Source: Egibacteraceae bacterium (GTDB lineage: Bacteria > Actinomycetota > Nitriliruptoria > Euzebyales > Egibacteraceae). From it: 53,468 nucleotides of DNA. The translations under genes and the position numbers were made by a program. Of this stretch, positions 1 to 53,468 are shown one piece after another. The stretch covers positions 1 to 53,468 of the forward strand of contig DATLGH010000059.1 in assembly GCA_035540635.1 (NCBI GenBank), read 5' to 3'. How positions within the stretch are numbered: the stretch's first letter is position 1; every line of letters begins with the position of its first letter. The notes under the pieces are model-generated. The model saw only the letters and a program-made list of their open reading frames with translations. It searched no databases and was not told where the DNA came from.

Positions 1-27
1 GGACGGTGGGGGGCCAGTGTGCGGGCC

Positions 28-285
28 ATGGCGCTGCCCCCGCCCCGCCGGGCGCTGTTCGTCGACGAGCGTGGCGCGGGAATGCGCGTGTCCTGGCACG
101 CCGAGCGGGGGGTCGTCGTCCTGAGCCTCTGGCGCGACGACGTGTGCGTCGGCAGCTTCCGCCTGCCCGTGGAGGAGGTCTCGCGCCTCACCACCTTCCT
201 CGTCGGCCACCTCGGTGACCTCGCCGCCGCGTCGCAGGCCGGTGGTGGCCCCGACACCGACGAGGTCACCCGGCCACCCGGATGA
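28..285 (+). CDS. Small conserved actinobacterial protein, function unknown
   Basis: An 85-residue protein from ATG at 28; an in-frame GTG at 19 is also possible. The core (SWHAERGVVVLSLWRDD, then CVGSFRLPVEE) resembles short conserved actinobacterial proteins of unknown role. There is no signal peptide or membrane segment, and the tail after about residue 65 is low-complexity. It converges on the hydrolase gene and the two 3' ends overlap by 20 bp. The gene lies near the window edge, so its upstream context cannot be seen. I infer no function. Confidence 0.6.
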   Translation: MALPPPRRALFVDERGAGMRVSWHAERGVVVLSLWRDDVCVGSFRLPVEEVSRLTTFLVGHLGDLAAASQAGGGPDTDEVTRPPG

Positions 286-1396
286 GGAACGCGCGCAGGC
301 GCCGCACGTAGCCCCGGGGGTCGGCGTTCCAGGACTCGAGGTGCCCGGCCGCCTCGACGAGAGCCGTGGTGACGAGGTCGGGACGGGCCGCGGCGAACGC
401 GACGGTACCCGCTGCCGGCACGACCGGGTCATCCATGCCGTGGAACACGAGCACCGGGACGGCCAGGCGCTCCGCAAACGCCTCGCCGTCACCCGAGCGC
501 ACGCCGGTGCGCGCCGCGACGATCGCTTTGACGAGGGGGGTCATCCACCCCGGCACGCCCCGGTCGGCGGCGGCTGCGGTCACCACCGCGTCGCGGTCGA
601 GCACGGGGGTGTCGAGCACCGCGCCGACGACCCGGTGGGCGTCGGGCGAGCGCTGGAGGTAGTGCGCAACCGCCATGCCCCCGACGGAGAGCCCGGCGAG
701 GACGACCGACTCGGCGCCCACATCGAACGCATGGTCCGTCGCGGCCTGCACGCTCCGCCAGTCCACGCGACCGGCCGGGGGCGCACCACCCGAGGCAACC
801 GGCGCGTCGGCCCCCACGACGAGGGCGGGGAGGCCGAGCTCGCGCACCGTCGGCACGAGCCGGTAGGCCTCTCTGCGGGCCTGACCGGGCACGAGCACGA
901 CCCACGTGTCGTGCAGCCCCGCCGTGCGCCAACCCAGGCGGTCGTGGTCCGGCGCGGCCACCTCGGGCAGCACGAGGTCGGCGCGCCCGCCCCCGCGGAG
1001 CGCGACCGCCTCGGCGGGGAAGAAGAACGCCGTGGCGGGGTCGGGTGGATAGGCGAGCGGGTCCAGGCGTGCGCGCGTGCCCGCCTCGAGGGCGCCGGCG
1101 AGCATGACGAGCCGGCGCGTCACGGTGTCGTCGTCGGCTCCGGTGACCTCCCACACCTGGGCGTAGCCGTTCGGCCCGTGGAGGCCCCACACACCCGCGC
1201 GCAGGCTGTCGTCCCGACGTTCGAGCGTCACGGTGCGCTCCCCGACGTCGAGGACGCTCACCGCGGGAGGCGGAGCGGGGGCCGCGCGCAGGACGACCGT
1301 CGCGTAGTGCCAGCCGGCGGCGAGCAGCACGACGAGCGCGGCGGCGAGGAGGCCGGCCGCCGTCCGCCCGCTCCGCCGGCGGGAGGCTGCCGCCAC
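266..1396 (-). CDS. Membrane-anchored alpha/beta hydrolase
   Basis: A 376-residue protein with an N-terminal hydrophobic segment (about residues 12-36) that is either a signal anchor or an uncleaved signal peptide, so the catalytic domain should lie outside the membrane. The fold's triad is visible: nucleophile elbow GLSVGG with Ser about 237, Asp about 322 in FHGMDDPVVP, and His about 352 in AAGH. The arrangement fits the serine esterase/peptidase side of the alpha/beta hydrolase family. The substrate is unknown. It follows a small membrane-protein gene on the same strand and may share its transcript. Confidence 0.75.
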   Translation of the reverse strand: MAAASRRRSGRTAAGLLAAALVVLLAAGWHYATVVLRAAPAPPPAVSVLDVGERTVTLERRDDSLRAGVWGLHGPNGYAQVWEVTGADDDTVTRRLVMLAGALEAGTRARLDPLAYPPDPATAFFFPAEAVALRGGGRADLVLPEVAAPDHDRLGWRTAGLHDTWVVLVPGQARREAYRLVPTVRELGLPALVVGADAPVASGGAPPAGRVDWRSVQAATDHAFDVGAESVVLAGLSVGGMAVAHYLQRSPDAHRVVGAVLDTPVLDRDAVVTAAAADRGVPGWMTPLVKAIVAARTGVRSGDGEAFAERLAVPVLVFHGMDDPVVPAAGTVAFAAARPDLVTTALVEAAGHLESWNADPRGYVRRLRAFLIRVAG

Positions 1397-1403
1397 GGCC
1401 CTG

Positions 1404-1604
1404 CTAGAGGAGGAACAGGAGCACGACGAGGACCCCGAGCACCACCAGTCCGCCGATGAGCGTGCCGACCCGGAACGGGACTCCGGCGGCGGCGGGGCGT
1501 GCGGCGACGATGGCCGGGTCGGGCTCGCCGTCGACGAACGCCTGGAAGCGCCCGGTGTCGGCGGTCGGGTCGAACGGCTCCTCGGGAAGGCCTGATTCGG
1601 TCAC
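1404..1604 (-). CDS. Small single-pass membrane protein
   Basis: A 66-residue protein read from GTG at 1604, preceded by a purine-rich GAGGGCAGG. The first half is acidic and soluble (TESGLPEEPFDPTADTGRF). The last 20 residues are a strongly hydrophobic Val/Leu helix ending at the C-terminus, which suggests a tail-anchored topology. A longer frame reaches 1970, but its extra part runs antisense through dapE and has shadow composition, so I reject it. It sits between dapE and the alpha/beta hydrolase. No family recognised. Confidence 0.55.
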   Translation of the reverse strand: MTESGLPEEPFDPTADTGRFQAFVDGEPDPAIVAARPAAAGVPFRVGTLIGGLVVLGVLVVLLFLL

Positions 1605-1644
1605 CGGGCACCTGCCCTCGCGGTCAGCGGCATCGTCGCCGTCG

Positions 1645-1650
1645 ATGCTA
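1645..1650 (-). promoter_or_regulatory. Putative -10 element TAGCAT
   Basis: On the minus strand TAGCAT lies about 40 nt upstream of the small membrane-protein start. Its first three bases are also the dapE stop codon TAG. The same hexamer recurs upstream of dapC, gcvH and the SDR gene, which supports it as a housekeeping -10. No good -35 is visible. Confidence 0.35.
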
Positions 1651-2733
1651 CCCGGCGTCGCGCCCCCATGGGCGGCCGAGGAACGCCGCGAGGCGTTCCC
1701 GGGCGGCGTGGAGGTTCCCCACGGGGACGTACTCCCCCGCCTGGTGCGCCTGCCCGGTGAGGCCGGGGCCGTAGTTGAGCGCCGGGACGCCTTCCGCGGC
1801 GAACCGGGCGACGTCGGTCCAGGCCTGCTTGGCCTCGACCGGAGCGCCGACGGTCTCGACGAACGCCGCCACGTGGGGGTTGTCGCGGTACGGCCTGGCC
1901 GCCGGTGCGCGGTCGGTGACGTGACACTCCGCCCGGTCCCCGAGGAACGCGCGCAGCGCCTCCTCGGCACTCTCGACGGTTTTGTCGGGTGCGAACCGGT
2001 AGTTGACGTTCACGGTGAACCGGTCCGGCACGACGTTGCGGGCGTTCGCCGTCCAAGCCTGCGTCGCGGTGAGGACCTCCTGGTAGGTCAGCCCGTCGAC
2101 GGTGACGTCGACAGGTCGGCGGTCGTGTAGCTCGGCGAGCAGGCCCCCCGCCTTCGTGAGGGCGTTCTCGCCCTGCCACGGGCGGGCCGAGTGGGCCGCG
2201 CGGCCGCGGATGGTCACTTCGGCGTGCAGCGCACCGAGGCAGCCGAGCTGCACGGTGAGGTCGGTCGGCTCGAGGACCACGGCGAGGTCGGCCTCACCGA
2301 CCTCGGGCACGGCGTCGAGCACCCGGGCGAGCTCGTTGGCCTCGTGCGGCCCCTCCTCGCCGGCGTAGGCGACGAGCAGGAGGTTGTACGGGCCCGCTCG
2401 CAGCGCGGGGTCCTCGAAGCAGTCCATCGCCGCGGCGAGCCCGGACTTCATGTCGCTCGCGCCCCGCCCGACGATGCGGTCCCCGTCGCGCCGGGCGCGA
2501 CGGTCGGCGTCGGTCGGCGGGACGACGTCGAGGTGGCCGACGAGCAGCACGTCGGGCCGGTCCGCGTCCGGCTCGCCCACCACGATCGAGTGACCGACCC
2601 GCTGGACACGCTCCCCGCGGCCGGCGTAGCGAGACTCTACGAGGTCCGCGATCGGCCCCTCCTCCCCGGTGACGCAGGGCAGGGCGAGCAGCTCGCCGAG
2701 GAGCGCCTCGAGCCGGTCGGCGTGCGTGCCCAT
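1648..2733 (-). CDS. dapE: Succinyl-diaminopimelate desuccinylase
   Basis: A 361-residue M20-family metallohydrolase that removes succinate from N-succinyl-LL-diaminopimelate, the penultimate stage of lysine/meso-DAP synthesis in the cytoplasm. Metal ligands are visible: H67 and D69 in VGHLDVVP, D94 in GASDMKSG, the E126-E127 pair in AYAGEEG, and a C-terminal His in GQAHQAGEYV. I start it at the ATG at 2733, which overlaps the dapD stop (TGATG); the longer frame upstream is a dapD shadow. Gene order dapC-dapD-dapE on one strand makes the assignment firm. Confidence 0.92.
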   Translation of the reverse strand: MGTHADRLEALLGELLALPCVTGEEGPIADLVESRYAGRGERVQRVGHSIVVGEPDADRPDVLLVGHLDVVPPTDADRRARRDGDRIVGRGASDMKSGLAAAMDCFEDPALRAGPYNLLLVAYAGEEGPHEANELARVLDAVPEVGEADLAVVLEPTDLTVQLGCLGALHAEVTIRGRAAHSARPWQGENALTKAGGLLAELHDRRPVDVTVDGLTYQEVLTATQAWTANARNVVPDRFTVNVNYRFAPDKTVESAEEALRAFLGDRAECHVTDRAPAARPYRDNPHVAAFVETVGAPVEAKQAWTDVARFAAEGVPALNYGPGLTGQAHQAGEYVPVGNLHAARERLAAFLGRPWGRDAG

Positions 2734-3554
2734 CACACGGGCACGTCGTGCTCGCGCAGCGCCTCGTTCAGGGACACCTTCTTGTCGGTCGCCGCGGAGC
2801 GCTGCCCGATGACGAGCGCGCACGGGACGCCGAACGTGCCCGCCGGGAAGTCCTTCGGCCGGGTGCCGGGGATGACGACGGAGCGGGCGGGGACGCGTCC
2901 CCGGCTCACAACCGGCTCGTCACCGGTGACGTCGACGACCTGCGTCGACGCGGTGAGGACGGTGAGCGCGCCCAGCACGGCGCCCTCCTCGACGACGACC
3001 CCCTCGACGACGACGCAGCGCGACCCGATGAAGGCGTCGTCCTCGATGATGACCGGGCGCGCGCCCGGCGGCTCGAGAACCCCGCCGAGGCCCACCCCGC
3101 CCGACAGGTGGACGTTCCGGCCGACCTGCGCACACGACCCGACGGTCGCCCACGTATCGACCATCGTCCCCGAACCGACGCGCGCACCGATGTTCACGTA
3201 GCTCGGCATGAGCACCGCGCCCGCCTCCACGAACGCGCCGTGGCGCACGACTGCGGGCGGCACGACCCGCACCCCCGCCTGGGCGTAACCCGACTTCAGC
3301 GGCACCTTGTCGCGGAACTCGAACGGGCCGAGCTCGATCGTCTCCATCTTCCGCTGCCGGAAGCTCAGCAGCACCGCGCGCTTCAGCCATTCGTTCACGA
3401 CCCATTCCGAGCCCTGCTTCTCCGCGATGCGGACCGCACCCGTGTCGAGGAGGTCGAGCGCCGCGCTCACCGCCTCACGCGCCTCGGGCGCGTCGTGCGC
3501 GCCGTCCTCGAACGCCGCGTCGATCGTCTTGCGCAGGGCTTCGTGGTCGCTCAT
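2733..3554 (-). CDS. dapD: Tetrahydrodipicolinate N-succinyltransferase
   Basis: A 273-residue cytoplasmic enzyme that transfers succinyl from succinyl-CoA to tetrahydrodipicolinate. The middle is a left-handed beta-helix of hexapeptide repeats (around GAFVEAGAVLMPSYVNIGA, GSGTMVDTWATVGS and HLSGGVGLGG), then a short C-terminal domain. Length and motif wording match the roughly 274-residue enterobacterial-type DapD rather than the longer type I associate with mycobacteria and streptomycetes. Start ATG at 3554 lies 34 bp after the dapC stop. It overlaps dapE by one base, so translation is probably coupled. Confidence 0.93.
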   Translation of the reverse strand: MSDHEALRKTIDAAFEDGAHDAPEAREAVSAALDLLDTGAVRIAEKQGSEWVVNEWLKRAVLLSFRQRKMETIELGPFEFRDKVPLKSGYAQAGVRVVPPAVVRHGAFVEAGAVLMPSYVNIGARVGSGTMVDTWATVGSCAQVGRNVHLSGGVGLGGVLEPPGARPVIIEDDAFIGSRCVVVEGVVVEEGAVLGALTVLTASTQVVDVTGDEPVVSRGRVPARSVVIPGTRPKDFPAGTFGVPCALVIGQRSAATDKKVSLNEALREHDVPV

Positions 3555-3588
3555 CCCCCGAAGCCTATTGCGGGGCGTTACCGCTGCG

Positions 3589-4779
3589 CTAGCGCTGCCC
3601 TTCGTGGCCGGGCAGGTCGCCTGCGGCGATCGCCGCCTGCCAGGCCGCGACCGCAGCCTGGCAGCCGGCCAGGTCGGGGACGAGGGCGACGCGCAGCCAG
3701 CCCCGCCCCGCCGCCCCGAACGCGCTCCCGGGCGAGACCACGACGCGGTGGCGCAGGAGTGCCTCCGCATAGGCGGCGTCGTCACCGCCCGGGGCGGCGA
3801 ACCACACGTAGAACGTCGCCTCGCTTCCGCTCACGTCCAGGCCGGCTCCGGACAGGAACGCGCGCAGCACCGCCCGTTTGCCGTCGAACACCACCCGGCG
3901 CTCGGCGGCGTGGGCGTCGTCGGACCAGGCGGCCGCGGCGGCCCGCTGGACGAAGTCCGGGCTCGCCGTCCCGATGTTCGGGCGCAGGACCCGCTGCTCG
4001 GCGATCAGCGCCGCGTCACCGACGAGCGCCCCGCAGCGGTAGCCGGTCATCCCCGAGCGCTTCGACAGGCTGAACGCCACGACGACGCCCGACAGGTCAC
4101 CGGTGGCGGCCTGGAGCAAGGACGGCGGCGCCGGCGCGTCCACGGGGTAGATGTCGGCGTAGCACTCGTCGCTGGCCAGGACGACGCCGTGCTGGCGGGC
4201 AGTGGCGAGGCAGCGGCGGTAGTAGTCGTCGTCGACCGCGGCCCCCGTCGGGTTGTGCGGGTAGTTCAGCCAGGCGACGCAGGCGCGTTGCAGACGGGCA
4301 GGGTCGAGGGCGTCGAGGGGCAGTCGCCAGCTCTCCCGGGGCGTCAGCTGGACCGGGTCGCTGTCGCCGCCGGCGAACAGCTGGCCGCGCTCGTACACGG
4401 GGTAGCCCGGCGCGCCCCACACGACGGCGCGCCGGGTGCTGTCCCGGTCCACGAGGGCCAGGGGCAGGTGGAAGATGGATTCCTTGCTGCCGGCGGTGGG
4501 TAGAACCTCTGTGTCAGGGTCGACGTCGACCCCGAATCGCCGTCGCACCCATCCCGCGATCGCCGCGCGGACCTCCTGCAGACCCGCGGCTGTCGGGTAC
4601 TGGCTCACCTCCGGCACCGCCTCGATGAGCGCGCGGCGGATGAACGGGGGTGTGGGTTCCACCGGGTCGCCCACGGAGAAGTCGTGCAGGGGCCGCCCGT
4701 CTGCGGCCAGGGCGAGCTTGAGCTCCTGGAAGGCGGCGAGCGGATAGCCGCCGAGCCGCTGCAGGAGCGGATTCGTCAC
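3589..4779 (-). CDS. dapC: Succinyldiaminopimelate aminotransferase
   Basis: A 396-residue fold-type I PLP aminotransferase. The Schiff-base lysine is K240 in FSLSKRSGMTGYR; NYPHNPTG (172-179) and the D204-E205 pair supply other cofactor contacts. Being first in a run with dapD and dapE, it most likely makes N-succinyl-LL-DAP from the 6-keto precursor using glutamate. GTG at 4779 is the start, with AAGGAAAG a little far upstream. The family is broad, so the substrate comes from context rather than from a unique residue. Confidence 0.87.
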   Translation of the reverse strand: MTNPLLQRLGGYPLAAFQELKLALAADGRPLHDFSVGDPVEPTPPFIRRALIEAVPEVSQYPTAAGLQEVRAAIAGWVRRRFGVDVDPDTEVLPTAGSKESIFHLPLALVDRDSTRRAVVWGAPGYPVYERGQLFAGGDSDPVQLTPRESWRLPLDALDPARLQRACVAWLNYPHNPTGAAVDDDYYRRCLATARQHGVVLASDECYADIYPVDAPAPPSLLQAATGDLSGVVVAFSLSKRSGMTGYRCGALVGDAALIAEQRVLRPNIGTASPDFVQRAAAAAWSDDAHAAERRVVFDGKRAVLRAFLSGAGLDVSGSEATFYVWFAAPGGDDAAYAEALLRHRVVVSPGSAFGAAGRGWLRVALVPDLAGCQAAVAAWQAAIAAGDLPGHEGQR

Positions 4780-4824
4780 GCGGCGCCTACCAGGTCGTTT
4801 GAAGGAAAGCCGGCACGGCCAGGG

Positions 4825-4830
4825 ATGCTA
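4825..4830 (-). promoter_or_regulatory. Putative -10 element (TAGCAT) for dapCDE
   Basis: Minus-strand TAGCAT lies about 45 nt upstream of the dapC GTG, in the 236-bp gap shared with the divergent sigma-factor gene. No convincing -35 is visible. The rest of the gap (4831-5015) holds GC-rich sequence with a small inverted repeat GATCG-AGCG-CGATC near 4926-4940. Confidence 0.35.
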
Positions 4831-5015
4831 CAGGTCCGCGGCCGGCCGGCCGACGACAGAAGTAGGCATAGGCAGGCGGGGGCAGGGGCAATACGACAGG
4901 GAGCCGGCGCCGAACGAACCCATGTGATCGAGCGCGATCGGGAACAGTTCGGACTCCGCCGTTGTTAGGTAACGATGTGAAGCAAAGCACAAGCACGTTC
5001 AGGAGGAACGGACCC

Positions 5016-5909
5016 ATGAGTGTCCCCGACGACCTCCTCGACCTGTACTTCTCCGAGCTCGGCAAGGTCCGTCTGCTGACGGCCGAGGACGAGGTCCGCC
5101 TGGCGAAGACGATCGAGGCGGGTCGCGAGGCCCAGGCCAAGCTCGACGCCGGTGAGAAGAAGAACCGGCGCGAGCTCGAGCGCGCGGTACGCGAGGGCCG
5201 GGCGGCCTTCGACCACTTCGTCGCAGCGAACCTGCGGCTCGTGGTCAGCGTTGCCGCGCAGTTCTCCAAGCGGTCGACGCTCGACCTCGGGGAGCTCATC
5301 CAGGAGGGCAACCTCGGACTCCTGCGCGCGGTCGAGAAGTTCGACTGGCGCCGGGGGTACAAGTTCTCGACGTACGCGACGTGGTGGATCCGCCAGGCGA
5401 TCCAGCGTGGCGTGGCCGGCAGCGAGCGGACGATCCGCCTGCCGGTCGCGCTCCATGACGCGCTCGTGAAGGTGCGCGCCGCCGGCGCGCGGCTCGAGTC
5501 GGAGACGGGGCGTGAGGCCACCGTCGCGGAGCTGGCGGAGGCGACGCGGCTGTCGGAGGAGAAGGTGCGCCGCGCGATGGAGGGCGACCACGCCATGACG
5601 TCGCTCGACCGCCCGGTCGGCTTCGACCAGGACGCGAGCGACCTCGGCGAGTTCGTCGCCGTGGCCGAGGACTCCCCCGCCGACGAGGTCGTCGAGCGCA
5701 ACTTCGTCGAGGGGCTGTTCGACCTCGCGCGCGAGCACCTCGACGAGCGCGCGTGGTACGTCCTCACCCGCCGCTACGGGCTCGACGGTCAGCAGGCGCT
5801 CACGCTCGACGCGTTGGGCAGGGAGCTCGGCCTGTCGCGCGAGTCGGTTCGCAAGATCGAGAACCAGGCGCTGCACCGCCTGCAGGAGCAGCTCGGCGTC
5901 GCAGCCTGA
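5016..5909 (+). CDS. RNA polymerase sigma-70 factor, primary/group 2 type
   Basis: A 297-residue sigma factor. Region 1.2 (about 5-35, DLLDLYFSELGKVRLLTAEDE) is followed by region 2 (about 70-132) with the conserved NLRLVVSVA, GNLGLLRAVEKFD and TYATWWIRQAI blocks, region 3, and a region 4.2 helix-turn-helix (about 263-290, ALTLDALGRELGLSRESVRK). It lacks the long N-terminal extension of a main housekeeping sigma, so a group 2 (SigB/HrdA-D-like) factor is likely. ATG at 5016 is chosen because AGGAGG sits at 5001-5006. A strong terminator follows, so it is probably monocistronic. Confidence 0.9.
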   Translation: MSVPDDLLDLYFSELGKVRLLTAEDEVRLAKTIEAGREAQAKLDAGEKKNRRELERAVREGRAAFDHFVAANLRLVVSVAAQFSKRSTLDLGELIQEGNLGLLRAVEKFDWRRGYKFSTYATWWIRQAIQRGVAGSERTIRLPVALHDALVKVRAAGARLESETGREATVAELAEATRLSEEKVRRAMEGDHAMTSLDRPVGFDQDASDLGEFVAVAEDSPADEVVERNFVEGLFDLAREHLDERAWYVLTRRYGLDGQQALTLDALGRELGLSRESVRKIENQALHRLQEQLGVAA

Positions 5910-5935
5910 GCCTCGTCGACTGAAGGACCCCCCAG

Positions 5936-5963
5936 GGCCCCGGCCGTCTCGGCCGGGGCCTTC
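5936..5963 (+). terminator. Rho-independent-type terminator after the sigma gene
   Basis: A perfect 11-bp stem, GGCCCCGGCCG (5936-5946) with CGGCCGGGGCC (5950-5960) around a TCT loop, followed by TTCCTC. It begins 26 nt after the sigma-factor stop codon. Confidence 0.85.
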
Positions 5964-6097
5964 CTCATGCCGCGCGGCGGGGCGGCACCCTCCGCCTCGG
6001 GCAGGCGCTCGGGGTGGAGAAGCCCGCACGTTCAGCGTAGTCGTCAGCGCCACCGCTTCGCTGGGCTCGGTGCGCGAGCACTCGTCCGCTTGGGCGC

Positions 6098-6103
6098 TAC
6101 CCT
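6098..6103 (+). promoter_or_regulatory. Putative leaderless -10 element TACCCT
   Basis: TACCCT ends 5 nt before GTG at 6109 with no ribosome-binding site between. That matches a transcript beginning at or near the start codon. It is the main reason for choosing 6109 over the upstream GTG at 6070. Confidence 0.4.
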
Positions 6104-6108
6104 GCGGC

Positions 6109-7113
6109 GTGCCGTCCCCGCGCCCCACCGCCTCCCGGCGCCCCGCCTCCGCGGCGGGCGTCGTGCGGCTGCTCGCCGCCGACGTCCGCGCCGGCACGGT
6201 CGGTGACCTCGCGACCTGGGTGACGACCGACCGGGCACGTCGGGGCGCGGTGGCGACCCGCGCACCGGGCGGCGCCCTGCGCCGTGCCGAGCCCGGACCG
6301 TGTGGTCCCCTCGTCCTCGAGGCCCGCCCCGACCCGCGCGGCGTCGCGCTCGCCGTCTGGGGACCGGCGGCGACCCCCGCGCACGTCGCCGAGCGGGCAC
6401 TGGCCGACGCCGGTGCGTGGGCGGGTCTCGGCGAACGAGCCGGCGGGTTCGCCGACCTTGTCGCCGCCCACCCGGTGCTGCGGGCGCTCCAGCGCCGACT
6501 CGGCACCCCGCGGCTCTCGCGGGTGCCCCGTCTCGGGGAGGCCTTCGGCCGTGCAGTGCTCGGGCAGCTCGTCCAGTCGCTCGAGGCGCGCCGCTCGACC
6601 GCGCAGGTCGCCGTCATGGCCGGCGAGGAGGCGGCCGGCGGGCTGTGGTGCTGGCCGACGGCCGCGCGCATCGGCGCGACGCCGGCCTGGGCGCTGCGCC
6701 GCTGCGGCGTGTCGTTGCGCGGAGCCCGCGCGCTGCACGCCGCGGCCGTCGCAGACCAGCGCCTCGCCGAGGGCGTCGGCGACTGGCCGGCGCTCGACGC
6801 GCGGCTGCGGGCCCTGTCCGGCGTGGGCGTGTGGACGAGCGCGGAGACGCGCTTGGCGCTCGGCGACCCCGACGCGGTGAGCGTCGGCGACTACCACCTG
6901 CCCGCGCTCATCGGGACGGTCCTCGGGGGAGGGCCGGTGGATGCCCCCCGCGCCTCGTGGACCGACGCGGGCATGCTCGCCCTCCTGGCCCCCTACGCGG
7001 GGCAGCGGGGGCGCGTGATCCGGCTCGTCGTGGCGGGCGTGGCGGCCGGTCTCGTGGCCCGCCCGGCCCGCCGCGCCCCCCGGGCGGCGCTGTCCGCACA
7101 CCGCTACTGGTGA
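6109..7113 (+). CDS. AlkA-like DNA glycosylase (HhH-GPD)
   Basis: A 334-residue protein of the 3-methyladenine DNA glycosylase II type, which excises alkylated bases. The helix-hairpin-helix is at about 232-245 (LRALSGVGVWTS) and the catalytic Asp of the GPD motif is D261 in SVGDYHLP. The block LGEAFGRAVLGQLVQSLEARRS matches the start of the glycosylase domain. The N-terminal 120 residues are variable. No iron-sulfur cysteines follow the domain, consistent with AlkA rather than Nth or MutY. Start taken as the probably leaderless GTG at 6109. Confidence 0.8.
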   Translation: MPSPRPTASRRPASAAGVVRLLAADVRAGTVGDLATWVTTDRARRGAVATRAPGGALRRAEPGPCGPLVLEARPDPRGVALAVWGPAATPAHVAERALADAGAWAGLGERAGGFADLVAAHPVLRALQRRLGTPRLSRVPRLGEAFGRAVLGQLVQSLEARRSTAQVAVMAGEEAAGGLWCWPTAARIGATPAWALRRCGVSLRGARALHAAAVADQRLAEGVGDWPALDARLRALSGVGVWTSAETRLALGDPDAVSVGDYHLPALIGTVLGGGPVDAPRASWTDAGMLALLAPYAGQRGRVIRLVVAGVAAGLVARPARRAPRAALSAHRYW

Positions 7114-7157
7114 CGCCGGCCCGTCACCAGGCGCTGCCCTGGGGCGTTGCAAGCGGC

Positions 7158-8042
7158 ATGAGGCGTTGCCTGACGCTCCTGCTCGCGCTGCTCGTCGCCG
7201 TTGCCGCCGCCCCCGCTGGCGCGGCGGAGGCGGCGCAGGCCGCCCCCCTCCCCGCCGCCGGAGACGGTTGCGCGCACACCGCCGCGGGCACCCCCCGCCG
7301 GCCCGGCGCCCCCGCGCGGGTGCTCGCGAGCGCTCCCGCCGCGGGCGTCGCCGGCACCGGCTCGTGCGCCGGGGTCCGGCCGGGCGCGCGGATCGTCGTG
7401 GACGGGTCGTCGGTGTGCACGCTGAACTTCCGCTTCACCGGGCGGGATCGGCTCGGGCGCACGCACACGTACATGGGCACCGCGGGGCACTGCGCATTCG
7501 GGGGGCAGGTCCGGCCCCCCGTCCAGCGGGTCTGGGGACCCGGGCAGGGGCCCGTCGTGGCCGACGCGGCGGGCCGGCGGATCGGCACGTTCGCCTACGC
7601 GATCGTCAACGGCGCGCGGGACTTCGGCCTCGTCCGGCTCGACGGGGACGTGGCGAGCAGCCCGCGGATGTGCCACTTCGGTGGCCCCACGGGGATCAAC
7701 TCCGACCGCCCCTCGGCCACGACGACGCTGCGGTACTACGGTCAGGGCCTGCTGTTCGGGGGCGTGCTGCCGGCCCGGACCGCCGTCGCCCAGGGCATGC
7801 CCGACGAGGCCCACGTGCGCGCCACGGGGCTCGTCGTACCCGGCGACTCGGGCGCGGGGGTGATCTCCGCCGACGCGCGCGCGGTCGGTCTCGTCATCAC
7901 CCTCGGCGCGCACGGCGGCCGCGTCGGCGCCTCCGGCCTCGACGCCGGCACGATGGGCATCGCCCGCCTGGGACCGGTGCTCAACCGGGCTTCCGTGGCG
8001 CTGCGCGAGCAGCTGACCCTCCACACCGCCGCCCGTCGATAG
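7158..8042 (+). CDS. Secreted trypsin-like serine protease
   Basis: A 294-residue protein with an N-terminal signal peptide (hydrophobic core about 5-20, likely cut near AGAAEA), hence exported. The chymotrypsin-fold triad is visible: H111 in GTAGHC, D155 in RDFGLVRL and S231 in VPGDSGAG. Paired cysteines (C38/C70 and C87/C112 by position) may form disulfides. A low-complexity Ala/Pro stretch follows the signal peptide. The start is the first ATG before the signal peptide; the larger open frame upstream is a shadow of the glycosylase gene. Substrate unknown. Confidence 0.82.
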   Translation: MRRCLTLLLALLVAVAAAPAGAAEAAQAAPLPAAGDGCAHTAAGTPRRPGAPARVLASAPAAGVAGTGSCAGVRPGARIVVDGSSVCTLNFRFTGRDRLGRTHTYMGTAGHCAFGGQVRPPVQRVWGPGQGPVVADAAGRRIGTFAYAIVNGARDFGLVRLDGDVASSPRMCHFGGPTGINSDRPSATTTLRYYGQGLLFGGVLPARTAVAQGMPDEAHVRATGLVVPGDSGAGVISADARAVGLVITLGAHGGRVGASGLDAGTMGIARLGPVLNRASVALREQLTLHTAARR

Positions 8043-8115
8043 GCGGCGCCGGCCCCGGCAACGGCGCGTCGGCACCCCGGGGACGCGGGACCGGCGGGCG
8101 CGGCGATCCTCGCGC

Positions 8116-8574
8116 TCATGTGAGCGCGCCGCGGAAGGCGTCCGGAGGTCCCGCCGCGTCGACGGCGGCCTGGAGCGCGGCGAGGAAGGGCATCGCCTCC
8201 GGGTCGAGCTCCTCGGCGGCGGAGAAGTCGCCCAGGACGCCCTCTGCGAACGGTGCCGCCGTGACGTGGGCGTGGTGGAGGCGGGCGGAGTAGGCGACCA
8301 CGACAACGTCGACCGGATCGCCCTGCCCCGTCTCGAGGGTCGCCTCGGCGATGAAGCCGAAGCAGGAGGCGTTGGCGGGGCGTACGACCTCGGCACCGAA
8401 GCGCTCGAGCAGCGCGGTCCGCCCCTCGTCGTCGGGAGGAAAGTGGGGGAACGTCGTGACCTTGTTCCGCTCAGGCAGCGGCAGCACGACGGCGGGCGGA
8501 ACCGGCCGGCCCTCGCGCTCCACGACACCGCGGGCGGCCTCCCGGCAGACGGCCTCGAGCTCGGCGAGCCTCAC
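8116..8574 (-). CDS. Conserved hypothetical protein in exonuclease/TPM operon
   Basis: A 152-residue soluble protein read from GTG at 8574, which overlaps the stop of the TPM lipoprotein gene (GTGA). Features are an N-terminal helix (ELEAVCREAARGVVEREGR), a Pro-rich strand (PPAVVLPLPERN) and a central hydrophobic strand VDVVVVAYSARLHHAHVT. There is no signal peptide and no catalytic motif I recognise. Tight overlap with the two upstream genes shows co-translation with them. Function unknown. Confidence 0.65.
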   Translation of the reverse strand: MRLAELEAVCREAARGVVEREGRPVPPAVVLPLPERNKVTTFPHFPPDDEGRTALLERFGAEVVRPANASCFGFIAEATLETGQGDPVDVVVVAYSARLHHAHVTAAPFAEGVLGDFSAAEELDPEAMPFLAALQAAVDAAGPPDAFRGALT

Positions 8575-9098
8575 GGCAGGAGCTCCCGCGCGATCTCCTC
8601 GATGGCCATCGTGAACACCCCCGGCCAGTCGTTCGCCTCGGCGAGCGGTGGGGCTCGCTGCTCGGCTACCCGCTCCCGCAGCCCCCGTGGGACGGCGAAC
8701 GCGTCGGCGGGCTCGAGGCCGAAGAACCGCCGACGCGCCTGCGTGTCGCCGCTCGTGAAGTCGCCCGGGGCGGCAACCGCCACGAGGGCGACGTCCGCCT
8801 CCCACTCCCGCACGACGAGCTGACCTGCCCGCCGGCCCTCGCCCAGCCCGGCCTGCGGGGTCTCGTAGACGACGGCGACGACGTCGAGCCCCTCCTCGGC
8901 CAGTGCCGCCAGCTGCGCCGCGACGTCCGTGCCGTCGAGCAGCCCGACCGTGTCGAGGACGTGCTGGCCGGCCCGCCGGTCGGGAACGTCGAGGTCGACG
9001 GCGGGCTCCCCGCAGCCGGTCGCGGCGACGGCCACGGCGAGCGCCGCCGCGACCAGCCGGACCCTGCCCGCAGCTCGGGCACCAGCCGTCTCAGGCAT
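8571..9098 (-). CDS. TPM-domain lipoprotein
   Basis: A 175-residue protein with a lipoprotein signal peptide; the lipobox VAATGC places the acylated cysteine at about 29. The mature part begins like TPM domains (VLDTVGLLDGTDVAAQLAALAEE, then LDVVAVVYE), a fold seen in membrane-associated or thylakoid proteins and some acid phosphatases. It should sit on the outer face of the cytoplasmic membrane. It starts inside the last codons of the upstream exonuclease gene and its stop overlaps the next start. No enzymatic residues identified with confidence. Confidence 0.7.
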   Translation of the reverse strand: MPETAGARAAGRVRLVAAALAVAVAATGCGEPAVDLDVPDRRAGQHVLDTVGLLDGTDVAAQLAALAEEGLDVVAVVYETPQAGLGEGRRAGQLVVREWEADVALVAVAAPGDFTSGDTQARRRFFGLEPADAFAVPRGLRERVAEQRAPPLAEANDWPGVFTMAIEEIARELLP

Positions 9099-9945
9099 CG
9101 AGCGCCTCGCGCAGCCGGCGGACGGGCCCCTCGAGGTTGTGCCGGCGCGCGAGCGCCGCGAGAGCGTCGTCGTCGCGGGCGCCCACGCGGGTCGCGAGGG
9201 CGACGTCGGTCATGACGGGCACGACGCTGCGCATCGCGGTGACGTAGTCGCCCGCCGCGGCGAGGCGTTGGGCCAGACGCGGCGTCTGCGCGCCGGCGTC
9301 GGCGAGCAGGGCGTCGAGGTCGGGATAGGTGGTGACGAGCGTGCGGGCTGTCTTGTCCCCCACGCCCGGGACGCCGGGCAGCCCGTCGGACGGGTCACCA
9401 CGGAGGATCGCGAAGTCGACGTAGCGGGCGGGGGGGACGCCGTAGCGCGCCTCGACGCCGGCCTCGTCGAACTCGGCGAGCTCGGACGTCCCGCGCACGG
9501 TGAACAGCACCCGCACGTGGGGGTCGCGCACGAGCTGGAGGAGGTCACGGTCGCCGGTGACGACGGCGACACGCTCGTCGCCCCCCACGGCGTGGCAGAG
9601 CGTGCCGATCGCGTCGTCGGCCTCCCAGCCGGGGGCGTGCACCTGGCGGTGACCGAGCGCGTCGAGGACGGACGGCAGCAGCGCGAACTGCGCGGTCAGC
9701 TCCCCGGGTTCTTCCGTGCGGGCGCTCTTGTACCCGGAGTAGGCGGCCACGCGGGGTGCCGGACGCCAGTCGTCGTCGAAGACGTGCACGACCTCGGCGG
9801 GCCGGCGGTCGGTCACGAGGCGGGCCGTCATGTCGAGGTAGCCGCGCAGGGCGTTGACCGGCGTCCCGTCGGGCGCGGCGATGGTCGTGGGCAGGGCGAA
9901 GAAGGCCCGGTAGAGCAGGCTCGAGGTGTCGAGGAGCAGCCGCAT
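9091..9945 (-). CDS. Stand-alone 5'-3' exonuclease (PolA N-terminal type)
   Basis: A 284-residue protein equivalent to the 5'-nuclease domain of DNA polymerase I without the polymerase. Acidic metal ligands appear at D6 (LLLDTSS), WEADD (about 107-111) and TGDRD (130-134). The helix-3-turn-helix DNA-binding motif GLPGVPGVGDKTA is at about 188-200. Such free-standing exonucleases (ExoVII-independent, ExoIX-like) process flaps and RNA primers. A TATCCT hexamer lies 9 nt before the ATG, suggesting a near-leaderless transcript. It heads a three-gene overlapping run. Confidence 0.85.
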   Translation of the reverse strand: MRLLLDTSSLLYRAFFALPTTIAAPDGTPVNALRGYLDMTARLVTDRRPAEVVHVFDDDWRPAPRVAAYSGYKSARTEEPGELTAQFALLPSVLDALGHRQVHAPGWEADDAIGTLCHAVGGDERVAVVTGDRDLLQLVRDPHVRVLFTVRGTSELAEFDEAGVEARYGVPPARYVDFAILRGDPSDGLPGVPGVGDKTARTLVTTYPDLDALLADAGAQTPRLAQRLAAAGDYVTAMRSVVPVMTDVALATRVGARDDDALAALARRHNLEGPVRRLREALDA

Positions 9946-9954
9946 GCTCGGCCA

Positions 9955-9960
9955 AGGATA
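9955..9960 (-). promoter_or_regulatory. Putative -10 element TATCCT for the exonuclease gene
   Basis: Minus-strand TATCCT is separated from the exonuclease ATG by 9 nt, so any transcript would be leaderless or carry only a few leader bases. Confidence 0.4.
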
Positions 9961-10016
9961 CGGCCGCGGCCCGTGCTGCCCCCGACGCCGCCGGGCGCGG
10001 CGCGCGAGTGGGTCGC

Positions 10017-10022
10017 TAGCAT
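10017..10022 (+). promoter_or_regulatory. Putative -10 element TAGCAT for the SDR-ligase pair
   Basis: TAGCAT lies 31 nt upstream of the SDR ATG, leaving room for a short leader that contains the GAGGAG ribosome-binding site at 10041-10046. Confidence 0.4.
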
Positions 10023-10053
10023 CGCCCGGAGCACGACCGGGAGGAGCGGTGAC

Positions 10054-10806
10054 ATGGCAGAGACCCTCGTGTGGGTCACGGGCGCGTCGCGCGGCATCGG
10101 CGCTGCGCTCGTCGCGTCCGTGCCCTATGCCGACGCCCGCGTCATCGACATCTCACGTTCGGGCCCGGGCACGACACCGCCCGACGGCTCGGTCGTCGAG
10201 CACCTGCGCGCCGACCTCGCCGACCCGCAGGCGTGGGCGGCGGTGGAGGCCCACCTGCTCGCACAGCTCGGCGACTTCCGCGGCCGGCGGGCCGTGTTCG
10301 TGCACAACGCCGGCACGATCACCCCCATCGGGTTCGTGGGCGAGGTCGACTCGGTGGCGTACCGGCGCAACGTCCTGCTCAACTCCGCCGCACCCCAGGC
10401 GCTCGGACACGCCTTCCTCAGGGCGGTCAACGAATCGGGCTTCTCCGGACAGGCGCACCTCGTCATGCTCACCTCCGGGGCGGCGCAGACGCCCTACGAG
10501 GGCTGGTCGAGCTACTCGGCGGGCAAGGCGGCGCTCGACATGTGGGTCCGGGTCGCCGGCGCCGAGCAGGCGCGGCGCGGAGGGCGGACCCGTGTCGTCG
10601 CCGTCGCTCCGGGGGTGGTCGCCACCAGGATGCAGGACTCCATCCGCACCATGGACGAGGCGGACTTCCCCCAGGTGGCCAAGTTCATCGACCTGCACGA
10701 GTCGGGCAGCCTCGCCGACCCCGGCGACGCCGCCGGGGGAATCTGGAGGCTGCTCGAGCGCGACCTCGAGAACGGCGCGGTCACGGACCTGCGGACGCTG
10801 CGATGA
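10054..10806 (+). CDS. Short-chain dehydrogenase/reductase, benzil/sepiapterin reductase-like
   Basis: A 250-residue classical SDR. The NAD(P)-binding TGASRGIG is at 9-16, NAG at 85-87, catalytic Ser near 141, and Tyr154/Lys158 in the YSAGK motif. The wording (VFVHNAGTITPIG, then YRRNVLLN) resembles the YueD/benzil reductase and sepiapterin reductase branch, which reduces diketones. The natural substrate is unknown. GAGGAG precedes the ATG by 7 nt. Its stop overlaps the ligase start (ATGA), so the two are co-translated, though no functional link is evident. Confidence 0.82.
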   Translation: MAETLVWVTGASRGIGAALVASVPYADARVIDISRSGPGTTPPDGSVVEHLRADLADPQAWAAVEAHLLAQLGDFRGRRAVFVHNAGTITPIGFVGEVDSVAYRRNVLLNSAAPQALGHAFLRAVNESGFSGQAHLVMLTSGAAQTPYEGWSSYSAGKAALDMWVRVAGAEQARRGGRTRVVAVAPGVVATRMQDSIRTMDEADFPQVAKFIDLHESGSLADPGDAAGGIWRLLERDLENGAVTDLRTLR

Positions 10807-11858
10807 CCTGGCCGTTCGACCCGCCCCGCACACCGATGGAGGCGCGGGTCCACACCGCCCTGCCCAGCCCTCCGGGATGGGCGTACGAGCCGAAGTGGGA
10901 CGGGTTCCGGGCCCTCGCCTGGGGTGGGCCCGAGCCGCGCCTGGACAGCCGCAACCAGCGCCCGCTGCTGCGCTACTTCCCCGAGCTGGCCCCCGCGCTC
11001 GCACTGCTGCCGGCGGGCGCGGTGGTCGACGGGGAGGTCGTCGTCGTGCGTGACGGCAGGACGGACTTCGACGCGCTGCAGCAGCGCATCCACCCGGCGG
11101 AGAGCCGGATCCGCCTGCTCGCGGAGCAGACCCCGGCCGAGCTCGTGGCCTTCGACCTGCTCGCCGTCCACGGCAACGACCTGCGCGGCGCCCCGTTCGC
11201 CGAGCGGCGGGAGCGTGTCGCCGCCCTCGTCGAGGGGCTCGAGCAGCCGGCCGGTCCCCGGAGCTGGCACCTCACCGTGTCGACCATCGACGTCGAGGAA
11301 GGTCGCCGCTGGTTCGACGCGTTCGAGGCCGCCGGCTGCGACGGGATCGTCGCAAAGGCCCTGACCGGAGCCTACGAGGAGGGCAAGCGGTCGATGGTGA
11401 AGGTCAAGCACCGTCGTGACGCGGACGTCGTCGTCGGTGGCTACCGTGTCCACAAGCACGGCGACCGGGTGGGCTCCCTGCTGCTCGGGCTGTACGACGA
11501 CACCGGGCGGCTGCACTTCATCGGGCACTGCTCGGGGTTCGGCGACGCGGACCGCGTCGCGCTGCTCGAGCGGCTGCGGCCCCTGGAGGTGCCCGACGGC
11601 AGCGCCGCGCTGGGCGCCGGCGGCAGCGTGCGCGCTCCCGGCGAGCCGAGCCGCTGGTCCGGTGACAAGGACCTCGCGTGGGTGCCGGTGCGCCCCGAGC
11701 TCGTCTGCGAGGTGAGCTACGACCAGCTCACGGGCGACCGCTTCCGTCACGCCACCCGCTTCGCACGCTGGCGGCCCGACAAGGACCCCCGCGAGTGCAC
11801 GTTCGAGCAGCTCGAGCGCCCGCGGGGGCCGACGTTCGCCGACGTCGTTGCGACCTAG
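10803..11858 (+). CDS. ligC: ATP-dependent DNA ligase, LigC type
   Basis: A 351-residue two-domain ligase. The nucleotidyl-accepting lysine is K31 in EPKWDGFR (motif I, KxDG). Motif III-like VAFDLLAV, motif IV in DGIVAKA and motif V in MVKVKH follow, then an OB-fold C-terminus containing WVPVRPELVCEVSYD. Its size and lack of extra nuclease or primase domains match the stand-alone LigC ligases of mycobacteria rather than LigD. Such enzymes take part in short-patch repair. The 3' end meets the HAD gene tail to tail with a 4-bp overlap. Confidence 0.88.
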   Translation: MTWPFDPPRTPMEARVHTALPSPPGWAYEPKWDGFRALAWGGPEPRLDSRNQRPLLRYFPELAPALALLPAGAVVDGEVVVVRDGRTDFDALQQRIHPAESRIRLLAEQTPAELVAFDLLAVHGNDLRGAPFAERRERVAALVEGLEQPAGPRSWHLTVSTIDVEEGRRWFDAFEAAGCDGIVAKALTGAYEEGKRSMVKVKHRRDADVVVGGYRVHKHGDRVGSLLLGLYDDTGRLHFIGHCSGFGDADRVALLERLRPLEVPDGSAALGAGGSVRAPGEPSRWSGDKDLAWVPVRPELVCEVSYDQLTGDRFRHATRFARWRPDKDPRECTFEQLERPRGPTFADVVAT

Positions 11859-12553
11859 ACCCCAGGTCGCGTGCGGTCGGTGCCCTCAGCGCCCTGGACG
11901 TCGTCGCGCGTCGTCACCGCGAGCTCGCCGTCGTCGGCGAGCGTGATGGCGAGGTCGTCGGCGGTCGCAACGACCGCCGACGCGGCTGCGAGATCGCCGG
12001 CCGGGTACGTCGTCGTGAGTCCGATCGCGGGCATCCCCGCCGCGACCGCCGCCGCGATGCCGGCAGGGGTGTCCTCGACGACGAGCGCGTCGGCTGCGTC
12101 GACACCGAGCAGACTCGCCGCCCGCAGGTAGGACGCCGGGTCGGGCTTGCCGGCGGTGACGTCCTCGGCGGTGACGAGGACCGACGGTTCGGGCAGCCCA
12201 GTGGCGGTGATGCGTGCGCGGGCGAGCTTGCGCGTGCCCGACGTCACGACCGCCCACGTGCCGGGCGGGAGCGCATGGAGGTGACGGGCCGCACCCGGCA
12301 GCGCGCGCGTCGACTCCGCCGCCGCGATCTCGGCGCCCTCGAGCAGCGCGGTCTCCGCGTCGGGGTCGAGATGGGGCGCCACCGACCGGATCGTGTCGAC
12401 GGCGCGCCGGCCGTGCGCCTGGTGGATGACGGCGTCCGCGTCGATTCCGTGCCGCAGCGCCCAGGCGGTCCACGCCTCGGCCACGGAGGCGGTGGAGTCC
12501 ACGAGCACGCCGTCGAGGTCGAACAGCACCACGCGCACCGACCATCGGGTCAC
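11855..12553 (-). CDS. HAD-superfamily phosphatase, beta-phosphoglucomutase-like
   Basis: A 232-residue HAD hydrolase. Motif I FDLDGVLVDS has nucleophile D12 and general acid D14; motif II is VVTSGT, motif III Lys lies in AGKPDPASY and motif IV in VVEDTPAG. The four-helix cap between motifs I and II marks subclass I (Gph/PgmB-like). It is read from GTG at 12553, overlapping the stop of the small membrane-protein gene (GTGA). As the last gene of the amino-sugar PTS run, a sugar-phosphate substrate is a reasonable guess only. Confidence 0.8.
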   Translation of the reverse strand: MTRWSVRVVLFDLDGVLVDSTASVAEAWTAWALRHGIDADAVIHQAHGRRAVDTIRSVAPHLDPDAETALLEGAEIAAAESTRALPGAARHLHALPPGTWAVVTSGTRKLARARITATGLPEPSVLVTAEDVTAGKPDPASYLRAASLLGVDAADALVVEDTPAGIAAAVAAGMPAIGLTTTYPAGDLAAASAVVATADDLAITLADDGELAVTTRDDVQGAEGTDRTRPGV

Positions 12554-12771
12554 CGCCGCTGCCCGGCACGTCGGTCCGCCGCCAGCTCGCCTCGTCCCCG
12601 CTGGAAGTACAGGACCCAGCCGACGACGGGGACGCACAGCAGAGCCAGCCACTTCCACACGAGCACCCGGCGCACACCCTGGAGGTCGAGGACCTCGGTG
12701 AGCGCCTTGAAGGTGGGGATCCACCACACGAGGGCCATGCCCGCGACGACGGCGAAGCTCTCCACGGTCAC
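12550..12771 (-). CDS. Small membrane protein, PLDc_N-like
   Basis: A 73-residue protein with two hydrophobic helices (about 5-20 and 38-55). The second contains WLALLCVPVVGWVLYF, the signature of the phospholipase-D nuclease N-terminal (PLDc_N) family. These short proteins sit in the cytoplasmic membrane and have no known activity on their own. It lies 52 bp after the PTS permease stop and overlaps the HAD start, so it belongs to the same transcript. Confidence 0.7.
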   Translation of the reverse strand: MTVESFAVVAGMALVWWIPTFKALTEVLDLQGVRRVLVWKWLALLCVPVVGWVLYFQRGRGELAADRRAGQRR

Positions 12772-12823
12772 CGTCGCGTTCTCCCTCCTGCCCGGTGCGC
12801 CGCCCGAGCCGCTCGCCCGGCGT

Positions 12824-14026
12824 TCAGACGACCGGCTCTTCGGCGGCTGCGCTCTCCTTGCGCGTCGTGCGTCCCGGCGAGGCGACGTCGAGCATCGGGA
12901 TGGCGAAGTAGAAGAGCAGGAAGTACAGCAACGCGAACACCAGTCCCACGGGGATGATGAGGAGGGGGTTCGTGGCGAGCGGGTAGTTGATGAGGTAGTC
13001 GATGACGCCGGCCGAGAAGCCGAACCCGTGGCGGATGTCGAGCAGGTCGGCGGTGACGAGCGCCACCCCCGACAGCAGGGCGTGGATGCCGTACAGGGCT
13101 GGGGCGTTGAACACGAAGCTGAACTCGATCGGTTCGGTGATCCCGGTGAGGAACGACGTGAACCCCGCCGAGCCCATGATCGCCCCGGTTTGCTTGCGGT
13201 TGCCCGCGTCGGCGCGCCGGTACATCGCGTAGGAGGCCGCCGGCAGCCCGAACATCATGACGAAGAACCACCCCGCCATGAACAGGCCAGCGTCGGGATC
13301 GCCGGCGAAGAAGCGCGTGAGGTCCCCGCCGACGGCCTCGCCGGTCTGGGGGTCGCGGAACGTACCGAACTCGAACCACACGAGGGTGTTGATGATGTGG
13401 TGCAGCCCGAAGGGAAGAAGGCCGCGGTTGGCGACCCCGTACACGAACGCACCGAGCGCGCCGGCACCGACGATCCACTCCCCGAGCTCCCCGATGGCGA
13501 GCCCGATCGGCGGCCACACGAAGAACGCGACGATGCCGACGCCGATCGAGGAGAAAGCCGTGATGATCGGCACGAACCGGCGTCCGCCGAAGAACGCGAG
13601 GTAGTCGGGCAGCCGCACCTCCTTGTACCGGTCGAACAGCCAGGCGGCGAGCAGGCCGATGATGATGCCGCCTATCACCCCCATGTCGGCGGTGACGGCC
13701 TCCTCCACCACCTCGCCGTTCTCCACGACCTCGGGCACGACGACGGTGAGCTCGTTGATCGCCTGGAGGATGAGGTGACCGATGGCGGCGGCCAGACCGG
13801 CGGCGCCGGCGCCGCCGGTGAGCCCGATCGCCACGCCGATCGCGAAGATGATCGGCAGGTTGCCGAAGATCGCCCCGGCGGCAGCTTCCATGCCCTGCCA
13901 CAGGGGCTGGGCCGGCAGCTCGAGCTCGATGCCGAGCGCCCCGAACCGCAGGAGCAGCGCGGCCGCGGGCAGCACGGCGATGGGCATCATGAGCGAGCGT
14001 CCGACTCGCTGGAGAACCGCAAGCAT
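12824..14026 (-). CDS. PTS permease EIIC, glucose/N-acetylglucosamine family
   Basis: A 400-residue polytopic membrane protein that carries and phosphorylates a hexose during uptake. The EIIC sugar-binding signature GITEPIEF is at 295-302 and the conserved ANRGLLPFGLHH at 199-210. About ten hydrophobic spans are visible. EIIB and EIIA are separate proteins encoded just upstream. Neighbouring NagA, hexosaminidase and SIS genes point to N-acetylglucosamine. The ATG at 14026 is preferred because GGAAAGGA precedes it; the 12-residue longer version is basic and unlikely. Confidence 0.88.
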   Translation of the reverse strand: MLAVLQRVGRSLMMPIAVLPAAALLLRFGALGIELELPAQPLWQGMEAAAGAIFGNLPIIFAIGVAIGLTGGAGAAGLAAAIGHLILQAINELTVVVPEVVENGEVVEEAVTADMGVIGGIIIGLLAAWLFDRYKEVRLPDYLAFFGGRRFVPIITAFSSIGVGIVAFFVWPPIGLAIGELGEWIVGAGALGAFVYGVANRGLLPFGLHHIINTLVWFEFGTFRDPQTGEAVGGDLTRFFAGDPDAGLFMAGWFFVMMFGLPAASYAMYRRADAGNRKQTGAIMGSAGFTSFLTGITEPIEFSFVFNAPALYGIHALLSGVALVTADLLDIRHGFGFSAGVIDYLINYPLATNPLLIIPVGLVFALLYFLLFYFAIPMLDVASPGRTTRKESAAAEEPVV

Positions 14027-14111
14027 CCTGCGTCCTTTCCGTCGCCGGGCCCGCGCCGTCACCTCGGACGGAGCGGGGTGGCGCCCACCTCGCGCTGCAA
14101 GGCGGCCGCGC

Positions 14112-14567
14112 TCAGGCTTGTTCTTCGGCCCTCACCTCCATGAGCGGCGCACCCACGTCGACGGCGCCCGTGGCAAGCGGCCGCACCGAGTGGTGAGAGA
14201 GCACCACGACCGGGCTCGTGAGGTCGATGCCCCGACCCCGCAGCCGTTCGAGGTCGACGGTCACGACATGCTGACCGGCGGTCACGGCGTCGTGCTCGTC
14301 GACGTGGCAGGTGAAGCCCTCGCCCTCGAGCTCCACGGTGTCGAGGCCGATGTGGGTGAGGACCTCCACACCGTCGCTCGTCTGCACGACGAAGGCGTGT
14401 CCCCCACGGAACAGCTTCGCCACGGTGCCCTCCACCGGTGCGCACACCTCGCCGCTGGCGGGCTCGATCGCGACGCCGTCGCCCACCACCCGGTCGGCGA
14501 AGACGGGATCGGCGACGCGCTCCAGGGGCACGACCCGTCCCTTCAGGGGGCTCGCGAGCGTCCTCAT
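14112..14567 (-). CDS. PTS EIIA component (Crr/glucose type)
   Basis: A 151-residue cytoplasmic phosphocarrier that passes phosphate from HPr to EIIB. Both conserved histidines are present: H57 in RGGHAFVVQ and the phosphorylated H72 in LTHIGLDTVEL. It is full-length for a single-domain IIA-Glc. It begins 7 bp after the EIIB stop. In many firmicutes and actinobacteria this domain is fused to EIIC; here it is free. An 85-bp gap separates it from the EIIC start. Confidence 0.9.
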   Translation of the reverse strand: MRTLASPLKGRVVPLERVADPVFADRVVGDGVAIEPASGEVCAPVEGTVAKLFRGGHAFVVQTSDGVEVLTHIGLDTVELEGEGFTCHVDEHDAVTAGQHVVTVDLERLRGRGIDLTSPVVVLSHHSVRPLATGAVDVGAPLMEVRAEEQA

Positions 14568-14574
14568 CCGCGGC

Positions 14575-14814
14575 TCACATGAGCCTGCGCATCGCCGACT
14601 CGATGTTGTCGCTCTGCGTCCCCATGACGACCTGGACGACCTTGCCCGCCTTCATGACCCCGTGGGCGCCCGCCTTGCGCAGGACCGCCTCGTCGAGCTT
14701 CGAGGCGTCGTGGAGCTCCACCCGCAGCCGGGTGATGCAGGGTTCGAGGGTTTCGATGTTGTCCGCGCCACCAAGGCCTTCGAGCACCTGTGCCGCGACA
14801 TCGTCGAAGCTCAT
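14575..14814 (-). CDS. PTS EIIB component (glucose/GlcNAc family)
   Basis: A 79-residue free EIIB domain. The phosphorylated residue is C26 in LEPCITRLRV, the family signature, with the later MGTQSDNIESAM block also typical. It receives phosphate from EIIA and gives it to the sugar bound by EIIC at the membrane. The ATG overlaps the stop of the preceding 82-residue frame (ATGA), and AAGGAAAGGA lies just upstream as a strong ribosome-binding site. Confidence 0.9.
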   Translation of the reverse strand: MSFDDVAAQVLEGLGGADNIETLEPCITRLRVELHDASKLDEAVLRKAGAHGVMKAGKVVQVVMGTQSDNIESAMRRLM

Positions 14815-15059
14815 CGCGATCCTTTCCTTGCTTTCACCAGCGGACCCGCACGCCGCGCGCCATCCGGTTCCACGTGTGCCGCACCCCCCGGACGGTCAAC
14901 CGCGTAGGCGTACACGTTCTCCGGCGGGGCGGTCCCTGCCCATCCTGCGTCTCCGATGTGGTGCACGTCCACACCTATCCGCTTGGCGGTCGGCGCGAGG
15001 GCACGCAGCGTCGCGACGTCAGCGCCCTCCTGCGGCGTGCGCGTCCAGGCGTCGGTCAA
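14811..15059 (-). CDS. Possible small coupled gene between SIS gene and EIIB
   Basis: An 82-residue frame from TTG at 15059. It overlaps the SIS stop by TTGA at its start and the EIIB ATG by ATGA at its end, exactly filling the gap. The central part (TAKRIGVDVHHIGDAGWAG, then ENVYAYAVDRP) has normal protein composition and is not Arg-rich like the shadow frames. I recognise no family. The double overlap is what makes me list it; chance open reading in GC-rich DNA is the alternative. Confidence 0.42.
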   Translation of the reverse strand: MTDAWTRTPQEGADVATLRALAPTAKRIGVDVHHIGDAGWAGTAPPENVYAYAVDRPGGAAHVEPDGARRAGPLVKARKGSR

Positions 15060-16057
15060 CGGGTCGGGGTGATCTTGCGGAGCCCCTCGGGGCTGTCGGG
15101 GTCGAAGCCCCGCCGCAGTGCGAGGGAGCGGGCGAGCTGCTGGCCGCGCACCGCCACGGGAAGGGGAACGAGGGGTTCGCTCGGCGTCGCGGGCAGCGTG
15201 AGGTCACCGCCCGGAGCGACGCGCACCACGCGGGCACCGCGTTCCCGCAACAGGCCCACGAGATCCTGCAGGTCGTCCCAGGTTGGCCCGGGCGTGGCAA
15301 GCACGAGCGCCGGGAAGTCGCGTTCGACGACGGCGATGGGGCCGTGCCGCAGGTCGGCCGCCGAGTAGCCGTGGGCGAGCACCGACGCCGTCTCCTTGAG
15401 CTTGAGGGCGGTCTCGAGCGCGGAGGCGTAGAGGTAGCCGCGCCCGACGACCACGAGGCCCGGGGCGCCCCCGATCCGGTCGACGGCGTCCTCCGCGACG
15501 CTGGCGTCGTCGAGCACCTCCTGCACCGCGGCGGGCACCGAGGCCCACTCCTCCGCCCGCCACGGTGGCTGCCCGACGGCCTCGGCGAGGAACGCGAGCA
15601 CGGCAAGCTGCGCGGTGAACGTCTTCGTGGCCGGGACCGCCCGCTCCTCGCCGGCGTGCATCGCGACGACGACGTCGGCGACCTCCGCCAGGGGCGAGGC
15701 GGTGTCGTTGGTCACCGCCACGCCGGTCGCGCCATGCTCCTGCAACCGGTCGAGGACGGTGACGATCTCCGGTGTGCGGCCCGACTGGCTCATCGCCACC
15801 GCGAGGCACCCGGCGTAGTCCGCGGGCACCCGGTACAGCGTGTGGAGGCTCGGCGCCGCCAGCGCGACCGGCACCCCGCACGCCGCCTCGAGGGCGTAGC
15901 GCCCGTACACCGCGGCGTGGTCCGACGAGCCGCGCGCGATGAGCACGATCGCGCGCAGCGGCTGGGGCAGCACGGCCCGGACCGACGAGACGATCGCCTC
16001 CCGGCGCGTGACGAGGTCGGTGAGCACCCGGGGCTGTTCGGCCATCTCGGCGGCCAT
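15056..16057 (-). CDS. SIS-domain amino-sugar isomerase/deaminase (NagB-II/GlmS-like)
   Basis: A 333-residue double SIS protein resembling the isomerase half of GlmS without the glutaminase domain. Sugar-phosphate-binding blocks include ARGSSDHAA, AMSQSGRTPE, TND near TGVAVTND, and the second-domain GRGYLYASALE...KLKETA. In an amino-sugar operon the likely reaction is glucosamine-6-phosphate to fructose-6-phosphate plus ammonia. ATG at 16057 (MAAEMAEQP) is the safe start. Homologues usually begin earlier, and an in-frame CTG at 16105 has GGAG six bases upstream, so the true start may be there. Confidence 0.82.
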   Translation of the reverse strand: MAAEMAEQPRVLTDLVTRREAIVSSVRAVLPQPLRAIVLIARGSSDHAAVYGRYALEAACGVPVALAAPSLHTLYRVPADYAGCLAVAMSQSGRTPEIVTVLDRLQEHGATGVAVTNDTASPLAEVADVVVAMHAGEERAVPATKTFTAQLAVLAFLAEAVGQPPWRAEEWASVPAAVQEVLDDASVAEDAVDRIGGAPGLVVVGRGYLYASALETALKLKETASVLAHGYSAADLRHGPIAVVERDFPALVLATPGPTWDDLQDLVGLLRERGARVVRVAPGGDLTLPATPSEPLVPLPVAVRGQQLARSLALRRGFDPDSPEGLRKITPTR

Positions 16058-16208
16058 GAGGGCGCCGGGAGGCCGGGTGCGGGCCGAGCCGGACGTCGGT
16101 GTCAGGGTGCTCTCCGGTGCACCGGCCGTCGGGCCGGCGCCCCCGCATCGTAGGGGTCCCGCCGGTGGCGTGCCGCAGCCGCGCGTCCGGGCGCGACCGG
16201 CAGGGTCG

Positions 16209-17309
16209 TCATCCGGCGTGCTCCTCGCCGCGCACGACGGTGCGCTGCACCAACAGGTCGTCGTCGAGGACCACGAGGTCCGCAGGTGTGCCCGGGCGCA
16301 GCGTGCCGAGCTCCGGGCGGCCGACGAGCCCCGCCGGCACACGGGTGGCGGCCTCGACCGCCTCGACGATGGTCGCGCCGAGGGCGACGAGGTTGCGGAC
16401 CGCCGCGTCCATGCTCAGCACGCTCCCGGCGAGGGTCCCGTCCGCCAGCCGCGCCGCCCCGCCGTTGACCGTGACGTCTCGGTCGCCGAGCCGGTAGCGG
16501 CCGTCGGGCAGCCCCGCCGCCTCGATCGCGTCGGTGACGAGCGCGAACCGCCCCCGGGCGGCGAGGAAGGCAGCCAGGGTCGTCTCCGGGGCGAGGTGGA
16601 CGCCGTCGACGATCGCCTGGACGACGACGTCGCGGCGGGCAAGGGCGGCGCCGGCCACGCCGGGGTCGCGCGCGCGCCAGCGGCGCTGGGCGTTGTGGAT
16701 GTGCGTCACCGCCCGGGCGCCCCGGTCGAACGCGGCGTGCGCGGTGGGGGCGTCGGCGTCGGTGTGCCCCACCGCCACGGTGATGCCCCGGGCGACGAGA
16801 TGCGCGATGAGGTCCAGGGCCCCCGGCCGCTCCGGCGCGAGGGTCATGTAGCGCACCGGCCCGGCGTCGCAGAGCCGGTCGGCGAGGTCGACCTGCGGGT
16901 CGACGAGGTGCGCCGGGTCGTGCGCTCCGGCGAACTGCGGGGACAGGAACGGCCCCTCGAGGTGGACGCCGAGCAGACGGGGGCCGACCGCCGTGGACTG
17001 GGCGCGTCCCGCGACGTCGAGCGCGGCGAGGTAGGCGCCGGGCGGGGAGGAGATGAAGGTCGGCTGGAACGCGGTCACGCCGGAGCGCAGGAGCGCTCCG
17101 CCCACCTCGCCGTAGGCGGCGACGTCGGCGCCGAGGAAGTCGACGCCGGCGAAGCCGTTCACCTGCAGGTCGACGAACCCGGGGACGGCAAGGCTTCGAC
17201 CCTGGCCACCGCCCACCCCGACCTGGCGGACGAGCCCGCCGGCGACCACGACGTCGCCGGGGACGCGCTGTCCGTCGACGAGTGCGGCTGCGACCCCGAG
17301 ACGTCCCGT
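16209..17309 (-). CDS. nagA: N-acetylglucosamine-6-phosphate deacetylase
   Basis: An amidohydrolase-fold enzyme that removes acetate from GlcNAc-6-phosphate. Visible motifs are FVDLQVNGFAGVDF, HLEGPFL (metal Glu), VGHTDA, THIHNAQ and the catalytic Asp in LVTDAIEAAG. The only normal start in frame is GTG at 17249, which would cut off the family's N-terminal strand (ALVDGQRVPGDVVVAGG). Homology continues upstream to an ACG at 17309 that has GGAGG eight bases before it. I therefore extend the gene to 17309 (366 residues) and flag the start as unusual. Confidence 0.85.
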   Translation of the reverse strand, partial: TGRLGVAAALVDGQRVPGDVVVAGGLVRQVGVGGGQGRSLAVPGFVDLQVNGFAGVDFLGADVAAYGEVGGALLRSGVTAFQPTFISSPPGAYLAALDVAGRAQSTAVGPRLLGVHLEGPFLSPQFAGAHDPAHLVDPQVDLADRLCDAGPVRYMTLAPERPGALDLIAHLVARGITVAVGHTDADAPTAHAAFDRGARAVTHIHNAQRRWRARDPGVAGAALARRDVVVQAIVDGVHLAPETTLAAFLAARGRFALVTDAIEAAGLPDGRYRLGDRDVTVNGGAARLADGTLAGSVLSMDAAVRNLVALGATIVEAVEAATRVPAGLVGRPELGTLRPGTPADLVVLDDDLLVQRTVVRGEEHAG

Positions 17310-17329
17310 GGCCCTCTCCTCCGTGGAAC

Positions 17330-19141
17330 CTAGAAGCCGAGCCCGTGGCCGAACGGGTACAGCACACCGGTGAAGTCCGCGGTCGGGATGGTGACGGGCA
17401 GACGACCGGTCGGCGCGACCGCCCCGAAGACGACCGCCACCGCGCCGCGCAGGGATACGGGCCGCCAGCTGTACGTCGCGAGGTAGGTGTCCACCTGAGG
17501 GAAGCTTGCGATGTCGTAGGGGTTGCGCACCGCGATCACGACCACGGGGGTGTCTGCGGCGTGAAGTGCCTCGACGAGCTGTCGCTGGCCGACGGCGGGC
17601 GCGAACGCCGCCGACATCGTCGCGACGACGACGACGTCGTGCCGCTGGGCCTCGGCGAGGACCCCGGCGATGGTCTCCTGACGGGGGTTGGCGCCCGTCT
17701 CGCGCACGGTGACCTCGGGCCCGTGGGCGGCGACGAGGCTGCCGAGGGTCGCGGTGGTCGCGGCCCCCCAGCCGGTGACGAGCACGCTGGCCACCTCGGC
17801 GGCGTCCAGGGGCAGCAGCCCGGCGTCGTTGGCCACCAGGGTCGTCGCACGCTCGCCGGCTTCCACGGCCACCGCCTGGTGGGCGGGGCTGCCGACGACG
17901 TCCAGCGGATGTTCGGGGTAAGGGTTGTGGAACAGGCCGCGGGCGTACTTGGCCCGCAGGATGCGCATCACCGACTCCTCGATGCGCCGCCTGCTGATCT
18001 GCCCGCTGCGCACGGCGTCGAGCACGCCCCGGTAGGCCAGGTCCATGTCGGCGGGCATGAGCAGGACGTCGGCGCCGGCCTGCAGCGCCATGACGGCGAT
18101 CTCGGCGGAGTCCCAGAAGTTCGCCAGCGCGCCCATCTCCAGCGCGTCGGTGACGATGAGACCGTCGAAGCCGAGCTCCTCGCGCAGCAGCCCGGTCAGG
18201 ACCCGGCGCGACAGCGTCGCGGGCAGGTCGGGGTCGACGGCCCGCACGATCATGTGCGCGGTCATCACCGCGTCGGCGCCGGCGTTGATCGCCTGCGCGA
18301 ACGGCGCGACGTGGACGTTCATGAGCGTCTCGCGGTCGTACTCCACCGACGGCAGGCCGTAGTGGCTGTCGACGTCGGTGTCCCCGTGGCCGGGGAAGTG
18401 CTTGATCGTCGCCGACACCCCACCGGCCTGCAGCGCCGCCATGGTCGCCGTGCCGAGGCCGCCGACGAGCCCGGGCTCCTCACCGAACGAGCGGACGCCG
18501 ATCACGGGGTTCTGCGGGTTGGTGTTCACGTCGAGGACCGGCGCGAAGTTCATGGTCACCCCGACCGCGTCGAGCTCCCGCGCGGTGATGGCGAAGACCC
18601 GCGCGGCCAGGTCGGCGTCGCGGGTGGCCCCGAGCGCCATCGCACCCGGGAACACCGTCGCCGGCTCCAGCATCCGGGCCACGATCCCCGTCTCCTGGTC
18701 GATGGCCACGTGCAGCGGCACCCTGGACGGCTGCGCGCCGGCTACGTCCTGCAGCGACGTGGACAGCCCACGGATCTGCGCGGGGTCTTGCGTGTTGCCC
18801 GACCACGCGAAGTAGATGACGCCGCCGAGGTGGTACTTCCGCACGACCTCGGCCGGCGTGCTCACGCCGTACTTGGCCTGGTTGTCCGCCGCACGGCTCG
18901 TGTCCTGCGCGTGCGCGCCGTAGACGTGCGTGGTGAACAGCTGCCCGACGAGCTCCTCCAGGCTCATCCGCGCCACCGTGCTGCGCAGGAGTCCCTGCTC
19001 GGCGTGCACGGGCGGGCCTGCGGCACCTCCGCCTGCGTGGGGCGGACGGCGGGCGCTCTGGGCCGCTGCGGGCACGCCGACGGTCAGGGCCATGAGGACG
19101 GCGAGCAGCGTGCCCGCCAGGCGGATCGCTCGGGGTCGCAT
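17330..19141 (-). CDS. Secreted GH3 beta-N-acetylhexosaminidase
   Basis: A 603-residue glycoside hydrolase family 3 protein with a signal peptide (core about 8-24, AAAQS cleavage region). The hexosaminidase-type motif KHFPGHGDT is at 247-255, with the acid/base His about 260 in TDVDSH, and the nucleophile D332 lies in IVTDALEMGA. The C-terminal third is the second GH3 alpha/beta domain. It should cut terminal GlcNAc from chitin or peptidoglycan fragments outside the cell and feed the downstream nagA, SIS and PTS genes. Its stop lies 20 bp before the proposed nagA start. Confidence 0.9.
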   Translation of the reverse strand: MRPRAIRLAGTLLAVLMALTVGVPAAAQSARRPPHAGGGAAGPPVHAEQGLLRSTVARMSLEELVGQLFTTHVYGAHAQDTSRAADNQAKYGVSTPAEVVRKYHLGGVIYFAWSGNTQDPAQIRGLSTSLQDVAGAQPSRVPLHVAIDQETGIVARMLEPATVFPGAMALGATRDADLAARVFAITARELDAVGVTMNFAPVLDVNTNPQNPVIGVRSFGEEPGLVGGLGTATMAALQAGGVSATIKHFPGHGDTDVDSHYGLPSVEYDRETLMNVHVAPFAQAINAGADAVMTAHMIVRAVDPDLPATLSRRVLTGLLREELGFDGLIVTDALEMGALANFWDSAEIAVMALQAGADVLLMPADMDLAYRGVLDAVRSGQISRRRIEESVMRILRAKYARGLFHNPYPEHPLDVVGSPAHQAVAVEAGERATTLVANDAGLLPLDAAEVASVLVTGWGAATTATLGSLVAAHGPEVTVRETGANPRQETIAGVLAEAQRHDVVVVATMSAAFAPAVGQRQLVEALHAADTPVVVIAVRNPYDIASFPQVDTYLATYSWRPVSLRGAVAVVFGAVAPTGRLPVTIPTADFTGVLYPFGHGLGF

Positions 19142-19164
19142 GCGGTGCTCCGATCGGTCGCGAC

Positions 19165-19170
19165 AGGATA
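19165..19170 (-). promoter_or_regulatory. Putative -10 element TATCCT for the amino-sugar operon
   Basis: Minus-strand TATCCT lies 23 nt upstream of the GH3 ATG, with CGGAGC as a possible ribosome-binding site between. No convincing -35 is visible. Confidence 0.4.
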
Positions 19171-19214
19171 CGCGGGCACGCCGGACGATTCAGGGTCTTT
19201 TCGCGTCGCACAGA

Positions 19215-19246
19215 AGCCGGGGGCGGCGCGTGCGCCGCCCCCGGCT
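19215..19246 (-). terminator. Strong hairpin downstream of the kelch gene
   Basis: A perfect 15-bp inverted repeat, AGCCGGGGGCGGCGC with GCGCCGCCCCCGGCT, separated by two bases. It starts 22 bp after the kelch stop, before the GH3 promoter. There is no long T-run, so it may act as an actinobacterial U-poor terminator. Confidence 0.7.
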
Positions 19247-19268
19247 CGGGCCTCCTCGTGCCCTGGTG

Positions 19269-21476
19269 TTACGGGGTGTGCGCGACGCAGGTCGTCCGCT
19301 GCGAAGGCGGCGGCATGCGCGTCGGGCAGACCGGGGTGTAGAGCGACACCGCCCCGTTCGTGCTGTTGCCGGCGACGAGCACCTTGCCGCAGTGCGGGCC
19401 GCACGCGGTCGACTTCGCGTTCCCGGATCGGGGGACGCCCAGCAGGATGGCCTCGTCGGTCTTCGAGAGCGACGAGCTCGAACCGTGTGCTGCGGGCATG
19501 GCGCCGCCCGAGTGCCACTGTCCGGTGGCCGGGTCGTAGACCTCCGTGCTGCTGTCCACGCCCGTTCCGGGCACGGCGCCGCCGGCGATGAGGGCCTGGC
19601 CGTCGGGCAGCACCTGGAAGCGGAAGTTGAACCGCCCCGCGTCTGCCACCGTGCCAGTGTGCGTCCACGCGTCGGTGGCCGGATCGTAGATCTCCGAGGT
19701 GTCCCGACCCTGGAAGCCGGCGGCGACGAGCACCCGGCCGTCGTGCAGGAGCATGGCGCCCTGGCGGGCCCGGCCGACGTTGAGCGGTCCGGCCGTCTGG
19801 CGCCAGGTGCGCGTCGCCGGGTCGTAGATGTCGGCCGTGCGGCTGTTGCCGGTCTCGCTGAAGCCCGCCGGCACGATCACGGTGCCGTCGTGCAGCAGCG
19901 CCGCCGACGTCGTGTGCCGCCGCTCGGTGAGGTCGCCGACCACCGTCCATGTCCCGGTGGACGGGTCGAAGATCTCCGCGGTGTTCGTGCGGAACGTGAA
20001 GTTGCAGGCCGCCGGCGGCGCCTGGTCGCAGGTGCGCCCACCGGCGACGAGGACCGTCCCGTCGGGCAGCAGGCTCGCCGTGTGCAGCGTGCGGCGCGTG
20101 TGGAGGTCGCCCGTGCGCGTCCACCTGCCCGTGTCGGGGTCGTAGATCTCCGCGGTGCTCGTCACCGGCTGGGCGTTGCTGCCGGCCCCGGTGGCTGTCA
20201 GCGTGTAGGGGGCGGCGAACCCGCCGACGGCGAGCACCCGCCCGTCGCGCAACCGGGTGGCGGTGTGGCTCCAGCGAGCCTCGTTGAGCGCGCCCGTGGC
20301 CGTCCACGTGCCCTTCTGCGGGTTGTACACCTCGGCGGAGGACACGATCTGCACCGGTTCGCCGGTGACGACGCGGCGCCCCGAGGCCGCGAGGACCCGG
20401 CCGTTGTTCAGCAGCGTCGTCGTGTGGTCGTAGCGGGGCACCGACAGCGGGCCGGTCGACTCCCAGCGGCCCAACGCCACGCCCTGGAGGGCGAAGTCGA
20501 CGGTGGCGGTCCGGCCGGCCTCGACGGTCGTGGTCTGTGACGCGCCGAGGAAGTTGCGCGCCGCGACGGTCACCGTGTACTCGCCGGGGTCCAGCGCACT
20601 GATCGTGTATGCGCCGTCCCCGTCGGTGGTCGCCGTGCGGCCGTGGGCCGACACCGTCGCACCCGCGATCGCCGCGCCGGTGCTCGCGGCGGTGACCCTG
20701 CCGGCAACGGTCCCGTGAGTCGGTGCCACCTCGCGTCTCAGTGCGAACGTCACGCCGAGCGTCTGGCCCGCCGGCGCCTCGACCGTTCTGCTCTGCGACT
20801 CGTAGCCGGGCGCCGACGCGGTGACGGTGTACGTGCCGGGGGCCAGGCCCTCGATGCTGTAGTTGCCGATCGTCGCCGGCTGCGGCGCCGTCGCGACCGT
20901 CGCCTGGCGGCCGACCTCGACACCGTTGCCGTCATAGGCGACGACGGTGGCGTCGGGGTGGCCCGCACCCGTCTCGGCGTCGGTCACCCTCCCCGTGATG
21001 GCGGCCCGCAGCTGGGCGACGAACGGGAAGCACTCGGCCTGGTTGGTCGCACTGCTCGCGCTCGCCCGCTCGGTGGCGCCAGCGACGCGGAGGTGGTACG
21101 TCCGCCCGGTCTGGATCGCGGCCCAGTTCGCCATGGTGAGGTCCCGGATCGCCGGACGACCCGGTGCCCAGCTGCCCGTCTGCCCGGTGCTGATCGCCTC
21201 GCCGCTGCAGTCGCTCGCCTCGTGGATCGTGTAGCCGCTCACGGGACCATGGGTGGTCGGCGTGATCGGTTCGCTCCAGCGGACGAACACGCCGTCGGTG
21301 GTGCCCTGCCCAGCCTGGATGAAGTAGTTGTTCCACGCGTCGAGCGCGCGGAAGTGGTTGTCGGCGGACACCGGGTTGGCGGCCACGAGGGTGCTGACCA
21401 TGAGCAGCGCCGTCGCCGAGGCGAGCAGCGTGCGGACCGGGCGGGGGACCGCCCCTGACTTCGCATGTGCGTTCAT
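19269..21476 (-). CDS. Secreted kelch-propeller protein with carboxypeptidase-regulatory-like domains
   Basis: A 735-residue exported protein. The signal peptide has its core about 15-34 and ends near NPVSADN. A fibronectin-like region follows, then two beta-sandwich repeats of the CarboxypepD_reg type (ITGRVTDAETGAGHPDATV and VAGRVTAASTGAAIAGATV). A propeller of kelch-like blades comes next, each with a G-x-V/A-L-x-A/V-x-G turn (NNGRVLAASGR, RDGRVLAVGGF, PDGTVLVAGGR, HDGRVLVAAGF and others). A galactose-oxidase-like sugar-binding or adhesive role is possible, but I see no copper ligands. ATG at 21476 follows GAGGGAGAAG. Confidence 0.82.
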   Translation of the reverse strand: MNAHAKSGAVPRPVRTLLASATALLMVSTLVAANPVSADNHFRALDAWNNYFIQAGQGTTDGVFVRWSEPITPTTHGPVSGYTIHEASDCSGEAISTGQTGSWAPGRPAIRDLTMANWAAIQTGRTYHLRVAGATERASASSATNQAECFPFVAQLRAAITGRVTDAETGAGHPDATVVAYDGNGVEVGRQATVATAPQPATIGNYSIEGLAPGTYTVTASAPGYESQSRTVEAPAGQTLGVTFALRREVAPTHGTVAGRVTAASTGAAIAGATVSAHGRTATTDGDGAYTISALDPGEYTVTVAARNFLGASQTTTVEAGRTATVDFALQGVALGRWESTGPLSVPRYDHTTTLLNNGRVLAASGRRVVTGEPVQIVSSAEVYNPQKGTWTATGALNEARWSHTATRLRDGRVLAVGGFAAPYTLTATGAGSNAQPVTSTAEIYDPDTGRWTRTGDLHTRRTLHTASLLPDGTVLVAGGRTCDQAPPAACNFTFRTNTAEIFDPSTGTWTVVGDLTERRHTTSAALLHDGTVIVPAGFSETGNSRTADIYDPATRTWRQTAGPLNVGRARQGAMLLHDGRVLVAAGFQGRDTSEIYDPATDAWTHTGTVADAGRFNFRFQVLPDGQALIAGGAVPGTGVDSSTEVYDPATGQWHSGGAMPAAHGSSSSLSKTDEAILLGVPRSGNAKSTACGPHCGKVLVAGNSTNGAVSLYTPVCPTRMPPPSQRTTCVAHTP

Positions 21477-21915
21477 CGGTGCGTTCTTCTCCCTCTGTCG
21501 CTGGTGCCGACTCGGCGCGACGCGTTGCGCTGCTGCGGAAAGGAACACCGCGCCGCCATGCAGAAAGGGCGTTGGAGTCTCGACCGCGACCGGTCGGGTC
21601 ACCCGCCCAGAGGCTGACCCGCCACGTTCCCGCACTTTCCCGCACTGCGACGTGCCCAGCCTCTCAGGCTCCCAGACCGCACAGGCGCCCACAAGCGTAG
21701 GACCTACCTAAGTAGCCGGGCTCAGCCTCCCGGGGCCGGATCGCCCCGCGGGACGCTGTTCTGGCTGCGCACCGCGCGGCCATGAGCGGTTGCGATGCGC
21801 CCGGCAGCGTCACCGCCTGTACGGCAAATGGCTGTACCCTCGTACCGTAGGCGTCCGACAAATACCGTGCGTCCGGTCCCCGGCCGCATGGCGGCCGATG
21901 CTAGCGTTGCGCCCC
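21477..21915. other. 439-bp divergent intergenic region, kelch / TetR
   Basis: No gene is supported here. It holds a perfect inverted repeat GTAGG-A-CCTAC at 21697-21707, an imperfect TACGG...CCGTA repeat around 21820-21848, and direct GTGCGGGAA-type repeats near 21625-21645 on the minus strand. I looked for riboswitch cores for the secreted protein and found none that fit. The repeats could be operators for the adjacent TetR. Confidence 0.4.
21902..21907 (+). promoter_or_regulatory. Putative leaderless -10 element TAGCGT for tetR
   Basis: TAGCGT is separated from the TetR ATG at 21916 by eight bases with no ribosome-binding site, fitting a leaderless transcript. Confidence 0.45.
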
Positions 21916-22527
21916 ATGACCGAGGGGCGGATGACGGCGAGCCAGCGGCGTGACCAGCTCGTCGGCGTGGCGAAGGCCGTCTTCGCCGAGCAGGGCTACC
22001 TCGGCGCCTCGATCGAGGAGATCGCCGCCCGGGCCAAGGTGTCCAAGCCGATCGTCTATGAGCACTTCGGGGGCAAGGAGGGGCTCTACGCCGTCGTGGT
22101 GGACCGCGAGACCCGCCGGCTGCTGGAGATGATCACCGTCCGTCTCGGTCCCGGAATCAGCCCGCGCGAGCAGGTGCACGCCAGCGCCGCCGCGTTCCTC
22201 GACTACATCGAGGCGGACTCCGCCGGGTTCCGCGTGCTGACCCGCGACTCGCCGTCGGGCTTCGCCGGCGGCGGACTGGCGGGGCTGCTGTCCGACGTGG
22301 CGGCCAAGGCGGAGGACGTCCTGAAGGGCTTCTTCGCCGAGTCCGGCCTCGATCCGGAGATGGTCCCCCTCTACGCCCGCGCCCTCATCGGCATGGTCGT
22401 GCATGTCGGCGCCTGGTGGAGCGAGGTGCGTGAGCCCGACAAGGAGGTCGTCGCCGCCCACGTGTCGGCCCTCGCCTACGTCGGCCTGTCCCGACTGCCC
22501 CGCGACCCCACACCCCGCCCCGGCTGA
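21916..22527 (+). CDS. TetR-family transcriptional regulator
   Basis: A 203-residue one-component repressor. The N-terminal helix-turn-helix (about 12-55) has the typical AKAVFAEQGYLGASIEEIAARAKVS wording split over three helices, then KPIVYEHFGGKEGLY. The helical C-terminal ligand domain is less conserved. DNA targets probably lie in its own upstream region, shared with the divergent kelch gene. Its last 52 bp overlap the 3' end of the convergent HAD gene. Ligand unknown. Confidence 0.88.
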   Translation: MTEGRMTASQRRDQLVGVAKAVFAEQGYLGASIEEIAARAKVSKPIVYEHFGGKEGLYAVVVDRETRRLLEMITVRLGPGISPREQVHASAAAFLDYIEADSAGFRVLTRDSPSGFAGGGLAGLLSDVAAKAEDVLKGFFAESGLDPEMVPLYARALIGMVVHVGAWWSEVREPDKEVVAAHVSALAYVGLSRLPRDPTPRPG

Positions 22528-23177
22528 GCGAGCAGGTCGGGGTCGACGGCCGTGAGGCTCGCCACGACCACATCAGCCGCGGGCAGGGTGACCCCTGGAA
22601 GCGAGGGGCAGCCGATGACCCACAGCCCGGCGGCCTTCGCTGAACGGGTGCCCGCCGGCGAGTCCTCCAGGGCCACCGACCGCTCAGGCCGCGCGCCACA
22701 GCCGGCGCACGCCATCGTGTAGGGGTCGGGGGCCGGCTTGGGCGCCACGACGTCGTCGGCGCACACGACCGTCGCGAACCAGCCCGCCAGGCCGCTCGAG
22801 GACAGCGCCCGGTCAGCGAGCGCACGCTCGGAGTTCGTCGCGACCGCAAGCGGCAGCTGCCCGTGCAGCGCCTTGACGAGCTCGACCGCGCCAGGCCGGG
22901 GTTCGAAACCTCTCGCGAACGCCGCGGCGGCGGCACCGCGCATGCTGGCGGCGATGTCCGCCGGCGCGTGCCGGCCGCCGAGGTGAGCGGCGAGGAGTCG
23001 TGCGGCCTCAGCGGGCCCCGAACCGAGCAGCAGCGTGTGCAGCGCGTCCTCCCAGACGCCGCCGAGGTCCTCGACGACCTGCCGGGTGGCGCGCGCCCAG
23101 GCGTCCTCGGAGTCCACGAGCAGTCCGTCGAGGTCGAAGACGACCGCCTCGGGCGGGTACGGCGGCGCCGGGGACAT
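22476..23177 (-). CDS. HAD-superfamily phosphatase, PgmB/Gph-like
   Basis: A 233-residue HAD hydrolase. Motif I is VVFDLDGLLVDS, motif II VATNSE, motif III Lys in VAPKPAPDPY and motif IV VALEDSPAGT; a subclass I helical cap lies between I and II. The substrate is probably a small phosphorylated metabolite. The start is ATG at 23177; the open frame above it is a shadow of the DUF6098 gene. The 52-bp convergent overlap with TetR is longer than usual, so the final 15 or so residues, which are Gly/Arg-rich, are probably extra. Confidence 0.8.
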   Translation of the reverse strand: MSPAPPYPPEAVVFDLDGLLVDSEDAWARATRQVVEDLGGVWEDALHTLLLGSGPAEAARLLAAHLGGRHAPADIAASMRGAAAAAFARGFEPRPGAVELVKALHGQLPLAVATNSERALADRALSSSGLAGWFATVVCADDVVAPKPAPDPYTMACAGCGARPERSVALEDSPAGTRSAKAAGLWVIGCPSLPGVTLPAADVVVASLTAVDPDLLAQPGRGVGSRGSRDRPT

Positions 23178-23212
23178 GGGCGCAAGGCTAGCCGCCGGCG
23201 GTTGGCCGGCGG

Positions 23213-23632
23213 CTACGTCGAGTCCTCCGCGACGTCGAAGCGCTCGGCGTAGAGCCGCTTGGCCTCCTCGACGAGCCCCGCGGACAGCCAGGCGAGCGGC
23301 CGGACGCCGGTCACGAGCGGCTCGTTGTCGGGTCCGCGTGCCACGACCTCGCCTTCCAGGATCCAGGCCCTGCGCTCGTCGTCGGCCTCGTCGGCGAGGT
23401 GGACGTAGTTGCAGAGCTGGCGGGCGAGCCACTCCTTGACCGGGCGGGTCCACCAGGGCTCCGGCTGCAGGGGGTTGACCGAGAGACCGGGCAGCTCCAG
23501 ACCGCTCTCGTAGTCGCGGCTGCAGCGGTCGCGGTCGACGGCGGGCCCGCGGGAGAACCGCACGAAGACGCCGGGGCGGACATGCTCGGCCAGCTGGGCC
23601 AGCGTGCGCAGCTCGGGCAGGTCCTCGTCCAT
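23213..23632 (-). CDS. DUF6098-type conserved actinobacterial protein
   Basis: A 139-residue soluble protein whose wording fits DUF6098: VFVRFSRGPAVD, SRDYESGLELPGLSVNPL, PEPWW and RGPDNEPLV. No catalytic function is known for the family. Start ATG at 23632 keeps the conserved LRTLAQLAEHV opening helix. It stands 35 bp upstream of the HAD gene on the same strand, so they may be co-transcribed. Confidence 0.75.
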   Translation of the reverse strand: MDEDLPELRTLAQLAEHVRPGVFVRFSRGPAVDRDRCSRDYESGLELPGLSVNPLQPEPWWTRPVKEWLARQLCNYVHLADEADDERRAWILEGEVVARGPDNEPLVTGVRPLAWLSAGLVEEAKRLYAERFDVAEDST

Positions 23633-23689
23633 GGCGCCCGACGATTCCCCGGCGCCGTCCCCCTCATCCCTACCGACGCCCGGAGATGG

Positions 23690-24634
23690 TCAGGAGGCCT
23701 GGGCCGCCTGCTTGGCCGCGCGGGCGGCGCGCTTCTCCTCGTAGCGGGTGGCCAGCCGGTCGAGGTTGTCCATGTGCTCGGCGAGCTGCTCCCGGGCCTT
23801 CGCCCCGCCCCCGTCGAGGCCTTCGAGCTCGAAGATGCGCCAGTGGCGCAGCAGCGGCCACACGACCTCGTCGTGGTGGATGCGCAGGTCGTAGATGCCC
23901 GCCTTCGCGATCTCCACAGCCTTGCGCTGAAAGCCCTTGATGACCGTGCCGGGCATCGCGAAGTCGACCACCTCGGCGGTGACCGCCTCGACGAGACGCG
24001 ACGGGTCCAGCTCGAGCGCCGCGGCGAGCATGTCGCGGTAGAAGACCATGTGGAGGTTCTCGTCGGCGGAGATCCGGGCCATGATGCGGTCGGCGACGGG
24101 GTCCTGCGAGTAGCGGCCTGTGTTGCGGTGACTGATGCGGGTCGCGAGCTCCTGGAATGCCACGTAGGCCATCCCCCGCAGGGAGTCCTTGTTCCCCCGG
24201 TCGTAGCCCTTCTGCATCGCGTCCATCCGCAGCCGCTCGAGCTCGTACGGGTCGACGTTGCGCGTGACGATGAGGTAGTCGCGCAGCACGATGCCGTGGC
24301 GGTTCTCCTCGGCGGTCCAGCGGTGCGTCCAGTTGATCCACGCGCCGTCGCCGGAGCCGAACATCTCGTGGATCTCGCGGTGGTAGCTCGGCAGGTTGTC
24401 CTCCGTGAGGAGGTTGACCTCGAGCGCCGTCTGGGCGACGCCGGTCACCCGCGGCTGGTCAGGCGTCCAGTCGTCACCGCCGTCGAAGAAGGCCGGGTAG
24501 TCGCGGCCGAGACTCCACGGGACGTACTCATGGGGGAACCACTCCTTCGCCACCTTCTCGTGGCGGTTCAGCAGCTCCTCGGCCTTCGGCTCGAGCTCGG
24601 CGATGAGCGCGCGGTCCGTGTAGCGGGTCGGCAC
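23690..24634 (-). CDS. Acyl-ACP desaturase (two-iron, soluble type)
   Basis: A 314-residue ferritin-like desaturase that introduces a double bond into acyl-ACP using oxygen and reduced ferredoxin. The two EExxH-like iron motifs are visible as TAEENRHG (about 109) and SADENLHM, with further ligand Glu residues in ALEVNLLTEDNLPSYHREIHEMF. It matches the soluble DesA-type family of actinobacteria and plants, not the membrane desaturases. The C-terminal 30 residues are a charged Ala/Lys/Arg tail. A dense palindrome block lies upstream, so fatty-acid-responsive repression is likely. Confidence 0.9.
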   Translation of the reverse strand: MPTRYTDRALIAELEPKAEELLNRHEKVAKEWFPHEYVPWSLGRDYPAFFDGGDDWTPDQPRVTGVAQTALEVNLLTEDNLPSYHREIHEMFGSGDGAWINWTHRWTAEENRHGIVLRDYLIVTRNVDPYELERLRMDAMQKGYDRGNKDSLRGMAYVAFQELATRISHRNTGRYSQDPVADRIMARISADENLHMVFYRDMLAAALELDPSRLVEAVTAEVVDFAMPGTVIKGFQRKAVEIAKAGIYDLRIHHDEVVWPLLRHWRIFELEGLDGGGAKAREQLAEHMDNLDRLATRYEEKRAARAAKQAAQAS

Positions 24635-24667
24635 GATGATCCTCCCGACGGGGAGCGTTGAAAAGAC

Positions 24668-24701
24668 TTACGGGAGCGTAACCTACGCAGGCGTAACTTA
24701 C
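24668..24701. promoter_or_regulatory. Palindromic operator block upstream of the desaturase
   Basis: Three perfect palindromes are packed in 34 bp: TTACG-GGAG-CGTAA (24668-24681), TACGC-AG-GCGTA (24684-24695) and GTAA-C-TTAC (24693-24701). They start 33 bp upstream of the desaturase ATG, over its likely promoter. The GTAA/TTAC half-sites recur at near-helical spacing, as expected for cooperative binding by a TetR- or FadR-type lipid regulator. Confidence 0.6.
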
Positions 24702-24773
24702 ACGTCAAGGTGTCCGGTTCTTCGCGCACCCTCGCCGCGCGCCCGGCGCTCGCCCGATCCCCCGCCGCGGCGG

Positions 24774-24779
24774 TAGCGT
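24774..24779 (+). promoter_or_regulatory. Putative -10 element TAGCGT for gpm
   Basis: TAGCGT lies 27 nt upstream of the phosphoglycerate mutase ATG, followed by AAAGGA as ribosome-binding site. Confidence 0.4.
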
Positions 24780-24806
24780 GCGGGCGCGCCCGCGAAAGGA
24801 CCCTCC

Positions 24807-25418
24807 ATGAGCCAGCTCATCCTCGTCCGCCACGGCCAGTCGACCTGGAACGCCGAGAACCGCTTCACCGGATGGGTCGACGTGCCGCTGTCGGAGGCCG
24901 GATGGGTGGAGGCGCGCAAGGCCGGGGAGCGCCTGGCCGCGGCCGGCGTGCGCGTCGACCGTGCGTTTACCTCCACCCTCGTGCGGGCGATCGAGACCGG
25001 CCGCACGGTGCTCGAGGCGCTCGGGCAACCCGAGCTGGCGCAGGTCGAAGCGTGGGAGCTGAACGAGCGCTTCTACGGCGCGCTCACCGGCAGGAACAAG
25101 GACGAGGCGCGCGAGGAGTTCGGCGAGGAGCAGGTGCACATCTGGCGGCGCGGGTACGACGTCGACTTGCCCGGTGGGGAGAGCCTGAAGGACACCACCG
25201 CCCGGGCCATGCCCTACTTCGAGCGCGTCATCCTGCCGGCCACGTACGAGGTCGACGTCGTCCTGGTGAGCGCGCACGGCAACTCGCTCCGGGCGATCGT
25301 GAAGGACCTCGACGGCCTCGACGCCGACGCGGTCACGCGCCTGGAGATCCCCACCGGCGTGCCCCTCGTGTACGAGCTCGAAGACGGGCGCCCCGTCGAC
25401 AAGCGCGTGCTCCTCTGA
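24807..25418 (+). CDS. gpmA: 2,3-bisphosphoglycerate-dependent phosphoglycerate mutase
   Basis: A 203-residue histidine phosphatase-fold enzyme that interconverts 3- and 2-phosphoglycerate. The phospho-His motif LVRHGQSTWN (H9) is followed by FTGWVDVPLSEAG, the ELNERFYGALTGRNK block and the second His in SAHGNSLRA. Those middle blocks separate GpmA from general phosphatases of the fold. It is shorter than the roughly 247-residue enteric enzyme, matching the compact bacterial form. AAAGGA precedes the ATG. Confidence 0.88.
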   Translation: MSQLILVRHGQSTWNAENRFTGWVDVPLSEAGWVEARKAGERLAAAGVRVDRAFTSTLVRAIETGRTVLEALGQPELAQVEAWELNERFYGALTGRNKDEAREEFGEEQVHIWRRGYDVDLPGGESLKDTTARAMPYFERVILPATYEVDVVLVSAHGNSLRAIVKDLDGLDADAVTRLEIPTGVPLVYELEDGRPVDKRVLL

Positions 25419-25426
25419 AGGCCCCC

Positions 25427-25432
25427 TATACT
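25427..25432 (+). promoter_or_regulatory. Putative -10 element TATACT for pepA
   Basis: A near-consensus TATACT begins 9 bp after the gpmA stop and 39 bp before the pepA GTG, so pepA probably has its own promoter. Confidence 0.5.
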
Positions 25433-25470
25433 TCCCGCCCGTTGCCGAGACCCCGGAAGGCCGCTGCACC

Positions 25471-26952
25471 GTGAAGGTCACCGCCGAGGCTGCCGACCCC
25501 CGCGAGGTCCGCGCCGACCTGCTCGTCGTACCGGTCTTCAAGGGTGGTATCGAGGGCCCCGGGGCGGCCCTGGCGCTCGCGGCCCTGGGGCTCGAGGACC
25601 TGCCGATCACCCCGCAGTTCCGGGGCGACATCGGCCAGCACCTCCTCATCGCGGGCCCCGGCGACGCCGGAGCGGGGCTGGCCTGCCGGGGCGTGCTCCT
25701 CGTCGGCCTTGGCCGCATGGACGAGACGGAGCCTCCGAGACTGCGCCGCGCGGCCGGCGTGGCGGCGGCAGCCGCCGCCGGTGTCGAGCGGGTCGCCACG
25801 ACCCTCGCGGAGGTGCACTCGACGTCCGCCGCGGTCGAGGCCGTCGCGGAGGGCTTCCTGCTCGGGGCGTACCGTGACCAGCGGTTCAAGACCGACCCGG
25901 AGGTGGTGCGCCTTGCCGAGGTCGTCATCCTCGTCCCGTCGAGCCGGCTGGCGCAGGCACGCCGGGCGGTGCGCCGGGCGGACGTGTACGCCCGCGCGAC
26001 GTGCGCGGCCCGTGACCTCGTGAACCTGCCCCCGGACCGCAAGCGGCCGCCCGATCTTGCACGCAAGGTCGCCGACCTCGCGGGCGCGTGCTGCGACGCG
26101 GAGGTTGTCGAGGAGGCTGCGCTCGCCGAAGGCGGTTTCGGGGGGCTGCTCGCCGTGGGCGCCGGGTCGACCGCGCCGCCGCGGCTCGTCGAGCTGCGCT
26201 ACCGTCCCGCCAACCCCCTCGGCCACGTCGTCCTCGTCGGCAAGGGCATCACCTTCGACAGCGGGGGGCTTTCGCTGAAGCGCGAGGGCGGGATGGACGA
26301 GATGAAGTCCGACATGGCCGGGGCGGCCGCCGTCGCCGCGGCGTGCTCGGCCCTCGACGACATCGGCGTGCGCCTCGACGTGACCGGTCTGCTGTGCCTC
26401 GCCGAGAACATGCCCGACGGCACCGCGCAGCGCCCCGGCGACGTCGTCACCGTGCACGGGGGACAGACGGTGGAGGTGCTCGACACGGACGCCGAGGGGC
26501 GCCTCGTACTCGCCGACGGGCTGGACTACGGGGCGGCCCTCGGACCCGACGCGATGGTGGACCTCGCGACCCTGACCGGGTCGGCGATCACCGCGGTCGG
26601 CCGCTACGCCGCGCCGCTCATGGGCACCGACGAGGACCTCGTCACGTCGCTGCGGCAGGCGGCCGAGGTCGCCGGCGAGGACGTCTGGCCCCTGCCCCTG
26701 TGGGGCTCCCTCGAGCACCTGCTCGACAGCCCCGTCGCCGACTGCAACAACACGGGCGACGGTGCCGGCGGCGGCGCGATCATCGGTGGGCTCTTCCTAC
26801 GCCGCTTCACCGCTGACGTCCCGTGGGCGCACCTCGACATCGCCGGCCCCGCCTTCCTGCCACGGTCGCTGGCCGGTGGGCACCTGCCCGCCGGCGGAAC
26901 CGGCTTCGGCGTGCGGACCCTCCTCGCCTGGCTGGAGCGCCGCGTCGCCTGA
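25471..26952 (+). CDS. pepA: Leucyl aminopeptidase, M17 family
   Basis: A 493-residue two-domain cytosolic aminopeptidase. The C-terminal catalytic domain contains VGKGITFDSGGLSLK (metal and active-site Lys), KSDMAGAAA, and the M17 signature DTDAEGRLVLAD. The N-terminal domain is the usual macro-like regulatory half. The start GTG follows GGAAGG. It frees N-terminal residues from peptides and forms a hexamer in known members. All expected ligand blocks are intact. Confidence 0.92.
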   Translation: MKVTAEAADPREVRADLLVVPVFKGGIEGPGAALALAALGLEDLPITPQFRGDIGQHLLIAGPGDAGAGLACRGVLLVGLGRMDETEPPRLRRAAGVAAAAAAGVERVATTLAEVHSTSAAVEAVAEGFLLGAYRDQRFKTDPEVVRLAEVVILVPSSRLAQARRAVRRADVYARATCAARDLVNLPPDRKRPPDLARKVADLAGACCDAEVVEEAALAEGGFGGLLAVGAGSTAPPRLVELRYRPANPLGHVVLVGKGITFDSGGLSLKREGGMDEMKSDMAGAAAVAAACSALDDIGVRLDVTGLLCLAENMPDGTAQRPGDVVTVHGGQTVEVLDTDAEGRLVLADGLDYGAALGPDAMVDLATLTGSAITAVGRYAAPLMGTDEDLVTSLRQAAEVAGEDVWPLPLWGSLEHLLDSPVADCNNTGDGAGGGAIIGGLFLRRFTADVPWAHLDIAGPAFLPRSLAGGHLPAGGTGFGVRTLLAWLERRVA

Positions 26953-26996
26953 TCAGGACGGCCACCCTGCGACGCGCGGCGCGCACGCCCCCTCAG

Positions 26997-27734
26997 TCAG
27001 CTGCTCGGCTGCGAGGGGGGCTGCTCCGGCGCCTTCGGGACGCCACCCGGCGGGATGATCCGCCCCGTCTCGGCATCCCAGGTGCCGTAGTCGTCGTTGA
27101 TGACGACGTCGGCCTCGAGGAGCTTGTCCCTGACGAAGCGCTGCGCGCGGGCCTCGGCCGCCGTAGGCGCGCCGGGCTCGGGCGGTGGCGCCTCCTGCGC
27201 CTCGTCGCCCGCGGCTTCGGTGAGGGCCTCTTCGATGTTGCGCAGGGCGGCGAGCGCGCGGAGCTGCGCGGCCAGGTGCCCGGCGGGCATGCCTTCGCGC
27301 GCGACCGCCTCGTCGAGCGCCTGCGAGCCGCCGACGTCCTCCTCGAGCTCTGCGCGTGCCTGCGCGATGTCCTCGTCGGTGACCGGGACGCCGAGCTCCT
27401 CGGCGCATTCGATGGCGATGAGGTTGACGATCGTCGTCGACAGCACCTGCGCCTTCAGCAGGGCCAGCGTCTGCTCACCCTCCGCCCCCTGCATGGCCTC
27501 GGCGATCTGGGCGTTCTCGGAGAACGCCGCGATCTGGCCGTCGATGTCCTGCGCGCTGATCTCCTGGCCGTTGACCACGGCCGCGACGCCGTCGGGAAGG
27601 TCGGCACCCGGCGCGGCGTCCGGCGTCGGGTCCGGTCGCTGCGCGGTTTCGTCACCTTCGCCGCCGTCGCCGCCGCAGGCGACGAGGAGGAACGCGAGCA
27701 GCGCGACGGCCACGAGACGGGAGAGCATGCGCAT
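26997..27734 (-). CDS. SurA-N-like lipoprotein
   Basis: A 245-residue lipoprotein: signal peptide with lipobox LLVAC (acylated Cys20), then an acidic Gly/Pro linker. The helical core (AAVVNGQEISAQDIDGQIA, then a TIVNLIAIECAEELGVPVTDE block) matches the chaperone part of SurA/PrsA. No parvulin isomerase domain follows; the C-terminus is short and Pro-rich. It probably acts as an extracytoplasmic chaperone or scaffold. It converges on pepA with a 44-bp gap. Its start overlaps the tail of the decayed nei frame. Confidence 0.72.
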   Translation of the reverse strand: MRMLSRLVAVALLAFLLVACGGDGGEGDETAQRPDPTPDAAPGADLPDGVAAVVNGQEISAQDIDGQIAAFSENAQIAEAMQGAEGEQTLALLKAQVLSTTIVNLIAIECAEELGVPVTDEDIAQARAELEEDVGGSQALDEAVAREGMPAGHLAAQLRALAALRNIEEALTEAAGDEAQEAPPPEPGAPTAAEARAQRFVRDKLLEADVVINDDYGTWDAETGRIIPPGGVPKAPEQPPSQPSS

Positions 27735-27782
27735 GGACGGACCTTCGTCGGGGTTCTCGCACCACCCTAGGCCACGTGCAGG

Positions 27783-28248
27783 TCAGTCGCCGCGCTGGCG
27801 CCCCGGGCAGAAGAAGACCGTCCTTCCCGCCCGCGTATGCCGCCCCGGGGTCGGCGTCCCGGCGCAGGGGGTCGGGCCCGAGCCGGGCACGCACCGCCTG
27901 CTCCTCGCCCGCGTCGAGCAGCTCGCAGGCCATCGGACCGGCGAGGTAGACGGCGACCTCGTCCGTGCGTAGCGCGAGGCGGGTGGCCGCTCCCGGCGGT
28001 CGGACGTCGCCACGGAAGGTCCGGAACGTGCCCACGAGCCCGAGGTGGACGTGCAACGTGTCCCCCCCGCCGTCCCACCGGTAGAACAGGTGCTTGCCGT
28101 GGGCCTCGACGTCGCACAGGATGCGCCCGTCGAGTCGTGCCGCGCCGGCGGCGAAGCGCCCCTGGGGCGAGGCCACCGCGACCGTGCGGCCGGCGAGCTC
28201 GCGGCGGTGCTCGCGCGCGAGCCGGTGCGTGGTGTGGCCTTCGGGCAT
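27783..28248 (-). pseudogene. Decayed Fpg/Nei-family DNA glycosylase
   Basis: From ATG at 28248 the frame gives a good Nei N-terminus: MPEGHTTHRLAREH with the catalytic Pro2/Glu3, HGKHLFY (conserved Lys) and LGPDPLRRDADP at about 130. The helix-two-turn-helix and most of the zinc finger that should follow (over 100 residues) are missing. Instead, within about ten codons, another frame supplies the family's extreme C-terminus, AGRTVFFCPGRQRGD, ending at 27783. An internal deletion with frame change is the simplest reading. The original frame runs on to 27652 as arginine-rich nonsense. Non-functional, unless an assembly error. Confidence 0.75.
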
Positions 28249-28348
28249 GGCACGCCAGTATCACGCGCAGGCGTCTCGTGCATCACCGGAGCATGGCGAT
28301 TCCCCCTTGTCCGGGGGGCGGTCGCTACGAGAAGGAGGCGACGGGGCG

Positions 28349-28807
28349 ATGACCCGGTTCCGCGAAGTGCAGCCGTTCTGGCACAACCGCGTCATGCTCG
28401 TGGTCTTCGTCGTGGTGGCGGCCTTCGTCGTGCTGGGCGTGGTGGCCGGCGGCGGACGGGGGCAGTCCGTCGCCGGGGTGGCGGTGCTCGCCTCCATGGC
28501 GGCGCTGCTCGCCGTGCGGCTCGTCACCACCGTCGACGACGGCGGCGTCCGGGTGCGGTTTCCTCCGCTCAAGGGCAGGTACCTGCCTTTCGAGCAGATC
28601 GCCGCCTTCGCCGACGAGCGGTACTCGCCCATGCGGGAGTTCGGCGGCTGGGGCTACCGGATCGGCGGGCGCGGCAAGCGCGCCTACAACGTGAGCGGCA
28701 ACCGCGGAGTGCGGGTGCACCTCGTCGACGGCAAGGAGGTCGTGATCGGGTCGCGCCGGTCAGGCGAGCTGGCCGACGCGATCCGCATCGGCGTCCCGGA
28801 CGTCTAG
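28349..28807 (+). CDS. Small membrane protein with PH-like cytoplasmic domain
   Basis: A 152-residue protein starting at ATG 28349 after GAAGGAGG. Two hydrophobic helices lie at about 15-35 and 40-60. The rest is soluble and strand-rich (TTVDDGGVRVRFPPLKGRY, WGYRIGGRG, GVRVHLVDGKEVVIGSRR), with the look of bacterial PH-like or DUF-type membrane-associated domains. I recognise no enzymatic motif. It is flanked by a pseudogene and the convergent gcvPB, so context gives no clue. Confidence 0.62.
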   Translation: MTRFREVQPFWHNRVMLVVFVVVAAFVVLGVVAGGGRGQSVAGVAVLASMAALLAVRLVTTVDDGGVRVRFPPLKGRYLPFEQIAAFADERYSPMREFGGWGYRIGGRGKRAYNVSGNRGVRVHLVDGKEVVIGSRRSGELADAIRIGVPDV

Positions 28808-28824
28808 CTGGCCACCCGCCATCC

Positions 28825-30300
28825 TCAGGGACGCCAGCGCAGCACGAGGTCACGCGCGGCCCGCGCCTCGTCGAGGCGGGCGACCGGTGTCGTCGTCGGC
28901 GCGTCGCGCAGCAGGTCGGGGTCGGTCGCCGCCTCCTCGACGATCGCGCACAACGCCGCGGCGAACGCGTCGAGCGTCTCGGGCGTCTCCGTCTCCGTCG
29001 GCTCGACCATGAGGGCCTCGTCGACGATGAGCGGGAAGTAGTTCGTCGGCGGGTGGAAGCCGTAGTCGATGAGACGCTTCGCGAGGTCGCTCACCCGCAC
29101 CCCGTGGCCCCGCAGGCTCTTGCCCGTGGCGACGAACTCGTGCATGGGCTGGTGCTGCGGGTACCCGAGGGGCAGGTGGTTCGCGACGCGGGAGGCGACG
29201 TAGTTCGCGTTCAGCACGGCGAGGGCGCTGGCGTCACGCAGACCCGACAGCCCGTGGTAGAGCAGGTAGCTGTAGGCGCGGACGAGCACTGCGACGTTGC
29301 CGTGGAAGCCGTGCAGGCGACCGATCGTCTTCGGCCGGTCGGTGTCCCACCGGTAGCTGCCGTCGCGGTCGCGCACGATCACCGGTGCGGGCAGGTACGG
29401 CGCCAGCCGCTCGCTCACGGTGACCGGGCCCGCGCCCGGTCCTCCGCCGCCGTGGGGGGTCGCGAAGGTCTTGTGCACGTTCAGGTGGACGACGTCGAAG
29501 CCCATGTCGCCCGGACGGACCCGCCCCATGATCGCGTTGAAGTTCGCGCCGTCGTAGTACATGAGGGCGCCCACCCGCGCGCAGGCGGCGGCGATGCGCT
29601 CGATCTCCACCTCGAACACCCCGAGGGTGTTCGGGTTGGTGAGCATGAGCCCGGCGGTCTGCTCGTCGACGAGCTCCTCGAGCGCCCCGACGTCGACGAG
29701 CCCGTCCGGGCCGGAGGGGACCGTCACGACGTCGTAGCCGCACATCGCCGCGCTCGCCGGGTTCGTGCCGTGCGCCGAGTCGGGGACGACGATGGCGCGC
29801 CGGGCGTCCCCGCGGTCCTCGTGGTAGGCGCGGATGAGCAGGAGACCGGTGAGCTCGCCGTGCGCCCCGGCGGCCGGCTGGAACGTCGCGGCGTGCAGCC
29901 CGGTCAGCGCGCACAACCAGCGCTCGAGGTCGGCGAGCAGGCCCAGGGTGCCCTGGCACGCGGCGTCGGGCGCCCACGGGTGCTGCTCACGGAACCCCGG
30001 CAAGGCCGCGACCGACTCGGCGAGGCGGGGGTTGTACTTCATCGAGCATGACCCGAGGGGGTAGAAGCCGACGTCGATGCCGTGGTTGCGGTGCGACAGC
30101 CGGGTGAAGTGGCGAACGAGGTCGAGCTCGGCGACCTCGGGCAGCGCAGGTGGCTGCGCGGCGAGCTCCACCCCCGGCAGCGCCTCGGCCGGGTCGACGG
30201 GCGGCACGTCGAGCGCCGGCAGGCTTGACGCCCGCCGGCCCGCGCGGGACTTGTCGAAGATCGTCGGCTCGGAAGCCGCGCGGTCACCCATCACCGGCAT
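28825..30300 (-). CDS. gcvPB: Glycine dehydrogenase (decarboxylating) subunit 2
   Basis: A 491-residue PLP subunit of the glycine cleavage P-protein. The Schiff-base lysine is K277 in HLNVHKTFATPHGGGGPG; PLGSCSMKYNP and DSAHGTNPASA are family blocks. It works with GcvPA to decarboxylate glycine and load the aminomethyl group on lipoyl-GcvH. The ATG at 30300 overlaps the gcvPA stop (TGATG), so the two subunits are made from one message. gcvH lies 5.4 kb upstream on the same strand; gcvT is not in this window. Confidence 0.95.
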   Translation of the reverse strand: MPVMGDRAASEPTIFDKSRAGRRASSLPALDVPPVDPAEALPGVELAAQPPALPEVAELDLVRHFTRLSHRNHGIDVGFYPLGSCSMKYNPRLAESVAALPGFREQHPWAPDAACQGTLGLLADLERWLCALTGLHAATFQPAAGAHGELTGLLLIRAYHEDRGDARRAIVVPDSAHGTNPASAAMCGYDVVTVPSGPDGLVDVGALEELVDEQTAGLMLTNPNTLGVFEVEIERIAAACARVGALMYYDGANFNAIMGRVRPGDMGFDVVHLNVHKTFATPHGGGGPGAGPVTVSERLAPYLPAPVIVRDRDGSYRWDTDRPKTIGRLHGFHGNVAVLVRAYSYLLYHGLSGLRDASALAVLNANYVASRVANHLPLGYPQHQPMHEFVATGKSLRGHGVRVSDLAKRLIDYGFHPPTNYFPLIVDEALMVEPTETETPETLDAFAAALCAIVEEAATDPDLLRDAPTTTPVARLDEARAARDLVLRWRP

Positions 30301-31670
30301 CAGCGCGCCTCCTGCAGCGGCCCGTAGGTGAACCGGTCGGGAAACGCGCAGAGCTCGAGGGCTCGCGCGAGGCCCTCGACCTCCTCGGCGGTGCGCCGCT
30401 CGGTGACGGCGACCATGACCGCGCCCGCAGCCGGCCCGTCCGGCACGACCGGCCCGACGAGGTGGCCGCCCGCGTGCAGCCGCGCCACGACCGCGTGCGG
30501 GTCGGCCACGTCGAGGCGGAGGGGGAACTCCTTCAGGAAGGGACCGTCGACCGCGAGCTCGACCCCCTCGATACGGGTCAGCCGCTGCGCGGCGTGGCGC
30601 GCGCGCGCGAGGCACGTGCGGGCCAGCTCGCGCAGTCCCTGCGGACCGAGCCACGAGAGGTAGACGAGCCCCGCGACGGCGGTGAGCGTCTGGTTCGTGC
30701 AGATGTTGCTCGTGGCCCTCTCCCGCCGGATGTCCTGCTCTCGGGGCCGCAGGGTCATCACGTAGCCGCGCCGGCCGCGGCGGTCGACGGTCTCCCCGAC
30801 GAGCCGTCCCGGAAGACGCCGGACGTCCTCCTTGCGGCAGGCGAGAAAACCGAAGGTCGGTCCTCCGTAGACGAGGCCCTGCCCGAGCGGCTGGCCCTCT
30901 CCGACGACGAGGTCGGCGCCCTGGCTGCCGGGCGTGGCGAGCAGGCCCACCGCGGTCGGCTCGAGCTTCACCACGAGCTGGGCGCCCGCGGTGTGGGCCG
31001 CCTCCGCCCAGCTGCGCACGTCCTCGACGATGCCGAGCGCGTTCGGCTGGGCGAGGACGACCGCGGCGGTGTCCGGCGCCACGTCGGCGACCGGAGTGCG
31101 GCCGCTGGCGTCGACGGGCAGCTCGTCGATCGCGCGGCCGAGAGGATGGCCGTAGGTGCGTACCACCTGGCGCGACGGGGCGTCGAGGGCCGACGACAGG
31201 TGCACCCGGTTGCGGCGCGTGGCCGCGCAGGCCATCGACGCCGCCTCGGCCACCGCGCTGCCGCCGTCGTACAGGCTCGCGTTGGACACCGGCAGGCCGG
31301 TCAGCTCGCTGATGACCGTCTGGTACTCGAACAGCGCCTGCAGCAGCCCCTGGCTCACCTCCGGCTGGTAGGGGGTGTAGGCGGTGAGCAGCTCCCCGCG
31401 CGACACGAGCGCCGGCACGATCGCGGGCACCACGTGGTCGTAGGCGCCGCCGCCCGCGAAGCACACCGCGCCCTCGTGGTTCGCCGCGGCGAGCGCTGCG
31501 AGACGGCCGACGACCTCGTCCTCGCTCAGCCCTTCGGGCAGGTCGATGGCGGCGCCGGCGCGGGCGCGGACGGCTTCGGGCAGGTGCTCGAACAGCGCGG
31601 GGAGCGACGGCTTGCCGACGACCTCGAGCATCGCGGCGACGTCGTCGGCGGTATGGGGGGCGAAGCGCAC
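30300..31670 (-). CDS. gcvPA: Glycine dehydrogenase (decarboxylating) subunit 1
   Basis: A 456-residue structural partner of GcvPB with the aminotransferase fold but no cofactor lysine. Conserved stretches are FAGGGAYDHVVPAIVPAL, YTPYQPEVSQGLLQALFEYQ and SLYDGGSA, as in split P-proteins of actinobacteria and firmicutes. GTG at 31670 is preceded by AGGAGGAG. It is first of the two-gene message, and a TAGGCT -10 lies 43 bp upstream. No glycine riboswitch is visible in the short leader. Confidence 0.94.
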   Translation of the reverse strand: MRFAPHTADDVAAMLEVVGKPSLPALFEHLPEAVRARAGAAIDLPEGLSEDEVVGRLAALAAANHEGAVCFAGGGAYDHVVPAIVPALVSRGELLTAYTPYQPEVSQGLLQALFEYQTVISELTGLPVSNASLYDGGSAVAEAASMACAATRRNRVHLSSALDAPSRQVVRTYGHPLGRAIDELPVDASGRTPVADVAPDTAAVVLAQPNALGIVEDVRSWAEAAHTAGAQLVVKLEPTAVGLLATPGSQGADLVVGEGQPLGQGLVYGGPTFGFLACRKEDVRRLPGRLVGETVDRRGRRGYVMTLRPREQDIRRERATSNICTNQTLTAVAGLVYLSWLGPQGLRELARTCLARARHAAQRLTRIEGVELAVDGPFLKEFPLRLDVADPHAVVARLHAGGHLVGPVVPDGPAAGAVMVAVTERRTAEEVEGLARALELCAFPDRFTYGPLQEAR

Positions 31671-31712
31671 AGGGCCGACTCCTCCTGGTTCGAACGAAAG
31701 CCCCGCAACCTA

Positions 31713-31718
31713 GCCTAG
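31713..31718 (-). promoter_or_regulatory. Putative -10 element TAGGCT for gcvPA-gcvPB
   Basis: Minus-strand TAGGCT sits about 43 nt upstream of the gcvPA GTG, between the MerR gene and gcvPA. No clear -35 is visible. Confidence 0.4.
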
Positions 31719-31798
31719 TCTGCGCCCCCCGGCACGCGAGCGCTCAGGCAGGGCGGGCGACAGACGGGCGACATGCCTCCGGCGGCGGTCGCCCGCTC

Positions 31799-32332
31799 TC
31801 AGCCGCCGGCCTGGCTGCGCCGGGCGCCCCCCCGGCGGCCCGTGACGGGCGGGACTGCCCGCTCGGCCGGCAGCTCGGTGATCCGCGCTTCGAGCTCCTC
31901 GTAGAGGGGCGCGACGGCGATGGCGAACACGCCCTGGCCGCGGCTGATGAGGTCGATGATCTGGCGGTTGTCGTCGAGGGCGTAGACCTTTCGGCCGTCG
32001 CTCATGAGCGTCAGGTGCTTGAGCGACAAACCCCGCTCACGGACGAACTCGATCGCCTGGCGGATGCGCTGGAGGCTCACGCCGGTGTCGAGCAGGCCCT
32101 TGATGACCTTCAGCTGGACGATGTCGTCGAAGGAGTACAGGCGCTGGGATCCCGATCCCTCCGCGCCACGCACCGAGGGAGTGACGAGGCCGGTCGTCGT
32201 CCAGTAGTCGAGCTGGCGGTAGCTGATGCCGGCGATCTTGCAGACCGCCGGGCCCCGGTAGCCGGTCTGCGCGTCCTCGAGACCGGGCAGGGGGATGTCG
32301 CGCAGGTAGCGGTTGGGGCGCGGCGTGGGCAC
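31799..32332 (-). CDS. MerR-family transcriptional regulator
   Basis: A 177-residue regulator. The winged helix-turn-helix of the MerR type runs about 28-95 (AVCKIAGISYRQLDYWTTTGLV, then QRLYSFDDIVQLKVIKGLL), followed by a helical region and a 25-residue basic tail. The effector domain has no metal-binding cysteines. The same protein occurs beside ftsR, garA and the bifunctional nuclease in many actinobacteria, so it belongs to a conserved neighbourhood. Its target is unknown. Confidence 0.88.
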   Translation of the reverse strand: MPTPRPNRYLRDIPLPGLEDAQTGYRGPAVCKIAGISYRQLDYWTTTGLVTPSVRGAEGSGSQRLYSFDDIVQLKVIKGLLDTGVSLQRIRQAIEFVRERGLSLKHLTLMSDGRKVYALDDNRQIIDLISRGQGVFAIAVAPLYEELEARITELPAERAVPPVTGRRGGARRSQAGG

Positions 32333-32403
32333 GAGCCGTTCCTTCGCTCGGTTGCGGCTCGGACGCGGTCACCTCGGGTCGCCGACGGCACCCTCACCGT
32401 CCG

Positions 32404-32409
32404 AGTATT
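32404..32409 (-). promoter_or_regulatory. Putative -10 element AATACT for merR
   Basis: Minus-strand AATACT lies about 72 nt upstream of the MerR ATG in an AT-richer patch of the 207-bp gap. The rest of that gap holds nothing I recognise. Confidence 0.35.
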
Positions 32410-32539
32410 TCACCGCCGTGATTACGCGGGCCATCACCGTAGGGCAACCGGCGGGACGGGTCAATGCGGCGAGCGGTTTTCCGGCGGTGGGACGGGACGG
32501 AGTGCTGGGCAGGCGCCGTGCGCGAGCCGGGACCGCGGC

Positions 32540-33010
32540 CTACCGGAAGTCCTCGGGGCTCACCTGGTCGAGGAACTCTTTGAAGCGCTCGACCTCGTCC
32601 TCGTCCTCGTCCTCGATCTCGATGCCGGCCTCGCTCAGGACCGCCTCGTCGGCGTAGAGCGGCACGGTGGCCCGGACGGCGAGGGCGATGGCGTCCGACG
32701 GGCGCGACGACACGGAGATGGACTGGCCGTCCTGGGTCATCTGGATCTCGGCGTAGAAGGTGCCGTCGCGCAGCTCGGTCACGACGACGCGGTCGACGAC
32801 GACCCGCAGGTGCGACAGGAGGTCGCGCATGAGGTCGTGGGTCATCGGCCGCGCGGTAACGATGCCCTGCAGGGCGAAGGCGATCGACGTCGCCTCCACC
32901 GCCCCGATCCAGATGGGCAGGAAGCGGTCGCCGCTGCGCTCCTTCAGCAGCACGATCGGCTGGTTGTGCGGCAACTCGACCCGCACTCCCACCAGCTCCA
33001 GCTCGATCAC
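32540..33010 (-). CDS. Bifunctional nuclease family protein (BFN/DUF151)
   Basis: A 156-residue protein with the BFN signature: VVLLKERSGDRFLPIWIGAVEA-type opening (here PIVLLKERSG, FLPIWIGAVEA) and the RPSDAIALAVR block. Plant members have both DNase and RNase activity; the bacterial role is unsettled. The C-terminal acidic helix (EDEDEDEVERFKEFLD) is typical of actinobacterial copies. GTG at 33010 follows AAGGAG and a TACACT -10. Confidence 0.88.
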   Translation of the reverse strand: MIELELVGVRVELPHNQPIVLLKERSGDRFLPIWIGAVEATSIAFALQGIVTARPMTHDLMRDLLSHLRVVVDRVVVTELRDGTFYAEIQMTQDGQSISVSSRPSDAIALAVRATVPLYADEAVLSEAGIEIEDEDEDEVERFKEFLDQVSPEDFR

Positions 33011-33045
33011 AAGGCGCTCCTTGGCTGCAAGCGTCGACGACGGCG

Positions 33046-33051
33046 AGTGTA
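33046..33051 (-). promoter_or_regulatory. Putative -10 element TACACT for the BFN gene
   Basis: Minus-strand TACACT lies 35 nt upstream of the BFN GTG, with AAGGAG in between as ribosome-binding site. Confidence 0.4.
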
Positions 33052-33119
33052 CGTTGCCCCTGCGACCCCCTCAATCAACCCCGGCCGCCCCGGCGGCCCC
33101 CGCGCACGCGAGCCTCACG

Positions 33120-34271
33120 TCACGCTGCGCGGTCGATCTCGTGCAGGCGCGCGAACGTCCGCAGAGCCTCCTGCACCGCAGCCCCGGCACGGACCGCCGC
33201 CGGCGCCTCCGGTACCTCGCCGACGCCGGTGGCCGCCCGCAGGGGGACGCTCCGCTCGACCGCGCCGTCGATGAGCAGCTGGGCCTCGCCAAGGACCGAC
33301 CCGGCGGCGACGGGGCGGTCGACGACCGGCGGGACGACGGTTCGCCACGTCACCGCGGGCCCGTCGGCCGGCACGGTCCTGCCGAGCGCATCGTCGGCCA
33401 GGAGCGTGACAGCCGCGTCGGCCCAGCGGTAGACGGTCACGGGCGCGCCCGCCTGTACCGGCTCGGCGCGACGGAAGTCGCCGAACCCGTGGTCGAGCAG
33501 ACGGGCGGTGTCTCCGAAGCTGTCCTCGCTGCGGAGCACGACCGCGTAGAAGGTGCGCCCATCGCGGGTGGCGCTGCCGACGAGGCTGTAGCGCGACAGG
33601 TTCGTGAAGCCCGTCTTCACCCCCGTCGCGCCGGGGTAGGTGCCGATCAGCTCGTTGCGATTCGTCATCGGCGGCAGGCCGGGGACAGTGAGGCTCGCCG
33701 CGCCCGCCCATGCCGCGATGTCGGGGTGGGCCATGGCGACCTCGGCGAGCCGGGCGAGGTCGAGCGGGGTCGCCCGGTGCCCGGGGTCGTCGGTCAGCCC
33801 CGAGGCGTTGAGGAACTGTGTGCCGGTGAGCCCCAGCTCGGCGGCTCGGGCGTTCATGCGTCCGACGAAGGCGGCCTCGCTGCCGGCGACGTGCTCGGCG
33901 ATGGCCTGCGAGGCGTCGTTGCCGCTGCGGAGCATGAGGCCGGCGAGGACCGAGCGCGCCGGTATGCGCTGGCCGGCCGCGAGACCGAGGCTCGCCCCCT
34001 GCTGGGCCGCCGCACCCGGCGAGACGACGAGCTCGTCGTCGCCCGCGCCCGCCTCGAGGGCCACGAGCGTCGTCATGATCTTCGTCGTCGACGCCATCGG
34101 CCGGCTGACGGTCTCGTCCCTGCCGTAGAGCACGCGCTGGTCGGCGGGGTCCCAGAGGACGGCGCCGGCTGCGGTCACCCGGGGCGGCTGGGCCCACGCC
34201 GGCGCCCCTGCTGCGGCGAGCGCGAGCAGCACCGCGGCGACGGCGACAAGCCACCGTGCAACCCCCCCCAC
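33120..34271 (-). CDS. dacA: D-alanyl-D-alanine carboxypeptidase, S11 family
   Basis: A 383-residue penicillin-binding protein. The signal peptide core is about 6-25 with cleavage near AWAQP. Active-site motifs are S61-T-T-K64, S116-G-N and K219-T-G, all intact. The enzyme trims the terminal D-Ala from peptidoglycan pentapeptides. The C-terminal domain lacks an obvious amphipathic anchor. It starts 5 bp after the ftsR stop, consistent with one transcript for growth-related genes. Confidence 0.92.
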   Translation of the reverse strand: MGGVARWLVAVAAVLLALAAAGAPAWAQPPRVTAAGAVLWDPADQRVLYGRDETVSRPMASTTKIMTTLVALEAGAGDDELVVSPGAAAQQGASLGLAAGQRIPARSVLAGLMLRSGNDASQAIAEHVAGSEAAFVGRMNARAAELGLTGTQFLNASGLTDDPGHRATPLDLARLAEVAMAHPDIAAWAGAASLTVPGLPPMTNRNELIGTYPGATGVKTGFTNLSRYSLVGSATRDGRTFYAVVLRSEDSFGDTARLLDHGFGDFRRAEPVQAGAPVTVYRWADAAVTLLADDALGRTVPADGPAVTWRTVVPPVVDRPVAAGSVLGEAQLLIDGAVERSVPLRAATGVGEVPEAPAAVRAGAAVQEALRTFARLHEIDRAA

Positions 34272-34276
34272 CCGCG

Positions 34277-35047
34277 CTAGCCCCGGTGGACGTAGGTGCG
34301 CAGCGCGCGCACGAGCAGCGCACGCTTCATGCGCCCGGTGAGCCCGGCGAGCTCCTCGAGCTGGCGGGTGGCCTGCCGCCGCGCCTCCGGGTTGCGCTGG
34401 CGCAGCAGCGGCGTCACGAGCTGCTCGAAGAGGGCGAGCTCACGGTCGACGAACTGGCGGTACATGCGCAGGTGCCGTGGCTCAAGACCGAGCCGCAGCA
34501 GGTCGCGGGCGGCGCGCGCGGCGAGCAGGTCGTCCGCGTCGAACGCTGCCCCGTCGTCGCCGCGGTCGCCGACGATGCCGTACTCGCGCAGGGACTTCAC
34601 CGCGTCCGCTTCCAGACCGGTTGCGTCGCAGAGCTCCCGCAGGGACAACGACACGCGGGCGGCGGGCTGGTCGAGCAAAGGTCCGGAGTCGCCGACCGCG
34701 GCCTCGAGCGCTCGGGCGATCTCGGCGGCGCGCTTCGACGCCAGGCCGTCGCCGTCGACGGTGTCGTCGGTTGGCGCCCGGACATCGCCGGCCGGCTCGC
34801 CGGCGTCGAGACGTTCGAGCTGCTCGCGGATCACCCGCAGCGGCAGGTAGTGGTCACGCTGGGCGGAGAGGATGAAGCGCAGGCGGTCGACGTCGTCGTC
34901 GGTGAACTTGCGGTAGCCCGACTCGGTGCGGTCGGGGTAGATGAGCCCTTCGCTCTCGAGGAACCGGATCTTGGAGATCGTGATGTCCTCGAACTCCTCC
35001 TTCAGCTGGTTGAGCACCTCGCCGATCGTGAAGCCGTCCGCCGCCAC
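34277..35047 (-). CDS. ftsR: MerR-type regulator, FtsR-like
   Basis: A 256-residue protein with an N-terminal MerR helix-turn-helix (TIGEVLNQLKEEFEDITISKI, then FLESEGLIYPDRTESGYRKF) and a long helical C-terminal part (LFEQLVTPLLRQRNPEA). It matches the FtsR/YcgE-like regulator next to garA; the Corynebacterium FtsR activates ftsZ. That function is transferred by homology only. It lies 15 bp after garA and 5 bp before dacA. Confidence 0.85.
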   Translation of the reverse strand: MAADGFTIGEVLNQLKEEFEDITISKIRFLESEGLIYPDRTESGYRKFTDDDVDRLRFILSAQRDHYLPLRVIREQLERLDAGEPAGDVRAPTDDTVDGDGLASKRAAEIARALEAAVGDSGPLLDQPAARVSLSLRELCDATGLEADAVKSLREYGIVGDRGDDGAAFDADDLLAARAARDLLRLGLEPRHLRMYRQFVDRELALFEQLVTPLLRQRNPEARRQATRQLEELAGLTGRMKRALLVRALRTYVHRG

Positions 35048-35062
35048 AGCCCTACCTGCGGC

Positions 35063-35563
35063 TCACTGCGCGGGCTCAGCCACGAAGGCGACGAGCTTGA
35101 ACTTGCCGATCTGGACCTCGTCGCCGGTGTTGAGCATCTGGTCGTCGGCACGCCGGCCGTTCACGTAGGTGCCGTTCAGGCTGCCGACGTCGTGGACCCA
35201 GAAGCGCTGGGCGTCGCGGCGGAACTCCGCATGGCGGCGCGACACGGTGATGTCGTCGAGGAAGATGTCGCTGTCGGGGTGGCGGCCGGCGGACACGACG
35301 TCGCGGTCGAGCAGGAAGCGGGCACCCTCGTTGGGTCCCCGTGCCGAGACGAGCAACGCCGTCCCAGGTTCGAGGTCGCGGACGATGTCCGCGGCTTCGA
35401 GCGCGGACGCCTGCTCCTCGACGGCTTCCTGGGGGTCGTCCGCGCGCAGGGCACCGGTCGTCGTGTCCCCGCTCGTCGAGGCCGTTGCGAGCGGGCGGCC
35501 GCAGTTGCCGCAGAAGTTGCTGTCATGGGGGTTCTGGTGCCCGCAGTGCGTGCAGTACATCAT
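35063..35563 (-). CDS. garA: FHA-domain protein, GarA/OdhI-like
   Basis: A 166-residue protein. The N-terminus has two CxxC pairs (YCTHCGHQNPHDSNFCGNCG region, residues 3-22), a zinc ribbon. The C-terminal FHA domain is at about 75-155, with GRHPDSDIFLDD, SRRHAEF and LNGTYVNG contacts for phospho-threonine. In mycobacteria and corynebacteria GarA/OdhI controls 2-oxoglutarate metabolism. The usual N-terminal Thr-Thr phosphosite may be represented by GDTTTG at about 32-37. ATG at 35563 follows AGGGGAG; the next in-frame ATG is an equal choice. Confidence 0.85.
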   Translation of the reverse strand: MMYCTHCGHQNPHDSNFCGNCGRPLATASTSGDTTTGALRADDPQEAVEEQASALEAADIVRDLEPGTALLVSARGPNEGARFLLDRDVVSAGRHPDSDIFLDDITVSRRHAEFRRDAQRFWVHDVGSLNGTYVNGRRADDQMLNTGDEVQIGKFKLVAFVAEPAQ

Positions 35564-35607
35564 CTCCCCTACCCGATCGACAGGCAGCATGTCGAGTCTG
35601 GCGCGGC

Positions 35608-35613
35608 ATGGTA
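35608..35613 (-). promoter_or_regulatory. Putative -10 element TACCAT for garA-ftsR-dacA
   Basis: Minus-strand TACCAT lies 44 nt upstream of the garA ATG in the gap after gcvH. Confidence 0.4.
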
Positions 35614-35654
35614 GCACCGGCGAAGGGGTGGCCGCGGGACCGTTGTACCGTCGG

Positions 35655-36035
35655 TTATGTCGACTCCGTGAGCTTGCTGTAGTCGTCCGCGCGGAGCAGC
35701 CCGTCGACGCCTGCCGGGTCGTCCGCCTCGATCACGACCATCCACCCCTGCCCGTACGGATCGGAGTTGACGAGCTCGGGTGCGGACTCGAGCGTTTCGT
35801 TGCGCTCGACGATCGTGCCGTTCACGGGGGCGTAGAGGTCCGAGACGCTCTTCGTGGACTCCACCTCGCCGAACGGCTGGCCGGCCTCCACACGCGTGCC
35901 AGTCGCCGGCAGGTCGACGTAGACGACGTCGCCGAGCGCGTCCTGCGCGTAGTGGGTGATGCCGACCGTCACCCGGCTGCCTTCCCGGCGTGCCCACTCG
36001 TGCTCCTGGGTGTACCGCAGGTCTTCGGGGTTCAC
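35655..36035 (-). CDS. gcvH: Glycine cleavage system H protein
   Basis: A 126-residue lipoyl carrier. The lipoylated lysine is K62 in GEVESTKSVSDLYAP, and the opening LRYTQEHEWAR is the family signature. It shuttles the aminomethyl group between P-, T- and L-proteins. GTG at 36035 is used because GGAGGAGAG precedes it and the family begins here; the longer frame upstream is arginine-rich. It is separated from gcvPAB by five genes, an arrangement common in actinobacteria. Confidence 0.93.
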   Translation of the reverse strand: MNPEDLRYTQEHEWARREGSRVTVGITHYAQDALGDVVYVDLPATGTRVEAGQPFGEVESTKSVSDLYAPVNGTIVERNETLESAPELVNSDPYGQGWMVVIEADDPAGVDGLLRADDYSKLTEST

Positions 36036-36073
36036 GTGCCGCTCTCCTCCTCGCCGCCGGGATGCGGCCAGGG

Positions 36074-36079
36074 ATGCTA
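36074..36079 (-). promoter_or_regulatory. Putative -10 element TAGCAT for gcvH
   Basis: Minus-strand TAGCAT lies 38 nt upstream of the gcvH GTG, in the context AGGGATGCTAC on the plus strand, nearly the same as upstream of dapC. Confidence 0.4.
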
Positions 36080-36093
36080 CCGCCTTCCCCGGC

Positions 36094-36885
36094 TCACTCG
36101 GCGGCCTCGACCGTGACCGGCTCGCCGAAAACGAACGACGTCGGCTGGCCTCGCGCAGGCACGGTGAGCTGCGCACGGGAGTCGACGGTCGCGGTCACGC
36201 CGTCGCCGGCCCGCTCGAGGGTGTCGACGACGCCGTTGGGGATGGCCAGCGCGCGGGCCATCGTCTCGGCCGGCCCGACGGCGGCGACCCGGTAGGGGGA
36301 GGTGACGGGCGTGCCGTCGACGAGGAGGCGGTTGTTGCGCACAGTGAACGCCGAGGAGACCACGAGACGGACCCCGTTGACGTCGATGGCCTCCGCACCA
36401 GCGTCGCGCAGCTCCTGCACGGTGTCCACGAGGTGCTCCGGCCCGAGCGCCCCGCGGGGGTCGTCGACGGTGAGCACGATCCCTTCCCCCTCGGCGGCCA
36501 CGACGCCGGCGAGGATGCTGAAGTCCTGCAGTCGGCGCTCGAGGTTGCGCATCGCCAGCCCGTCACGCTCCGCGGACTCCTCGAAGGCGAGGAGCGTGAG
36601 GCGCAGGTCGGTGAACTCGCTCTGGAGCCGGTCGCTCTCGGCTGACAGGTTCGCGAGGATCGTCGCGAGGTCCTCCTCCCGCTCCCCCTCGAGCTGCGTG
36701 CCGAGGCTCTCGCCGGCGCGCAGCTGGGTCACGAGCAGGAAGCCGAGAACGCCGCACGCGAGCGCGATCGCGGCGGTGCTCATGGTGCCTCGCCGACGCG
36801 GCCGGTCGGGGGCAGCGGGAGCGGGGCGCTGGCGGGGGGCGGTGGCGGTCCCCGCCTCGCTGCGCTGCGCGGCGTCAGGGGTCAT
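36094..36885 (-). CDS. DUF881 family protein (second copy)
   Basis: A 263-residue membrane-anchored protein. A disordered basic N-terminus is followed by one transmembrane helix (about 36-52), a coiled coil (about 60-110), and the DUF881 core with EGEGIVLTVDDPRG, AIDVNGVRLV and the SPYRVAAVG block. DUF881 proteins occur beside division and septation genes in actinobacteria; the molecular function is unknown. It pairs with another DUF881 gene across the small basic protein. ATG at 36885 lies 9 nt after a TACGAT -10. Confidence 0.85.
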   Translation of the reverse strand: MTPDAAQRSEAGTATAPRQRPAPAAPDRPRRRGTMSTAAIALACGVLGFLLVTQLRAGESLGTQLEGEREEDLATILANLSAESDRLQSEFTDLRLTLLAFEESAERDGLAMRNLERRLQDFSILAGVVAAEGEGIVLTVDDPRGALGPEHLVDTVQELRDAGAEAIDVNGVRLVVSSAFTVRNNRLLVDGTPVTSPYRVAAVGPAETMARALAIPNGVVDTLERAGDGVTATVDSRAQLTVPARGQPTSFVFGEPVTVEAAE

Positions 36886-36894
36886 CGCATATCC

Positions 36895-36900
36895 ATCGTA
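36895..36900 (-). promoter_or_regulatory. Putative -10 element TACGAT for the second DUF881 gene
   Basis: Minus-strand TACGAT lies nine bases before the ATG with no ribosome-binding site, fitting a leaderless or very short leader. Confidence 0.4.
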
Positions 36901-36925
36901 GGGCCCCCGGGCCCACGCGGAGCGC

Positions 36926-37258
36926 TCATGCCCGGAACAGGTGCCGGCGCACGGCGGCGAGGTTCTGGAAGATGCGGACGCCGAACACGAACAGGACCGC
37001 GGTGGACAGCTCCTGCCCGGCGCCGAGCTGGTCGCCGAGGAACACGAGGAAGACGGCGAGCACCACGTTGGTGAGGAAGGACACGAGGAAGACCCGCTCG
37101 TCGAAGGTGCCGTCGAGCCTCGCCCGCGCCGCACCGAAGATGGCGTCGAGCGCGGCGATCACCGCGACGGGCAGATAGGGGGCGAGCGCACTCGGCACCG
37201 TCGGCTGCAGGAGCAGCCCGAGCAGCGCGCCGACGACCAGGGCGATGAGCGGGATCAC
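36926..37258 (-). CDS. sbp: Small basic membrane protein (DUF1290)
   Basis: A 110-residue protein with three hydrophobic helices. Conserved pieces are LPVAVIAALDAIFGAARA, FDERVFLVSFLTNVVLA and the C-terminal FGVRIFQNLAAVRRHLF. This is the DUF1290/Sbp family found near division genes in Gram-positives. The start overlaps the stop of the upstream DUF881 gene (ATGA), indicating co-translation. Confidence 0.88.
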   Translation of the reverse strand: MIPLIALVVGALLGLLLQPTVPSALAPYLPVAVIAALDAIFGAARARLDGTFDERVFLVSFLTNVVLAVFLVFLGDQLGAGQELSTAVLFVFGVRIFQNLAAVRRHLFRA

Positions 37259-38082
37259 GGCTGGTCCTCGGCGACCTGCAGGCCGGGGACGTCACCGACC
37301 GGCTCGGCCGCGCGCAGCTGCACGCTGCCGCCGTAGGGGGCGAGGTCGAGGGTGTCGACGACCTCGGTGGCGAACCCGAGCCCGTACACCTCCGTCCAGA
37401 TCGCGAACTGCTCGGCGATCTCCGACCGGGCGAAGTCCACGGCGAGGCGGTCGGGGTTGCCGATCGCCTCCACGACGTAGGGCGGGGTCAGGACGCGGTA
37501 GTTCACGAGAATCTGGCGGCCGGCACGGCGCAGCGCGGTCGTCGCGATGATCCGCTCGCCGTTCACGGCCACGGCCTCGGCGCCCGCTCCGAACAGGGCG
37601 TTGACCGCGAGCTGCAGGTCCCTGTCCTGGATGCGGCAGTCCTCCTCCCGAACGGAGCAGCCCGTCACGGCGTCGGCGAAGGTCACCCGCAGGCCCGGAC
37701 CGGTGAGGCGGGTCAGCCCGGCCGCCTGCTCGACCTGGGTGAGGTAGGCGGAGAGGCTCGGCGCGCCGGCGGCCACGTCGGCCTCGGCCTCCGCCACCCG
37801 CGCCCGGAGATCCTCGAGTCGAGCGGACAGCTGCTCGGTGTGCTCGCTGCGGGCGTTGATGAGGGCGATGAGCTCCGCCTTGCGGGCGTCCTGCTCGAGG
37901 GCCGACGTCCGGCCCGCCGACAGCCCCGCGACGAGGAAGAAGCCGACGAGGAGCGCACCGATGGCGGTCAGAGCGCTCACAACGGGCGGCGACCACGGCC
38001 GCGACCACCGGGTGGGTGGCCCGAGCGGGTAATCGTGCGCGGGTTGGTCGGCCAGCCCCGACGCCTTGGCCAGGTTCGTCAT
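37255..38082 (-). CDS. DUF881 family protein (first copy)
   Basis: A 275-residue protein with one transmembrane helix (about 33-55), a coiled coil (about 60-103) and a DUF881 domain (GPGLRVTFADA, AVAVNGERIIATTALRR, PPYVVEAIGNPDRL). A Cys pair (C142 and C149 region, TGCSVREEDC) is an insertion not shared with the second copy. It forms a conserved trio with sbp and the other DUF881 gene. It follows the phosphatidyltransferase gene by 42 bp. Confidence 0.85.
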   Translation of the reverse strand: MTNLAKASGLADQPAHDYPLGPPTRWSRPWSPPVVSALTAIGALLVGFFLVAGLSAGRTSALEQDARKAELIALINARSEHTEQLSARLEDLRARVAEAEADVAAGAPSLSAYLTQVEQAAGLTRLTGPGLRVTFADAVTGCSVREEDCRIQDRDLQLAVNALFGAGAEAVAVNGERIIATTALRRAGRQILVNYRVLTPPYVVEAIGNPDRLAVDFARSEIAEQFAIWTEVYGLGFATEVVDTLDLAPYGGSVQLRAAEPVGDVPGLQVAEDQP

Positions 38083-38124
38083 CGCCCGGCAAAGCCTACC
38101 ACCGGCACCTGCCGAAACCGCTGG

Positions 38125-38742
38125 TCAGGGGCGGGACGAGCGGAGCGCGAGCGCAGCGCGGGTGTACTGGCCCGCCGCGACGTAGTAGGCGACCACACCG
38201 ACCCCGGCGAGGACCCACGATCCGGTCCGCAGCTCGCGCATGGCTGCCCATCCAGCCTCGGCGAGCAGGAAGCCGGGCAGCGCCCCGAGCAGGCACGCCG
38301 TCGCGGTCTTGCCGACCCGCGTGACCGGTATGGGCGGGATGGCGCGGAAGACGGCCGCAGCGCCGACGAGGAGCACGAGGTCACGCCCCACGACGAGCGC
38401 CACGAGCCACCACTGGACGATCCCGGCGGCGAGCAACGTGAGTGCGACCGTCGCGAGCAGCACCCGGTCGATGAGCGGGTCGAGCACCTGCCCGAGGCGC
38501 GAGACCTGGTCGAAGCGGCGCGCGACGTAGCCGTCGACCCAGTCGGTCGCGGCGACGACGACGAGCACCCCGAACGCCGCGGCGGCCGCCTCCCGGGCGA
38601 GCAGCAGCCAGACGAACAACGGCAGGCCGAGCAGCCGCAGGAGGGTGATCGCGTTCGCCGCCGTCAGCACGCGGTCGTGGACGACGGCAGGCCCGTCCCC
38701 GCGGGCACCCCACGCGAACTGCCGCAGCCGGTCGGGTCTCAT
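38125..38742 (-). CDS. CDP-alcohol phosphatidyltransferase, PgsA-like
   Basis: A 205-residue integral membrane enzyme of phospholipid synthesis. The catalytic motif DG-x2-AR-x8-G-x3-D-x3-D is complete in DWVDGYVARRFD followed by GQVLDPLIDR (about 67-92). Five or six hydrophobic helices fit the family. Glycerol-3-phosphate as acceptor (PgsA) is suggested by its usual place before the DUF881-sbp trio in actinobacteria; cardiolipin or inositol acceptors remain possible. ATG at 38742 is eight bases behind a TACGCT -10. Confidence 0.85.
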   Translation of the reverse strand: MRPDRLRQFAWGARGDGPAVVHDRVLTAANAITLLRLLGLPLFVWLLLAREAAAAAFGVLVVVAATDWVDGYVARRFDQVSRLGQVLDPLIDRVLLATVALTLLAAGIVQWWLVALVVGRDLVLLVGAAAVFRAIPPIPVTRVGKTATACLLGALPGFLLAEAGWAAMRELRTGSWVLAGVGVVAYYVAAGQYTRAALALRSSRP

Positions 38743-38750
38743 GTGCGGGC

Positions 38751-38756
38751 AGCGTA
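38751..38756 (-). promoter_or_regulatory. Putative leaderless -10 element TACGCT
   Basis: Minus-strand TACGCT is followed by eight bases and then the phosphatidyltransferase ATG, with no ribosome-binding site. Confidence 0.4.
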
Positions 38757-38772
38757 ACCTTCGCCGCCGACC

Positions 38773-38800
38773 GTGACCGCCGACGGGCTCGTGCTAGCCT
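38773..38800 (+). promoter_or_regulatory. Putative promoter of tRNA-Pro
   Basis: GTGACC (38773-38778) and TAGCCT (38795-38800) are separated by 16 bp and end 11 bp before the mature tRNA start, as expected for a stable RNA promoter. Confidence 0.5.
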
Positions 38801-38811
38801 TGGTCCATCCG

Positions 38812-38887
38812 CGGGATGTGGCCCAGTTTGGTCCAGGGCGCCGGTCTGGGGGACCGGAGATCGGGGGTTCAAATCCCCCCATCCCGA
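38812..38887 (+). tRNA. tRNA-Pro (GGG)
   Basis: A full 76-nt cloverleaf. The acceptor CGGGATG pairs with CATCCCG and the discriminator is A. The anticodon stem CCGGT/ACCGG (38841-38845 and 38853-38857) encloses the loop CTGGGGG, giving anticodon GGG at 38848-38850. The T-arm is GGGGG-TTCAAAT-CCCCC. No CCA is encoded. An integrase remnant begins about 100 bp downstream, so its 3' end is a likely attachment site. Confidence 0.95.
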
Positions 38888-38924
38888 CTGGGAAACAGAA
38901 GGCGCAGGTCATACTGCGTATTCG

Positions 38925-38962
38925 CACGCCAGAGGCCCCCGTAACCGGAGGGCTCTGGCGTG
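38925..38962. terminator. Hairpin downstream of tRNA-Pro
   Basis: A perfect 10-bp stem, CACGCCAGAG (38925-38934) with CTCTGGCGTG (38953-38962), whose inner GCCC/GGG pairs lengthen it. It could end tRNA transcription on the plus strand or integrase transcription on the minus strand. No T-run follows on the plus side. Confidence 0.5.
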
Positions 38963-38982
38963 AATGCTCACAGAATGCTCAC
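38962..38982. repeat. Tandem 10-bp direct repeat GAATGCTCAC
   Basis: GAATGCTCAC occurs twice (38962-38971 and 38973-38982), one base apart, between the hairpin and the integrase remnant. It may be an arm-type integrase site or a chance duplication. Confidence 0.45.
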
Positions 38983-38992
38983 GGGAGCGGCG

Positions 38993-39151
38993 TCAGGTCA
39001 ACACCCCTTCCCCGGCGTCGTCGGCGTCGGGCGCTGCTTGGATGATCCGGGCGACGCGCGCGTCGGCCTCTGCCTGCATGCCGGGGGTGACGTCGCTGTA
39101 GACATCGCCGGTTATGGCGATGGACGAGTGCCCGAGCACTGCCACATCTGG
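38993..39151 (-). pseudogene. C-terminal fragment of a tyrosine-recombinase integrase
   Basis: Reading from 39151 to the TGA at 38993 gives VAVLGHSSIAITGDVYSDVTP and then an Ala/Asp-rich tail with ARVARIIQ. LGHSSIAITGDVYSDV is the box II region of phage integrases, with the conserved LGH and the catalytic Tyr. Nothing upstream of 39151 continues the domain, so about 300 residues are missing. A 3' integrase scrap beside a tRNA gene is the usual scar of an integrated element. Confidence 0.8.
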
Positions 39152-39516
39152 ATCGGAAGGTCCCGTTCCTTCTCACGTGGCGTCCCCGACCCGCCCTCCT
39201 CGAGGGCGTCGACACCCTCCGGAGAAGCGGGAGCGCGTTAACACCAGGCGTTAGTTGGACTCAGTTAGTTGGCCGCTGACCCTGACGTGACGGAGCCATC
39301 CTACCGGAGAGCAGCTGCGACCGTCCCCCTTGCTCGGCGCGGTGTACCGCGTTGCTGGGCACCCCGCCCCGGAACTTCCGAGAGCCGGGGATCCCGGAAC
39401 GTTTTGCGGTGGGAGGTCCACCATCGGATATCTCGCTCATGCTTGCACCACCGCCCGGCGACACGCGGGGATTGCGGACCTCGTCTGATCGGCGACCTCG
39501 CATTATCCCAAAGCGC
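39152..39516. other. Non-coding or decayed stretch between integrase scrap and ispG
   Basis: I find no convincing gene in these 365 bp. Short open frames exist on both strands (for example minus 39261-39503), but they lack a start signal and recognisable content. GC is visibly lower than in the flanking chromosome. It is most simply the degraded left edge of an island. Confidence 0.5.
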
Positions 39517-40686
39517 CTAGGTCACCACGCTTGGGGCCCCCTTGCCTCGCTCTCGGCGGAGTTCCTCGGCCATCTGCCTTCCCAGGTGGACGACCGCTGG
39601 GACGATGTCTTCCTCGGGGACGGTGGACACGACCTCGCCGCGTTGGAGGATCTGGCCCTTGCCTTTGCCGGCTGCCACCCCGAGGTCGGCCTCGCGCGCC
39701 TCTCCGGGGCCGTTGACCACGCAGCCCATGACCGCAACCCGCAGGGGCACGTCGATGCCCGCGAGGGCGGCCTGCACCGCTTCGGCCAATGCGAACACGT
39801 CGACCTCCGCCCGCCCGCACGAGGGACAGGAGACGAGGTCAAGCCCCCGCCCTCGTAGATGCAGCGCCTCGAGGATGGCGATGCCGGCCTTGACCTCCTC
39901 CACCGGGTCGGTCGACAGGGACACCCGGATCGTGTCACCGATGCCCTCGGCCAGCAGCGTCCCTATGCCCACTGCGGACTTCGGGACGCCGGTGCTGGGC
40001 GGTCCGGCCTCGGTTACACCCAGATGGAGCGGATAGTCCGTGCGCGCCGCCAAGAGGCGGTAGGTCTGAATCATCACCCACGGGTCGGAGTGCTTCACCG
40101 AGATTTTGATGTCGCTGAACCCCACCTGTTCGAGGAGGCCGACCTCGTCAAGGGCGGACTCCACCAGCGCCTCCGGTGTCACCCCGCCGTGCTTTTCCCG
40201 CAGTCGCCGTTCGAGCGATCCCCCGTTGACGCCGACGCGTATGGGGATGCCCCGCTCTCTGGCCGCGTCGGCGATGAGTTGCACCCTTGAGCGGTCCCCT
40301 CCCTTGTGGATGTTGCCCGGGTTGATGCGCACGCCCGCGCAGCCGGCTTCGATCGCCGCCATCGCGTAGCGCCACTGGAAGTGGATGTCGGCGACGACCG
40401 GCAGGGTGGACTTGCGGGCGATCGCGGTCAGGGGCTCGGCATCGTCGCCGCGCGGACAGGCCACCCGGACGATGTCGGCGCCGGCAGCCGCGAGCGCGGC
40501 GATCTGCTGCAGCGTGGCGTCCACATCGCGGGTCGGAGTGGTCGTCATGGATTGGACGCTGACGGGGGCGCCGCCGCCCACGTCGACGGTGGCGAGGCGG
40601 ATACGCCGGGTGGCGCGCCGGCGAGGCGGTTTCAGATGCGTTGGGGGCGACGCGGCGGCGTCGATGACGGGGAGGAAGGAAGTCAA
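39517..40686 (-). CDS. ispG: (E)-4-hydroxy-3-methylbut-2-enyl-diphosphate synthase
   Basis: A 389-residue MEP-pathway enzyme that converts methylerythritol cyclodiphosphate to HMBPP. The TIM-barrel part carries [15 protein letters not shown] and VRINPGNI. The 4Fe-4S domain has SCPSCGR and the [16 protein letters not shown] block. I start at TTG 40686 because GGAGGTG lies eight bases upstream; the longer frame has no ribosome-binding site. It lies at the end of the terpene gene group, separated from it by the plus-strand CYTH gene. A second, housekeeping ispG may exist elsewhere; that cannot be seen here. Confidence 0.9.
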
Positions 40687-40794
40687 CGGCGAAACACCTC
40701 CGGGTGTCGGTCGGGACGGAGGACGTACCCGCGCAGACGGAGCCCTTGCAGGCACCGCCGGCAGACGAAGGGCGCTGGAGGTTTTGGATTCGGG

Positions 40795-40800
40795 TACGGT
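40795..40800 (+). promoter_or_regulatory. Putative leaderless -10 element TACGGT
   Basis: TACGGT is followed by seven bases and then GTG at 40808, with no ribosome-binding site. It lies in the 121-bp gap between the divergent ispG and CYTH genes. Confidence 0.45.
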
Positions 40801-40807
40801 GGCCGCC

Positions 40808-41515
40808 GTGTCGCCTGTTGTCGACCGGGAGATCGAAGCCGCTCTCGTGGTGGTTTCCTCGGATCCTGCGGATGTCCTCGCCCGCCTGCGGGAGCTCCGG
40901 AGGGTCGAACCCTACGGGCTTGAGCCCCGCTCCGAGCAGCGCCTCCTCGACCGCTACCTCGATACGCCTTCCGGCGCCCTGTGGGATCGGCGCCTCGCGC
41001 TGCGCGAGCGTTGGGTGGACGGCGAGTGCGAGCTTGCGCTGAAGGGGCAGCTTGGGCCTCGCGAGCGTTTGGAGATCGCCGGGCCTCAAGGCGGTGCGAC
41101 GTGGCGACGCATCGAGGCTGCGCTGCGTGCGCGGGAGATCCGAGTCCCTTCCAGCGCCTGGCGGGTCATTCAGGAGCGCAGCATGAGGAGAGAGCGGCGG
41201 GCGATGACCTCCGAGGACTGGACGCTGGCCGAGCTTGATCTCGATGACGTGGCCTACCGCTTCGGGACACGGACGGTGCGGTTCTTTGAGGTGGAGATCG
41301 AGCTGGAGGACATCGGGGCCGACCTCGACGCGCTCGTCCGCGCGGTGCAGCGGGCTGTCCCTGAGTTGCGCGAGTGGCCATACGACAAGCTCGTCACCGG
41401 CGCTGCCATGGCGATCGGCCTCGACAAGGACCAGCTGCGCGTCAGCGCCAGGGGCGCGCTGCTGCCCGAATCCCTCGAGCAGCTCGGTTGCCGGCTCGCG
41501 GCCGGACAGACGTGA
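40808..41515 (+). CDS. CYTH-domain protein
   Basis: A 235-residue protein of the CYTH / triphosphate-tunnel fold. Strand motifs are [10 protein letters not shown] near the N-terminus, [28 protein letters not shown] and [11 protein letters not shown]. The defining ExExK motif is degenerate: EIEAA, with Ala replacing Lys. Family members bind triphosphates or long-chain phosphates (thiamine triphosphatase, adenylate cyclase, polyphosphatase). It is the only plus-strand gene within the terpene group and converges on the prenyl synthase gene with an 11-bp gap. Whether it acts in the pathway is unknown. Confidence 0.78.
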
Positions 41516-41526
41516 GCAGCTCGTCG

Positions 41527-42546
41527 TCAGGCTTCCCGCGACACGACGAACCGCGCCAGGTCTTCGAGCTCGGCGCGGACCGCGACGGCGACCGGCTGGG
41601 AGTCCAGCGACCGCAGGGCGAGATGTATCTCGTGCTCGACAAGCTCGGCGGTCCATTGTCTGGCTCCGCTTCGTTCCAGCAGGTCGGTGGCCTTGGCGAC
41701 GTCTCGGTCGCCGAGGCGCTCCTGCGAGAGGATTTGGCGCAGCTGCGCTCGCCACGGGTCGTCACCGCAGAGGGTGAAGACCACGGGCAGGGTCTTCTTG
41801 CGCTGCCGCAGGTCGTTGCCGATGGGCTTGCCCGTCACGGCGGGCTCCCCCCAGGTGCCGAGGAGGTCGTCGACGGCTTGGAAGGCTAGGCCCAGGTGGC
41901 GGCCGTAGGACGCGAGACCTTCGACGAGCCCGGTCGGAGCGCCCGCCAGGTGCGCTCCGATCGCTGAGGAGCAGGACATAAGCGCCGCGGTCTTGGCCGC
42001 GGCCATGTCCATGCACTCGGCGACGGACACGTCAAGCCGGTGCTCGAACGACAGGTCGGCCTGCTGGCCCCGGATGAGATCCCGCACCGCTTGAGTAAGA
42101 CGACTAAGCGCCTCCGTGCGGTGCGGTGAGGGGCACTCGGTGAGCACCTGCCACGCGAGGGTGAGCAGGGCATCGCCCGCAAGGATCGCCGGTCCTTCGC
42201 CGAACACGGTCCAGGCGGTGGGCTGGTGGCGACGCCGCCCGTCACGGTCGATCACGTCGTCGTGGAGGATAGACCAGTTGTGCACGAGCTCGACGGCCAT
42301 GGCGCCGGCGAGGGCGTCTTCGGGACGGGCCCGGGCGGCTCGGGCCGACAGGAACACCAGCGCCGGGCGCAGAGCCTTCCCTGCCCGGGGTGCGCCGGTC
42401 TCGCGTCCCTGGGCGTCGCTCCACCCGAAGTGGTAGCCGCACAGCAGACGGCTCTTCGGGCAGAGTGTGCCGATGGCCGCCAGCAGCGCCGGGTCGACGA
42501 GGCTGCGGGCGTCGGTGAGGGCGGGTGGCGCGGTACGGACGGGCAT
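41527..42546 (-). CDS. Prenyl diphosphate synthase (geranyl diphosphate synthase candidate)
   Basis: A 339-residue all-helical trans-prenyltransferase. The first Asp-rich motif is HDDVIDRD (D96-D100) and the second is QAVDDLLGTWG (about 226). GKALRPALVFL and KTAALM are further family blocks. It condenses IPP with DMAPP. In this operon the expected product is geranyl diphosphate, substrate of the adjacent methyltransferase, though C15/C20 products cannot be excluded. It has no long disordered N-terminus of the sort used as an encapsulin docking tag. It starts 17 bp after the methyltransferase stop. Confidence 0.87.
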   Translation of the reverse strand: MPVRTAPPALTDARSLVDPALLAAIGTLCPKSRLLCGYHFGWSDAQGRETGAPRAGKALRPALVFLSARAARARPEDALAGAMAVELVHNWSILHDDVIDRDGRRRHQPTAWTVFGEGPAILAGDALLTLAWQVLTECPSPHRTEALSRLTQAVRDLIRGQQADLSFEHRLDVSVAECMDMAAAKTAALMSCSSAIGAHLAGAPTGLVEGLASYGRHLGLAFQAVDDLLGTWGEPAVTGKPIGNDLRQRKKTLPVVFTLCGDDPWRAQLRQILSQERLGDRDVAKATDLLERSGARQWTAELVEHEIHLALRSLDSQPVAVAVRAELEDLARFVVSREA

Positions 42547-42563
42547 CGGCTGGAAGGACGCCG

Positions 42564-43472
42564 CTACCCGCGCAGGCTCGACGCCGCAGCGGCCTGTGCG
42601 TCGTCGGGCAGGCGGTCGGCGGCGATGAGAAGGTAGTGAAAGCTTTCTTCCCTGTAGGCGGTGAGGAACGCCTCTTCGATGCCCGTCTTCACGGAGGCTT
42701 GCTGCCGCAGCTCCCAGTACGGGAGGGTCGCCCTGGTGAGGTCAACCACGTTGATGGGCACAAGCCCGTTGGCGGCCATCGCCGTGAAGTACCGGCTTCG
42801 CGGGTGGATGTCGCACACGTAGTGCTCGTTGATCCGACGAACGGCCGCGGAGGGGTCCTTGTCCTGCACGTCGTTGTAGCAGCCGGTGATGCAGACGTAG
42901 CGGCCGCCGTCTTGCAGCAGACGAGCGAACTCGGAGAACAAGTCGAACAGATCGACGTACATCGTCGTCTCGTTCGTCCAGATCCCGCGGTAGGAGCCGG
43001 CCGGCAAGCCGGTGTCGAGCATGTTGCGGAAGTGGAACCGCACACGGTCCGCACAGCCCAGCACCTTCGCCTGCCGGCGGGAGAACTCGACCTGGTACTG
43101 CGAGATCGTGACGCCGTCCACCGCGCAGCCGAGACGTTCGTGGGCCATGATGCTCGTGCCGCCCCGGCCGGAACCCGCGTCGAGCAGGCGGTCGTGCGTG
43201 CCGACAGGGCCGAGGTGGTCGAGCAGCAGGTCGGCCTGGGCGGTCTCCAGGCGGTGGAGTTCCTTGATGATGCGTTCCTCGAGGGTGTCCTCGGACCCCT
43301 GCAGCACGGTCGAGTCGACCTCACCGATCCCGTAGTGGTGGTGGTAGAGCCCGTCGACGTCGCCGAGGCGAAGGTTCACCGGGTCTTGTTGGTTCGTGTC
43401 CCAGTAGGCCGCAACGGCGCGTTGAAACTCGTTGCGTAGGACGCGTTCCGCGGCGGGGGTCGATGTGTCCAT
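42564..43472 (-). CDS. Geranyl diphosphate 2-C-methyltransferase
   Basis: A 302-residue SAM-dependent methyltransferase that adds a methyl group to C2 of geranyl diphosphate, the committed step to 2-methylisoborneol. Hallmarks are DPVNLRLGDVDGLYHHHYGIG (about 30-50), SAM motif I LLDAGSGRGGTS (96-107), and NETTMYVDL. Length matches characterised streptomycete and cyanobacterial GPP methyltransferases (about 290-300 residues). It lies 27 bp after the MIB synthase gene on the same strand, the classic pairing. Confidence 0.94.
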   Translation of the reverse strand: MDTSTPAAERVLRNEFQRAVAAYWDTNQQDPVNLRLGDVDGLYHHHYGIGEVDSTVLQGSEDTLEERIIKELHRLETAQADLLLDHLGPVGTHDRLLDAGSGRGGTSIMAHERLGCAVDGVTISQYQVEFSRRQAKVLGCADRVRFHFRNMLDTGLPAGSYRGIWTNETTMYVDLFDLFSEFARLLQDGGRYVCITGCYNDVQDKDPSAAVRRINEHYVCDIHPRSRYFTAMAANGLVPINVVDLTRATLPYWELRQQASVKTGIEEAFLTAYREESFHYLLIAADRLPDDAQAAAASSLRG

Positions 43473-43499
43473 GTGCTCCTCCTCTTCCTGGGTCAGCGG

Positions 43500-44834
43500 T
43501 CACGCTGGCCGGGTGTTGTAGCGAGGACTGGTGCGGTGCCACTCGCGGTTGCCTCCCAGCCAGGCCCAGATGCCGGTCAGGAAACGTCGGAGCGTCGGGG
43601 AGCCGGCGAGGCTGAGCGCCGCAGCCTCCACCTCCACGGTGCGCACGAACTCGTCGTGGATCTCCACGGTGCGCTGGATGGCCTCCCGCTGGGAACAGCG
43701 CTCCTCGGCGGCGATGAGCTTCGGCAGGTTGAAGTCCTGTCCCGACTGCTCCTTGGCGACCGAGTGCAGGTCGTTGACCAGGACGGTGGCGCTGCCGGCC
43801 ATGGTGAACACCCGGCGAACCCGTTGGTCGGCGAACTCGTCCGGCGGGAGCTCGTAGCCGCCCACCGCGTCGATCAGGACCATGCAGGGCAGGAAGCTGT
43901 TCTCGTGACGGTGGGTGAGGTACTGCCAGACCGGCGGAGTCCGCCCCTGCGCGCGCCACTCCCCCTCCTGGTTGTAGGCGACGAACATGACGGCCAGCTC
44001 GTGGCGCAGCCGGGCCATCTGCGTGGCCGTGGCATACCGGGCGAGGCCCTCCAGGCTCGACCGGTACGCGATCAGCACGGAGTCTTCGTGAACGGCGCTT
44101 TCGAGGGCGGGGGCGTAGGGGGGCGGCAGGTGCGCCGGGTCGACGACCGCGTCGGCCAGCACCAGACGCGTGGCGAGCTGCTTGGGGTCTGCCCCCAGCG
44201 ACGCGTCGTCAACGTAGTGGTCGTCCGTGGCCCACTCCGCCAACGCGCACTTCGCTGCCGCCAGGAGCCGGTCGGGGTCGTCCGAGTCGGGGTGGGCCAG
44301 CATGATGAGCCGTCCCACGTTGGCCGAGCGGACCTCGTCCAGCTTGCCGGGATAGATTCCCACCTCCTCGGCCCACTCGACGAGCCGTTCGTTGACCTCC
44401 TCGCCGAGGGCCACGTCGTCGCGGACCGGCCCCGGGCAGTACAGCTCGGGCACAGCCGTCTCGTCGGAGGGCGAGGCGGGGGTCCGCAAGGATGCGGTGC
44501 CCAGCCCCGTCGGCCCGTCGGGGGCAGGCTTGGGCGCGGCGGTGGGCGCGGTCGCGGGCAGGGCGACCGGGGACCGCGGGGACAGTCGGGCCGCCCCGGT
44601 CCCCAGTCCGACGGGCGCCAGGGGTAGCGCCGGCCTGGCTGCCGCGGCCGGGGCGTCCGCGTGCGGTGCGTCGAGGAGGCCGGGCTCCGTCGCGAACGGA
44701 TCCCCCGGTCCTTCGGGGCTCGGCTCGGGCAGCGTGCTCGGGGCACGGGCGCTCGTGCGGGCGAGCAGGGTGGCGACAAACTCCGCGAGGTCGTCGGTGC
44801 CCGCCGGCGCGGTCAGCCGGGACAACATCGACAT
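43500..44834 (-). CDS. 2-Methylisoborneol synthase with disordered N-terminal tag
   Basis: A 444-residue class I terpene cyclase that converts 2-methyl-GPP to the earthy-smelling 2-methylisoborneol. The Mg-binding motifs are DDHYVDD (204-210) and NDLHSVAKE (354-362); LYCPGPVRDD opens the catalytic domain and an Arg-Tyr pair ends it (TSPRYN). Residues 1-125 are Pro/Ala-rich and disordered and contain two similar motifs, VGLGTGAARL (75-84) and TGLGTASLRT (109-118). Such N-terminal segments direct the enzyme into family 2B encapsulin shells. ATG follows AAGGAGAGG. Confidence 0.94.
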   Translation of the reverse strand: MSMLSRLTAPAGTDDLAEFVATLLARTSARAPSTLPEPSPEGPGDPFATEPGLLDAPHADAPAAAARPALPLAPVGLGTGAARLSPRSPVALPATAPTAAPKPAPDGPTGLGTASLRTPASPSDETAVPELYCPGPVRDDVALGEEVNERLVEWAEEVGIYPGKLDEVRSANVGRLIMLAHPDSDDPDRLLAAAKCALAEWATDDHYVDDASLGADPKQLATRLVLADAVVDPAHLPPPYAPALESAVHEDSVLIAYRSSLEGLARYATATQMARLRHELAVMFVAYNQEGEWRAQGRTPPVWQYLTHRHENSFLPCMVLIDAVGGYELPPDEFADQRVRRVFTMAGSATVLVNDLHSVAKEQSGQDFNLPKLIAAEERCSQREAIQRTVEIHDEFVRTVEVEAAALSLAGSPTLRRFLTGIWAWLGGNREWHRTSPRYNTRPA

Positions 44835-44844
44835 CGCCTCTCCT

Positions 44845-44898
44845 TCATCCGTTGCGGAACCGGGCGCGGGCCGGTCTGCGGGCGGGCGGGCTCGTCAT
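44845..44898 (-). CDS. Possible 17-codon coupling ORF between ispH and MIB synthase
   Basis: A 17-residue frame ([17 protein letters not shown]) begins at an ATG overlapping the ispH stop (ATGA). It ends at a TGA whose last bases lead into the AAGGAGAGG ribosome-binding site of the cyclase gene. It could keep ribosomes moving from ispH to the cyclase start. Its composition is basic and it may not make a stable peptide. Confidence 0.3.
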
Positions 44899-45869
44899 CG
44901 GCGCCTCACCACCGAGGGCAGCGTGAAGTGCGCGGTCTCGCGGGTGATCGCGCGTTCCTCGACGGTGATCGGCCCGAGCGTGGACAGGTGGGCGAGGACG
45001 TCGCCGACCAGCCGCTCGGGCGCGGACGCGCCGGCCGACAGCCCGACCACCCGAGCGCCCGCCAGCCATTGGGCACGGATGTCCGTGGCGTCGTCGACGA
45101 GGTGGGCGGGTGTGCCCTGGCGGCGGGCGACCTCTGCCAGGCGCTGGGAGTTGGACGAGTTGTCCGAGCCGACGACAAGGACGAGGTCGGCCTCGCGGGC
45201 CACCGCGGCCAGCGCTTCCTGGCGGTTGGTCGTGGCGTAGCAGATGTCCTCGGAGGCGGGTCCCCGCAGGGCCGGGAAGCGGGCCCGGAGGGCGTCGATC
45301 GTCTCCGCGGTCTCGTCCACCGCCAGGGTTGTCTGGGTCACATACGACACACGGGCCGGGTTGTCGACCGCCAGCTGTTCGACGTCGGCGGGGCTTTCGA
45401 CCACGACGATGTCCTGCGGGGCCTCCCCGAGGGTCCCCTCGACTTCCTCGTGGCCGGCGTGACCGATGAGGACGACGGTGTCGCCCCGGGTGGCGAACCG
45501 CTGGACCTCCGCGTGGACTTTGCTCACCAGGGGACAGGTGGCATCGACGACGTCCAGCTGCCGGCGCGCAGCCTCGGCCCGGACGGCGGGGGACACGCCG
45601 TGAGCTGATAACACCACCGTGGCCCTCTGGGGCACGGCGTCCAGCTCCTCGACGAAGACCGCGCCGCGGTCGCTCAGGTCTGCCACCACGTGACGGTTGT
45701 GGACGATCTGCCTGCGCACGTAGATGGGTGGCCTGCGCGTGTCCAGCAGGCGCTCGACGATTTCGATGGCCCGTTCGACGCCGGCGCAGCTCGCTCGGGG
45801 CGAGGCGAGCAGGACGGTGCGGGGCTCGCCGGACGTCCACGTTCGGGCAGCGCCGCCCGTGTCGGTCAT
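44895..45869 (-). CDS. ispH: 4-Hydroxy-3-methylbut-2-enyl diphosphate reductase
   Basis: A 324-residue 4Fe-4S enzyme that makes IPP and DMAPP from HMBPP. Cluster cysteines lie in [24 protein letters not shown] and [10 protein letters not shown]. Substrate-binding residues are in [25 protein letters not shown] and LSAGASAPE. The first block normally reads PRGFCAGV or PRGYCAGV, so Ala-Ser before the Cys is unusual. The ATG overlaps the encapsulin A stop (ATGA), tying ispH firmly to the shell genes. It supplies both C5 precursors for the operon's terpene. Confidence 0.92.
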
Positions 45870-47329
45870 GGGGTCCACCGCCCGCTGGCACCCGCCCCGC
45901 CGGCACCCGCCGCCGCTTCCCGACGCCCGGTCTCGACGTCTTCGAGGACCCCGAGGGCGTCGGGGATGAGGATGGCCGCTGAGAAGTACGCGCTGACGAG
46001 GTAGGAGATGATGCCCTTCTCGTCGATGCCCATGAACCGGGCGGACAGGCTGGGTTGGACTTCGTCGGGGATGCCGGTTTGGTGCAGGCCGACGACGCCC
46101 TGGTCGTCCTGCCCGACGCGCATGGCCATGATCGAGGTGGTGCCGGACTCGGTGAGGGGGATCTTGTTGCATGGCAGCAGCGGCACATCCCGCCAGGCGT
46201 GCACCGTCCGCCCGTGCAGTCGGACGGGTTGGGGGTAGATGCCGCGACGGTTGCACTCCTGCCCGAAGGCGGCGATGGCGCGTGGGTGGGCCAGGAAGTA
46301 GCGCGTCTTGCGGCGTCGGGACAGCAGCTCGTCGAGGTCGTCGGGGGTGGGCGGACCTGTCCGCGTGTGCAGCCGCTGGGAGAAGGCCACGTTGGGCAGC
46401 AGCCCGAAGTCGGCGTTGTTGACGATCTCATGCTCTTGGCGTTCCCGCAGGGCCTCGATGGTCAGGCGCAGCTGCTGCCCCGTCTGGTTCATCGGGTCGT
46501 TGAACAGGTCCGCCACCCGGGTGTGGATGCGCAGCACGGTCTGGGCGACCGACAGCTCGTACTCCCGTGGGTCGCGGTCGTAGTCCACGTAGGTCCCCGG
46601 CACCTGGTCCTCTTGGCGGTGGCCGGCGGCGAGTTCCACGTCGGCCTGGCCGTGCCGGTCGTGCGGGCGTCCTGGCCCGGCCCGGAACCGTTCGAGGTGC
46701 GCTTGCAGGGCCGGGGAGCCGGCGGCCACCTCGTCGAAGCGCTCCCGTGTCAGGACCAGTACCGTGGACCGGCTGGCTGCCCGGACGGTAAACGGCCAGC
46801 GCTGCGCGCCCAGGGTGTGGTAGCTGAAGTGGTCGCCGTCTCCCAGCACCGCGAGCACGAGGGCTTCGCCGTAGTGACCGGTGCCCAGCTTCTCGACCTT
46901 GCCGTGGGCGATGAGGCAGATCTCGTCGGCGGTCTGGCCGGCTTCCACGATGGTCTGTCCTGGTGCGAGGTCGCGCTGGACGAACCGCCCGGCGAGGGTG
47001 TCGAGCACCTCCTCGTCGGCGAAGTCCCGCAGCACGGCCAGTTCCCGCAGCTCCTGGGGAATGACCCGCGCATGCGCGCCCTCCTGCAGGAAGGTGATCC
47101 GCCCGTCGCCGACGGTGAGCACGAGCCGGCGGTTGACCCGGTAGGTGCCACCCGCGACCTGCACCCAGGGCAGGATGCGCAGCAGCCATCGCGGGGTGAT
47201 CCCGCGCATCTGGGGCACTGTTTTGGTGGTGGTGGCCAGTTGCCGTGCCGCAGCGGTGCTGAGACTGCGCCGCGGCCGCCCGTCGTCGGTCGCCGCGCTG
47301 GCCCCTGTCGGGGTGACGTTTGCTGCCAT
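45866..47329 (-). CDS. Family 2B encapsulin shell protein A
   Basis: A 487-residue HK97-fold shell protein with an inserted cyclic-nucleotide-binding-like domain. The N-terminal arm ([34 protein letters not shown]) is followed by the insert (about 98-215) and the shell core ([70 protein letters not shown]). There is no helix-turn-helix, so it is not a Crp/Fnr regulator. The phosphate-binding cassette is poor ([12 protein letters not shown]), so nucleotide binding is uncertain. An Ala/Gly-rich tail of about 17 residues is absent from copy B. The stop overlaps ispH. Confidence 0.88.
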
Positions 47330-47361
47330 CGCTCAGCGTTCGCCGGATGCGGGGTGGCCGG

Positions 47362-48774
47362 TCAGTCGTGCAGGCCGATCTGCACGTCCTCGAGGACCCC
47401 GAGGGCGTCGGGCACCAGGACCGCCGCGCTGTAGTAGATGGTGACGAGGTAGGAGATGATGCCCTTCTCGTCCATGCGCATGAAGCGCACGGACAGGCTC
47501 GGCTCGTACTCGTCGGGGATGCCGGCCTGGTGCAGGCCGACGACCCCTCGGTCGTCCTCGCCGACGCGCATGAGCATGACCGAGCTCGTTGCCCGGTCGG
47601 TGATCGGGATCTTGTTGCACGGCAGGAGAGGAATCCCCCGCCAGGCGGGCACCGTGTGGCCGTCCACCTCGACCGGGGTGGGATACAGCCCCCGCCGGTT
47701 GCACTCGCGGGCGAAGGCGGCGATGGTCCGGGGGTGGGCGAAGAAGAAGCCGGGGTTCTTCCACACCACTGACAGCAGCTCGTCGAAGTCGTCGGGGGTC
47801 GGCGGACCGGTGCGGCTGTGGACCCGCTGCGGGAAGGCGGCGTTGTGGAGAAGCCCGATCTCAGGGTTGTTGACCATCTCGTGCTCCTGGCGCTCCCGCA
47901 GCGCCTGTATGGTCAACCGCAGCTGCTGTTCGGTCTGGTTCATGGGGTCGTTGAACAGGTCAGCGACCCGGGTGTGGACCCGCAGCACGGTCTGGGCGAC
48001 GGTGAGCTCGTACTCGCGCGGGGCCCGGTCGTAGTCGACGTAGGTACCGGGGACCTCGTCCTCCTGCCGGTGCGCGGAGGCCACCTCGACGCCGGCCTCG
48101 CCGAACTGGTTCTGGGGACGGTCCGGCCCTGACACGAACCGCTCGATCTGCGCTCGGAGGGTTGGCGCCTGGTCGGCCACCTCCTCGAAGGCCTGCTCGG
48201 AGAGCATCAGCACGATGCAGCGCGTCGCCGCCCGCGCCGTGAACGGCCAGGTGTCCTGCGTCCGGCGAACCCCGGGGTAGCTGATGTGGTCGCCGTCGGC
48301 GAGGACCTCCTGCACCGTGGGCTCGTCGTACTTGCCCGGTACCACCTTGTTGACCTTGCCGTGGACGATGAGGCAGATCTGGTCGGCCGATTGACCGGCC
48401 TCTAGGATCGCCTCGCCCGGTTCGAATTCCTGTTGGACGAAGCGCTCCGCCAGCGCAGCCAGAACCTCCTCGTCCTCGAAGTCCCTCAGCAGGGCCAGCT
48501 CACGAAGCTCGTGGGGAACGACCTGCGCCTGGCCGCCGTTCTGCAGGAAGGTGATCTGACCATCACCGACGGTGAAGACCAGCCGGCGGTTCACGCGGTA
48601 GATGCCGCCCGAGACCTGCACCCAGGGCAGAACCCGCAGGAGCCATCGCGACGTGATCCCCTGCATCTGGGGGACCGTCTTGGTCGTCGTTGTGAGCCTG
48701 CGGGCCGCCGTGGTGGCCAGGCTCATCTTCGGCTGGCCGTTCTGGGCGGCAAGGTCTTCCGCTGTCTGCGTCAT
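47362..48774 (-). CDS. Family 2B encapsulin shell protein B
   Basis: A 470-residue paralogue of shell protein A, similar along the whole length: [34 protein letters not shown], a CNB-like insert, [29 protein letters not shown] and [13 protein letters not shown]. They differ most in the insert ([12 protein letters not shown]-like region) and in the segment before AHPR ([11 protein letters not shown] against [10 protein letters not shown]). It lies 32 bp upstream of A. Two shell genes next to a MIB synthase suggest a mixed two-component capsid, as inferred for some streptomycete 2B systems. ATG overlaps the 41-residue frame. Confidence 0.88.
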
Positions 48775-48896
48775 CGCGCAACCCCTTGTCTCTCGTCGTG
48801 CCGCTGCAATGGCGACGCCTTTTCATCCAGGCCGAACGCGGCTGACTGCGATGCGTACGTGGCCGAGCCGCCCCCGCGGTAACGTGCTGCGTTCAT
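48771..48896 (-). CDS. Possible 41-residue coupling ORF between yjbQ and encapsulin B
   Basis: A 41-residue frame ([20 protein letters not shown], then [21 protein letters not shown]). Its ATG overlaps the YjbQ stop and its stop overlaps the encapsulin B ATG, both as ATGA. Composition is normal for a peptide rather than Arg-run nonsense. It contains the AAGGGG ribosome-binding site of the shell gene. I recognise no homologue. It may be a real small protein or a translational bridge. Confidence 0.35.
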
Positions 48897-49351
48897 CGCT
48901 CCCGCCCGACGCCGCAGACCTGGACGACAACTTCCCGGTCCCGCGGCCGGTCGAATTCGACGAGCATGATCCGCTGCCACGTCCCGAGCGTGAGGACCCC
49001 GTCGGCGACCGGGATGTACTCCGAGTTGCGCCCGGCGAGGATCTGGCGGAGATGGGCGTGAGCGTTCGGTAGTTCGTCGGGTTGCAGGTTCTCGGTGCGG
49101 ATGTCCAGGTCGTCGTGGAGATAGCCGTTGCCCTCGGGCACGAGCCCGCGCAGCAGCCGCGAGGCGTCGACGAGCAGGCCGCTCTCCTTCTCGTTAAGAA
49201 GGACCGCGAAGGTGGTGTGCCGCGAGTAGATGAGGGCGTAGCCCTCCTCGACCGCGGACGTGAGGACGGCCTTTTCGACGTCGGCTGTCACATCGATGAC
49301 GTCGAACTCACCCGACGTCTTCACCTGGAGCACGTCCCGGTAGACCCTCAT
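48893..49351 (-). CDS. YjbQ/UPF0047 family protein
   Basis: A 152-residue protein of the YjbQ (secondary thiamine-phosphate synthase) family. Signatures are YSRHTTFAVLLNEKESGLL, HDDLDIRTENL and GRNSEYIPV...LGTWQRIMLVEFDRPRDREV. E. coli YjbQ has weak thiamine-phosphate synthase activity; the physiological role is not settled. I start at ATG 49351, near the family norm of 130-150 residues; an in-frame ATG at 49459 would add 36 unconserved residues. Its stop is coupled to the shell genes, an unexplained link. Confidence 0.84.
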   Translation of the reverse strand: MRVYRDVLQVKTSGEFDVIDVTADVEKAVLTSAVEEGYALIYSRHTTFAVLLNEKESGLLVDASRLLRGLVPEGNGYLHDDLDIRTENLQPDELPNAHAHLRQILAGRNSEYIPVADGVLTLGTWQRIMLVEFDRPRDREVVVQVCGVGRER

Positions 49352-49451
49352 GTGGCCGGCCCCCTCTTCTGCATGCACGCCCACGGCGGCGACGGTCCGG
49401 GGAACTGCCGGGGCCCTCCCACGGTCGGCGTAGGTGCCATGGGCACGGCCC

Positions 49452-49700
49452 TCACTCATGGCGACGCCCCGGCTGCGTGCCCTCGCTCGGATCCGTCGCG
49501 GCGGCGGGTGGGCCGAGCCCGCCTGCCACATGCCGCTGGATGAACCTCACGATGTCCTCGAAGGTCTTGACGTAGGACCGCTGCTCGTCGGGGAGGTGGG
49601 TGATGTGACCGCGCCAGACGAGGTGCGCCGCCTCCTCGACGGTCTCCTCGATCCAGATCCGGACGAGGAAGGTGTGGCTGGCCGGCTCCGCAACAGACAC
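49452..49700 (-). CDS. Small conserved protein (RIW-type) next to the BTAD regulator
   Basis: An 82-residue soluble protein. The core reads HTFLVRIWIEE, then HLVWRGHITHLPDEQRSYV and FEDIVRFIQRHV; the last 22 residues are low-complexity. Short proteins with the RIWxEE...WRGxITH...RxY pattern occur in actinobacteria and Chloroflexi, often beside BTAD/LuxR-type regulators; none has a known function to my knowledge. GTG at 49700 has GGAG nine bases upstream; GTG at 49709 is an alternative. It overlaps the longer YjbQ start option by 8 bp. Confidence 0.65.
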   Translation of the reverse strand: MSVAEPASHTFLVRIWIEETVEEAAHLVWRGHITHLPDEQRSYVKTFEDIVRFIQRHVAGGLGPPAAATDPSEGTQPGRRHE

Positions 49701-49771
49701 ATTGCGCACTCCTACCGGGCATGGCGTCCCGGTTGCGTCCGCGCGAGCGTCTCGAACGCGTCTCAGGGCAG

Positions 49772-49798
49772 AAAAAAGAGCTGGCGTTCGCTGGGCTC
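49772..49798 (-). terminator. Weak hairpin plus T6 after the BTAD gene
   Basis: On the minus strand GAGC and GCTC (49795-49798 and 49778-49781) flank a 13-nt loop and are followed at once by TTTTTT (49777-49772). The stem is only 4 bp, so it could be a partial attenuator between the regulator and the rest of the operon, or chance. Confidence 0.3.
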
Positions 49799-49859
49799 GA
49801 GCACCTCCGCAGAACCGCTGCTCATCGCCCTGGCCTGTGCCGTCCGGGCGATGCACGTG

Positions 49860-50810
49860 TCAGCTGTGCCGCTCCCGGGTCGCGCGGATCGTCTGCTGGA
49901 CCAGGTTCTCGGCTCGAAAGAGGGCCCGCAAAGCCTCGTGCAGCGCCGAGACGTTCCGGGGAGCCGGGTCAGCGGGCGGGCCGGACAAGGGCCCACCAGC
50001 GGTGGTTCCCGAAACGGGTGCGTCGCAGGGCGGATCTATCCCCCTGTCCGCGCGAATCTGCTCGTGAAGACGCACGGTGCGGTTGCCTGGGAGTACACCC
50101 AGCTCGTCCGCTAGCGCCTCACTGCACCGTTTGAACTGCCGCAGAGCCGCAGTGCGGTTCCCGGACAGGTAGTGGAGACGCATGAGCCGCCAGTGAGCGC
50201 GCTCGTGCGCCGGGTCTTGGCGCAGGAGTTCCTCGCCGTATGTGATGCCTTCTTCAGGTAGGCGCTGCGCCTCGTAGTAGCCGAGCAGCTTTTCCAGCAG
50301 CGCGATGTACAGGGCCTTCAGCCGCTCGCGCTCGTACACGCACCAGTCCAGGTAGCAGCCCTCCATCAGGTCGCCTCCATAGACGGACACGACCTGTTGG
50401 AGCCGCCGCGCCTGCTGGCCGGTGAGCTCCTCGCCAACCACGAGTCTGACGGGTGCGAACGCATCCTCGACCTCTGCGACGTCCAGCCACAGGTCAACGC
50501 ACCGCACCGCGACCCAGTCGGTTTCCAGATCGAGGAGGGAGACGGCGTCGCCGGCGCAGCGATCCAGCGCCCGCAGGTGCCACAGGCTCTGGCGCAGGTA
50601 CTTACGTGACTGAGCCGTGTCGCTTTCAGGCCACAGCTTGCCTGCCAGGACCTCCCGGTGGTGCGGCCGTTCCCGGAACAGCAGGACATAGCACAGCAGC
50701 TCCTTCGTACGCCGCCCTGGAAGCGTGTCGAATTTCTCCCGCCCCACCCGCACGTCGAGCTTGCCGAACAGACGGACGGTCCAGGGAGCGCGATCTGCCC
50801 GTGACGCCAT
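49860..50810 (-). CDS. BTAD-domain (SARP-like) transcriptional activator
   Basis: A 316-residue regulator. A winged-helix OmpR-like DNA-binding domain occupies about 10-100 (WTVRLFGKLDVRVG, TKELLCYVLLFRERPHHREVLAGKLWPE). The helical BTAD follows, about 105-250, with GDLMEGCYLDWCVYERERL and AHWRLMRLHYLSGNRTAALRQF. There is no AAA or kinase domain. Small SARP-like activators of this build commonly switch on secondary-metabolite clusters, so it is the best candidate activator of the MIB/encapsulin genes downstream. The C-terminal 60 residues are low-complexity plus a basic helix. Confidence 0.85.
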   Translation of the reverse strand: MASRADRAPWTVRLFGKLDVRVGREKFDTLPGRRTKELLCYVLLFRERPHHREVLAGKLWPESDTAQSRKYLRQSLWHLRALDRCAGDAVSLLDLETDWVAVRCVDLWLDVAEVEDAFAPVRLVVGEELTGQQARRLQQVVSVYGGDLMEGCYLDWCVYERERLKALYIALLEKLLGYYEAQRLPEEGITYGEELLRQDPAHERAHWRLMRLHYLSGNRTAALRQFKRCSEALADELGVLPGNRTVRLHEQIRADRGIDPPCDAPVSGTTAGGPLSGPPADPAPRNVSALHEALRALFRAENLVQQTIRATRERHS

Positions 50811-50860
50811 GGCGGCTCCAGAAAGCGGAGGGTGGGGAAGGTGCCCCGTCCGCGAGCAGT

Positions 50861-50866
50861 AGGCTA
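50861..50866 (-). promoter_or_regulatory. Putative -10 element TAGCCT for the regulator/MIB operon
   Basis: Minus-strand TAGCCT lies 50 nt upstream of the BTAD ATG. It is the only promoter-like hexamer I see at the head of the run of genes ending with the prenyl synthase at 41527. Confidence 0.4.
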
Positions 50867-51360
50867 CACCCTTACGAGGCGGTATTGGAAGTTCACGTCT
50901 ATTGTGCGGCTCCTGCCACGACCGCCGTGGTACAGCCCCTCCCGACAACGAGCGGAGCACCACGAGGAGGAACCCAGGGCCCCGTGTTGCCAGAGGAGGA
51001 GATCCGGCAAAGTGCGGGGACGCGGGGCGTCCGTGCTCGCCTCGAAGGGCGTGATCTTTAGGTTAGTGACGTGAATGGGCCACGCGTGCTTTGAGCAGCA
51101 TGCCCGACGGTCGATACAGGGCTCGGGGGTGAGGCAGGCGCTGGGCGGCGTCATGGCGGGCCACCGCTTCGGCACTCACCGGCCGCAGAAGAGGACCGGA
51201 TCCGGGGCCGCATCGGCACGATGAGCGAACCCACCGCCGACAAGCCCGTGTGATCACCGCATGGCGCCTATGTCTGGCCGTCTCGGGGCGTCCGTAGTAA
51301 AACGGCGCAAGCTACGCCAACCCATGCGCGGCCTTATGGGCCCGCTGAGGAGTGATGTTC
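50867..51360. other. 494-bp divergent region between BTAD and KamA genes
   Basis: No gene is supported. Short open frames on both strands lack start signals. Composition is mixed, with several AT-richer patches (near 51050-51065 and 51290-51310) that could hold the promoter of the KamA unit, for example TAGTAAAA around 51295. A strong GAGGAG at 51347-51352 serves the small frame that follows. Confidence 0.4.
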
Positions 51361-51462
51361 GTGACGAACGACTCGCCCAGGAAGGGCGTGTCTGAGCCGC
51401 CCCTCTCGGGCCCCGTGCCGTCCGGTGACCACCCCTGCCTTTCCAAGTGCGATGTCGCTTAG
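51361..51462 (+). CDS. Possible 33-residue peptide gene before KamA
   Basis: A short frame from GTG 51361, eight bases after GAGGAG, ending TAG at 51460. It is polar and Pro-rich with a closing PCLSKCDVA that has two cysteines three residues apart. It overlaps the likely ATG of the radical-SAM gene by 11 bp, so it could be a leader that couples translation, or a small substrate peptide. The strong ribosome-binding site is the main evidence. No homologue recognised. Confidence 0.4.
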   Translation: MTNDSPRKGVSEPPLSGPVPSGDHPCLSKCDVA

Positions 51463-52816
51463 GTCTGTGGCGGGCGGAAACGGCCAGGCAGCGGCGAAGC
51501 GCATGGTGGTGACGGCGGGGCCGAGGATGGCAGACCTGCCGCATCTGCGAGGGGCTACTGCCGATGTCAAACGTGCGGTCAGGGTTGTAGCCAGCGTCCT
51601 GCCATTCAAGGTGAATAACTACGTCGTCGAGGAGTTGATTGACTGGTCGCGGGTGCCCGACGACCCGATCTACCAGTTGACGTTTCCCCAAGCTGGCATG
51701 CTGGCCGGCGAGGACTTCGATCGGGTGGCCGCGACTTTGGATGGCGCCGAAGCGGGCCAGCGAACGCAAACCGTCGCCCACGGCGTCCGGTTGGCGTTGA
51801 ACCCTCACCCCGGCGACCAGCTTGAGCGCAATCGGCCGCGTCTCGAGGGTGAGGTGGTCAATGGCCTGCAGCACAAGTACCGGGAGACGCTGCTGATCTT
51901 TCCCGCTGCCGGGCAGACGTGTCATACCTACTGCGGTTACTGCTTCCGGTGGGCGCAGTTCGTGGGGACGCTGGACCTTCGGCAGGGCTTGCGCAAACCG
52001 GACACCGCTGTCACGTACCTGCGGGAGCACCCGGAAGTCACCGACGTGCTGTACACGGGAGGAGATCCCCTGGTGATGGCGGCGCCGGTACTGCGCCGAT
52101 TCGTGGATCCGCTGCTCGCCGGCGACTTGGAGCATGTGCGTAATATCAGGTTCGGGACGAAGGCGCTCTCATACTGGCCGTACCGTTTCACCTCAGACCG
52201 TGACGCGGGACAGATCCTGCGCCTGCTCGAAGATTGCGTGGCTGCTGGCCGCCACGTCGCGGTCATGGCGCATTTTTCACATCCGAGAGAGCTGGACACT
52301 CCCGTCGTCGCCGAAGCAATCCGCCTGGTCAGGAACACCGGCGCCGTGATCCGGGCGCAGGCACCTCTGGTCCGCCACGTCAACGACAAGGCCGCCATCT
52401 GGTCGACCATGTGGCGGGCGCTGGTGCGGCACGGGTGCATTCCGTACTACATGTTCGTCGAGCGCGACACTGGCGCCCGACGGTACTTCGAGGTGCCGTT
52501 GTCACGCGCCTTCGCCGTGTATCGGGATGGGATCGCCCAGGTATCAGGTCTGGAGCGCACGGCACGGGGGCCCGTGATGTCGACATCGCCAGGCAAGATC
52601 ATCATCGACGGCATCGCCGACATCGCCGGAGAACGAGTTTTCGCGCTCCGGTTTCTGCAGGCACGAAACCCTGACTGGGTCGCTCGGCCCTTCTTCGCTC
52701 GCTACACCTCGAAGACCGTCTGGCTGGATGGGCTGCGGCCGGCATTCGGACAGGCTGAGTTCTTTCACGAGCGTGACCACGTACAGGACTGGCGCCAGAC
52801 AGCCGCGTTGAACTGA
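51452..52816 (+). CDS. KamA-family radical SAM protein (lysine 2,3-aminomutase-like)
   Basis: A 454-residue radical-SAM protein. The cluster motif is CHTYCGYC (C157, C161, C164), followed by FRWAQFVG as in lysine 2,3-aminomutases, and VLYTGGDPLVM, the GGDPL motif. The opening LPFKVNNYVVEELIDW and IYQLTFPQ blocks are typical of KamA-like actinobacterial proteins. The usual PLP-lysine motif PGGGGK is not seen; a SPGK near the C-terminus is the nearest, so true aminomutase activity is uncertain. GTG 51425 or ATG 51524 are other possible starts. The gene is visibly less GC-rich than the left half of the window. Confidence 0.82.
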   Translation: MSLRSVAGGNGQAAAKRMVVTAGPRMADLPHLRGATADVKRAVRVVASVLPFKVNNYVVEELIDWSRVPDDPIYQLTFPQAGMLAGEDFDRVAATLDGAEAGQRTQTVAHGVRLALNPHPGDQLERNRPRLEGEVVNGLQHKYRETLLIFPAAGQTCHTYCGYCFRWAQFVGTLDLRQGLRKPDTAVTYLREHPEVTDVLYTGGDPLVMAAPVLRRFVDPLLAGDLEHVRNIRFGTKALSYWPYRFTSDRDAGQILRLLEDCVAAGRHVAVMAHFSHPRELDTPVVAEAIRLVRNTGAVIRAQAPLVRHVNDKAAIWSTMWRALVRHGCIPYYMFVERDTGARRYFEVPLSRAFAVYRDGIAQVSGLERTARGPVMSTSPGKIIIDGIADIAGERVFALRFLQARNPDWVARPFFARYTSKTVWLDGLRPAFGQAEFFHERDHVQDWRQTAALN

Positions 52817-53240
52817 GACCGGAGCCACTATGCCCACCAACTGTCGAACTCAGGCATCGGCGCCGCGCCAACCCAGGCGGAGCTGTACTGTACTCTCCTA
52901 CTGCAACTGGCTATTCCACGTGCTGAGCTAGGCCGCCAAGCAAAGCGCATGAATGCGTGCCGGGATAATCCGGCTACCTCGACCGCCGCACGGCGCCTAA
53001 CTAACGCAACGCCGCTCGCATACCGTGATGCCTCAGGGCACTGGAATGGAACCGTCGGGTATCCCGACCGCGGTCAGGGTCGGCGGTTACCTGTCAACCT
53101 TCGCGGAGCCGCCGCTATCGGTACGCGGGCTGATGTGCACCGGTTGTGGCTGAAGGCGATCATCGGTCGATGCCATGGCCCCGACCGGGGTCAGTGCGGC
53201 TGTGACCATGACCGAGTTGGCGTTCGTGAAGTTGGGCGAT
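52817..53240. other. Low-GC stretch without supported genes
   Basis: These 424 bp hold only short frames. A 33-residue frame from ATG 52831 has four cysteines but a poor start signal, and a longer one (52949-53260) has no recognisable content. Small inverted repeats such as CCGACC...GGTCGG around 53068-53087 are present. It is probably island debris next to the AbiEii fragment. Confidence 0.45.
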
Positions 53241-53468
53241 CACCGTCTGCCAGGTGGTAACGGTCGCGAAGTCACGGGGGTCGGCACGCGCGAAGATCGC
53301 CAGCACCTTGTTCGCGCCCAGCTCGCGGCAGGTCCAGCGCGGGCCCGTACCTGGTGTCGACCGGCTCCAAGGCGCGATAGTCCATGGCCAGGTCCACCTC
53401 GGACTGCTCCCGGCCGTCCGAGACGCTCAAGCGCACGAACGACGGCTCGGAGCGCTCCTGCTGGACCA
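53241..53468 (-). pseudogene. Frameshifted AbiEii-type nucleotidyltransferase fragment
   Basis: Reading inward from the window edge, one frame gives RLSVSDGREQSEVDLAMDYR and then EPVDTRYGPALDL. After about one extra base near 53328 another frame continues with RELGANKVLAIFARADPRDF. Together they match the middle of AbiEii/AbiGii toxin nucleotidyltransferases, where (A/G)ANKVLALFxRAxxRDFxD is the conserved block. Sequence after RDFATV diverges. The gene's 5' part lies outside the window. A single-base indel plus loss of the C-terminus suggests a dead abortive-infection gene. Confidence 0.68.

Follow-up and report, generated by a model that had tools for sequence, protein, structure and literature searches.

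The 2-methylisoborneol (2-MIB) synthase encoded in the window (the whole stretch of 53,468 nucleotides analysed here) carries two copies of a GLGT motif in its N-terminal tail, and each copy is probably a short linear docking motif that loads the enzyme as cargo into an encapsulin shell. The docking motif would have roughly the form [G/A]P[T/S/V]GLGT[S/A]xx[R/L]. The disordered tail is proposed to attach to the luminal surface of the Family 2B shell while the shell assembles, and this binding would retain the MIB synthase in the shell lumen. The motif copies, zero to three per protein, may be interchangeable and would not pair with particular shell paralogues; extra copies would most likely provide redundancy, more avidity or a higher chance of capture. 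The motif is further expected to act together with a conserved segment at the N terminus (residues 1-28). The GPTGLGT consensus of 2-MIB synthase (2-MIBS)-like cyclases, its repetition in geosmin synthase-like cyclases and a proposed role in targeting were already published in 2021 (Andreas & Giessen 2021, PMC8346489). As far as the literature found shows, the copy-number survey, the independence of copy number from shell number, the element at residues 1-28 and the motif-free clades are new.

The product of MIB synthase is 2-methylisoborneol, a musty odorant. The window enzyme scored 536.9 bits (cut-off 400) against NF041167 ('family 2 encapsulin nanocompartment cargo protein terpene cyclase'), and among solved structures it is closest to the 2-MIB synthases 3v1v and 3v1x. 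Residues D204, D205, N354, D355, S358 and E362 of the cyclase are invariant in alignment A1. The methyltransferase and polyprenyl synthetase genes lie downstream of the MIB synthase gene, and an IspH/LytB gene and two shell genes lie upstream (Table 1). Encapsulated polyprenyl synthetases are reported to have a disordered N-terminal extension, which the window polyprenyl synthetase lacks. The NF041167 match, the disordered extension, the GPTGLGT sequence and the adjoining shell genes place the MIB synthase among the putative 2-MIBS-like Family 2B cargos. Among 66 genomes of the window's class, a MIB synthase was found in only one, the window's own genome, in which no match to a geosmin synthase was found. 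These two observations fit a horizontal acquisition of the cluster at 39517-48774. A CYTH-domain reading frame (40385-41515, plus strand) overlaps an antisense ispG (GcpE) reading frame (39517-40755).

Table 1. Features of the MIB synthase cluster in the window, with positions, strand and supporting data
Feature	Positions	Strand	Size or residues	Basis
Polyprenyl synthetase	41527..42546	(-)		PF00348; NF041169 390.3 bits, below cut-off 450
Geranyl diphosphate 2-C-methyltransferase	42564..43472	(-)		NF041943 482.2 bits, cut-off 400
2-Methylisoborneol synthase, putative Family 2B encapsulin cargo	43500..44834	(-)	444 aa	NF041167 f2_encap_cargo2 and PF19086
Cyclase domain	43515..44447	(-)	about residues 130-440	pLDDT mostly >90 from residue 131 (AlphaFold2)
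Motif copy 2, DGPTGLGTASLRTP	44478..44519	(-)	residues 106-119	GLGT = residues 110-113, 44496-44507; exact GPTGLGT
Motif copy 1, LAPVGLGTGAARLS	44580..44621	(-)	residues 72-85	GLGT = residues 76-79, 44598-44609; variant APVGLGT
Conserved N-terminal element [V/M]SxLSRxxAPxAxHDxAxLVxALL	44751..44834	(-)	residues 1-28	Position counts, 37 dereplicated sequences
Family 2B encapsulin shell protein, Enc2 type	45866..47329	(-)		Diagnostic SRRRK; NF041163 744.2 bits, PF19307 and PF00027
Family 2B encapsulin shell protein, Enc1 type	47362..48774	(-)		Diagnostic VVWK; NF041163 739.5 bits

The genes alone indicate a two-component Family 2B system, in which two 2B shell genes lie less than 10 kb apart and encode the diagnostic VVWK and RRRK sequences. 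The best structure match is 9bix for Enc2 and 9bje for Enc1. Diagnostic motif 1 has been described as TVWK in Enc1 and RRRK in Enc2 (Dutcher et al. 2025, PMC12407261). The two-component Family 2B encapsulin of Streptomyces lydicus likewise combines Enc1 (xVWK) with Enc2 (RRRK); however, xylulose kinase is the enzyme associated with that system, which was described without an assigned cargo, whereas the window system has the MIB synthase as its putative cargo (PMC12407261). The cargo-site residues of the SrpI system are F262 and Y273 (PMC8049743), and their equivalents are F431 and Y442 in the window Enc1, with identical residues in the window Enc2. These presumed cargo-site residues are nearly invariant across 165 aligned shell sequences, and the shell positions that separate the partners of GLGT-type enzymes from those of clade C, a sister clade of MIBS-like cyclases, follow phylogeny. 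In the HK97-domain tree, Enc1 and Enc2 of one lineage cluster (99 for the window pair, 95 for the Pseudonocardiales set) with the diagnostic motifs retained; the loci concerned are those of the window (45866-47329 and 47362-48774), L001-L005, L028 and L284-L298. Since the same-lineage Enc1 and Enc2 group in the tree despite their distinct motifs, the result suggests gene conversion or repeated Enc1/Enc2 duplication with retention of the diagnostic motif.

Translation of 43500-44834 confirmed the duplicated GLGT reported by the initial annotation, with VGLGTGAARL at residues 75-84 and TGLGTASLRT at residues 109-118, and the coordinates given there proved accurate. The two copies are 34 residues apart in a tail rich in alanine and proline (22 of each among the 97 residues from 29 to 125). 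The AlphaFold2 model has a pLDDT of about 33-50 over residues 1-120 and mostly below 50 over residues 1-123, and no structure is predicted at either GLGT motif, which is neutral with respect to docking. Shuffling of the N-terminus produced at least one GLGT in 0.9% of cases and two in 0 of 20,000 shuffles. Against a motif profile built from other species with the window sequence left out, copy 2 scored 24.0 bits and copy 1 scored 11.5 bits, with the 99.9% limit of the shuffles at 10.9. The window 10-mers are identical at 5/10 positions; the best internal 10-mer match reaches 6/10, as it does in most shuffles. Because such overall 10-mer resemblance is ordinary in a Pro/Ala-rich tail, the evidence lies in the exact GLGT core and its conservation elsewhere. 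A chance origin of the copies is ruled out by the shuffles together with the conservation across phyla. At the DNA level the two copies agree at only 18 of 36 positions, which excludes a recent tandem duplication. A DNA-level reading of the window's genome gave three other GPxGLGT places, which lie in short or odd reading frames and are not gene-like by inspection. A query of the motif peptide against solved structures returned no chain containing it.

Comparison with known cargos places the window enzyme close to published systems. The 2-MIBS-like cargo of PMC8346489 resembles it in enzyme family, disordered N-terminal location of the motif, neighbouring genes and consensus, which copy 2 matches exactly. 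However, in the available text a single GPTGLGT region is given for these cyclases and a repeat only for the geosmin synthase-like ones, whereas the window enzyme and many Streptomyces MIB synthases have two (copy 1 of the window being the variant APVGLGT). In geosmin synthase-like cargo of Family 2B, where GPTGLGTSAAR is repeated, one polypeptide likewise bears the motif twice, but there it lies between the two cyclase domains and at the C terminus rather than 34 residues apart in one N-terminal tail. In the Family 2A cysteine desulfurase of the SrpI/CyD system, as in the window enzyme, a long N-terminal domain is disordered and contains two short conserved motifs; in SrpI/CyD this domain has been proven necessary and sufficient for loading (PMC8049743). 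Its motifs (LARLANEFFS and AASPYYFLDG), its cargo and its shell subfamily differ from those of the window (PMC8049743).

The conservation of the motif was analysed in 152 MIBS-like genes with their surroundings (53 genome-contig loci and 100 fetched stretches), 86 of which remained after dereplication at 90%. The GLGT motif is present in most of the 86 dereplicated MIB synthases, those of Bacteroidota included. Where a shell gene adjoins, it was found in 35/41 dereplicated enzymes of group A, 20/21 of group B and 2/2 of Bacteroidota. In alignments of close homologues, the motif reached an identity of 0.67-0.74, compared with 0.28-0.33 in the remaining tail and 80-85% in the cyclase. The Bacteroidota enzymes, which are 38-39% identical to that of the window, retain GPRGLGT or GPKGLGT. 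An adjoining shell gene does not always come with the motif. Nocardiopsis relatives (L036, L038, L044 and L045) have an adjoining shell gene and no good motif copy, and clade C (L164, L167, L169-L173, L175, L212 and L215) lacks GLGT despite adjoining shell and methyltransferase genes. The very short tail of clade C bears LPGPPxxAR, possibly a variant tag. No MIBS relatives were found in viral contigs, and plasmid records gave only five matches. Loading of the Streptomyces griseus 2-MIBS is reportedly mediated by its disordered N-terminus, according to a preprint on its encapsulation.

The strongest comparative support for docking is that geosmin synthase and MIB synthase have the motif in common in four Pseudonocardiales clusters (L001, L002, L003 and L005). 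The gene order in these clusters is Enc1, geosmin synthase, MIB synthase, methyltransferase, Enc2. The geosmin synthase bears the motif in its interdomain region as well as C-terminally, and one or two copies are present in the MIB synthase. More widely, the C-terminal motif occurs in 7/7 geosmin synthases that adjoin a shell gene compared with 13/25 others (Fisher p 0.029, relatedness uncorrected). The motif as such was absent from 16/16 non-geosmin terpene synthases. The arrangement suggests a joint geosmin/2-MIB compartment in these four loci and in G150. A polyprenyl transferase gene joins the geosmin synthase, MIB synthase and shell genes in L002, L003, L005 and G150 (L207), and the contig of L001 stops short of it.

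The dereplicated MIB synthases without an adjoining shell gene retain the motif in 9/9 cases. A 2B shell is encoded elsewhere in 15/15 examined genomes whose MIB synthase has no adjacent shell, but also in 19/20 Streptomyces without MIB synthase, 2B shells being near-universal in that genus. A comparison of motif retention with the presence of a shell in the genome therefore carries little power. In three Streptomyces genomes (G468, G597 and G521), a motif-bearing MIB synthase lies 140-190 kb from the sole 2B shell gene. Thus, shell adjacency fails to predict the motif, and these three are candidates for loading in trans. The MIB synthase of Streptomyces L042 has lost its entire N-terminal tail and has no adjoining shell gene.

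The linker around the motifs had been described as otherwise featureless, a description that must be revised, since residues 1-28 are also conserved and are predicted to be partly helical. Their pairwise identity is 0.52 versus 0.28 for the remaining tail (37 dereplicated group A sequences), with R6 present in 37/37, L23 in 33/37 and L24 in 32/37, and AlphaFold2 predicts a helix at residues 16-26 with low confidence. Outside the conserved islands, disorder is predicted to residue 123. Residues 1-28 are probably a second contact with the shell. The same conservation and predicted helix would suit an arrangement in which docking depends chiefly on residues 1-28, with the GLGT motifs in a supporting role; the Family 2A cargo tail likewise has a hydrophobic motif (LARLANEFFS, PMC8049743), and in the Nocardiopsis loci L044 and L045 the GLGT has decayed while the N-terminal segment and an adjoining shell gene are retained. 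However, the MIB synthases of group B and Bacteroidota keep GLGT without this exact segment, and it is GLGT, not the segment, that is common to geosmin synthases. A leading role for residues 1-28 is thus unlikely. Retention of the motif in MIB and geosmin synthases without an adjoining shell gene could also mean that it serves the cyclase itself, as a dimer contact, a lid or an aid to solubility, or serves another partner, and has only been inherited alongside encapsulins. MIB synthase and the methyltransferase yield 2-MIB in E. coli without shell genes (PMC10580876), so that the shell is dispensable for catalysis. However, a fixed structural role fits poorly with a motif that moves from the N-terminus in MIB synthase to the linker and C-terminus in geosmin synthase, that varies from zero to three copies and that lies in predicted disorder in the window protein. 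Moreover, nearly all these genomes carry a 2B shell. A function confined to the cyclase or to another partner is accordingly quite improbable.

The number of copies had been proposed to match the two shells, one motif copy for each paralogue. The window, L001 and L002 do combine two shells with two copies, but L001, L003 and L005, which have near-identical cyclases in the same two-shell cluster, carry 2, 1 and 1 copies. Among all group A two-shell loci, the good copies number 2, 2, 2, 1, 1, 1, 1 and 0. The 35 single-shell loci of group A have 0, 1, 2 and 3 copies in 5, 18, 11 and 1 cases, so that two or three copies occur in 12/35. Many Streptomyces MIB synthases have two copies with one shell gene, in most cases spaced by 34-65 residues and usually with the last copy 26-30 residues ahead of the cyclase. 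The group A tree requires at least nine copy-number changes, which have no evident connection with the number of shells, with independent comparisons too few for a test. Both paralogues have the same cargo-site residues, and the published two-component shells are irregular in tiling and variable in composition (PMC12407261). Given the copy counts, the changes on the tree and the shared cargo-site residues, a pairing of one copy with one paralogue is unsupported and very improbable. The broader proposal of the initial annotation, that the conserved islands are shell-docking peptides, stands as the probable reading, with a conserved motif in a disordered tail, a cargo match, two adjoining shell genes and the sharing with geosmin synthase in its favour; its assignment of the two copies to two shell paralogues does not stand.

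Copy number should therefore not be read as matching shell paralogues. If the GLGT motif is the docking signal, it would provide a compact and testable cargo tag for Family 2B shells. The difference in copy number between L001 and L003/L005 is a natural experiment on the effect of the repeats on loading. A docking role for the motif would also predict that geosmin and 2-MIB synthases are able to share a compartment. It is possible, though doubtful, that GLGT is a common tag by which one shell admits both geosmin synthase and MIB synthase, together in clusters such as L001-L005 and G150, and in trans in those Streptomyces whose synthase gene is remote from any shell gene. If so, the copy number would set the share of the lumen that each enzyme occupies.
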